Source: Candidatus Aridivita willemsiae (GTDB lineage Bacteria; Actinomycetota; CADDZG01; WHSQ01). Taken from it: 35,192 nucleotides of DNA. This document shows, in pieces, positions 1 through 35,192 of this stretch. The stretch lies in the NCBI GenBank assembly GCA_013695835.1, contig JACCZU010000149.1, forward strand, positions 1 through 35,192, written 5' to 3'. Every line of letters begins with the position of its first letter. Position 1 is the first letter of the stretch. The notes below the pieces were generated by a model that saw nothing but the letters and a program-made list of their open reading frames with translations, was not told where the DNA came from and did not search any database. Made by a program: the position numbers and the translations under genes.

Positions 1-52
1 TCGACCCTTCCCGCGCAACCGAAAGCCCACTCTGACCAGGTCTTATGGGAGG

Positions 53-126
53 TGGGTCGCCAGGGAATCGAACCCTGAACCTACGGATTAAGAGTCCGTT
101 GCTCTGCCTGATTGAGCTAGCGACCC
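53..126 (-). tRNA. tRNA-Lys (anticodon CTT)
   Basis: On the minus strand this folds as a full cloverleaf. The 7-bp acceptor stem pairs GGGTCGC with GCGACCC, and the discriminator is A. The D arm begins GCTC. The anticodon stem is ACGGA/TCCGT around the loop CTCTTAA, giving anticodon CTT, which reads the lysine codon AAG. The T arm is CAGGG-TTCGATT-CCCTG. The 3' CCA is not encoded: the bases after the discriminator are CCT. Confidence 0.97.
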
Positions 127-134
127 GACGGGGC

Positions 135-140
135 AGTCTA
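135..140 (-). promoter_or_regulatory. Candidate -10 element for tRNA-Lys
   Basis: On the minus strand TAGACT (TANNNT type) lies 8 nt before the mature 5' end of tRNA-Lys, which would place transcription start almost at the tRNA. No convincing -35 was identified. This is an inference from spacing alone. Confidence 0.35.
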
Positions 141-195
141 TCAAGCGGGTGCCCGGTGGTTACAGGGCCTGTGTTTCGCTGGATGTGGGCTGTAG

Positions 196-271
196 GGCGA
201 CCGACCGGATTCGAACCGGCGACATCCTGGACCACAACCAGGTGCTCTAACCATGCTGAGCTACGATCGCC
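196..271 (-). tRNA. tRNA-His (anticodon GTG), with encoded G-1
   Basis: The minus strand gives a cloverleaf whose anticodon arm is CCTGG-TTGTGGT-CCAGG, so the anticodon is GTG (histidine). The acceptor stem pairs GCGATCG with CGGTCGC. An extra G sits 5' of position 1 and faces C73, the two identity elements of histidine tRNA. The T arm is GCCGG-TTCGAAT-CCGGT. The CCA end is not encoded. It lies 69 bp upstream of tRNA-Lys on the same strand, so the two could be co-transcribed, although each has its own -10-like sequence. Confidence 0.97.
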
Positions 272-284
272 ATGGTTGTCCACG

Positions 285-290
285 AGGTTA
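285..290 (-). promoter_or_regulatory. Candidate -10 element for tRNA-His
   Basis: TAACCT on the minus strand lies 13 nt before G-1 of tRNA-His, leaving room for a short 5' leader that RNase P would remove. It fits the TANNNT pattern seen before several genes here. No -35 element was recognised. Confidence 0.35.
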
Positions 291-378
291 TCAGGGCAGC
301 GGCGCGCGCTGCCGGCCAACAGTGGCGAGCCTCAGCGTCGGCGCCCTCTCCTCCCTACCTTGGTCGTTTGTGGGTACC

Positions 379-411
379 AGACACCAACAATCGACCGCAC
401 CTCAGATCGAG
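379..411. repeat. 33-nt intergenic repeat, copy 1
   Basis: This unit begins AGACACCAACAATCGACCGC and continues to GATCGAG. It matches positions 461-493 at 32 of 33 bases, with the copies 82 bp apart. Just upstream, GGTACCAGACACC is an imperfect palindrome (reverse complement GGTGTCTGGTACC). It lies in the 248-bp gap between tRNA-His and the AbrB-like gene, where no gene was found. Confidence 0.85.
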
Positions 412-460
412 GCGGCCACACCGAGGCCAAGGGCGTGGCCTTGAGCGCCTGCCGGGCACT

Positions 461-493
461 AGACACCAACAATCGACCGCACCTCCGATCGAG
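461..493. repeat. 33-nt intergenic repeat, copy 2
   Basis: Second copy of the unit at 379-411, with a single mismatch (CTCC for CTCA). It is preceded by GGGCACT where copy 1 has GGGTACC, so the left flank is related but less conserved. It ends 26 bp from the stop codon of the AbrB-like gene. Confidence 0.85.
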
Positions 494-519
494 CCGGGAC
501 CCGCCTATCAGGCATGAAG

Positions 520-1008
520 TCAGCCCGACGAGTCGAGTAGCAAGCCAAGGGCCGGGAGGGACAGGATCACGAGGATGAGGCGGACGAGGTGGAACACGGC
601 CACCTCGACCGGGCCCACACCCCGCTCGACGGCGACGGCGGAGACCGAGCTCAGGGCCCCCGGCGAGGTCGCAAGGATGTCATCGGGCGGCGCTATGCCC
701 ATGACCCTCAACAGGTAGGCGATGGCGATGCCGGCGACGATGATGAGGATGCCCGAGAGCACGGCGGGCAAGAGCACGGCCTTGATAGCCGCGATGGAGT
801 CGCGGTTGACAAGGGCCCCTACGGCCGCCCCGATGATGATGAACGAGCCGCTTTCGATCGCCTTCGGGATGGTCACGGCTGTGCCGCGCAAGACCGTGAC
901 GGCGGCCGCCCCGATCATCGCCCCGAAGATCAGGCCACCCGGCAGATTGAGCCTTTCCGCTGCCAGCCCGCAAACAGTGGCCGCCCCAAGGACGACGAAT
1001 AGCTGCAT
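520..1008 (-). CDS. AbrB-family membrane protein, single-repeat form
   Basis: A predicted 162-residue, highly hydrophobic protein resembling one half of AbrB-type membrane proteins (the 'AbrB duplication' family; unrelated to the DNA-binding AbrB). Residues 1-25 read like the family's first helix, followed by LPGGLIFGAMIG. Further on are SGSFIIIGAAVGALV and a conserved-looking 'ATSPGALSSVSAVAVERG' loop. Usual members are about 350 residues with two copies of the domain, so this is half size. The ATG at 1008 is chosen because GGGGAG lies 7 nt upstream and the family match begins there. A longer frame to 1266 runs into the divergent neighbour and is rejected. Transport function is inferred from the family, and the substrate is unknown. 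Confidence 0.8.
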   Translation of the reverse strand: MQLFVVLGAATVCGLAAERLNLPGGLIFGAMIGAAAVTVLRGTAVTIPKAIESGSFIIIGAAVGALVNRDSIAAIKAVLLPAVLSGILIIVAGIAIAYLLRVMGIAPPDDILATSPGALSSVSAVAVERGVGPVEVAVFHLVRLILVILSLPALGLLLDSSG

Positions 1009-1072
1009 TTGCACTCTCCCCTGCTCGAAAGGATGATCAGGACCCGAACGCACGATAGTGGAGGGCCGACAG

Positions 1073-1858
1073 ATGCGCTTAGCTACACTCGCCGACGGAC
1101 GCGCCGTGCGCGTGGAGGGTGACGCCCTCCTGCCGCTACCGGGCCGGCTCGCCGACCACCTCTGCAGGCCCCCGGCCGAACCAACGGGGGCCACCATCGA
1201 CGCTTCGACGGCGACGCTTGCCCCTCCCATAGCGAGGCCTGGGAAGCTCGCCTGCATCGGCCTCAACTACAGGGACCACGCAGCCGAGGCCGGGCAAGAG
1301 ATCCCGTCCAAGCCGCTCCTGTTCGCCAAGTTCTCTTCGTGCGTGATCGGCCCCGGAGTCCCGATCGAAATTCCATCCGGCTCCACCAAGGTCGACTACG
1401 AGGCGGAGCTCGCCGTCGTCATCGGCCGCCCCGCCTACAACGTCTCGGAATCCGAGGCGTTGAACTTCGTCGGTGGCTATGCGTGCTTCAACGACGTCTC
1501 CGAGCGCGACATCCAGAAGGAGGATGGGCAGTGGCTCCGGGCCAAGAGCTTCAACACCTTCGGTCCCTTCGGTCCTTACGTCATGACCCCGGATGAGGTG
1601 CCTGATCCCAACGACCTCTCCATCCGTTGCCGCGTCAACGGCGACGCCGTGCAGGACTCGAGCACGGCTCAGATGATCCACAGGGTCCCTGCCCTCGTTT
1701 CCTTCTGCTCCCGGGCCTTTCCGCTCGAGCCGGGAGACATCATTGCCACGGGGACGCCCGCCGGCGTGGGGCTTGGCTCCGGTGTGTTCCTCGAGCCAGG
1801 TGACACCGTCGAGGTCGAGATCCAAGGTCTGGGCGTGCTCGCAAACCCTGTGGTCTAA
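1073..1858 (+). CDS. Fumarylacetoacetate hydrolase family protein
   Basis: A 261-residue cytosolic enzyme of the FAH superfamily (2-hydroxyhepta-2,4-diene-1,7-dioate isomerase/acylpyruvase/oxaloacetate decarboxylase group). After an N-terminal cap of about 60 residues comes the signature IGLNYRDHAAEAG. The metal ligands are the expected E110 and E112 (in YEAE) and D141 (in NDVSERD), followed by the loop RAKSFNTFGPFGP and the closing PGDIIATGTPAGVG motif. The ATG at 1073 has GGAGG 8 nt upstream and is preferred over the GTG at 1058. It is divergent from the AbrB-like gene across 64 bp, and its TAA overlaps the TAG of the convergent MFS gene. The exact substrate cannot be read from sequence; members split C-C bonds in aromatic or keto-acid catabolism. 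Confidence 0.9.
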   Translation: MRLATLADGRAVRVEGDALLPLPGRLADHLCRPPAEPTGATIDASTATLAPPIARPGKLACIGLNYRDHAAEAGQEIPSKPLLFAKFSSCVIGPGVPIEIPSGSTKVDYEAELAVVIGRPAYNVSESEALNFVGGYACFNDVSERDIQKEDGQWLRAKSFNTFGPFGPYVMTPDEVPDPNDLSIRCRVNGDAVQDSSTAQMIHRVPALVSFCSRAFPLEPGDIIATGTPAGVGLGSGVFLEPGDTVEVEIQGLGVLANPVV

Positions 1859-3054
1859 ACGCTGCTCGAGGGAAGCGGCTCGACTTCCGCCTCGTCGTCG
1901 TCCTCGCGTGCCGCACGTTCGGCAGCGGCCGCCGAACGCCTGCCGTAGAAGAGCAGCAGCAGGAGGCCCCCAAGCGCGATCGCAGAGGCGGTGGCGAAGG
2001 TAGCGCGATACCCCGCCACCTCTGCCACAGCTCCAAGTCCGATGGCGCCCGCCCCGAAGGCGAGGTCGAAGAAGGCCGTAAAGGTCCCGATGACGGCCCC
2101 CCTCTCGGATGGTGGCGCCGCCATCACCGCAAGGCTCATGAGCGCGGGAAAGGTCAGCGAGTGCCCGAAAGCGAAGATGGCCGTGCCGAGGTAGAGGCCG
2201 GCCGGCGTGGCCCACAGGGCGATTGTCCCGAGCCCGGCGGCAGTGGCGACAAGCCCAATCCTGGCGATCCGATGCCGTCCGATGCGATCGGGGAGGGTGG
2301 CCCCCAGGCTGCGGACCGCGATGATGATGGCCGAGAAGATGAAAAAGATCACCCCTGAGCCCTCGAAGCCGATCTCGAGTGCGTACAAAGGCACGAACGA
2401 ATCGAACCCGGCGAGCCCGCAGATTATCGTCCCGAGCACGGCGCCGGGCAGCAGGCCGGCGGGGTGCACAAGCGGCGGGGGTTTGGCTTCGGCCGCTTCG
2501 TCGGGGCGGGTCTCGCCGACGCGAAGCCCAAGGACGGCGGCAATCACGGCGCTCGAGGCTGAGGCGATCCACACCGCTCCAAAGCTGATGCCCTGAAGCA
2601 GTGTCTCGCCGAGCAGCGGGCCCACCGCAATGCCCGAGAACAGCGCGAGCGAAAAGAAGCTGAGCGCCTCGCCGCGCCTTTCGTCCGGCGCCAGGTCGTT
2701 GATGACCGTGGCCGCCCCGACGTAGAAGCCCGCCTCGCCCGCGCCACTGAGGATCCTCAGGCCGATGAGCAGCGGCAGGGAGTCGGCCGCAAGGTAGCCG
2801 GCGGTCGACACCGCCACGATGCCGGCGCCGCCAACGATCAGTATCCGGCGGCCCCGGCGGTCACCGAGCCTGCCGGCGAACGGGCGAAGCACAACCGCCG
2901 CAAGCGCGAAGGCGCCGATGGCAAGCCCCACCGAGACGTCGCCGCCCCCGAGGGGGCCCTTTGCGTAGCGCGGAAGGATTGGGATGAGGGCTCCCACCGC
3001 TACGAAGTAGGCGAACGTCGACGCCGTGATCAGAAGGAAGAGCGGGGTGACCAT
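1855..3054 (-). CDS. MFS transporter, drug/sugar efflux-like
   Basis: A 399-residue integral membrane protein of the major facilitator superfamily with about twelve hydrophobic segments. The hallmark motif A appears between helices 2 and 3 as GRLGDRRGRR. A 'GAGEAGFYVGAATVINDLAP' stretch in helices 4-5 resembles drug:H+ antiporters and YfcJ-like exporters. An acidic tail (EDDDEAEVE) ends the protein. The start at 3054 begins directly at the first helix (MVTPLFLL), but no strong ribosome-binding site is seen, and a start further upstream (to 3162) is possible. Its stop codon overlaps that of the FAH gene by two to three bases, so the pair converges with no intergenic terminator. The substrate is unknown. 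Confidence 0.88.
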   Translation of the reverse strand: MVTPLFLLITASTFAYFVAVGALIPILPRYAKGPLGGGDVSVGLAIGAFALAAVVLRPFAGRLGDRRGRRILIVGGAGIVAVSTAGYLAADSLPLLIGLRILSGAGEAGFYVGAATVINDLAPDERRGEALSFFSLALFSGIAVGPLLGETLLQGISFGAVWIASASSAVIAAVLGLRVGETRPDEAAEAKPPPLVHPAGLLPGAVLGTIICGLAGFDSFVPLYALEIGFEGSGVIFFIFSAIIIAVRSLGATLPDRIGRHRIARIGLVATAAGLGTIALWATPAGLYLGTAIFAFGHSLTFPALMSLAVMAAPPSERGAVIGTFTAFFDLAFGAGAIGLGAVAEVAGYRATFATASAIALGGLLLLLFYGRRSAAAAERAAREDDDEAEVEPLPSSSV

Positions 3055-3227
3055 TTGCGGTCGCTCGTCGGGCGCGGCTGCGCCCCTTCCAAATCTCAGT
3101 GGCAAAGTTCTCCTGACGTTCGGAGCCGTTTGGGCCCGGTGGAAGCTCTTCCCCCATTCCAACCGCTGAAGCCGGACAACATTTCAGCCCGCGGGCCCGA
3201 CTGCACGCCGCCGCAGGACGGCTCCGG

Positions 3228-3629
3228 TCAGCCGGGTGACGCCGGAACCCGTTGCAGCCCCTCGGTGCCGGCGGCTGTGTGGAGCCGGCGGTCCCAGGTG
3301 GCGAAGACGAGATCGTTGCGAGGGAGTACGAGGGCAGCGGCGAGGTGGAGCGAGTCGAGGCTCCCGAGGCCGCGCTTGATACCCAGGGTGGCCGCATCCT
3401 CGACGAGGGATTGATCCACTTCGATGATGCCGAAAGCCGGCCACTCATTCTTGACTGCGCGCATCGCCTGCTCTCCCGCGACGACGCCCACCGCGCGGAC
3501 GGTTTCGACGAACCCGACCCGGCACATGAACCACCCATCGGCGCGCTCCATTGCGTCGCGCACGAGGTCCGTACCAGGCTCAACGACGTAGCGTTTGACC
3601 AGCGCGCTCGCGTCGAGGTAGAGGTTCAG
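3228..3629 (-). CDS. vapC: PIN-domain toxin, VapC family, probable CTG start
   Basis: Expected to be a ribonuclease that cuts specific RNAs when freed from its antitoxin. Read from CTG at 3629 the product is 133 residues, a normal VapC length. It starts LNLYLDASALVKRY, the canonical first PIN strand, with D6, E42 (GFVET), D92 (SLDSLHLAAA) and D113 (TWDRRLH) as the acidic metal site. The first ATG/GTG in frame lies at 3563, after D6, so starting there would remove a catalytic residue. The CTG overlaps the antitoxin stop as CTGA, mimicking the usual ATGA coupling. The CTG start is an inference; a single sequencing error (A to C) would also explain it. It pairs with the upstream Phd-like gene. 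Confidence 0.82.
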   Translation of the reverse strand: MNLYLDASALVKRYVVEPGTDLVRDAMERADGWFMCRVGFVETVRAVGVVAGEQAMRAVKNEWPAFGIIEVDQSLVEDAATLGIKRGLGSLDSLHLAAALVLPRNDLVFATWDRRLHTAAGTEGLQRVPASPG

Positions 3630-3904
3630 CGTGCCGCGTCCCGTTCGGAGAGGACCAGGGAGGAGGCCCTGCGGTGGACCTTGAGCGGCCGTGGCGCCCG
3701 CCCCGGGCGCGCCCGCCCCGGGGGAGCGATCCGGCCTTGGGCGACGAGCTCTCGGAGGCGGTCGTTCCCGGCCGTGCGGCCGGCCGGGACGATGTCCGCG
3801 ATCGGGCGCCCGCGCAGAGTCACGCGCACTTGCTCGCCTCGGTCCACTGCGCGCAGCGTCTGGCTCAACGACCGCTTCAGCTCCCGTACACCAATTTCGC
3901 GCAT
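3626..3904 (-). CDS. vapB: Phd/YefM-type antitoxin partner of VapC
   Basis: A 92-residue protein opening MREIGVRELKRSLSQTLRAV, the typical N-terminal DNA-binding fold of Phd/YefM antitoxins, followed by GRPIADIVPAGR. The C-terminal third is basic and disordered-looking (rich in R, P and A), as expected of the toxin-neutralising tail. It would bind and inhibit the downstream PIN toxin and repress its own promoter. The ATG at 3904 is preceded at exactly 6 nt by TAAGGT, so it is probably leaderless. It is divergent from galactokinase across 124 bp. The symbol is used in the sense of 'VapC-partner antitoxin'; the fold is Phd-like. Confidence 0.85.
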   Translation of the reverse strand: MREIGVRELKRSLSQTLRAVDRGEQVRVTLRGRPIADIVPAGRTAGNDRLRELVAQGRIAPPGRARPGRAPRPLKVHRRASSLVLSERDAAR

Positions 3905-3935
3905 GTGGTCACCTTATCACCAAAGGGTCCACATG
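3902..3935. promoter_or_regulatory. Inverted repeat over the antitoxin start, candidate operator
   Basis: CATGTGG (3902-3908) and its exact reverse complement CCACATG (3929-3935) flank a 20-bp centre that holds the antitoxin -10 and two GGTGA direct repeats on the minus strand. This placement suits autorepression by the VapB-VapC complex. The left arm includes the antitoxin start codon, so coincidence cannot be excluded. Confidence 0.4.
3911..3916 (-). promoter_or_regulatory. Leaderless -10 element for vapBC
   Basis: TAAGGT on the minus strand is followed by exactly 6 nt and then the antitoxin ATG, so transcription would begin at or next to the A of ATG. The same spacing is found before the macrodomain and channel-like genes. 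Confidence 0.55.
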
Positions 3936-3991
3936 ACCTGCGCGGCCGAGTTGCGTCTGCCCGTGCCCGGGCAAAAGCCTCGACCCGCCGG

Positions 3992-3997
3992 TAGGGT
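3992..3997 (+). promoter_or_regulatory. Candidate -10 element for galK
   Basis: TAGGGT would place transcription start near 4004, about 25 nt before the chosen GTG at 4029, leaving room for the purine-rich GAAAGAGAG at 4017-4025. No clear -35 was found. Confidence 0.4.
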
Positions 3998-4028
3998 GCG
4001 GGGTCGGGAGCCCTTCGAAAGAGAGTCC

Positions 4029-5153
<1,125 letters not shown>

Positions 5154-5173
5154 GCGCACCCCTTCCCCGCCAC

Positions 5174-5179
5174 TAACCT
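5174..5179 (+). promoter_or_regulatory. Candidate -10 element for kgd
   Basis: TAACCT, 21 nt after the galK stop, would start transcription near 5186 and give a leader of about 35 nt carrying GAGGGATG before the GTG. A second, weaker TAGGGA lies at 5182-5187. This suggests kgd has its own promoter rather than depending on galK. Confidence 0.4.
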
Positions 5180-5220
5180 GGTAGGGATCGAGACAAGCGG
5201 ATCAGACGCTGAGGGATGCT

Positions 5221-8200
5221 GTGGTCAAAGAGATTGAAGGCGAGGCGTTCGGGCCGAACGAGTGGCTCGTCGACGAGATGTACCGCCGCTACCAGGAGAA
5301 CCCCAAGGCGGTGGGGGAATCGTGGCAGGATTTCTTTGCCGACTACGCTCCGAAGCGGGCAGCGCGCGCTCCGGAGGACCACAGGGCGCAGAGCAGCCGA
5401 TCGGCCGGCACCGAGCCCGAGGGTAAAACAAAGGCTTCGGCGAGAACAGCCGCCGCCCCTCAGTCACAGCGTGCTGAGCCGAGCCCGGCCCCCTCTGAAG
5501 AAGCCGAGGAACCGCCGGAGGGCGCCCTTGCCCTGAGGGGCGTGTCCGCGCGGATCGCCGAGAACATGGAGGCGTCGCTTGGTGTGCCGACAGCGACCTC
5601 GGTCCGCACGCTCCCGGCCAAGCTTCTCGAAGAGAATCGCCGGATCATCAACCGCTCCCTCGGCGAGGGCAACATCGGCAAGGTCTCGTTCACCCACATG
5701 ATTGGCTGGGCGATCTTGAGGGGCCTCGAGGCTCGCCCAGCGATGAAAGCGAGCTTCGCTTCGGTCGCCGGCAAGCCCCATATCGTGCAGCAAAAGCCGG
5801 TCAACTTCGGCCTCGCCGTCGACGTCGAGCGCTCGGATGGGGGCCGGGTGCTCTACGTGCCCAACATCAAAGAAGCCGACCGGCTCGACTTCGCCGGTTT
5901 CGTCGAGAGCTACGAAGATCTCATCACAAAGGTGCGCGACAACAAGCTTGCCCCCGAGGACTTTGCCGGCACGACCGTTACCCTGACGAATCCAGGAACC
6001 GTCGGGACGACCCTTTCTGTTCCTCGCCTAATGCCGCAGCAGGGTCTCATCGTCGGAACGGGCAACATAGATTTTCCACATGAGTACGAGGGCTCTGATC
6101 CGCGCGCCCTTGCTCGTCTCGGCGTCAGCAAGGTGCTCACGATCACGAGCACCTATGACCATCGCGTGATCCAGGGGGCCGAATCCGGACTGTTCCTGTC
6201 TCACATTCACGATCTGATTCTCGGCGCCCACCGCTTCTACGATGAGATCTTCCAGTCGCTCGACATCCCCTATGAGCCCGTCCGCTGGAGCCGCGACCGG
6301 GTCACCGACGACGCAGAGTCCGAGCTCGAGAAGCAGTCGCGCGTGATTCAGCTCATCAACATGTACAGGGTCCGGGGTCACTTGCTGGCCAGGCTCAACC
6401 CACTCGGTTTCGAGCTGTTGTCGCATCCCGAGCTCGATTTCTCCAACTATGGCCTCACGGTGTGGGACCTCGACCGCGAGTTCCTCACCGATGGGGTGAC
6501 TGCGCCGCGCAAGCAGCCGCTTCGGAAGATCATCGACACGCTGCAGGACGCCTACAGCCGCAATGTCGGCGTCGAGTACATGCACATCTCGGACCCGGAC
6601 CACAAGCGCTGGATTCAGGAGCGCGTCGAACGGGACCGCGAGGACCCGTCGCTCGAAGACAAGAAGCACATCCTTGGACGGCTTAGTGCGGCAGAATCCT
6701 TCGAGCGCTTCCTCCATTCCAAGTACACGGGCCACAAGCGCTTCTCGCTAGAGGGCGCGGAAAGCCTCATCCCGATGCTTGACTCGTTGTGTGAGCAGGC
6801 GGCGGACAGCTCAATGGTGGAGGTCGTCGTCGGCATGGCGCACAGAGGCCGCCTCAACGTTCTCACCAACATCATCGGCAAGCCGCTCAAAGAGACGTTC
6901 AAGGAGTTCGAGGGCAGCATCGATCCCGAAAGCGTGCAGGGCTCTGGCGACGTCAAGTATCACCTTGGCATGACCGGGCGCTTCACGTCGCGCGCCGGCA
7001 ACGACATCGGCATCGTGCTCGCATCCAACCCGTCACACCTCGAGGCCTGCAATCCGGTCGTCGAGGGCATGGCAAGGGCGAGCCAGGACCTCCTCGGCCT
7101 CAAAGGTCAGGAGGTGGTCTTGCCGCTGCTGATCCACGGGGATGCAGCGTTTGCGGGACAGGGGGTCGTGGCCGAAACGCTCAACCTGTGGGCGCTTCCC
7201 GGCTACCGGACCGGCGGCACGGTGCACGTTGTCGTCAACAACCTCATCGGCTTCACGACCGCGCCTCATCTCGGGCGGTCGACGACTTACGCCACCGACA
7301 TCGCAAAGATGATTCAGTGCCCGATCTTCCACGTCAACGGCGACGATCCCGAGGAGTGTGTCCGGGTGATGCGCCTTGCTTTCGCCTACAGACAGCACTT
7401 CAAGAAGGATGTCGTTATCGATCTCGTCTGCTACCGCCGTCACGGGCACAACGAGGGCGACGAACCTGCGTTCACGCAGCCCCTTATGTACGCACGCATC
7501 GAAAACCGTCGCTCGGTGCGCAAGCTCTACACCGAGCGGTTGCTGAACTGTGGCGAGCTGTCCGTCGAAGAAGCCGAGAAGTTCCTCGAAGACTTCAGAA
7601 AAGGCCTTCAGCAAGCGTTCGAAGCCACCAGAGAGGGCATCCCGCAGGCCGATGCACGCGCCGCTTCACCGCCCGAGCCGGTGGGCGTCCTGCCACCGAT
7701 CGAGACCGGCGTTGAGCGCGCCCGGCTCGAGCGTGTCAACGAGGCGCTTACGACGTGGCCGGAGGCCTTCGAGCCACACCCGAAGCTCAAGCGCATGCTC
7801 GAGAAGCGCTCCGGCATGCTCGACGACGACACTATCGATTGGTCGGGCGGCGAGGCTCTCGCATTCGGATCGCTGCTGCTCGAGGGAATTCAGGTGCGAC
7901 TCTCCGGGCAGGACTCACGCCGAGGAACCTTCAGCCAGCGCCACTCCGTGCTCGTTGATCACCGCACCGGCGAGGAGTACACGCCGCTCAACCATCTCAG
8001 CGACGACCAGGGGATCTTTCGCATCCACGACAGTCTGCTCTCTGAGTTCGCCGCTGTCGGTTTCGAGTATGGATACTCGGTCACGAACGGGGATGCTTTG
8101 GTTTGCTGGGAGGGACAGTTCGGCGACTTCATTAACGGCGCTCAGGTCGTGGTCGATCAGTACATCGTCGCGGGGGAGGACAAGTGGGACCAACGCAGCC

Positions 8201-8856
8201 GGCTTGTGTTGCTGCTTCCTCACGGCTATGAGGGCCAGGGCCCCGAGCATTCGAGCGCGAGGCTCGAGCGCTTCCTCACGCTGGCGGCGGAAGACAGCAT
8301 CCAGGTCACACAGCCAACGACGCCGGCGCAGTACTTCCATCTTCTTCGCAGACAGATGCACAGGGCGGTGTCAAAGCCTCTCGTCGTCATGAGCCCCAAG
8401 TCGCTGTTGCGCTTGCCGGATGCAAGAAGCAAGAGTGCGGAGCTCGAGGGGGGCTCGTTCCACGAGACGCTCGATGACGCGCAGGTTGAGGACCCGTCCG
8501 GTGTCAGACGCATCCTCTTGTGCACGGGCAAGGTCGCATACCAGCTTGCCGGAGAGCGCAACCGGCGCGACTACCCCGGCGCTGTGGTTAGGCTCGAGCA
8601 GCTCTATCCCTTCCCCGCAAAGCAGCTCGACGCCATCTTCGACCGTTACTCGAATGCCGGGGAGCTGCGTTGGGTGCAGGAGGAGCCCGCCAACATGGGC
8701 GCATGGGATTTCGTCCACAAGAACCTATCTGCGAGGCTCCCCGAGCGTCTCAGGCTCGACCACGTCGCGCGCGCCGCAAGCGCGAGCCCGGCCACGGGCA
8801 GCGCCGGCATCCACAAGCAGGAACAAGAAGAGCTCATGGAAGAAGCCTTCAGCTAA
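5221..8856 (+). CDS. kgd: Multifunctional 2-oxoglutarate dehydrogenase, E2-E1 fusion
   Basis: A 1211-residue TCA-cycle enzyme that decarboxylates 2-oxoglutarate with thiamine diphosphate and can transfer the succinyl group. The order is an E1-type N-terminal segment (residues 1-42, WLVDEMYRRYQENP), an Ala/Pro/Glu-rich linker (about 43-100), an E2 acyltransferase core (about 105-350, catalytic His314 in YDHRVIQG), then the full E1. E1 landmarks are AHRGRLN (about 540), GDAAFAGQG (about 640), a thiamine site starting GDDPEE (about 707), HGHNEGDEP (741) and LPHGYEGQGPEHSSARLERF. There is no lipoyl domain, as in mycobacterial Kgd and corynebacterial OdhA, so a separate lipoylated E2 would be needed for full complex activity. 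The GTG start has GAGG about 8 nt upstream. This architecture is a strong actinobacterial marker. Confidence 0.96.
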   Translation: MVKEIEGEAFGPNEWLVDEMYRRYQENPKAVGESWQDFFADYAPKRAARAPEDHRAQSSRSAGTEPEGKTKASARTAAAPQSQRAEPSPAPSEEAEEPPEGALALRGVSARIAENMEASLGVPTATSVRTLPAKLLEENRRIINRSLGEGNIGKVSFTHMIGWAILRGLEARPAMKASFASVAGKPHIVQQKPVNFGLAVDVERSDGGRVLYVPNIKEADRLDFAGFVESYEDLITKVRDNKLAPEDFAGTTVTLTNPGTVGTTLSVPRLMPQQGLIVGTGNIDFPHEYEGSDPRALARLGVSKVLTITSTYDHRVIQGAESGLFLSHIHDLILGAHRFYDEIFQSLDIPYEPVRWSRDRVTDDAESELEKQSRVIQLINMYRVRGHLLARLNPLGFELLSHPELDFSNYGLTVWDLDREFLTDGVTAPRKQPLRKIIDTLQDAYSRNVGVEYMHISDPDHKRWIQERVERDREDPSLEDKKHILGRLSAAESFERFLHSKYTGHKRFSLEGAESLIPMLDSLCEQAADSSMVEVVVGMAHRGRLNVLTNIIGKPLKETFKEFEGSIDPESVQGSGDVKYHLGMTGRFTSRAGNDIGIVLASNPSHLEACNPVVEGMARASQDLLGLKGQEVVLPLLIHGDAAFAGQGVVAETLNLWALPGYRTGGTVHVVVNNLIGFTTAPHLGRSTTYATDIAKMIQCPIFHVNGDDPEECVRVMRLAFAYRQHFKKDVVIDLVCYRRHGHNEGDEPAFTQPLMYARIENRRSVRKLYTERLLNCGELSVEEAEKFLEDFRKGLQQAFEATREGIPQADARAASPPEPVGVLPPIETGVERARLERVNEALTTWPEAFEPHPKLKRMLEKRSGMLDDDTIDWSGGEALAFGSLLLEGIQVRLSGQDSRRGTFSQRHSVLVDHRTGEEYTPLNHLSDDQGIFRIHDSLLSEFAAVGFEYGYSVTNGDALVCWEGQFGDFINGAQVVVDQYIVAGEDKWDQRSRLVLLLPHGYEGQGPEHSSARLERFLTLAAEDSIQVTQPTTPAQYFHLLRRQMHRAVSKPLVVMSPKSLLRLPDARSKSAELEGGSFHETLDDAQVEDPSGVRRILLCTGKVAYQLAGERNRRDYPGAVVRLEQLYPFPAKQLDAIFDRYSNAGELRWVQEEPANMGAWDFVHKNLSARLPERLRLDHVARAASASPATGSAGIHKQEQEELMEEAFS

Positions 8857-8876
8857 CCTCCCCACGAGGCCCCTCC

Positions 8877-8901
8877 GCTGCCCGAGCCGGATCCGGGCAG
8901 C
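8877..8901 (+). terminator. Hairpin after kgd
   Basis: GCTGCCCG (8877-8884) and CGGGCAGC (8894-8901) form a perfect 8-bp GC-rich stem with a 9-nt loop, 20 nt past the kgd stop. No T-tract follows (AAAA appears instead), so it is a terminator only by position and strength. Confidence 0.5.
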
Positions 8902-8921
8902 CGCGGTGGCAAAATGTGTAC

Positions 8922-8955
8922 AGAGGACCAAACACTTACCGCACCTCCGTTTGAG
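8922..8955. repeat. Degenerate third copy of the intergenic repeat
   Basis: AGAGGACCAAACACTTACCG then CACCTCCGTTTGAG aligns with the 33-nt units at 379 and 461 when one gap is allowed, with about 24 of 34 positions identical and ACCGCACCTC exact. It is in the same orientation and also intergenic, between kgd and the CehA-like gene. Confidence 0.5.
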
Positions 8956-9070
8956 GCCGCTCTTGCCCAACTTGCCTGCGGGCAGTTCGCATCCGGTTCA
9001 CATCGGCAATGGCTCGTGTTCACCTCGGCTTGTCACTGTGTGCCTGGACACGAGTCGAGCTGGAGGTCGG

Positions 9071-9545
9071 GTGAGGCAGGTGGCAGGCATTGTTGGAAAG
9101 CCGGCTGTGGGCGCACGGAGGCTCTTGGGTGCTGCTGCGCTTGTGCTCGTCGTTGTGGTGAGCGCCCTTCCCACCGCGCCGTCGGAGAATGCCGAGGCGC
9201 TCAGACAGAAGACGATCGTCAAGACCGGCCACATCGCCTCGGACAGGCCCGATTGGGTCTATGTCCCGTTTCGGGTCCCGACAGGAGTCTCGAACCTGCA
9301 CGTCGCCTACAGCTACAACCGGGATCCCGGCAACGCCCTCGACATCGGCATCTTCGACCCCGACGGCATCGGGCTTGGCAACCAGCAGGGTTTTCGCGGC
9401 TGGTCCGGCGGTTTCGCTCCGAGTTCTCCATCTCCCGGAGTGACGCCACGCCCGCATACGTCCCCGGTGACATCGAAAGGGGCACCTGGAAGTCATCCTC
9501 GGTCCCTACCAGGTTGCGCCTCAGGGCATTGACTACCGCATCGTC
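9071..9545 (+). pseudogene. Frameshifted 5' part of a secreted CehA/McbA-type metallohydrolase
   Basis: The GTG at 9071 follows GGAGG and opens a signal-peptide-like segment (RRLLGAAALVLVVVVSALP), then a beta-rich domain reading up to GFRGWSGG in the first frame. Homologous reading then jumps to a second frame (RSEFSISRSDATPAYVPGD up to RGTWK) and to a third frame (VILGPYQVAPQGIDYRIVM), which continues into the intact PHP domain. Each jump equals loss of one base: one near the T run at 9412-9414 and one near 9489-9492. Restoring one T and one G gives a single protein of about 487 residues to 10532. Two losses in the same direction within 80 bp suggest sequencing error or a recently decayed gene. 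Confidence 0.75.
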
Positions 9546-10532
9546 ATGACGCTCACCTTTGGTGCTCCCGGGCCCGCCTTTACCCCGGAGCCGGCGCCCA
9601 CCATGGTCAACGACACCCCAGGCTGGTATCGGGGCGATCTCCACCTCCACACCGTGCACTCGGATGGCAGTTACACCCCCGAGGAGATCGTGGCCGGAGC
9701 CGACGCAGCGGGGCTCGACTACTTCGTTTCGACCGAGCACAACACACCGACGGCCAACTCGATATGGGGACGGCATGCCCGGCCCGACCTCCTGATCGTG
9801 GGCGGTGAAGAGGCCACGACGCGCGGCGGGCACTACAACGCCGTGGGGCTCGATCCGGGCCACTGGATCGACTGGAGATACAGACCTGAAGACAACAAGC
9901 TGCCGAGGTTCCTGAACGAGATTCACGGAGACCGGGGCATCGCCGTGCTCAACCATCCGTTCTGCCCGTTCAAGGGCTGCGACTGGCGCTTCCCTTACGA
10001 GGTCATGGACGGCATCGAGGTCTGGAACGGGCCGTGGGACCCTTCCGACGAGGCCGCCGTCGCAAAGTGGGACGAGTTGTTGAGGGCCGAGACCTTCCTG
10101 CCGGCCGTGGGCGCGAGCGACGCTCACAGAAGCCCCAATGTGATCGGCTTGCCCCAGACCGTCGTTCGGGCGCAAGGTCTCAACCAGGGCAAGATCATCA
10201 AGGGTGTCGCAGGGGGCCATTCCTACATCGTCGAGTCCTCCGGCCAGACCCTTCAGCTCACCGCCCAATCGGGCTCCAAGCGCGCGGGCATCGGCGGGCG
10301 GCTCGTCGGTGGAGGCTCCGTCGTTGTGCGGCTGCGGGTCCAGGGCGCGCCGGGGACGGTGGCCGCCCTCCACACGGGCGATGGGCTCACGGCGGTCGAG
10401 CCGATCGAGACCAACGACGCCACCGTCACTTGGACCACGACTGCGGCCGCCACGCGTTTCGTGCGCGCCGAGGTCCGGTCCCCGGACTCCACCATGGTGG
10501 GCCTTACAAACCCCATCTTCCTGGTTCCCTAG
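9546..10532 (+). CDS. PHP-domain metallohydrolase, CehA/McbA family (3' part of the frameshifted gene)
   Basis: The intact downstream frame of 328 residues holds the whole PHP phosphoesterase-like domain. Metal-binding motifs in order are DLHLHTVHSDGSYTPEEIV, STEHN, GGEEATT, LNHPFCPF and GASDAHR. A C-terminal beta domain (about residues 230-328) follows. CehA/McbA relatives hydrolyse esters or carbamates and often carry signal peptides; the substrate here is unknown. The ATG at 9546 is in the middle of the conserved region (IVMTLTF), so it is unlikely to be the natural start. The natural gene probably begins at 9071. It converges on the SDR gene, 31 bp away. Confidence 0.8.
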   Translation: MTLTFGAPGPAFTPEPAPTMVNDTPGWYRGDLHLHTVHSDGSYTPEEIVAGADAAGLDYFVSTEHNTPTANSIWGRHARPDLLIVGGEEATTRGGHYNAVGLDPGHWIDWRYRPEDNKLPRFLNEIHGDRGIAVLNHPFCPFKGCDWRFPYEVMDGIEVWNGPWDPSDEAAVAKWDELLRAETFLPAVGASDAHRSPNVIGLPQTVVRAQGLNQGKIIKGVAGGHSYIVESSGQTLQLTAQSGSKRAGIGGRLVGGGSVVVRLRVQGAPGTVAALHTGDGLTAVEPIETNDATVTWTTTAAATRFVRAEVRSPDSTMVGLTNPIFLVP

Positions 10533-10563
10533 GCTTCGGCGTGGGGGGCCTCGCAGGCGGGCG

Positions 10564-11610
10564 CTAGGGAATGAGCCGGCGGCGGCGCGCCGAGGTTACC
10601 GTTTGCGCCAGCGTGGCGGCTGCTTCGTAGCGAGGGCTCCAGCCGAGCTCGTGCTCCGCTTTCGAGATGTCCATCTCGAGAGGCGACCTCAGCGCGTGGA
10701 GCCATCCCGCCTGGGCGCCGACGATCGGGAGCCGGGCCGCGAGGGCCTGCGTCGCCGCCACAGCGGAGCGCGGCACGGGCACGAAGGCCCAGCCCAGGGC
10801 GTGGGCGAGATCCGCCATCGTGAAGCGATCCGGTCCCGCCAGGTTGAAGGTTCCCGGCGCCGCGCGGCCCATGACTGCGGTAGCGAGCGCAGCGGCGAGA
10901 TCGTCTTCGTGGAGGAGTTGAAACGACACGTCGGTGGACGCCAGCGCGGGTCTCACACCAAGCGCGCGCCATGCACTGCGGAGTTGATGCGGGGTCCTCG
11001 TCCAGGCCGCGCTCTGGGGCAACTTGGCGACAAGGCTCAGTGCACTCGGTCCCGCGACCATGGAGATACGGAAGACGGAGACGCTGAGGTCCGTTCCGTC
11101 CGTGAGCTCGGCGAGCATGCGCTCGGACTCGGCCTTTTGGGTCGAGTAGTAGTGACCCGGTGTTCCCCGGACGGGTGCGGCCTCGGGGAGGGGCGCGCCG
11201 TTCTGCTGGGGCCGGGCCCCCGGGCGACTCCAGCCGTAGGCGGCGCCGGAAGAGGCGTAGACGAGCCGGTCGACGTCGTTGTCGAGCGCCGCTTGGAAGA
11301 CGTTTCGGGACCCTTCGAGGTTGACTCTGCGAGTCTTGTGTACGGACCCGAAGATCAGCCAGGCCAGGTGCACAAGGACATCGGATTCGCGCGCCAACGA
11401 CCACACCGCGGCCTGGTCGAGGACGTCGCCTTGTCTGTGCTCGACCTTTCTCAGACCCTCAGCCGCCGGATCGAAAGGCCGGCGCGCCAGCCCGATCACG
11501 CGTTCGACCTCTTCGCTTAGGTCGAGCGCGCGCATGAGCGCCTTGCCGACATCGCCGGTTGGACCGGTCACGCCGACGGTCAGCCCGGTGGATCGGCAGC
11601 GCCGCTTCAT
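10564..11610 (-). CDS. NAD-dependent epimerase/dehydratase (extended SDR)
   Basis: A 348-residue extended short-chain dehydrogenase/reductase. The Rossmann motif GPTGDVG at residues 15-21 binds the dinucleotide, DVLVHLAW follows the fourth strand, and the active site has the serine region VYASSGAAYG and YYSTQK (YxxxK). The substrate-binding C-terminal half ends in a basic tail (RRRRLIP). Such proteins act on nucleotide sugars, flavonoids or steroids, and no substrate can be assigned. Its ATG overlaps the stop of the upstream macrodomain gene (ATGA at 11607-11610), so translation is coupled and the two form an operon. It ends convergently with the CehA-like gene. Confidence 0.88.
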   Translation of the reverse strand: MKRRCRSTGLTVGVTGPTGDVGKALMRALDLSEEVERVIGLARRPFDPAAEGLRKVEHRQGDVLDQAAVWSLARESDVLVHLAWLIFGSVHKTRRVNLEGSRNVFQAALDNDVDRLVYASSGAAYGWSRPGARPQQNGAPLPEAAPVRGTPGHYYSTQKAESERMLAELTDGTDLSVSVFRISMVAGPSALSLVAKLPQSAAWTRTPHQLRSAWRALGVRPALASTDVSFQLLHEDDLAAALATAVMGRAAPGTFNLAGPDRFTMADLAHALGWAFVPVPRSAVAATQALAARLPIVGAQAGWLHALRSPLEMDISKAEHELGWSPRYEAAATLAQTVTSARRRRLIP

Positions 11611-12122
11611 TGGGCCGCTGCCGCGCGCTCGAACGCCCTGTAGGTGTCCTTGTCGAACAAGACGAAGCGGACGTCTGAGACGTTCGTGGGTGCTCCTCGC
11701 ACGCTTGTGATGGCGACCGTTGCAGCGTCGTCCACGGGATAGCCGTATACACCCGTTGAGATGGCGGGAAAAGCCACGGTGAGAGCTCCGAGCTCATCCG
11801 CGACCCGCAGCGACTCGAGGTGGCACGAGGCCAGCAGCCCGGAGCGATCCTGGGATTTGGCGTAGACAGGCCCGACGGTATGGATGACCCAGTGCGCCTG
11901 AAGATGTCCGGCCGTTGTTGCGACGGCGGCGCCGGCGGGGAGCCCGTCCGGAAGCCGTTGGTGCCGGATCCTCCGGCATGCCTCGAGGATGGAGGGCCCC
12001 CCTTTGCGGTGGATGGCCCCGTCGACGCCGCCTCCTCCCAACAACGAGCTGTTGGCGGCGTTGACCACCGCATCGACGTCCTGCTCGGTGATGTCTCCCT
12101 GGAGCAAAGTGATCTCGGGCAT
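11607..12122 (-). CDS. Macrodomain protein, O-acetyl-ADP-ribose deacetylase-like
   Basis: A 171-residue protein that is a single macrodomain of the YmdB/MacroD type. It begins ITLLQGDITEQDVDAVVNAAN, with the catalytic-region loop NSSLLGGGGVDGAIHRKGG and the second phosphate loop FPAISTGVYGYP. Family members bind ADP-ribose and hydrolyse O-acetyl-ADP-ribose or ADP-ribosyl-protein bonds. The key Asn and Asp residues of the MacroD class (NAAN, GVDGAIH) are present, so activity is likely. The ATG at 12122 has no ribosome-binding site but is preceded at exactly 6 nt by TACCTT, suggesting a leaderless mRNA. It is coupled to the SDR gene and divergent from a channel-like gene only 37 bp away. Confidence 0.92.
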   Translation of the reverse strand: MPEITLLQGDITEQDVDAVVNAANSSLLGGGGVDGAIHRKGGPSILEACRRIRHQRLPDGLPAGAAVATTAGHLQAHWVIHTVGPVYAKSQDRSGLLASCHLESLRVADELGALTVAFPAISTGVYGYPVDDAATVAITSVRGAPTNVSDVRFVLFDKDTYRAFERAAAAQ

Positions 12123-12128
12123 GAACCG

Positions 12129-12134
12129 AAGGTA
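12129..12134 (-). promoter_or_regulatory. Leaderless -10 element for the macrodomain operon
   Basis: TACCTT on the minus strand, then 6 nt, then ATG. It lies 13 bp from the opposing -10 element at 12148-12153, so the two promoters must overlap. Confidence 0.55.
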
Positions 12135-12147
12135 GCCGAGACGTCAC

Positions 12148-12153
12148 TACTCT
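12148..12153 (+). promoter_or_regulatory. Leaderless -10 element for the channel-like gene
   Basis: TACTCT, then 6 nt (TGACAC), then the ATG at 12160. No Shine-Dalgarno sequence is present. Its -35 region would fall over the start of the macrodomain gene. Confidence 0.55.
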
Positions 12154-12159
12154 TGACAC

Positions 12160-13302
12160 ATGGCAAAGGGCGTTGCGTGGTTCGGGTTTGTCATGGGACT
12201 GCTTTTGGTGCTGGTCACATACGGCAGTGTTGTGCGCACTCTCATCGTGCCGCGCGGCGTGTCTGCGCGGCTTTCCACAGCCGTTGCCAAGGCGCTGCAC
12301 AAGGTCTTCTTGTTGATCGTGAAGCGCCTGGACGACTACGAGGACAAGGACCGCGTCCTGATCTTCCAGGCCCCCCTTTCGATCCTGGTGATCCTGATTG
12401 TGTGGATTGTCATGTTCGTCGTCGGCTTCAGCCTCATGTTGTGGCCCTTCGTCGACTCGCTCTCCCAGGCCGTCGTGGAGGCCGGGTCGTCGATGTTCAC
12501 ACTCGGCTTCGCATCCACGTCGGGGCTGGACCCCGCCGTCATCTACTTCCTGGCCGCGTTCAGCGGCCTAATCGTGGTCGCGCTCCAAATCGCTTATCTC
12601 CCCTCGCTCTATTCCGCTTTCAACCGGCGGGAGACGCTGGTCACGATGCTGCAAAGCCGCGCCGGAGCGCCGGCGTGGGGGCCGGAGCTGCTTGCCCGTC
12701 ATCAGCTCGTCGGCATAGTCGACAACCTGCGCGACCTCTACGCCGAGTGGGAGCGCTGGTCGGCCGACGTCGCCGAGAGCCACACCAATTACCCAGCCCT
12801 CATCTGGTTTCGCTCCCCGAGCCCACTCCGATCGTGGGTGGTTGCGCTTCTCGCCGTGCTCGACTCGGCCGCGCTCTATCAGTCTCTATGTCCCGAGTCG
12901 GCCCCCTCCGAGACCCGGCTGTGCCTGCGAATGGGTTTCACTTGCCTGCGGGAGATCGCCGATGCCATGGGCATTCCCTACGATCCCGACCCCTTCCCCG
13001 ACGAGGCCGTCCGCCTTACCGAGGACGAATACCTCGGCGGGATCCGCAGACTCGAGGAGTCGGGCTTTCCGATGGAAAGGGATGCGAAGGAGGCGTGGCC
13101 TCACTTCAAGGGCTGGAGGGTCAACTACGAGCCCGTCGTCTACGCCATCGCCGACAGGATCGTGGCCGCGCCCGGCCCGTGGTCGGGCCCCCGCTCGAGC
13201 CTCCCCGGCTTCACGATTCCTCCTCAGCGACCGGCCGATCGCACGCCCGAGGATCCACAGAATGAGACGCCGAAGATTCCAAGGATCGGATGGCACGTCT
13301 GA
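12160..13302 (+). CDS. Channel-like membrane protein with a pore-loop-type segment
   Basis: A 380-residue protein I cannot place in a named family. It has a hydrophobic helix at residues 6-27, a second at about 72-96, then a short amphipathic stretch ending SMFTLGFAST (112-120) and a third helix at about 124-146. This helix-loop-helix resembles the pore module of two-TM potassium channels, with TLGFAS where a filter such as TVGYGD would be. About 230 soluble residues follow, including repeated acidic and aromatic segments (DNLRDLYAEWERWSADVAES). The C-terminus is Pro-rich. The ATG at 12160 is probably leaderless. It is divergent from the macrodomain operon and overlaps the PPOX gene by 13 nt. 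Channel function is an inference from topology. Confidence 0.6.
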   Translation: MAKGVAWFGFVMGLLLVLVTYGSVVRTLIVPRGVSARLSTAVAKALHKVFLLIVKRLDDYEDKDRVLIFQAPLSILVILIVWIVMFVVGFSLMLWPFVDSLSQAVVEAGSSMFTLGFASTSGLDPAVIYFLAAFSGLIVVALQIAYLPSLYSAFNRRETLVTMLQSRAGAPAWGPELLARHQLVGIVDNLRDLYAEWERWSADVAESHTNYPALIWFRSPSPLRSWVVALLAVLDSAALYQSLCPESAPSETRLCLRMGFTCLREIADAMGIPYDPDPFPDEAVRLTEDEYLGGIRRLEESGFPMERDAKEAWPHFKGWRVNYEPVVYAIADRIVAAPGPWSGPRSSLPGFTIPPQRPADRTPEDPQNETPKIPRIGWHV

Positions 13303-13733
13303 TGCCTGGGGGATCGTGCGCCGGCATCGACGAGCTGCCAGAGGCGGCGCGCGGCATCCTCGAGGCGGCTAGGCGCGCCTTTTTGTCCACCGTCGCTGCA
13401 GACGGGCAGCCACACACGGTGCCTGTGTGCTTCGCCCTCAGGGACGGCGCCGTCGTCACGGCGGTCGATCACAAGCCCAAGCGGGGCGGGGAGCTGGCGA
13501 GGATCACGAACATCAAGGGTCACCCGCAGGCGGCGCTTGCCGTTGATCGTTGGGACGAGGACTGGCGCCGCCTCGGCTGGGTGATGCTCCAGGGGGAAGC
13601 GGCCGTCGAGGGGCCGGGCAGCGCCGATGCGGAGCTTGCCGCCAGATATCCGCAGTACAGGGACCGGCCTCCCGAGGGCGTCGTCATCTCATTGCAACCC
13701 AAACGCATCATCTACTGGACCTGGACACCCTGA
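13290..13733 (+). CDS. PPOX-class F420-dependent oxidoreductase, Rv0121-like
   Basis: A 147-residue split-barrel flavin/F420-binding protein of the pyridoxamine 5'-phosphate oxidase-like superfamily. AARRAFLSTVAADGQPHTVPVCFAL is the typical first barrel strand pair. KPKRGGELARITNI, AVDRWDEDWRRLGWVML and ARYPQYRDRPP match the subfamily described for mycobacterial Rv0121 (TIGR03668), which is predicted to use F420. The reaction is unknown. The ATG at 13290 has AAGGA 4 nt upstream and overlaps the end of the channel-like gene by 13 nt. The ATG at 13302, overlapping its TGA, is an alternative that would remove four residues. Family placement is from memory of motifs. Confidence 0.85.
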   Translation: MARLMPGGSCAGIDELPEAARGILEAARRAFLSTVAADGQPHTVPVCFALRDGAVVTAVDHKPKRGGELARITNIKGHPQAALAVDRWDEDWRRLGWVMLQGEAAVEGPGSADAELAARYPQYRDRPPEGVVISLQPKRIIYWTWTP

Positions 13734-13736
13734 CCT

Positions 13737-14516
13737 GTGTCCTTCGATGCAGAGCTCGCCCTCGAGCGAGTCCTGAGCGAGGGCGACGAGTGGCAATCGT
13801 GGCGCGCCCTCCGCCTGACCGGCGAGGCCCCAGGCGCCCCGCCCGTCCCCGCCCATCAGGATCAAGAAGGGGCTTTTACCGGCCCGTCCGGGCGAACCTC
13901 TCCCGGGGCTACGGGGGCCGGGCTTTGCCACCTCGCCGTGCTTGGGCTTGGCGGTTCGGCCCCGGCGGTCGTGGCGGCGGACTGGCTCGAGGGCGCAAGG
14001 ACGCCGGCGAAGGCGTGGCTCGATGCGCCCGACGACATGCCGGGCGGGAGGGACACGGGCGGGAGGGCCACGCAAGGGGGCTCGAGGGTGTGGGCGACGG
14101 CGGCCGCCTGTTCCGGGCTCCTCGCCGTCGGCCGCGATCCCGGCGGTCGCGCCTTCGATCTGTTGCGCGGGGAAGCCGACGTGCAGGGCCGCTTCACCGG
14201 CGGCGCCTACCCGACCTTTGCCGCCGCGGCCGCCTTCTGGCTCGCAGAGGGTGCCCGGACCGAGATGGCGGAGTGGGCGCTGCGCTGGGCGCGAGAAGTC
14301 GACGGGGAGGAGGCGGGATGGGGGCCGTCGGAGCGCTCCGCCGCTTTGATCTTTTGGGCCGCTGCGCGCCTGCCCTCCGAGCACCCAAGCGTTGAGATCT
14401 TCCTCGATGACCTGCTCGCCGGCGGCGCCCAGCTCTGCTCCGACTCACCCGGAGGGCCCTGCGACCTCGAACTTTCGCTGCGTGCTCTGGAACTTCTTGC
14501 CTACTTCGACGAGTAG
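13737..14516 (+). CDS. Uncharacterised Ala/Gly-rich protein, possibly alpha-toroid fold
   Basis: A 259-residue protein I do not recognise. It has no signal peptide or membrane helix. The central part repeats short Ala-rich helices (LCHLAVLGLGGSAPAVVAADWL, VWATAAACSGLLAVG, TFAAAAAFWLAEGA, SAALIFWAAARL), each followed by a Gly/Asp-rich turn. That spacing resembles the helical repeats of prenyltransferase/terpene-cyclase-like alpha-alpha barrels, but no catalytic motif is seen. The GTG start at 13737 lies 3 nt after the PPOX stop, indicating translational coupling. The coding strand is very GC-rich, and the opposite strand is also open, so codon pattern rather than openness supports this frame. 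Confidence 0.6.
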   Translation: MSFDAELALERVLSEGDEWQSWRALRLTGEAPGAPPVPAHQDQEGAFTGPSGRTSPGATGAGLCHLAVLGLGGSAPAVVAADWLEGARTPAKAWLDAPDDMPGGRDTGGRATQGGSRVWATAAACSGLLAVGRDPGGRAFDLLRGEADVQGRFTGGAYPTFAAAAAFWLAEGARTEMAEWALRWAREVDGEEAGWGPSERSAALIFWAAARLPSEHPSVEIFLDDLLAGGAQLCSDSPGGPCDLELSLRALELLAYFDE

Positions 14517-14562
14517 GTCTATCGTCGCTCAGGTTGCGACGGCCACGGAAGTGGGAGGCATC

Positions 14563-15012
14563 ATGCGCAAACCAGTGCTAGTGCTTCTATTCGTGCTGGT
14601 CACCTCGGCATGCAGCGGGTCCTCGGCCGGGACCGGCGGAGGCACTGAGGCGCCGGTCGGCGGTCTCAGATCCGCGCTTCAGGATGACGTGAGGAAGCTC
14701 CCCGGAAAAGAGATCGCGTGGTCCACATACTGGACCCTCTGCTGGGACGCTTATCCGGGGGCCGTGGCGTACCAGGTGAGCGCCGTCACGAGCAAACGTT
14801 CCTCCACCCATGTGCAGCGCCAACGAGGTCGCTGTGTGCGCCTCGAGGCAGCTGCAGGCCGCAATCCAGCCTCCAAAGGCCTCAGCGGGCGGGATGTCCT
14901 CCTTGATCTGCAGGCTGCGCAGCTCGCCTACAGGATTCGGGCGGTTCTCTCGGGCTCTCGCTACAGCCGTTGGTCGGCCCCAGCTCCGGTCGGCGAGCGC
15001 GTCGGCGGGTGA
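14563..15012 (+). CDS. Putative lipoprotein with a fibronectin III-like domain
   Basis: A 149-residue protein with a type II signal peptide: MRKPVLVLLFVLVTSAC, where TSAC is the lipobox and Cys17 the lipid anchor. A Ser/Gly/Thr-rich tether (SGSSAGTGGGTEA) follows. The remaining residues, including STYWTLCWDAYPGAVAYQVSAV and AYRIRAVLSGSRYSRWS, look like a single fibronectin type III beta-sandwich. It would sit on the outer face of the membrane; its binding partner is unknown. The ATG at 14563 follows GGGAGG with about 4 nt spacing. It is 46 bp downstream of the unknown gene on the same strand. Confidence 0.75.
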   Translation: MRKPVLVLLFVLVTSACSGSSAGTGGGTEAPVGGLRSALQDDVRKLPGKEIAWSTYWTLCWDAYPGAVAYQVSAVTSKRSSTHVQRQRGRCVRLEAAAGRNPASKGLSGRDVLLDLQAAQLAYRIRAVLSGSRYSRWSAPAPVGERVGG

Positions 15013-15025
15013 TGTGGCCCGGGGT

Positions 15026-15031
15026 TAGCCT
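15026..15031 (+). promoter_or_regulatory. Candidate -10 element for the ferritin-like gene
   Basis: TAGCCT in the context GGGGTTAGCCTGGG would start transcription near 15038-15040 and give a leader of roughly 55-60 nt ending in AGGGAGG before the ATG at 15097. It resembles the GGGTTAGGGT elements before the SMP-30 and M20 genes. Confidence 0.4.
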
Positions 15032-15096
15032 GGGGGTTCCTTTGTCGGCGCACCCGGATAAGGGTGGGGCAGCTTCAGAAAACCAGGGAGGTCACG

Positions 15097-15609
15097 ATGA
15101 CGCATGCACGAGGTGGAAGGCCTGCAATCCTGTCCGAAGAGAACTCGGAAAAGCGTGAGGAGCTCATCGGCCTTTTAAAGAAGTCGTATTGGATGGAGCT
15201 CGAGACGGTTATGAACTACATCGCCAACTCCGTCAACCCCGACGGAGTGAGGGCGCGCGAGATCGCCGAATCACTTGAACAGGACATCCAGGAGGAGCTC
15301 GCTCACGCGCAGCAGTTCGCGGCTCGCATCAAGGAGCTCTACGACATCGTCCCCGGCTCGATGGAGTTCACTCCCGAGCAGAAGTACCTCCAGCCCCCCG
15401 AGCAGCAGACCGACATCACCGCCATCATCAAGGGCGTGATCGAGGCAGAGACGGGGGCGATCGAGCAGTACAGCAAGATCATCGAGTTTTGCGACGGCGT
15501 CGACTGGGTCACTCAGGACATGGTCATCGCCATCATGCGGGACGAGGAAGGCCACCGCCGTCTCTTCGAGGGTTTCCTGCGCGAGTACGAGGTCGAAGGC
15601 CGCATCTAA
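15097..15609 (+). CDS. Ferritin-like di-iron protein
   Basis: A 170-residue all-helical protein of the ferritin/bacterioferritin-like class. The four-helix di-iron ligand set is visible: E in SYWMELETVMNYI, EELAHAQQF (ExxH), EAETGAIEQY, and DEEGHRRLFEGF (second ExxH). It probably binds and oxidises iron or handles peroxide in the cytosol. Whether it forms a storage cage cannot be told from sequence; it could also be a Dps-like or rubrerythrin-related enzyme without the rubredoxin domain. The ATG at 15097 follows AGGGAGG, while an upstream frame to 15064 lacks a site and adds an unconserved leader. It converges on the acyl-CoA dehydrogenase gene across 77 bp. Confidence 0.85.
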   Translation: MTHARGGRPAILSEENSEKREELIGLLKKSYWMELETVMNYIANSVNPDGVRAREIAESLEQDIQEELAHAQQFAARIKELYDIVPGSMEFTPEQKYLQPPEQQTDITAIIKGVIEAETGAIEQYSKIIEFCDGVDWVTQDMVIAIMRDEEGHRRLFEGFLREYEVEGRI

Positions 15610-15686
15610 GGAACTGCACCCGAGGCTCCTCTTCGGCGCGGGGCGGCCCTGCGGGTCGCCGACTCGACGGGGCCGGCGCTCGGTGG

Positions 15687-16919
15687 TCAGTCCGTTGGCG
15701 GGTCTGGGGGCTCGACTTCGGGTTCGGCGGAGCGCTGGACGGAGAACGCCTGCACGCCCGTGATCTCTCGCCCTATCACGAGCGCTTGAATGCTGTCGGT
15801 CCCCTCGAAGGTAAAGACCGACTCGATGTCGGCATGATGGCGCGCAACGTGGTAGTCGAGCAGAATCCCGTTGCCTCCGAGGATGTCGCGCGCATCGGCG
15901 ATGACGGCGCGCGCCTTTGCCCCATTGTTCATCTTGGCGAGCGACGCCATCCCCGCCGTCATCTCGCCCTCGTCGGCGAGCCGGCTGAGACGGATACAAA
16001 GAAGCTGCATCGACGTGATCTCGGCAAGCATCCGGGCAAGCTTTTCCTGCACGAGCTGATAAGTAGCGATCGGTCTGCCGAACGACTTGCGCTGCTCGGC
16101 GTAAGTGACGGCGGACTCGTACGCCGCCACCGCATGACCGAGGGCGTCCCACGCAACTCCATCGCGCGACGCGGTCAAGACGCTGGTGGTGTCTTTGAAT
16201 GTGCGCGCTCCGGCGAGCCGGTTGGCGGCAGGCACGCGCACGGCATCTAGGCGAATGTCGGTCTGCCACACTGCGCGTAAAGATGTCTTGCGGGTAATGA
16301 TCTCGGCCTCGAAGCCGGGTGCCCCCTTGTCGACCACGAAACCGCCGACCTCTCCGTCATCGTCTCGAGCCCACACGACGATCACGTCGGCGAACGACGC
16401 GTTTCCGATCCACCGCTTGGCGCCGTCGATGACGTAGTCGTCACCGTCGCTGCGCGCCCTGGTCTCGAGCATGACCGCATCGGAGCCGTGATCGGGCTCG
16501 GTCAATGCGAAGGCGCCGATCTTTTCCATGCGCGCCATGGACGGCAGGTAGCGCTTCTTCTGCTCGTGCGAACCGAGCATTCCTATGGTCTTCATGGCGA
16601 GGCCGGAATGAACTCCAAAGAAAGTCGAGATGCTGCCGTCGCCGCGTGCAAGCTCCATCATCACGAGTCCGTGTGCGACCGCGCTCATCCCAGGGCACCC
16701 GTATCCCTCGATGTTGCCGCCCGCAATATCGAGCTCTGCAAGCGACTTGATGAGCGCCGAAGGGAACTCGGCACGTTCCCAGTAGTCGTTGATCACGGGG
16801 ATCACCTCGGAGTCGGCGAACGAGCGCACCCGGTCCCTGATTTCTTTTTCTTCGGCGGTGAGGAGCTCGTCGGCGCGGTAGTAGTCCGTGCCGAGGGACT
16901 TTCCCAGGTCGTAGGTCAT
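15687..16919 (-). CDS. Acyl-CoA dehydrogenase, glutaryl-CoA dehydrogenase-like
   Basis: A 410-residue flavoenzyme that would remove two hydrogens from an acyl-CoA and pass them to an electron-transferring flavoprotein. Landmarks are the FAD/substrate motif FALTEPDHGSDA, the KRWIGNASFADV loop, QRKSFGRPIATYQLVQ, and the C-terminal ILGGNGILLDYHVARHHADI. The catalytic base is the Glu in VFTFEGTDSIQ, and the ending ALVIGREITGVQAF is characteristic of glutaryl-CoA dehydrogenases and plant-type short-chain acyl-CoA oxidase 4. A Pro/Glu-rich tail ends the protein. The ATG at 16919 follows AAGGAG; open frame upstream to 17534 overlaps the nuclease gene and is rejected. Glutaryl-CoA specificity is likely but not proved. 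Confidence 0.9.
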   Translation of the reverse strand: MTYDLGKSLGTDYYRADELLTAEEKEIRDRVRSFADSEVIPVINDYWERAEFPSALIKSLAELDIAGGNIEGYGCPGMSAVAHGLVMMELARGDGSISTFFGVHSGLAMKTIGMLGSHEQKKRYLPSMARMEKIGAFALTEPDHGSDAVMLETRARSDGDDYVIDGAKRWIGNASFADVIVVWARDDDGEVGGFVVDKGAPGFEAEIITRKTSLRAVWQTDIRLDAVRVPAANRLAGARTFKDTTSVLTASRDGVAWDALGHAVAAYESAVTYAEQRKSFGRPIATYQLVQEKLARMLAEITSMQLLCIRLSRLADEGEMTAGMASLAKMNNGAKARAVIADARDILGGNGILLDYHVARHHADIESVFTFEGTDSIQALVIGREITGVQAFSVQRSAEPEVEPPDPPTD

Positions 16920-17010
16920 GTGGGTCTCCTTGACTTGGGCGGCGAGGAGTCGGGGTGACTGCGAGGCTGGTCGTATCCTATGACCCGGCCCGCAGCCGTC
17001 GGTCGCGGGG

Positions 17011-17916
17011 CTATTCGCAAGCCACACCGTCGGCGTCTCCGTCGAAACCGTGCGGATCGGAGCCGGTGGAGGCAAAGTTTGTCCCCGACACCTCGGTGCA
17101 GTCGACATCCGGCGGGTAAAGTGGGACGCAGGTGCCGCTGTAGTTGGGGTCGCAGTCTGCCCCTGAACCCGCGTCTTTGCCCGCTGGGTCGCCGGTAGCG
17201 GCGCCGGCCACGGTCGAGCCGGCGGCCGGGCACGCGCCCCACATCCCTCTGGCCGCCCGGCGCGCCGCGGCCTCCGCTGCGAGCAAGCGATCCTCGTAGC
17301 GCTTGTTGGGGTAGTAGGTCGAGACCTCGGCGTACCCGCGCGCCACAAGGGTATGGTTGAACAGCGCTCCGTCGATGAACACATAGGCGAGTAGCCGCTC
17401 GTACTGATCGAAGTGCTCCTCGTCGAATCGCAGGCCGACTCTGCGGCCCTCGAGCGACTCGGTCGTGAAGTGCGAAGCCGCACGCCCGTAGCATTCGACC
17501 GGTTCCGAAGGATGCACGGTTTCCGGAGTGTCAATGCCTATGAGGCGCACGGCGACGGTTGAGCCGGCGCGTTCGACCTCGATTGTGTCCCCGTCAACGG
17601 CGCGCGCCACAAGGACCACGCGGCGCGCCGCTCCACCCTCGGTGTGTTTGGGGCGCGCATTGCCCTCACCTTCGGCCCGCCGACCGCGCTTCGGTTTCGA
17701 TCTCCGCGCCGATCGTGCCTCTGCGAAGGTGTCGCGGTCTCGCCGAACGGCGCCGCCCGCTCTGTCGTCTCCGGCTCTATCCGCTCTCTCGCCTCCGGTT
17801 TTGCCTGCTCTCTCGCCTCCGGTTCTGCTTGTTCCGTCGCCGGCTCCGGGCCGCCCCACCGGTTCCATTTGAGAGCAAGCAGCTGCCCACAGCAGCATGG
17901 CCGCGACGATGCGCAT
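17011..17916 (-). CDS. Secreted thermonuclease-like protein with Excalibur-type C-terminus
   Basis: A 301-residue exported nuclease. Residues 1-13 (MRIVAAMLLWAAAC) form a short signal with a lipobox-like AAAC. About 80 residues of low-complexity charged linker with 8-residue repeats (TGGERAGK) follow. The staphylococcal nuclease domain starts at VARAVDGDTIEVERAG and includes VRLIGIDTPET, the expected ERLLAYVF arginine motif and GYAEVSTYYPN. The C-terminus has DCDPNYSGTCVP and ends DGDADGVACE, the Excalibur calcium-binding motif. It would cut extracellular nucleic acid. A start at 17958 is possible and would add 14 residues before the hydrophobic core. It lies upstream of the acyl-CoA dehydrogenase on the same strand. 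Confidence 0.88.
   Translation of the reverse strand: MRIVAAMLLWAAACSQMEPVGRPGAGDGTSRTGGERAGKTGGERADRAGDDRAGGAVRRDRDTFAEARSARRSKPKRGRRAEGEGNARPKHTEGGAARRVVLVARAVDGDTIEVERAGSTVAVRLIGIDTPETVHPSEPVECYGRAASHFTTESLEGRRVGLRFDEEHFDQYERLLAYVFIDGALFNHTLVARGYAEVSTYYPNKRYEDRLLAAEAAARRAARGMWGACPAAGSTVAGAATGDPAGKDAGSGADCDPNYSGTCVPLYPPDVDCTEVSGTNFASTGSDPHGFDGDADGVACE
17783..17830 (-). repeat. 24-bp tandem repeat in the nuclease linker
   Basis: An 18-bp identical core (GCTCTCTCGCCTCCGGTT on the plus strand) occurs at 17783-17800 and 17807-17824, a 24-bp period. It encodes tandem TGGERAGK/TGGERADR octapeptides in the linker. The copy number may vary between strains. Confidence 0.8.
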
Positions 17917-17987
17917 CTCAGTTGCTCGAGGGGCCCTCACGCCTTGTCTGCTTAGCATCTTTCATGAGAGGGTAGTCACTAACGATC

Positions 17988-17993
17988 TAGACT
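17988..17993 (+). promoter_or_regulatory. Candidate -10 element for the subtilase
   Basis: TAGACT would give transcription start near 18000 and a leader of about 21 nt with the strong site AGGGGAGGG just before the ATG at 18021. Confidence 0.4.
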
Positions 17994-18020
17994 CGACCAA
18001 AATCCCATAGGGGAGGGACT

Positions 18021-19237
18021 ATGACAAAGCGATTTGCGGCACTGCTGCCTGCCTCGCTGTGCTTGCGGCGCCGATGTCGGCCGGCGCAGCTCAAGGGGCG
18101 CCGAAGTTCCACCGCTACATTGTCGTCCTTGACGGTTCGGTAGCTCACCCGGGGAGGGTAGCTGCGGATCACGCTACTTCCTACGGCGCCGAAGTCCGCT
18201 TCGTCTACCGGTCCGCCATCACGGGCTATGCAGCACGCCTCGCCGAGCCTGCCGTGGCCGCCCTGAGGCGCACCCCGGGTGTCGCCTTTGTCGAACGCGA
18301 TCGACCTGTTAGCGCAAACCTGCAGACCATCCCCACGGGCATCGACAGAGTGGATGCGGATCTGAGTTCGACGGCGGCCATCAATGGGGTCGACCAGCGC
18401 GTGAACGTCGACGTCGCTGTGATCGACACCGGCATCGACCTCAGGCACCCCGACCTCAACGTCTCTGGCTCGGGCAAGAACTGCTCGAGCGGCAGCACCG
18501 CCAACGACGGCAACGGACACGGCTCCCACGTCGCAGGGACGATCGGCGCGCTCGACAACTCGACCGGCGTCGTCGGGGTGGCCCCCGGCGCTCGCTTGTG
18601 GCCGGTGCGGGTTCTCAACAACAAGGGTTCGGGAACGACCGCGACTGTCGTTTGCGGTATCGACTACGTCACCGCCCATGCCGCCCAGATCGAAGTCGCC
18701 AACATGAGCCTCGGCGGCAGCGGCGCCGACGACGGCAACTGTGGCAACACGAACAATGATGCCGAGCATCGGGCGATCTGCCGCTCCGTTGCGGCGGGAG
18801 TCACCTATGCGGTCGCAGCGGGCAACTCGTCGCAAGATTCGGCCCGTCACATTCCCGCTGCCTATGACGAGGTCATTACAGTCTCGGCGCTCGCAGACTT
18901 CAACGGGCAGCCGGGCGGCGGCGCCCCCTCGACCTGCCGCTCTGACGTCGACGACACCTTCGCAAGCTTCTCCAATTATGGGAGGGACGTCGACGTGATC
19001 GCCCCGGGCGTGTGCATCAACTCGACATGGAAGGGTGGCGCTTACAACACGATCAGCGGCACCTCGATGGCAAGCCCGCACGCGGCGGGTGCGGCCGCGC
19101 TCTACAAGGCCAAGAACCCTGGAGCATCGCCGGCTGCGGTGAAGACGGCGCTGCAGGGCTCAGGGAACCTAAGCTGGAGCAACAGCGATGATCCCGGCGG
19201 CATCAAAGAGACGTTGGTGAACGCTGCCGCCCTTTAG
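18021..19237 (+). CDS. Subtilase (peptidase S8), frameshift in the signal peptide
   Basis: A secreted serine endopeptidase. The ATG at 18021 follows a strong GGGGAGGG and starts MTKRFAALL, but the next codons leave the frame of the enzyme, which resumes as VLAAPMSAGAAQGAP from 18059. Adding one G after 18047 gives MTKRFAALLACLAVLAAPMSAGAA, a textbook signal peptide. An inhibitor I9-like propeptide (YIVVLDGSV to FVERDRPVS) follows. The catalytic triad is Asp in VIDTGIDLRHPDL, His in GNGHGSHVAGT and Ser in GTSMASPHAAG, with Asn in AAGNSS. As sequenced, translation from 18021 would fail, and a start at GTG 18059 would lack the signal core. A sequencing error is the simplest explanation. It converges on the TIGR01777 gene. 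Confidence 0.85.
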
Positions 19238-19270
19238 AAGAGTCTGAGAGCTCGGTGTGGGACATGTGCC

Positions 19271-20167
19271 TCACTTGCCGAGTAGCGTGCGCACGGCCGG
19301 CTCGAGATAGAGGTCCTGGAACTGGTAACCGGCCCCGAGAAGCTTGCGGGGGAGCACGCGTTGGCTGGTCAGGAGGAGCTGCTCCGCCATCTCGGCTCCG
19401 AGCGCAAGCCTTAGCACCCCACTCGGGGCGGTGAAGAGGGTCGGCCTGCTCAGGACCCGGCCGAGGACCGCAGTGAACTCGGCGTTGGTCACGGGATTGG
19501 GCGCAGTCAGGTTGACCGGGCCCGACAGAAGCTCGTTGGCCGCGGCGTAGAGGATGGCGCCGATCTCGTCCCGCAGCGTGATCCAGCTCCACCATTGCCG
19601 GCCGCTGCCGATGCGCCCGCCGACCCCCAGTTTGAACGGGATCAGCTGGGGTTTGAAGACCCCTCCGCTGGGATGGAGCACGAGGCCGGAGCGCGTGTTG
19701 ACGACCCGAATGCCGGCGGCGGCGGCAGGAGCGGTCTCCGCTTCCCAGCGGCGGCAGACCTCGGCCATGAAGTCATTTCCGGGAGAGCTTTCCTCGGTGA
19801 GCTCGCTGCCGCCGCGGTTCCCGTAGTACCCGATGGCGGAGGCACTTACAAGCGCCGCTGGTGGATGGTCGAGCGAGGCAAGCGTTTCGCTCAGGAGCCT
19901 CGTCGATCCCACCCGGCTGTCGAGCACAGCCCTCTTGTGGCGCTCGTTCCACCGCCTGCCCCCGATGTTGACGCCGGCGAGGTGTATGGCAGCGTCCATA
20001 CCCTCGATCGGGCCCGGCTCGAGGGCTCCGGCATCGGGGTCCCAGATGACATCGCCCGGGCCCGGTTTGCTTCGCACCAGCCTGACCGCCTGGTGGCCCT
20101 CCGCTGACAAGCTCCTGAGCAGCGCCCCCCCGAGGAACCCGCTGGAACCGGTAACAAGCACCTTCAT
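19271..20167 (-). CDS. TIGR01777-family NAD-dependent epimerase/dehydratase-like protein
   Basis: A 298-residue atypical SDR related to E. coli YfcH. It opens MKVLVTGSSGFLGGALLRSL with the dinucleotide-binding GSSGFLG motif, then IHLAGVNIGGRRWNERHK, the family signature, and SASAIGYYGNRGG. The C-terminal DUF1731-like part has AEQLLLTSQRVLPRKLLGAGYQF. The biochemical role of the family is unsettled. The ATG at 20167 has AAAGGAGG upstream. It lies 75 bp after msrA on the same strand, so the two may be co-transcribed, and it ends 33 bp from the convergent subtilase gene. Confidence 0.92.
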   Translation of the reverse strand: MKVLVTGSSGFLGGALLRSLSAEGHQAVRLVRSKPGPGDVIWDPDAGALEPGPIEGMDAAIHLAGVNIGGRRWNERHKRAVLDSRVGSTRLLSETLASLDHPPAALVSASAIGYYGNRGGSELTEESSPGNDFMAEVCRRWEAETAPAAAAGIRVVNTRSGLVLHPSGGVFKPQLIPFKLGVGGRIGSGRQWWSWITLRDEIGAILYAAANELLSGPVNLTAPNPVTNAEFTAVLGRVLSRPTLFTAPSGVLRLALGAEMAEQLLLTSQRVLPRKLLGAGYQFQDLYLEPAVRTLLGK

Positions 20168-20242
20168 GAATTGGTGCCTCCTTTGCCCGGTCCCCCCGAG
20201 GCTTAGACGACGACAACCTGTGAGGCGCTCGGCGGCGCCCGT

Positions 20243-20719
20243 CTAGGAAACCCTGAGCTCCATCCTGCAGCTCGCAAGGCCTCTTTTCTCGAGGTAGCGC
20301 TGGTGGTAGTCCTCCGCAGGCCAGAAGTCGCCAGCGGGAGCTATCTCGGTGACGATGGGGCGGGGCGAGCCCGCCTGGAGCGCGCCTCTTGCCGCCGTGG
20401 CCGTCGCCTCCTGCTCGGCGTTGTGGGTGAAGATCACCGAACGGTACTGGGTTCCAACGTCGGGGCCCTGGCGGTTGAGCTGGGTGGGGTCGTGAGTCTT
20501 CCAGTAGACGTCGAGCAGCTCGCCGTAGGAAACCCTGGCCGGATCGAAGGTGACCTCGACGACCTCGGCATGACCGGTGGCGCCGGTACAGACCTGCTCG
20601 TAGGTGGGTGCCTCGACGGTGCCCCCGGCATAGCCGGCGGCAGTGGCGGTGACGCCCTCGATTCTTCTGAACTCTGCCTCAACCTGCCAAAAGCAGCCGG
20701 CTCCAAAGGTTGCCTTCAT
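20243..20719 (-). CDS. msrA: Peptide-methionine (S)-S-oxide reductase MsrA
   Basis: A 158-residue cytosolic repair enzyme that reduces the S epimer of methionine sulfoxide in proteins. The catalytic motif [10 protein letters not shown] has its nucleophile at Cys9. [42 protein letters not shown] and AEDYHQRYL are the usual conserved blocks. The length fits the shorter MsrA class; a C-terminal Cys (LASCRME) may act as resolving cysteine with thioredoxin. The ATG at 20719 follows GGAGGG. It is divergent from the SMP-30 gene and upstream of the TIGR01777 gene. No msrB is in the window. Confidence 0.96.
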
Positions 20720-20820
20720 GTTGCCCTCCTTGCTTGAGCAATCGCTTGAGGAATTCTCTACTCACGACAACACAGCGGGACCGCAAAAGGTTCCATCGAT
20801 GATGGTGCCGGGGCGAGGGT

Positions 20821-20826
20821 TAGGGT
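20821..20826 (+). promoter_or_regulatory. -10 element before the SMP-30 gene
   Basis: TAGGGT in the context GAGGGTTAGGGTCCC is followed, 6 nt later, by a GTG at 20833 that is in frame with the gene. Transcription probably starts at 20833. It could give a leaderless mRNA from that GTG, or a 33-nt leader serving the ATG at 20866. Confidence 0.5.
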
Positions 20827-20865
20827 CCCGGGGTGCCGCGACAACGAGGACAGGGAGGGCGGTGG

Positions 20866-21747
20866 ATGGCTCCATCTGAAGAAGTCGAGATCGCGATGGA
20901 CGCACACGCCATGCTGGGCGAGGGACCGATCTGGGACGACGGGACCAGGTGCCTGGTTTGGGTCGACATCATGGAGGGCCACCTGCACCGCTACGACCCC
21001 GCCACCGGATCGAGCGAAACGATGGAGGTTGGGCAGCCCGTCGGCGCGGCCGCAGTGCGCTCCATGGGCGGATTCGTTCTCGCCCTGCGGGACGGCTTCG
21101 GCCTCGTCGAGCGCTGGGGCGACGAGGTGCGGATGATCGCAGACACAGAGGCCGATATCGCCGGCAACCGCATGAACGATGGCAAGTGCGATCTCACAGG
21201 AAGGTTTTTCGCGGGCACCATGGCGTTCGCCGTCACCCCCGGCGCCGGAGCCCTGTACCGGCTCGAAACCGACTACAGCGTCACCAAGATGGTCGGGGAC
21301 CTCACGATCTCGAACGGAATCGGGTGGAGCATCGACAACCGCACGATGTATCACATCGACACCCCGGCCCACACGCTCTATGCCTACGACTACGACGCGG
21401 CTACGGGCTCGATGGGCAACCGCCGGTCGCTCATCGAGGTCGATCCCGGCGACGGCTCGCCCGACGGGATGACTGTGGACGCCGAGGGTTTCCTGTGGGT
21501 GGCCCTCTACGGTGGAGGAGCGGTGCGGCGCTACTCACCCGAGGGCGATCTGGTGAGGACGATCGCGCTGCCGGCGACCAACATAACCAGCTGCACCTTT
21601 GGTGGAGACGGCCTCTCAGACCTCTACATCACCTCTGCGGCTCAGGAGCTTTCGGAGGATCAGCTCGCAAGGGAACCACACGCCGGGGCTCTGTGGCGCT
21701 GCTCGCCGGGCATCAAGGGCCTCCCTCCCAACGACTTCAAGGCCTGA
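20866..21747 (+). CDS. SMP-30/gluconolactonase/LRE-family lactonase
   Basis: A 293-residue six-bladed beta-propeller enzyme that hydrolyses sugar lactones such as gluconolactone, a step in sugar-acid catabolism. The metal ligands expected for the family are Glu in MLGEGPIWDD, Asn in ISNGIGWS and Asp in GSPDGMTVD, with NRMNDGKCD also conserved. The ATG at 20866 has GGGAGGG 5-8 nt upstream. An in-frame GTG at 20833, exactly 6 nt after a TAGGGT box, is a leaderless alternative that would add 11 residues. It is divergent from msrA. The exact lactone is unknown. Confidence 0.9.
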   Translation: MAPSEEVEIAMDAHAMLGEGPIWDDGTRCLVWVDIMEGHLHRYDPATGSSETMEVGQPVGAAAVRSMGGFVLALRDGFGLVERWGDEVRMIADTEADIAGNRMNDGKCDLTGRFFAGTMAFAVTPGAGALYRLETDYSVTKMVGDLTISNGIGWSIDNRTMYHIDTPAHTLYAYDYDAATGSMGNRRSLIEVDPGDGSPDGMTVDAEGFLWVALYGGGAVRRYSPEGDLVRTIALPATNITSCTFGGDGLSDLYITSAAQELSEDQLAREPHAGALWRCSPGIKGLPPNDFKA

Positions 21748-21911
21748 GCGTCATCGTCCGCTGCTCCGGCGCCGAGCGGTCGGTCGAATGGTCGGCGGCC
21801 CCACCAACACTCGACAACGGTCGGACAGAAAGCCGACCTGAGGCTTGCCGGGGGGTCGCGGCTCCCCGGCGGACGCAAACGGATGCTGACTTGCAGCAGG
21901 CACTACGACAG

Positions 21912-22703
21912 ATGACCTGGGTGGCCTCCCGCCGTGTGCGTTTAGCGGTCGCGTGTGTTGCCGCCGCTGTGCTTGCCGGAGGCGCGGCCTTGTTCGTGGC
22001 GTCTGGTGGGGACGACGAAGTGGCGGCTGCGCCCGTGCTGCTCGTGCCCGGCTACGCCCAGCCCACCGAGGTGATGTCGAGCCTTAGGCGTGCGCTCGAG
22101 CGCGACGGCCGACGGGTGATCGACGTCGCCCTGCCGAGCAGAGGTACCGGTGACATCGATGCTTCGGCCCGCTTTCTTGCGGACGTTGCGGCCGGCACGG
22201 GGGCAGAGCGGGTCGATGTCGTCGGCTTTTCGGCCGGAGCGCTCGTTGTGCGAGCTTACGGGGCCCGTTTTGACGACGGCGCACGGCTCCGGCGCGCGGT
22301 GCTGCTCGGCGCGCCCAATCACGGCGCACGCATAGCGGAGGTCGCGGCGGCCACAAGCCCGGAGCTGTGCTTTGGCTCCTGTTTGCAGATGCGGCCGGGT
22401 TCGGCATATCTCCGCAGGCTGAACGAAGCCACCGGGCCAGACGAAGCCGCCTACACAAGCGTGTGGACGGCCGGCGACAGCTTCGTTCGGCCCCCGAGCT
22501 CGGCGGTCCTTGCGGGGGCCGTCAACGTCCGCCTGCAAGATGTCTGCCCAGGGGCGAACGTCCCTCACGGCGCCCTAGTCGGCGATGCACTACCCGTGGG
22601 CATCGTCCTCGAAGTTCTCGGCGGCGAGCTTGCGAGCGCACCCGGCCGGGAGGATTGCCGGTCATTGAGTCGGCGCGGCGCTGCCGCGCTCACTCGCGAA
22701 TAA
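21912..22703 (+). CDS. Secreted alpha/beta-hydrolase, class 2 lipase-like
   Basis: A 263-residue exported hydrolase. A signal peptide or anchor (RRVRLAVACVAAAVLAGGAALFVAS) is followed by the lipase opening APVLLVPGYAQP. The nucleophile elbow VVGFSAGALVVRAYG (GFSAG) and the class 2 motif LGAPNHGARIAE come next. The likely acid and base are in WTAGDSFVRP and NVPHGALVGD. Four cysteines may form disulfides. The start is uncertain: the ATG at 21912 has no clear ribosome site, and the GTG at 21921 is an alternative. The 164 bp before it contain no recognised gene. It converges on the amidase over a small inverted repeat. It probably cleaves lipid or ester substrates outside the cell. Confidence 0.82.
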   Translation: MTWVASRRVRLAVACVAAAVLAGGAALFVASGGDDEVAAAPVLLVPGYAQPTEVMSSLRRALERDGRRVIDVALPSRGTGDIDASARFLADVAAGTGAERVDVVGFSAGALVVRAYGARFDDGARLRRAVLLGAPNHGARIAEVAAATSPELCFGSCLQMRPGSAYLRRLNEATGPDEAAYTSVWTAGDSFVRPPSSAVLAGAVNVRLQDVCPGANVPHGALVGDALPVGIVLEVLGGELASAPGREDCRSLSRRGAAALTRE

Positions 22704-22739
22704 GGGGCGCTCCGCCCAGGGAACGACCGGGGCCCTTAT
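22700..22739. terminator. Inverted repeat between convergent lipase and amidase genes
   Basis: ATAAGGG (22700-22706) and CCCTTAT (22733-22739) are perfect inverted arms that include both stop codons, and a smaller hairpin GGGCG-CTC-CGCCC (22705-22717) lies inside. It could act as a bidirectional terminator, although there is no T-tract. Confidence 0.4.
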
Positions 22740-24088
22740 GGCAGGGGCGGGCGGCGCGTGTGGAAGTCCGTCAGCGACTGATAGAGGAGTGCCGCTTCGA
22801 GCGCGGCGGTCTCGGCGCGTGCCACGAACTGCATCCCGATCGGGAGACCGGCCTCCGTGAAGCCACAGGGGACGCTCACGGCAGCGAGCCTGCACCAGTT
22901 GACCGGGCCACAGATGCGAGTCAGCACCCGCACCACGGGACGACGCCCCCCTTCGCCCCGACGTGCAGCCTCGTCGACGGTCGGAGCCTGGATGGGAACG
23001 GTGGGCAGGGCAAGGACGTCGGCGGCGTCGAGCGCCCCGATCAGCAGCGTAGTCAGGTCCTCGAGCTCCCCGTGGGCCGTCATGAGCTCGGCGGCCGAGA
23101 ATGTCTCGGCCAGACGAAGGTTGTCGAGGGTCTCCTCGGAGTAATCGGCGGCCCTGTCCGGGTACCAGCCTGCGGCCTTGTGGACGAGCAGGGCCTCGGT
23201 CATGAGCGCCACCGAGCGGGGGCGATCCCACAAGCTGAACGGCGGCATCGAAACGGGCACCCGGCGAGCACCAGCGGCGACGAGGCTTCCGATTGCAGCT
23301 TCCACCGCCGCTGTGACCTCGGGCTCGGGCTCGGCCACAGCGGTGAGGTCGGCGGGGGCGGCGACCTTGAGGCGGTGGGGCTCGGGCACCTTCACCGGTG
23401 GCGCTCCAGCAAGCACGCCCCACAGCAGAGCGACGTCCTCAGCACTGCGTGCCATGGGGCCGCACACGTCGAGCGACGGCGCCAGCGGAACGATGCCTTC
23501 CAAAGGCACTGCGCCGGGGGCCGGTTTGAGCCCGGCGATCCCGCACAGGGCTGCCGGTATCCGGATCGAGCCTGCGGTGTCGCTTCCAAGCGCGCCAGGG
23601 CACAGACCCGCCGCCACGGCGGCGCCCGAGCCCCCGCTCGAGCCCCCTGGGATGCGCCCGAGGTCCCACGGGTTGCGAGTCGGCGCAGAGACGACCCCAT
23701 AGGCGAACTCCTGCGTATTGGTCTTCCCGAGCACAACGGCGCCGCCGCGCCTGAGGCGCTCGACCACCGGGGCGTCGGCGGCCGCCACCGTGCCCGCCAG
23801 GATCTTGGAGGAAGCGGTCGTCGGGAGCCCTGCGACGTCGATGAGGTCTTTGATCCCGAGCGGGATGCCGTGCAGCGGGCTCCTGGGCGGCGACTGTGCC
23901 AGCTCGTCCGTGAGGGCCCTGGCGCCGGCGAGCGCGCCCGTTTCGTCGAGAGTCACGAACGCTTTGAGCTTGGGCTCGAGGGCGTGGGCCCGCTCGAGGC
24001 AGTCTGTGGTCAACTCGAGCGGCGCCAGCTCGCCGGCCGCTATCGCCCGTGAGGCTTCGGCAAGCGAGAGCTCAGCGCTGGACGGCAG
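22736..24088 (-). CDS. Amidase signature family protein, probable CTG start
   Basis: Hydrolyses an amide or relates to GatA-type amidotransferases; 450 residues if read from CTG at 24088. The Ser-cisSer-Lys triad appears as Lys in GIPLGIKDLIDVAG, Ser in PGGSSGGSGAAVAAG and Ser in GSDTAGSIRIPAALCG. Homology to the family's N-terminal helix (LSLAEASRAIAAGELAPLEL) extends upstream of the first conventional start, a TTG at 24013. No ATG, GTG or TTG is in frame further up, whereas CTG at 24088 has GGGGAG six nt before it. It overlaps the 3' end of the cNMP-binding gene by 17 nt and is probably coupled. The CTG start is inferred. No gatB or gatC lies nearby, so a catabolic amidase is more likely than GatA. 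Confidence 0.88.
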   Translation of the reverse strand: MPSSAELSLAEASRAIAAGELAPLELTTDCLERAHALEPKLKAFVTLDETGALAGARALTDELAQSPPRSPLHGIPLGIKDLIDVAGLPTTASSKILAGTVAAADAPVVERLRRGGAVVLGKTNTQEFAYGVVSAPTRNPWDLGRIPGGSSGGSGAAVAAGLCPGALGSDTAGSIRIPAALCGIAGLKPAPGAVPLEGIVPLAPSLDVCGPMARSAEDVALLWGVLAGAPPVKVPEPHRLKVAAPADLTAVAEPEPEVTAAVEAAIGSLVAAGARRVPVSMPPFSLWDRPRSVALMTEALLVHKAAGWYPDRAADYSEETLDNLRLAETFSAAELMTAHGELEDLTTLLIGALDAADVLALPTVPIQAPTVDEAARRGEGGRRPVVRVLTRICGPVNWCRLAAVSVPCGFTEAGLPIGMQFVARAETAALEAALLYQSLTDFHTRRPPLP

Positions 24089-24518
24089 GGGCGCTCCCCC
24101 CCGGGACCCGCTCGTAGTGCGTCGCCCTGACCTGACGGTCGAGCTCCGGATCCGAGGCGAGCAGTTGATGGAACGATCGTCGCGGCACCACCATCAGCTC
24201 GGAGTCCTCCACGGCCTCTGCGCTCTTGGTGTGGTCCGTGTCGAGCAGCAGCGAGGCCTCTCCGAAGAAGTCCCCAGGCCCCATGAATGCAACGTCTTGG
24301 TCCCGGCCGCCGTTGTCCTCGAAGACGCGCACGCGCCCCCTTAGGACGATGTAGAGGCCCTCTGCAGGATGATCGGCTGCAAAGATGAGGCTCCCCTCGG
24401 GCCACAGCAGGTTGGCGGAAACTCCGACGATCCTGAGAGCGGTGTCCTCGCCGAGCGACCCAAGCGCTGTGACGCCTTGGAGCGCTTTGACGAGACTGTG
24501 GATCACCGGGGTAGTCAC
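24072..24518 (-). CDS. Cyclic nucleotide-binding domain protein
   Basis: A 148-residue single-domain protein of the CAP/cNMP-binding fold without a DNA-binding helix-turn-helix. Beta-roll strands include EGLYIVLRGRVRVFED, then the phosphate-binding cassette FMGPGDFFGEASLL. The usual Arg of the cassette (R-S/T-A) appears to be replaced, reading HTKSAEAVED, so cAMP affinity is doubtful. The GTG at 24518 has AGGAGAT upstream. It precedes the amidase, overlapping by 17 nt, and is divergent from a cyclic-nucleotide phosphodiesterase-like gene 53 bp away. It may act as a regulatory subunit or as a sensor of another ligand. Confidence 0.85.
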   Translation of the reverse strand: MTTPVIHSLVKALQGVTALGSLGEDTALRIVGVSANLLWPEGSLIFAADHPAEGLYIVLRGRVRVFEDNGGRDQDVAFMGPGDFFGEASLLLDTDHTKSAEAVEDSELMVVPRRSFHQLLASDPELDRQVRATHYERVPGGSAPAVQR

Positions 24519-24530
24519 CAGCTCATCTCC

Positions 24531-24536
24531 TATGAT
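24531..24536 (+). promoter_or_regulatory. Candidate -10 element for the phosphoesterase gene
   Basis: TATGAT, close to the sigma-70 consensus, would start transcription near 24543, about 29 nt before the ATG at 24572. On the opposite strand it overlaps the ribosome-binding site of the divergent cNMP-binding gene. Confidence 0.4.
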
Positions 24537-24571
24537 TCAAGCAAGAGTCGTCGTCCGCGAGAAAGATCTCG

Positions 24572-25444
24572 ATGTCCATCCCGAACATACCGCTGCGCAT
24601 CGCACAAGTTACGGACATCCATTGCGGCGAGATCACCTTCGACGAGGACCTCATGAAGTCCACCATCTCACGTGTTAACGACATGGACCCCGATGTCATT
24701 GTCGTCGCGGGAGACGTCACGGCGGCGGGATACGAATGGGAGTTCAAGGAGGCGGCTCGGTGGCTCGACAACTTCAAGGGAACCACCCTCGTCATCCCCG
24801 GCAACCATGATTCTCGCAACGTCGGATACGTCCACTTCGAGAAGTACTTTGGCCGGCGTTTCTGGCGCTATCGCCAGGCCTTTGATCCGGAGCGGACCGA
24901 GCGCCTCAGGGCTTCCGGGTTCACCATCGTCGGGCTCGATTCCTCGGAGCCCGACCTCAACGACGGCCACATCGGGCGCGAGTACTACCCGTGGATAGGT
25001 GAGCAGTTCGACGAGCCCGGCGACATCAAGATCCTTGCCATCCACCACCACCTCGTCCCTATACCGGGGACCGGGAGAGAGCGCAATATCATCACCGATG
25101 CCGGCGACCTCCTTGCCGAGGTAGGCAAGCTCGATGTCGATGTCGTCGTCTCCGGCCACAAGCATGTCCCGTTCTTCTGGGGGTTGAACGGCATCTTGAT
25201 TTGCAACTCGAGCACGGCGACGACCCGGCGGGTGCGAGGGCTTACCCCGCCGTCGTGGAACGAGATCCAGATCGATGCTTCGACGATCAAAGTGTTCCTG
25301 CACTACGAGGACGGGCGGCGCGAGCTTTCTCTGATCTTTAGCCGCACGACGCGATCCATGACCCAGGAAGCCTTCTACCTCACCGACGACTTCATCTCTT
25401 CCAACCAGATCTACGCGGCCTCGAGCCCACCGCTCAGCGACTAA
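24572..25444 (+). CDS. Metallophosphoesterase, class III cyclic-nucleotide phosphodiesterase-like
   Basis: A 290-residue calcineurin-like phosphoesterase. The five metal motifs are in order: TDIHCGE (DxH), VVAGDVT (GD), PGNHDSR (GNHD), AIHHHLVP (H) and VVSGHKHVPF (GHxH). This arrangement and length match CpdA/Rv0805-type enzymes that hydrolyse 3',5'-cAMP or other phosphodiesters. About 50 residues of C-terminal extension (SRTTRSMTQEAFYLTDDF) follow. The ATG at 24572 has a weak GAGAAAG site upstream. It is divergent from the cNMP-binding gene, which supports a role in cyclic-nucleotide or related signalling, but 2',3'-cyclic nucleotides or phospholipids are possible substrates. Confidence 0.88.
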   Translation: MSIPNIPLRIAQVTDIHCGEITFDEDLMKSTISRVNDMDPDVIVVAGDVTAAGYEWEFKEAARWLDNFKGTTLVIPGNHDSRNVGYVHFEKYFGRRFWRYRQAFDPERTERLRASGFTIVGLDSSEPDLNDGHIGREYYPWIGEQFDEPGDIKILAIHHHLVPIPGTGRERNIITDAGDLLAEVGKLDVDVVVSGHKHVPFFWGLNGILICNSSTATTRRVRGLTPPSWNEIQIDASTIKVFLHYEDGRRELSLIFSRTTRSMTQEAFYLTDDFISSNQIYAASSPPLSD

Positions 25445-25460
25445 GGATCTCCGCACCGGC

Positions 25461-25490
25461 GGGGGTGAGTCCCCCTATTGGTTGGTTTTT
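25461..25490 (+). terminator. Rho-independent-like terminator after the phosphoesterase
   Basis: GGGGG (25461-25465) and CCCCC (25471-25475) form a stem with loop TGAGT. A T-rich stretch ending in TTTTT (25486-25490) follows. It lies 16 nt after the stop codon. The T run is 10 nt from the stem, so efficiency is uncertain. Confidence 0.5.
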
Positions 25491-25494
25491 CCAG

Positions 25495-25500
25495 TAAGGT
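25495..25500 (+). promoter_or_regulatory. Candidate -10 element for the trypsin-like gene
   Basis: TAAGGT would begin transcription near 25507, giving a leader of about 27 nt with AAAGGGGG before the ATG at 25534. It sits directly after the terminator-like hairpin. Confidence 0.35.
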
Positions 25501-25533
25501 CTTGAGATCACGTAATAGCCAAAGGGGGCATAA

Positions 25534-26337
25534 ATGAAGAAGAGACTGGCTGCTGTTGCTGCAGCCTGCGCAATGCTGATGCTTACTGTTACTCCGGCGC
25601 AGGCCATCACCTACGGTCGGCGTGACGGCAACCGCCATCCCAACGTCGGTGCGCTCGTCGCCGAGTACGTGGAGCCCGGGCAAAAGGACCTGCTCTGCTC
25701 GGGCACGCTCATCTCAAAGAGGGATTTCGTGACGGCGAGCCACTGCACGGTCTTCCTTCCTTCCGTCGGCGTTGATCCCGATGAGGTGTGGATTACCTTT
25801 GACCCGACCTTCGACGAGAACTCGCCGCTCATACCCGCCACCTATCACACGAACCCCCGTTACGGGCACGACAGCGCTGACCTCGCCGATGTCGCCGTCG
25901 TGGTTACCGACCGACCGGTATCCGGAAGAACGCCTGCGCGACTTCCCCGCCTGCACCTGCTCGATCGCCTGGCGGCCGACAACGGCCTCCACGGCCAGGA
26001 CTTCACTGCGGTTGGCTACGGCGTGCAGGAGCGTCAAGTCGGAGGAGGCCGGCCGAGCTTCCCCGACGCGATGGAGCGGTTCTTTGCGGTCTCCGAGTTC
26101 AGGGCGTTGACCAAGACATGGCTGCGCCTGTCGCAGAATCCTGCGACGGGTGAGGGCGGGACCTGTTACGGGGATTCGGGCGGTCCGAACTTCATCGGCG
26201 CCGGCGCCGATGAGACCGACATCGTCGTCGCCGTCACGGTGACGGGCGACGCTGTCTGTCGCGCCACCAACACGGACTACAGGCTCGACACGCCCTCGGC
26301 GCGAAGCTTCCTCGGGCGCTTTGTGGAGCTCCCCTAG
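25534..26337 (+). CDS. Secreted trypsin-like serine protease
   Basis: A 267-residue exported peptidase of family S1. A Sec signal peptide (MKKRLAAVAAACAMLMLTV, probable cleavage after AQA) precedes the mature enzyme. The triad is His in VTASHCTVF, Asp in ADLADVAVVV and Ser in CYGDSGGPNF. A Cys pair (CSGTLIS and SHC) and another (TCYGDSGG and AVCRATN) probably form disulfides. Asp is not evident at the base of the S1 pocket in the usual position, so cleavage specificity is uncertain. The ATG follows AAAGGGGG. A terminator-like hairpin separates it from the phosphoesterase, so it is probably its own transcription unit. Confidence 0.9.
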   Translation: MKKRLAAVAAACAMLMLTVTPAQAITYGRRDGNRHPNVGALVAEYVEPGQKDLLCSGTLISKRDFVTASHCTVFLPSVGVDPDEVWITFDPTFDENSPLIPATYHTNPRYGHDSADLADVAVVVTDRPVSGRTPARLPRLHLLDRLAADNGLHGQDFTAVGYGVQERQVGGGRPSFPDAMERFFAVSEFRALTKTWLRLSQNPATGEGGTCYGDSGGPNFIGAGADETDIVVAVTVTGDAVCRATNTDYRLDTPSARSFLGRFVELP

Positions 26338-26362
26338 AACGACAACCGGCGCCGGTGCGGAT

Positions 26363-27775
26363 TCATCGAGTTGACGCTGAACCGATTCCGGCGAGGGTGT
26401 GGATTAGGCGTTGGGCCGCCGTGCTCCCCGCTTCGAAGTCCTCGTCCGCCACACTGCCGTTTAGCGCGAGCAGGTGGGTGTCGATGCGCACGACGTCGAC
26501 CTTTGCGAGTGTGTGGGCGATTCGCTCACGGGTCCACTCGAGCGTGGCCACATCACCGGTCAGGCCCCCAAGGTCCTTCGTCCCTGCGTCAACGAGAATC
26601 TGCCTCGCCCACAGCTTCATCCGCGCGAGATCTATGTCGGCGGGGGGCTCGTAGCGGAGTCTCAAGTCGCGCGCCACCTGAGCGACGTCGATGGCCGCAG
26701 TCCCCGCCGGGGCTTGGTGACGAGAGCGGAGGGCCGCTGTGAGGCTGGCGACGGCCCGGTTCATCTCCCGGGCGAGCCGGGGCGGAACATCCGATTTCCC
26801 GTAATGATCCCAGGCTGCCGATAGCTCCTTGAGCCCCACAGAAGCCACCCTCCACCGTCGTGATCTGGTCGCCTGAAAGACTCCGTCGGCCTCCCCCGAC
26901 AAGGTGTCCAGATCTTCGGGGACCGGTCCATGCAAGGCATCCGAGGGCACGGCCAGGGCCATCGCCTCTACGTCACCCTCGTGGGCGGAGAAGAACTCGC
27001 CGTAGCCTGGGGCGAAGACCTTGTCGCTGAAGGTTCCGTCATCGTGGAGCTCCCGTCCGACGAGCGCGCCTTTGACCGGCCCGGTCGGTCCCTCCACGGT
27101 CTTGCCGACGGTCGTGATGGCGACCTCTTCGAATGCCACGCCGGGGATGTTTTCGGCTCGATGCACATCACCTACCTGTGGATCTCCGGGCATGATCATG
27201 GCAGGCGGGCCATCTCTGCCCGCCAGCCAGGTTCCCTCAGTGGAAAAGATGGCGCCGTCACGGTAATCGAAGACCTCCTCGCCGAAGTACCAAACGGACC
27301 CATCGTCGGCCTGCGCATAGAAATCGAGCGCCGTCTCCTGGAGGCGTCCGTCTAGGTAGGCGACGTACTGGGAGACGCGTGTCTTGACCACCTCCCCTTC
27401 AGCCCACTCGATGATCCTCGTCTCCGGGAGGAGCGTTGTTTCTGTATGGAACGGCTTGTCGTCAACCCTCCCGCTCAGGATCGCCGAGCGAAGATCATTG
27501 ATTGGGAAAAGCGGGTTGGTGATGTTGGTTGGGTCCGAGAATGTGGGTCCGGCGATGTCGACCCGCTCGCTCTCCGGAGCCACCGGCAGCCCGGCGAGCT
27601 TGGCGGCCGCCAGTTGGGCGTGTGTTGGCTGGGGAATCGGGGGTGTGTCCGAGCTGCGCACGCCTCCGGTGGGCCGGCCTTGTGTGCACGCCATCGTGAG
27701 GACTGCGAGGACAAGCCCCAGGGTCAGTCGCCCTCGCCTGACGGTTCGGCGCCAATGCTTAGCGAACTCTCCCAT
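26363..27775 (-). CDS. Putative lipoprotein, uncharacterised
   Basis: A 470-residue exported protein. The signal (RRTVRRGRLTLGLVLAVLTMAC) carries a lipobox ending TMAC. A Pro-rich tether (TPPIPQPTHAQ) follows, then a domain of about 240 residues rich in beta strands and aromatic residues (SDPTNITNPLFPI, DDGSVWYFGEEVFDY, YGEFFSAHEGDVEAMAL). It resembles actinobacterial lipoproteins of unknown function often found as secreted beta-rich proteins. The C-terminal 170 residues are helical (ELSAAWDHYG, LARMKLWARQILVDAG). The ATG at 27775 follows AGAAAGGAAAAG. I do not recognise a named family with confidence. It converges on the trypsin-like gene, 25 bp away. Confidence 0.75.
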   Translation of the reverse strand: MGEFAKHWRRTVRRGRLTLGLVLAVLTMACTQGRPTGGVRSSDTPPIPQPTHAQLAAAKLAGLPVAPESERVDIAGPTFSDPTNITNPLFPINDLRSAILSGRVDDKPFHTETTLLPETRIIEWAEGEVVKTRVSQYVAYLDGRLQETALDFYAQADDGSVWYFGEEVFDYRDGAIFSTEGTWLAGRDGPPAMIMPGDPQVGDVHRAENIPGVAFEEVAITTVGKTVEGPTGPVKGALVGRELHDDGTFSDKVFAPGYGEFFSAHEGDVEAMALAVPSDALHGPVPEDLDTLSGEADGVFQATRSRRWRVASVGLKELSAAWDHYGKSDVPPRLAREMNRAVASLTAALRSRHQAPAGTAAIDVAQVARDLRLRYEPPADIDLARMKLWARQILVDAGTKDLGGLTGDVATLEWTRERIAHTLAKVDVVRIDTHLLALNGSVADEDFEAGSTAAQRLIHTLAGIGSASTR

Positions 27776-27869
27776 GGCTTTTCCTTTCTGACAGAGACCT
27801 CTTCGCCCACCGTAGTAATTGCGCACGAGCGCTGAAACTCGGCTGAACGCCCTGCGAGGTCGCGCCGAG

Positions 27870-28631
27870 CTAAGGGCCGTTGACTCCGAGCCCGCTCAGG
27901 TGGCGGAGGCTCGTCGCCGAGTCCCGCAGCGGGTCCTGGGGGTCGTCTTGTTCAACGATGAAGGACCCGACGCCGGCCGCCTCTGCCGCCTCGAGGATCT
28001 CGGCCCACGGCATGACCCCGTCCCCGAGGGGTCTGTCGGCGCGCGTTGCGTCGCCGGCCATGTCCTTCACGTGCAGCAGCGGGATGCGTCCGGCGTGGAC
28101 GCCGAGCAGCTCGATGGGATCGACGCCGGCGAAGCGAGCCCAGTAGGCATCGAGCTCGAGCTTGACGAGCTCGGGGTCGGTGCTGCCGGTGAGCGCCTGC
28201 CACGTCGTTGAGCCGTGCGAGGCCTCGAACTCGGCCGCGTGATTGTGGTAGGCGAAGGTCAGTCCCCTGGCCCGGCACAGCTCCCCCCAGCGATTGAGCG
28301 TCGCTGCGCTCGACGAGATCGCGCCGGCGCCGTCCCACAGCCCCTCGGGAAGCGACGGGACCACCGCGTAATCACATCCGATGACATTGAGGTCGTCGAG
28401 TGCGGCCTCGGGATCACTTAACCACTGCTCGTAGGGGATGTGGGCGCCGAGGGCGTGGAGGTCAAGCTGCTCGAGCAGCGCCTTCAGGCCGGGCGGAGCC
28501 AACCCTCCGAATCCTGCGAGCTCCACCGCCCGGTAACCGATGCCGGCAACGGCTCTGAGCGCTTCTGCCATGTCTTTCATGGCAAGCTCCCGGATCGTGT
28601 AGAGCTGGAGCGCGATGCGGCTGGGTGCCAT
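27870..28631 (-). CDS. Sugar phosphate isomerase/epimerase, TIM-barrel (xylose isomerase-like)
   Basis: A 253-residue AP-endonuclease-2/xylose-isomerase-like TIM barrel. It begins IALQLYTIRELAMKDMAEAL, the typical first strand and helix. GYRAVELAGFGG, FAYHNHAAEF, LVKLELDAYWARFAGVD, LLHVKDMAG and SFIVEQDDPQDP supply the expected metal ligands (Glu, Asp, His, Glu). Such enzymes isomerise or epimerise sugars, inositols or their keto derivatives. Its ATG abuts the TAG of the upstream oxidoreductase (TAGATG), so translation is coupled. The pairing with a Gfo/Idh/MocA dehydrogenase is common in sugar or inositol catabolism. Confidence 0.9.
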   Translation of the reverse strand: MAPSRIALQLYTIRELAMKDMAEALRAVAGIGYRAVELAGFGGLAPPGLKALLEQLDLHALGAHIPYEQWLSDPEAALDDLNVIGCDYAVVPSLPEGLWDGAGAISSSAATLNRWGELCRARGLTFAYHNHAAEFEASHGSTTWQALTGSTDPELVKLELDAYWARFAGVDPIELLGVHAGRIPLLHVKDMAGDATRADRPLGDGVMPWAEILEAAEAAGVGSFIVEQDDPQDPLRDSATSLRHLSGLGVNGP

Positions 28632-29738
28632 CTAGAAAACCGTCTCGAGTTCCACGGTGGCACCCGAGCGTGCGGCGTCGGCGGCCCCAAGGGCGATCTC
28701 AAGGACGTGACGGGCGTGCGCTGCGGTCAGCACCGGCTCTTCCCTGCCTTGCAGACAGGCCACGAAGTGGGCGGGGCCCATGCCGATCAGAGTGTCAACT
28801 GGGGCGCCGCTCGAGGGAGGATCCTGCCGCCTCCAACCGTCCGAGGATGGCTCGTCGTCCAGGGCCCAGACATCCACGGGACCCTCAGCTTCGTACCAGT
28901 GATCGGCCGGCAGCCTCACGCTTGCGGCTGTGAAATGAGCTTCCATGCTCGGCGGCTCGCCCGCCGGCGTGGCAAAGCTGGCCAGGAGCTGCACGTGGCC
29001 GGCGTCGAACTCGAGCTGCAGCAGGACATGATCGTTGGTGCGCACCTCGATCGTGTGCTGCTGAATGTTCTTCGTCATGACACTGCGTCGTGGAATCGCG
29101 ATGGTGCCCATCGCCTGGATTCGGCGAGCCGGCCCCAGGAGACCAGTTGCTCCATGAAGGATGTAGACACCCTGATCCAGCAGGGGACCGACCTCCGGGC
29201 CGTAGAAGACCTCGGGATTGCCGGCGTAGTCGCGCCACAGGGCGGGCCCCATCCCCGTGACCCGGCCTGTGATCAAGGTGAGCGGTCCGTAGCGGTTGGA
29301 GGCAGCGACTTCGGCAAGCCAGCGGAAGCGATCGGTCACCATCGTTGCCGGCGCGCACATCAGCAATCGTCCCCGGCTCTGGGCCGCAGTCATGAGCGAG
29401 TCGGCGTCCTCGACACTGTTGGCGATCGGCTTTTCTGAGAACACGTGCACATCTCGCTCGAGGGCCGCGCGTGTGATGGTCGCATGCTGAGGGCCGGGCG
29501 TCAGGTTCACGACTGCCTCCAACCCTGCGTGGTCCAAGCACTCGGAGTAGTCTCCGTAGGCGCCTTCAGAGGACGACCATCTGGCGCAGACCTTCGCCGC
29601 CGCCTCGGCGCGAGGCAAGGCGAGGTCGCATGTTGCCACCACCTCAGCCTCCTCCGCCAGACACTCAAGGGCGGGCAGGTAGGTGCGAAAGGCGACGTCG
29701 CCGCAGCCGACGACCCCGAGCCTGATCTTCGATGTCAC
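28632..29738 (-). CDS. Gfo/Idh/MocA-family oxidoreductase
   Basis: A 368-residue NAD(P)-dependent dehydrogenase of sugars or polyols. The N-terminal Rossmann fold opens IRLGVVGCGDVAFRTYLPAL, followed by VVNLTPGPQHA and the family's catalytic-region motif VFSEKPIANS. The C-terminal beta-sheet domain spans about residues 130-360 (GPLLDQGVYILHGATGLLGP is the conserved substrate loop). The GTG at 29738 has GGGAG at 6 nt and fits the family N-terminus; an upstream start at 29771 adds an unconserved leader. It is coupled to the downstream sugar isomerase, and together they likely oxidise and isomerise one sugar. It is divergent from the M20 peptidase. Confidence 0.92.
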   Translation of the reverse strand: MTSKIRLGVVGCGDVAFRTYLPALECLAEEAEVVATCDLALPRAEAAAKVCARWSSSEGAYGDYSECLDHAGLEAVVNLTPGPQHATITRAALERDVHVFSEKPIANSVEDADSLMTAAQSRGRLLMCAPATMVTDRFRWLAEVAASNRYGPLTLITGRVTGMGPALWRDYAGNPEVFYGPEVGPLLDQGVYILHGATGLLGPARRIQAMGTIAIPRRSVMTKNIQQHTIEVRTNDHVLLQLEFDAGHVQLLASFATPAGEPPSMEAHFTAASVRLPADHWYEAEGPVDVWALDDEPSSDGWRRQDPPSSGAPVDTLIGMGPAHFVACLQGREEPVLTAAHARHVLEIALGAADAARSGATVELETVF

Positions 29739-29808
29739 GTGCAGCTCCCTTACCGGCGGTTTGCCGGACAAACAATAGGCCCGAGAAGCGCGCTCCGGCT
29801 ACAAGGGT

Positions 29809-29814
29809 TAGGGT
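29809..29814 (+). promoter_or_regulatory. -10 element before the M20 gene
   Basis: TAGGGT in the context AAGGGTTAGGGTTTG, 9 nt before the ATG at 29824. Transcription would start within a few bases of the ATG, giving an almost or fully leaderless mRNA. The 10-mer GGGTTAGGGT is shared with the SMP-30 promoter region. Confidence 0.45.
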
Positions 29815-29823
29815 TTGGGATAC

Positions 29824-30987
29824 ATGGAGGCCAAAGAGCAAGCGCGCGCAGCTGTTGAGCAAATCAGCGAAGAGCTTGTCGGCCTCAGCCATCGTATCCA
29901 TGGCAAGCCTGAGCTCGCCTTCGAGGAAGAGAGCTCGAGCGCCTGGTGCGCCGAGATGCTCACCGGGGCCGGCTTCGACGTCGAGGACGGAGTCTGTGGG
30001 CTTCCGACGGCGTTCGTTGCCACCGCGGGAAGCGGCCCGCTGACCATCGCCGTGTGCGCCGAATACGACGCTTTGCCCGGTATCGGACATGCATGCGGAC
30101 ACAACGTCATCGCAGCCGCCGGAGTGGGCGCCGGGCTTGCGCTTGCGCAGGTTGCCGACGATATCGGGATCACGGTGAAGGTGATGGGCACGCCTGCCGA
30201 GGAGGGCGGCGGGGGCAAGATCATAATGCTCGACGGCGGAGCCTTCGAGGGCGTCAACGCGGCAATGATGGTCCATCCTTCTCCGCACGAACTGGCGCGG
30301 CAGGAGTTCATAGCCAGTCAGGCCATGGACATTTCCTACAAGGGCAAGTCGGCGCACGCTTCTGCCTACCCTCACGAGGGCATCAATGCCGCCGATGCCG
30401 TTACCGTGGCGCAGGTCGCAATTGGGCTGCTTCGTCAGCAGATCACGGCCAAGGACCGCATTCACGGCATCGTCACCAAGGGCGGTGACGCATCCAACAT
30501 CATCCCGGAGTCCGCAGGGGGCAGGTGGCAGGTGCGAAGCCGCACGCTCGAAGACCTTGCGGTGCTCGAGCCAAGGGTCAAGCGGTGCTTCGAAGCCGGC
30601 GCGCTCGCGACGGGATGCGAGCTCAGCTACGAGCCCAGGGAGAAGCCCTACTCCGAGTTCGTCTTCGACGACGACATGGTCGAGCTTTACCGGCGCAACG
30701 CCGAGGCGCTCGGCCGGACGTTTAGCGACCTCACGCGAGAGGACCGCGAGCGCGCATCAGGATCCACGGACATGGCCAACGTGTCGCTCGCCCTTCCCGC
30801 CATACATCCCATGCTCGGGCTGGACTCCCTACCAGCCGTGAACCACCAGCCGGAGTTCGCCGCTCACTGCGCGACCGACATTGCCGACAAAGCTGCGCTC
30901 GAAGGGGCGATCGCGATGGCGTGGACGACGATCGACATCGCCGCCGACGAGGCCATGGTTGAACGCCTGGTGGCGCACAGCGCCTGA
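29824..30987 (+). CDS. M20-family amidohydrolase/peptidase (AbgB-like)
   Basis: A 387-residue zinc hydrolase of the M20D group, which cleaves N-acyl or aminobenzoyl-glutamate amides. Landmarks are AVCAEYDALPGIGHACGHN (metal ligands Asp, Cys and His), the catalytic Glu in GTPAEEGGGGK, MMVHPSPHE, and the dimerisation-domain motif SYKGKSAHASAYPHEGINAADAV. The conserved C-terminal motif is SGSTDMANVS with a later NHQPEFAAH. The ATG at 29824 lies 9 nt after a TAGGGT box and may be translated with little or no leader. It is divergent from the Gfo/Idh/MocA gene and converges on moaA. The physiological substrate is not identifiable from sequence. Confidence 0.9.
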   Translation: MEAKEQARAAVEQISEELVGLSHRIHGKPELAFEEESSSAWCAEMLTGAGFDVEDGVCGLPTAFVATAGSGPLTIAVCAEYDALPGIGHACGHNVIAAAGVGAGLALAQVADDIGITVKVMGTPAEEGGGGKIIMLDGGAFEGVNAAMMVHPSPHELARQEFIASQAMDISYKGKSAHASAYPHEGINAADAVTVAQVAIGLLRQQITAKDRIHGIVTKGGDASNIIPESAGGRWQVRSRTLEDLAVLEPRVKRCFEAGALATGCELSYEPREKPYSEFVFDDDMVELYRRNAEALGRTFSDLTREDRERASGSTDMANVSLALPAIHPMLGLDSLPAVNHQPEFAAHCATDIADKAALEGAIAMAWTTIDIAADEAMVERLVAHSA

Positions 30988-31070
30988 CCGGCCGCATCAT
31001 TGTGGCGCCCTAATAGCCCGGTTTCATGCCGGCGCCTCAGGGATTACGGCTTGGCGCCTCGCCTTCTAGA

Positions 31071-32096
31071 TCAACCGCCGATGTAGGACATCTCGACCCG
31101 GGGCGGGCCGATTGCTGCTTCGGAGCGGAGGTCTGAGTAGCGGTCGTCCCGCCCCCGCCATACCTTGGTGATGGCCTCGGCAAGGGTTGCGTCGTCTGCG
31201 TCGCTGCGAAGGAGCTGACGCAGGTCATAGCCTTTGCTTGCGAACAGGCAGGTGTAAAGGGAGCCTTCCGCCGAGATGCGTGCCCGGGTGCAGTCGCCGC
31301 AGAACGAGCGCGTAACCGAGGCGATGACTCCTATCTCGCCGGAGCCGTCGAGGTAACGGTAGCGGTCGGCGACCTCGCCCCTGTAGTTGGGCTCGGCGGG
31401 CTCAAGCGGCATCTCGGCACCGATCATCGTCACTATCTCGGACGCCGGCACGACATCGTCCATGCGCCAGCCGTTGGTCTCGCCGACGTCCATGTATTCG
31501 ATGAACCGTACGATGTGACCGGTCCCCTTGAAGTGGCGCGCCATGTCGACGACGCTGCCCTCGTTGAACCCGCGCCGCACGACCATGTTGATCTTTATGG
31601 GGGTAAGTCCTGCGGCGGCCGCCGCCTCTATGCCGTCGAGCACCCCGGAAACCGGGAAGTCGACGTCGTTCATCAGCTTGAACACGTCGTCGTCAAGCGA
31701 GTCGAGGCTCACGGACACCCTTGTGAGGCCGGCGTCCTTCAAGGCTTGGGCCTTGCGTGGCAGCATCGAGCCGTTCGTTGTCAGCGCAAGGTCGAGACCC
31801 TGGATGGCTGCGAGCTTGGCTATGAGCGTCTCGATGTTCTTGCGCACGAGCGGCTCGCCGCCGGTGATGCGGATCTTGGAGACGCCAAGGGGAACGAAGA
31901 TGCGGGCGATGCGCTCGATCTCCTCAAAGGTCAGGAGCTGGCGCCGCTCGAGGAACTGATAATCCCTTCCGAAGGCCTCTTTCGGCATGCAGTAGACGCA
32001 GCGGAAGTTGCAGCGGTCTGTGACCGAGATGCGGAGATCGCGCAGCGGCCGGTTGAAGATGTCGGTGATCCCGCCGTTTGCTCCCACGTCACCCAT
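31071..32096 (-). CDS. moaA: GTP 3',8-cyclase MoaA
   Basis: A 341-residue radical-SAM enzyme that converts GTP to 3',8-cyclo-GTP, the first step of molybdopterin cofactor biosynthesis. The N-terminal cluster is CNFRCVYC (Cys29, Cys33, Cys36), with [12 protein letters not shown] as the SAM-binding GGEP motif. The C-terminal cluster is [10 protein letters not shown] with a third Cys in LYTCLFA. The C-terminal Gly-Gly needed for MoaA activity is present (SYIGG). The ATG at 32096 lacks a clear ribosome site and lies 21 nt after the NfuA-like gene, so the two are probably co-transcribed. No other moa genes are in the window. Confidence 0.96.
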
Positions 32097-32117
32097 TGTC
32101 GCGGCAAAAAGAACTTG

Positions 32118-32849
32118 CTATTTCTTCGAGGCCTCGAAGTAGGGATTGCTGCCGGACGCGTGGTCGGTCACGTCGGCAACACGAGTGATCTCGGGCACGG
32201 CTTCTGTGATGGCTACCTCGATGCCCTGGCTGAGAGTTACGGTCGCCATGCCGCAGCCCTGGCACCCGCCCGAGAGCCGTAGATATGCGATACCGTCGTC
32301 CACCGCCACGAGTTCGGCGCGCCCTCCGTGAGACGCGATCTGCGGGTTGATCGACTGATCGAGCACCTGGGAGACGCGCTGGGCCACATCGCCTGATAGG
32401 TCCGCCGGCGGGGCGCTGCCCACGGCCGGGCTTGCGCTCGCCGGAGCGGGCGTCGGCAGGATCGGCAGCATGCCCATCGGGGGGCCTGCCTTGTTGGGGT
32501 TTCTGAGGATCAGCCCCCCGCCCTGGTAGGGGTCACCCTCGAAATCGATCGTCGCCCCGCGCACCTTGTCGATGCCTGAAGCGGGCACGACGATCGAGAG
32601 GTCGTCATGCGCAACGACGGTGTCCTCAGGCGCCGCCTGATCGACGGGCAGGAGGTACATGTCATAGGTGTGCTCGGATCCCTGGGCGCCCGTTATCTCG
32701 AGCCAGAGGGCAAGACGACCGGGCTCGGTGTCCCGTTCCCTGATCTCGAGGATGGTTGATAGAGCCGTTTCCGTGATCATCACAAGCGGCGCCTGAGGCG
32801 CCTCCGCCCCGCCGCCCCTGCGCTGCCACAATCCAAGTGGCCTTTTCAC
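32118..32849 (-). CDS. NfuA-like Fe-S carrier protein
   Basis: A 243-residue protein combining an N-terminal HesB/IscA-like domain (about residues 25-120; TILEIRERDT, IDFEGDPYQGGGLILRNPN) that lacks the three cluster cysteines, a Pro/Ala linker, and a C-terminal NifU-like domain. The NifU part holds INPQIASHGGRAELVAV and the Cys pair SGGCQGCGMATVTL, which would bind a shared 4Fe-4S cluster in a dimer. This is the NfuA order, a late-acting carrier that delivers clusters to apo-enzymes such as the radical-SAM proteins nearby. The GTG at 32849 has GGAG 7 nt upstream; the ATG at 32780 is an alternative that drops 23 residues. It is divergent from the ATP-grasp gene. Confidence 0.85.
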   Translation of the reverse strand: MKRPLGLWQRRGGGAEAPQAPLVMITETALSTILEIRERDTEPGRLALWLEITGAQGSEHTYDMYLLPVDQAAPEDTVVAHDDLSIVVPASGIDKVRGATIDFEGDPYQGGGLILRNPNKAGPPMGMLPILPTPAPASASPAVGSAPPADLSGDVAQRVSQVLDQSINPQIASHGGRAELVAVDDGIAYLRLSGGCQGCGMATVTLSQGIEVAITEAVPEITRVADVTDHASGSNPYFEASKK

Positions 32850-32914
32850 AACATCACTCCAGTCCTTGGGACCCTCAAGGGGGCCCTCCGTATCCCTTGC
32901 GTCATGATAGAGCC

Positions 32915-34198
32915 ATGGTGAACGTTGAGTCTGCGGTCCCGCCGAGGCGGCCCCATGCTGAGTCTGCGGTCCCGCCGAGGCGGCCCCGCGTGGTGCTGCT
33001 TTTGCCCTCTGAGTCTTACAGGGCCGCCGAATTTCTCGACGCCGCCCGAGCGCTTGGTGTGGACGTCGTGATCGGCTCCAACGGTCGGTTCGCAATTGCA
33101 GACGCCATGGCCGAGGCCCCGCTCCTCCTCGACTTCGAAGCGCCGGAGGCCGGCGCCGAGGCCATCGCCGCCTATGCCCGCTCGACGCCGGTCGAAGCAG
33201 TCGTCGCCACAGACGACGGGGGAGTGCTCGTTGCGGCGCTCGCCGCCGAGCGGCTCGGTCTTGCAAGCAATCTCCCGGCAGCGGCGGCGGCCACTCGAGA
33301 CAAGGCGGCGCTGCGACGCGCCCTCGACGAGGGCGGGATACCTCAGCCTCGCTACCGGCTTGCCCCGCCGCGCGCCGACATTCCCGAGCTCGCACAGGAG
33401 GTCGGCTACCCGGTCGTGATCAAGCCCGTGTCCTTGTCGGCAAGCAGGGGAGTGATCAGAGCCGATGACGCCTCCTCGGCGGCGCTCGCTGGGGCCACGG
33501 CGCGCTCGATCTGCGAGGCCGCCGGTGTCCCCGCCGGTCAACCGCTCCTCGTCGAGAGCTACTTGCCCGGAGTTGAGGTTGCTCTCGAGGGGATGCTGAG
33601 GGACGGCGACCTCGAGGTCCTCGCGCTGTTCGACAAGCCCGATCCCTTGGAGGGCCCTTACTTCGAGGAGACGATTTATGTCACCCCGTCGCGCCTCCCG
33701 GCCGATCTGCAGGAGGCGATCACAAAGATGACCGCTCGGGCGATCACGGCGATCGGCCTCACCGAGGGCCCGGTTCACGCCGAGCTGCGCGTTCACGACG
33801 GCGATGTCCGGATGCTCGAGGTCGCGGCGCGCTCGATCGGGGGGCTGTGCTCGCGTTCGCTGCAGTTCGGATTTGGAGTGACTCTCGAGGAGCTCATTCT
33901 CAGGGGCGCTCTCGGGCTGCCCCAGCGGGAGCGCGGGAGAACCTGGGCCGCCTCGGGCGTGATGATGATCCCAATCCCTCGCCGGGGCAAGCTGCTTGAG
34001 GTGCGTGGGCAGGCAGCAGCGCGCGCGGTTCCTGGTATCGCCGGCCTCAACATCACTGTCGCGCCGGGTCGGGACCTCAGACCACTCCCGGAGGGGGACC
34101 GCTATCTGGGCTTCATGTTCGCACGCGGCCCCAGCCCTGAGGAGGTCGAGGGCGCCCTCCGCGCCGCGCACGGTTTGCTCGACATCGCCATCGAATGA
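32915..34198 (+). CDS. ATP-grasp domain protein, upstream partner of a radical-SAM gene
   Basis: A 427-residue ATP-dependent carboxylate-amine/thiol ligase-like protein. The N-terminal Rossmann-like part begins RVVLLLPSESYRAAEFLDAA at about residue 25. ATP-grasp motifs include YPVVIKPVSLSASRGV (ATP-binding lysine), VESYLPGVEVALEGML and the metal-binding end MLEVAARSIGGLCS. A C-terminal cap (GKLLEVRGQAAARAVPGI) resembles biotin carboxylase-like members. The first 25 residues are an 11-residue tandem repeat (ESAVPPRRPHA), so a start at the GTG near 32990 is possible. The ATG at 32915 follows CATGAT at 6 nt, a possible leaderless promoter. Its stop overlaps the radical-SAM start (ATGA). The ligated substrates are unknown. 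Confidence 0.88.
   Translation: MVNVESAVPPRRPHAESAVPPRRPRVVLLLPSESYRAAEFLDAARALGVDVVIGSNGRFAIADAMAEAPLLLDFEAPEAGAEAIAAYARSTPVEAVVATDDGGVLVAALAAERLGLASNLPAAAAATRDKAALRRALDEGGIPQPRYRLAPPRADIPELAQEVGYPVVIKPVSLSASRGVIRADDASSAALAGATARSICEAAGVPAGQPLLVESYLPGVEVALEGMLRDGDLEVLALFDKPDPLEGPYFEETIYVTPSRLPADLQEAITKMTARAITAIGLTEGPVHAELRVHDGDVRMLEVAARSIGGLCSRSLQFGFGVTLEELILRGALGLPQRERGRTWAASGVMMIPIPRRGKLLEVRGQAAARAVPGIAGLNITVAPGRDLRPLPEGDRYLGFMFARGPSPEEVEGALRAAHGLLDIAIE
32927..32987 (+). repeat. 33-bp tandem duplication at the 5' end of the ATP-grasp gene
   Basis: Two identical 28-bp units (GAGTCTGCGGTCCCGCCGAG and eight more bases) lie at 32927-32954 and 32960-32987, a 33-bp period that keeps frame and doubles an ESAVPPRRP peptide. 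It sits just inside the proposed start, so it is either a recent in-frame duplication or part of the leader of a gene that really starts near 32990. Confidence 0.85.
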
Positions 34199-35192
34199 AC
34201 GTCGTTTTGGTGTCCACCTACGAGCTTGGCCGCCAGCCGTTCGGGCTTGCATCGCCGGCCGCGTGGCTCGAACGGGAAGGGGCACATGTGAAGTGCCTCG
34301 ATCTCGCCGTCCAGTCCCTCGACGGCGATGTGATCGCGGCCGCCGACGTAATCGCCTTCCACGTGCCCATGCACACGGCGACGAGGCTTGCGATCGAGGT
34401 CTTCAAGAGCGTGCGAACGTTGAACCCGGACGCGCACTACTGCTTCTACGGGCTCTACGCGCCGATGAACGAGCACTTCCTGCGCAAGGAGGGGGCGCAC
34501 TCGATCATCGGAGGTGAGTTCGAGGCGCCGCTCGCTGCGCTTGTGGGGCGGTTGTCGGAAGGCTCCGCCCCGCGCCGCCATGAGACAGTCGTGTCGCTCG
34601 GCCGGCAGAGGTTCGTTGTCCCCGACCGGACCGGCCTTCCGGCCCTCGAGGACTATGCGCATCTGCACGTGGGGCCGGGCGAGGTCCGCAAGGTCGGCTA
34701 CACGGAATCGACGCGCGGCTGCAAACATCTCTGCAGTCACTGCCCCGTCGTACCGGTCTACGGGGGCAGGTTTCGCGTCGTGGCGAAAGACGTCGTGCTC
34801 GGCGACATCGCGCAGCAGGTCGAGGCAGGCGCGCAGCACATCACCTTCGGGGATCCGGATTTCTTCAACGCTCCCGGCCATGCGCGCGCCGTGATCGAGT
34901 CAGTCCACGACCGCTGGGCGGACCTCACCTATGACGTAACGATCAAGATTGAGCATCTCCTGAAGCAAGCTCACCTGGTGCCTCGGCTCAAGGACACGGG
35001 GTGCTTGTTTGTCACCAGCGCAGTGGAAAGCGTCGACGAGCGCATTCTCGCCATCTTCGACAAGAACCACTCAGGGGCGGACTTCGGGCGCGCCGCTGCG
35101 CTGTGCAAAGGTGCGGGCCTAACTCTGAACCCGACCTTTGTCGCGTTCACACCCTGGACCACCCTCGAGGGTTACCTGGATCTCTTAGGCGC
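34195..35192 (+). CDS. Radical-SAM protein with N-terminal B12-binding-like domain (runs off the window)
   Basis: About 332 residues are visible; the 3' end lies beyond the window. Residues 1-110 (MNVVLVSTYELGRQPFGLAS, AADVIAFHVPMHTATRLAI, YCFYGLYAPMNEHFLRKEG) have the Rossmann layout of a cobalamin-binding domain. They lack the DxHxxG motif, so cobalamin may not bind in the standard way. The radical-SAM cluster motif is STRGCKHLCSHCP (Cys176, Cys180, Cys183), followed by QHITFGDPDFFNAPGHA and VTIKIEHLLKQAHLV. The ATG overlaps the ATP-grasp stop, so the two are coupled. It resembles, from memory, an NCBI-described radical-SAM (seleno)protein family named for a CUAEP/CCAEP C-terminal tail; that tail would be off-window. 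Confidence 0.88.
   Translation, partial: MNVVLVSTYELGRQPFGLASPAAWLEREGAHVKCLDLAVQSLDGDVIAAADVIAFHVPMHTATRLAIEVFKSVRTLNPDAHYCFYGLYAPMNEHFLRKEGAHSIIGGEFEAPLAALVGRLSEGSAPRRHETVVSLGRQRFVVPDRTGLPALEDYAHLHVGPGEVRKVGYTESTRGCKHLCSHCPVVPVYGGRFRVVAKDVVLGDIAQQVEAGAQHITFGDPDFFNAPGHARAVIESVHDRWADLTYDVTIKIEHLLKQAHLVPRLKDTGCLFVTSAVESVDERILAIFDKNHSGADFGRAAALCKGAGLTLNPTFVAFTPWTTLEGYLDLLG

Follow-up and report, generated by a model that had tools for sequence, protein, structure and literature searches.

An overlapping ATP-grasp ligase and CUAEP/CCAEP-family radical-SAM gene very likely encode a dedicated two-enzyme pathway

The last two genes of this stretch raise the question of whether an ATP-grasp ligase and a radical-SAM protein that overlap at the very end of a contig form a biosynthetic system of their own and, if so, what such a system makes. 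The window, that is, the whole analysed stretch of 35,192 nucleotides, comes from an assembly of 2.5 Mb in 302 contigs (98.9% complete); position 35192 is the last base of the contig and falls within the radical-SAM gene (Table 1). The missing C-terminus was absent elsewhere in the assembly in searches with the family model, with the C-terminal stretch of a close relative's protein and with a DNA pattern. The initial annotation had described the two genes as a pair overlapping by ATGA, and the reading frames bear this out: the ligase ORF closes with GAA TGA, and the last base of the GAA codon opens the ATG of the radical-SAM ORF.

Table 1. Features of the gene pair and its surroundings at the end of the window.
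Feature	Position	Strand	Basis
ATP-grasp ligase, L-amino-acid-ligase type	32915-34198	+	PF13535, PF18603, fold match 3vot
Radical-SAM protein, CUAEP/CCAEP-tail family, first 332 residues	34195-35192	+	NF040546; tail beyond contig end
ATGA stop/start overlap, ligase to radical-SAM	34195-34198	+	sequence
CxxxCxxC [4Fe-4S]/SAM motif, CKHLCSHC	34720-34743	+	sequence; C176, C180, C183 invariant in alignment A2
Nfu-type Fe-S carrier	32118-32849	-	PF01106 79.6 bits; TIGR03341 108.1 bits, under its cut-off of 269
Divergent intergenic region, 65 bp, Nfu-like gene / ATP-grasp gene	32850-32914	.	gene coordinates
MoaA, GTP 3',8-cyclase	31071-32096	-	TIGR02666 384 bits, cut-off 284
Dispersed repeat, 2 copies, in the ATP-grasp N-terminal ~22 codons (ESAVPPRRP x2)	32927-32986	+	similar copies elsewhere in genome

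The radical-SAM protein had been guessed to belong to a family named for its CUAEP/CCAEP tail, and this guess proved right. The fragment matches the family model NF040546 with 490.8 bits, against a cut-off of 500, over profile positions 1–335 of 468; the part of the profile left unmatched corresponds to the sequence beyond the contig end, where the gene is cut. Full-length relatives from the same family of genomes, with their tails, score above the cut-off (570–627 bits), and two Actinomycetota MAG proteins that are 78–79% identical to the fragment reach 625–627 bits and end in WYC-UGA-AEP. The radical-SAM assignment is carried by a PF04055 match and the CxxxCxxC motif. The degenerate B12-binding-like N-terminus noted at the outset is seen as a PF02310 match of 28.1 bits, under the threshold of 32.1, and the CUAEP family alignment contains no conserved DxHxxG; cobalamin binding without this motif is possible. 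The family enzyme is laid out as a B12-like domain lacking DxHxxG, a radical-SAM barrel, a linker at positions 428–455 and the tail, with pLDDT below 50 for the linker and above 80 for the tail in the predicted model. Compared with solved structures, the window protein found no match by single-sequence search and the family profile found remote ones only; in a fold search with the family enzyme, AprD4 and OxsB were the nearest structures.

Since the tail of the window protein itself lies out of view, its nature was approached through relatives. Tails were assessed in 61 loci: 46 read C-UGA-AEP, 14 carry Cys (CCAEP, or CCAAP in L065), and one gene is cut or frameshifted upstream of the tail. 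The 42 bases 3' of the codon fold more stably in genes with a UGA tail than in those with a Cys tail (mean −15.8 versus −10.0 kcal/mol), and the difference persists against synonymous resampling (z −1.16 versus −0.04, p 7e-4). Beginning 12 bases after the UGA, a SECIS-type hairpin of 7 bp with a five-base loop is paired in 90.7% of cells, compared with 70.2% after shuffling and 39–56% in slid controls, and compensatory changes occur in six of its seven pairs (covariation score 0.630 versus 0.244; 0/500 shuffles). SelA was found in all 12 genomes with a UGA tail that were tested and in two of seven with a Cys tail (p 0.002). Judged from these sequence signals, we consider selenocysteine coding to be real at the level of the family. 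The initial annotation had suggested looking for a UGA with a SECIS element and for selenocysteine genes; the former was found, with a covarying hairpin, in the relatives, whereas neither SelA, SelB nor tRNA-Sec was detected above cut-off in the source genome (98.9% complete). The tail of the source genome's own protein is therefore probably of the Cys form, most likely CCAEP (Cys-Cys), and selenocysteine in the window copy is unlikely. A related observation concerns a plasmid gene of Thermomicrobium roseum DSM 5159 (L166:7935-9434), whose annotated end, WFC, is followed in the DNA by UGA-AEPLEDPSGP; the deposited protein appears to be truncated at a selenocysteine codon.

The protein encoded by the upstream gene combines an ATP-grasp domain (PF13535, 96.7 bits) with LAL_C2 (PF18603, 61.5 bits), the C-terminal domain of L-amino-acid ligases. 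Its predicted model (pLDDT 88.6) has 3vot as top fold match (E 3.7e-30), the L-amino acid ligase BL00235 being its best solved relative, and K130, K170, E290 and R292 are invariant among 20 orthologues, with E302 nearly so. Domains, fold and invariant residues together indicate that the ligase is very probably an active, amide-forming enzyme, and amide ligation is the likely role we predict for it in the pathway. Its N-terminal extremity is of a different kind. A GC-rich 27-bp repeat occurs there twice in tandem at a spacing of 33 bp and has 29 further similar sites in the genome (0/100 shuffles by chance), several of them in open frames, and relatives 72–75% identical hold part of the repeat at the same position; this repeat is outside the conserved enzyme. 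In one other genome, the MAG G009, the ligase gene beside the radical-SAM gene (L041:149-1497) is itself split by apparent frameshifts, and an intact second copy of the ligase gene is present on another contig.

Do the two genes belong together beyond this contig? Presence was called in 396 Acidobacteriota genomes at E ≤1e-80 for the radical-SAM protein and E ≤1e-50 with profile A1 for the ligase, and the two lists were compared. The radical-SAM gene was present in 64 genomes (16%), the ligase in 68 and both in 63, so that all but one of the radical-SAM-positive genomes also hold the ligase (Fisher p 5e-66, a value that overstates the evidence because the genomes are related by descent). The stronger point comes from unlinked cases: the genes are close together on one contig in 43 of the 63 genomes, and in the other 20 they occupy separate contigs or are some 30 kb from each other. 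In the window's own class, the ligase accompanies the radical-SAM gene in all seven genomes that carry it, and both genes are present twice in G002. Across the 61 loci, the ligase lies within 6 kb of the radical-SAM gene in 43, upstream, downstream or on the opposite strand, and such variation in order and strand indicates that the linkage has been kept or re-formed. Against the pairing stand four radical-SAM carriers without a detectable ligase (G492, G042, G157 and T. roseum, for which the plasmid alone was searched) and seven ligase carriers without the radical-SAM gene; outside the window's class, G042 and G157 belong to the former and G010 and G015 to the latter. The initial annotation had made its proposal of a dedicated system depend on whether the genes are neighbours in related genomes, and they are adjacent in several phyla and co-occur even where unlinked. 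The radical-SAM/ligase pair is in our view a real functional unit, and it is very likely that the two genes form a dedicated two-enzyme pathway.

What this pathway makes is best approached through the closest known enzymes. In a tree of 54 proteins, including the CUAEP family, four ArsL-type and 16 other B12-type radical-SAM proteins, CUAEP and ArsL-type proteins form one clade separate from the 16 others (support 100/100), with CUAEP as one group (74/65). By sequence, then, the nearest characterised relative of the family is ArsL, in a sister clade. The label "undescribed" that had been attached to the system accordingly fits the pair and what it makes, but not the radical-SAM lineage. In arsinothricin biosynthesis, ArsL is proposed to transfer the aminocarboxypropyl (ACP) group from SAM to As(III) (PMC8552651), and a 2025 review cites later biochemical work on this transfer (PMC12159101). 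All four ArsL sequences share 42 of the 71 conserved CUAEP positions, among them the terminal pair C467/C468, and 25 of the 42 are rarely seen in the outgroup; 17 further positions, H182, K251 and H292 among them, are missing from all four. Because of these 17 positions and an identity to ArsL of 32%, substrate and chemistry may differ from those of ArsL; ACP-type chemistry by the radical-SAM enzyme appears plausible, the case for it and the case against it being almost in balance. Of four ArsL-type clusters inspected, the three from Alicyclobacillus (ATP-grasp gene at L168:1436-2668), Priestia (L169:1741-2964) and Pantoea (L170:6572-7777), all RCCLKC-type and on plasmids, also contain an ATP-grasp gene; the Pseudomonas cluster shows none within the stretch shown. 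The Alicyclobacillus protein is 26% identical to the window ligase over 315 residues. Their presence suggests that peptide forms of arsinothricin may exist, and the literature searched contains nothing on arsinothricin together with ATP-grasp.

We tentatively propose the following two-step pathway, in which (i) the radical-SAM enzyme, through ArsL-like chemistry, would make an unusual amino acid, and (ii) the ATP-grasp ligase would activate a carboxylate with ATP and join this amino acid to another, giving a dipeptide-like product. For the second step the enzyme class is established by domains and fold, and the substrate is what we infer. The terminal Cys-Cys or Cys-Sec pair, which a flexible linker carries, may swing like an arm; mobile arms bearing a vicinal Cys pair are known from MerA and thioredoxin reductase, and the analogy is an attractive one. 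The two-step pathway is favoured by the co-occurrence of the two genes, the kinship with ArsL, the common terminal pair, the ATP-grasp genes in ArsL-type clusters, the parallel with phosphonopeptides, for which ATP-grasp ligases couple a previously made unusual amino acid to other amino acids (PMC11867202), the lack of a conserved precursor peptide and the transporters described below. It is weakened by the modest identity to ArsL, the 17 absent positions, the lack of ars genes, the carriers without a partner and the AprD4 and OxsB folds. Cleavage of SAM to ACP is not known for either AprD4 or OxsB. Their being the closest folds, together with conserved residues that are specific to CUAEP proteins and unlike ArsL, lends some weight to a reversed order. 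The ATP-grasp enzyme would then act first, turning ordinary amino acids into a dipeptide or an amide, which the radical-SAM enzyme would modify by a 5'-deoxyadenosyl radical while its Cys-Cys or Cys-Sec tail acts as the reductant; other enzymes, thioredoxin reductase among them, use a C-terminal Cys-Sec pair as a redox centre. However, synthesis of the amino acid first is favoured by the sister relation to ArsL, by the terminal Cys pair and further conserved residues in common with it, and by the ATP-grasp genes of ArsL-type clusters, and we regard the reversed order or another radical chemistry as unlikely.

The surroundings of the pair bear on a further possibility. As initially noted, an Nfu-like gene adjoins the pair; comparison with locus L043 makes its GTG at 32849 the likely start. 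Near the 61 loci, Nfu-like genes occur in 25, YggX-like genes (PF04362) in 23 and ApbC/Mrp in three. These neighbours, the absence of resistance or arsenic genes nearby and the wide distribution could be explained if the product were a general redox or metal-handling metabolite, such as a protective dipeptide, a thiol or a metal ligand, rather than an antibiotic-like compound. Yet the Fe-S carriers may just serve the radical-SAM enzyme, to which Nfu, YggX and ApbC/Mrp probably supply clusters, and the 16% of sampled Acidobacteriota that hold the radical-SAM gene are scattered through the phylum in a way unlike that of a general cofactor; we find this explanation quite unlikely. Returning to the two-step pathway, POT or SSF transporters adjoin many Acidobacteriota cassettes, a hint of a peptide-like product. 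MoaA had been placed beside the pair as well; its identity stands, but among the surveyed loci it lies near the gene in just four besides the window, and it is probably a mere neighbour and not part of the system. Other genes recur locally. MoaA or FdhD is nearby in some Actinomycetota loci, DUF169 (COG2043) is near the radical-SAM gene in four loci from Actinomycetota and Acidobacteriota (L054, L060, L061, L107), and a molybdopterin oxidoreductase lies about 3–9 kb from the cassette in 14 Acidobacteriota loci (L123, L125, L129-L130, L134, L137-L138, L140-L141, L143-L145, L049, L051), possibly as local synteny. As candidate parts of the system, DUF169, the molybdopterin oxidoreductase, a LigD phosphoesterase domain protein and FdhD (two loci) were rejected, since they look like local synteny.

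That ArsL is the nearest characterised relative also invites the narrower reading that the products are specifically arsinothricin-like arsenicals. This we consider highly unlikely, because tblastn gave no match to ArsM, ArsQ, ArsR or ArsN1 in the 61 loci and the window, so that an arsenic cluster was rejected, and because the fragment scores 243.7 bits with the ArsL model NF040542 against a cut-off of 450. RiPP pathways make use of radical-SAM as well as ATP-grasp enzymes, but a system in which the two would modify a ribosomal precursor peptide is almost certainly not at hand: the ligase is of the free amino-acid type and, in keeping with the absence of a precursor noted initially, none of the small ORFs around the cassette is conserved from one lineage to another. 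The sole recurrent small ORF, at 11 Acidobacteriota loci, looks by sequence like a KGG-repeat stress protein.

A broader hypothesis, speculative and somewhat unlikely as a whole, extends the two-step pathway to a widespread, undescribed group of peptide metabolites in which one amino acid would bear a carbon–heteroatom bond (selenium, arsenic, phosphorus, antimony or similar). A Sec-tailed ArsL-like enzyme would use its Cys-Sec arm to deliver the acceptor atom, and the dedicated ATP-grasp enzyme would finish the product, in Acidobacteriota, Actinomycetota and Pseudomonadota, with the radical-SAM enzyme alone in Chloroflexota and Thermomicrobiota. If ArsL-like chemistry holds, non-canonical SAM cleavage for carbon–heteroatom bonds would be far commoner than the few arsinothricin producers imply, and many environmental bacteria would produce element-containing peptides that have so far stayed hidden. 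The analysis gives a selenoprotein family that had a name and no function its place in a defined two-enzyme pathway whose reaction can be tested, and the frequent exchange of Sec and Cys at one tail position offers a natural test of how selenium benefits a radical enzyme.

In comparison with known systems, the family NF040546 already has a name and a model, and what the present analysis documents is its ligase partner, its SECIS hairpin and its Fe-S neighbours. The literature searched makes no mention of CUAEP, though earlier work elsewhere may do so; a 2026 selenoproteome review does not have NF040546 among its models. Compared with ArsL (NF040542), whose tail reads RCCLKC, the CUAEP relatives end in (C/U)AEP, and the terminal Cys pair is common to both; among the relatives with a readable tail, every tail is (C/U)AEP, or CCAAP in L065, and none is RCCLKC. 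The ligase shares its fold (TM ~0.8) and the combination of ATP-grasp and LAL_C2 domains with the L-amino acid ligases BL00235 (PDB 3vot) and BacD/YwfE (3vmm, 3wnz), but at 24% identity it represents a family of its own, tied to the radical-SAM gene. The pathway logic resembles that of the phosphonoalamides (PnaB/PnaC), with the difference that here the amino acid would come from a radical-SAM enzyme.
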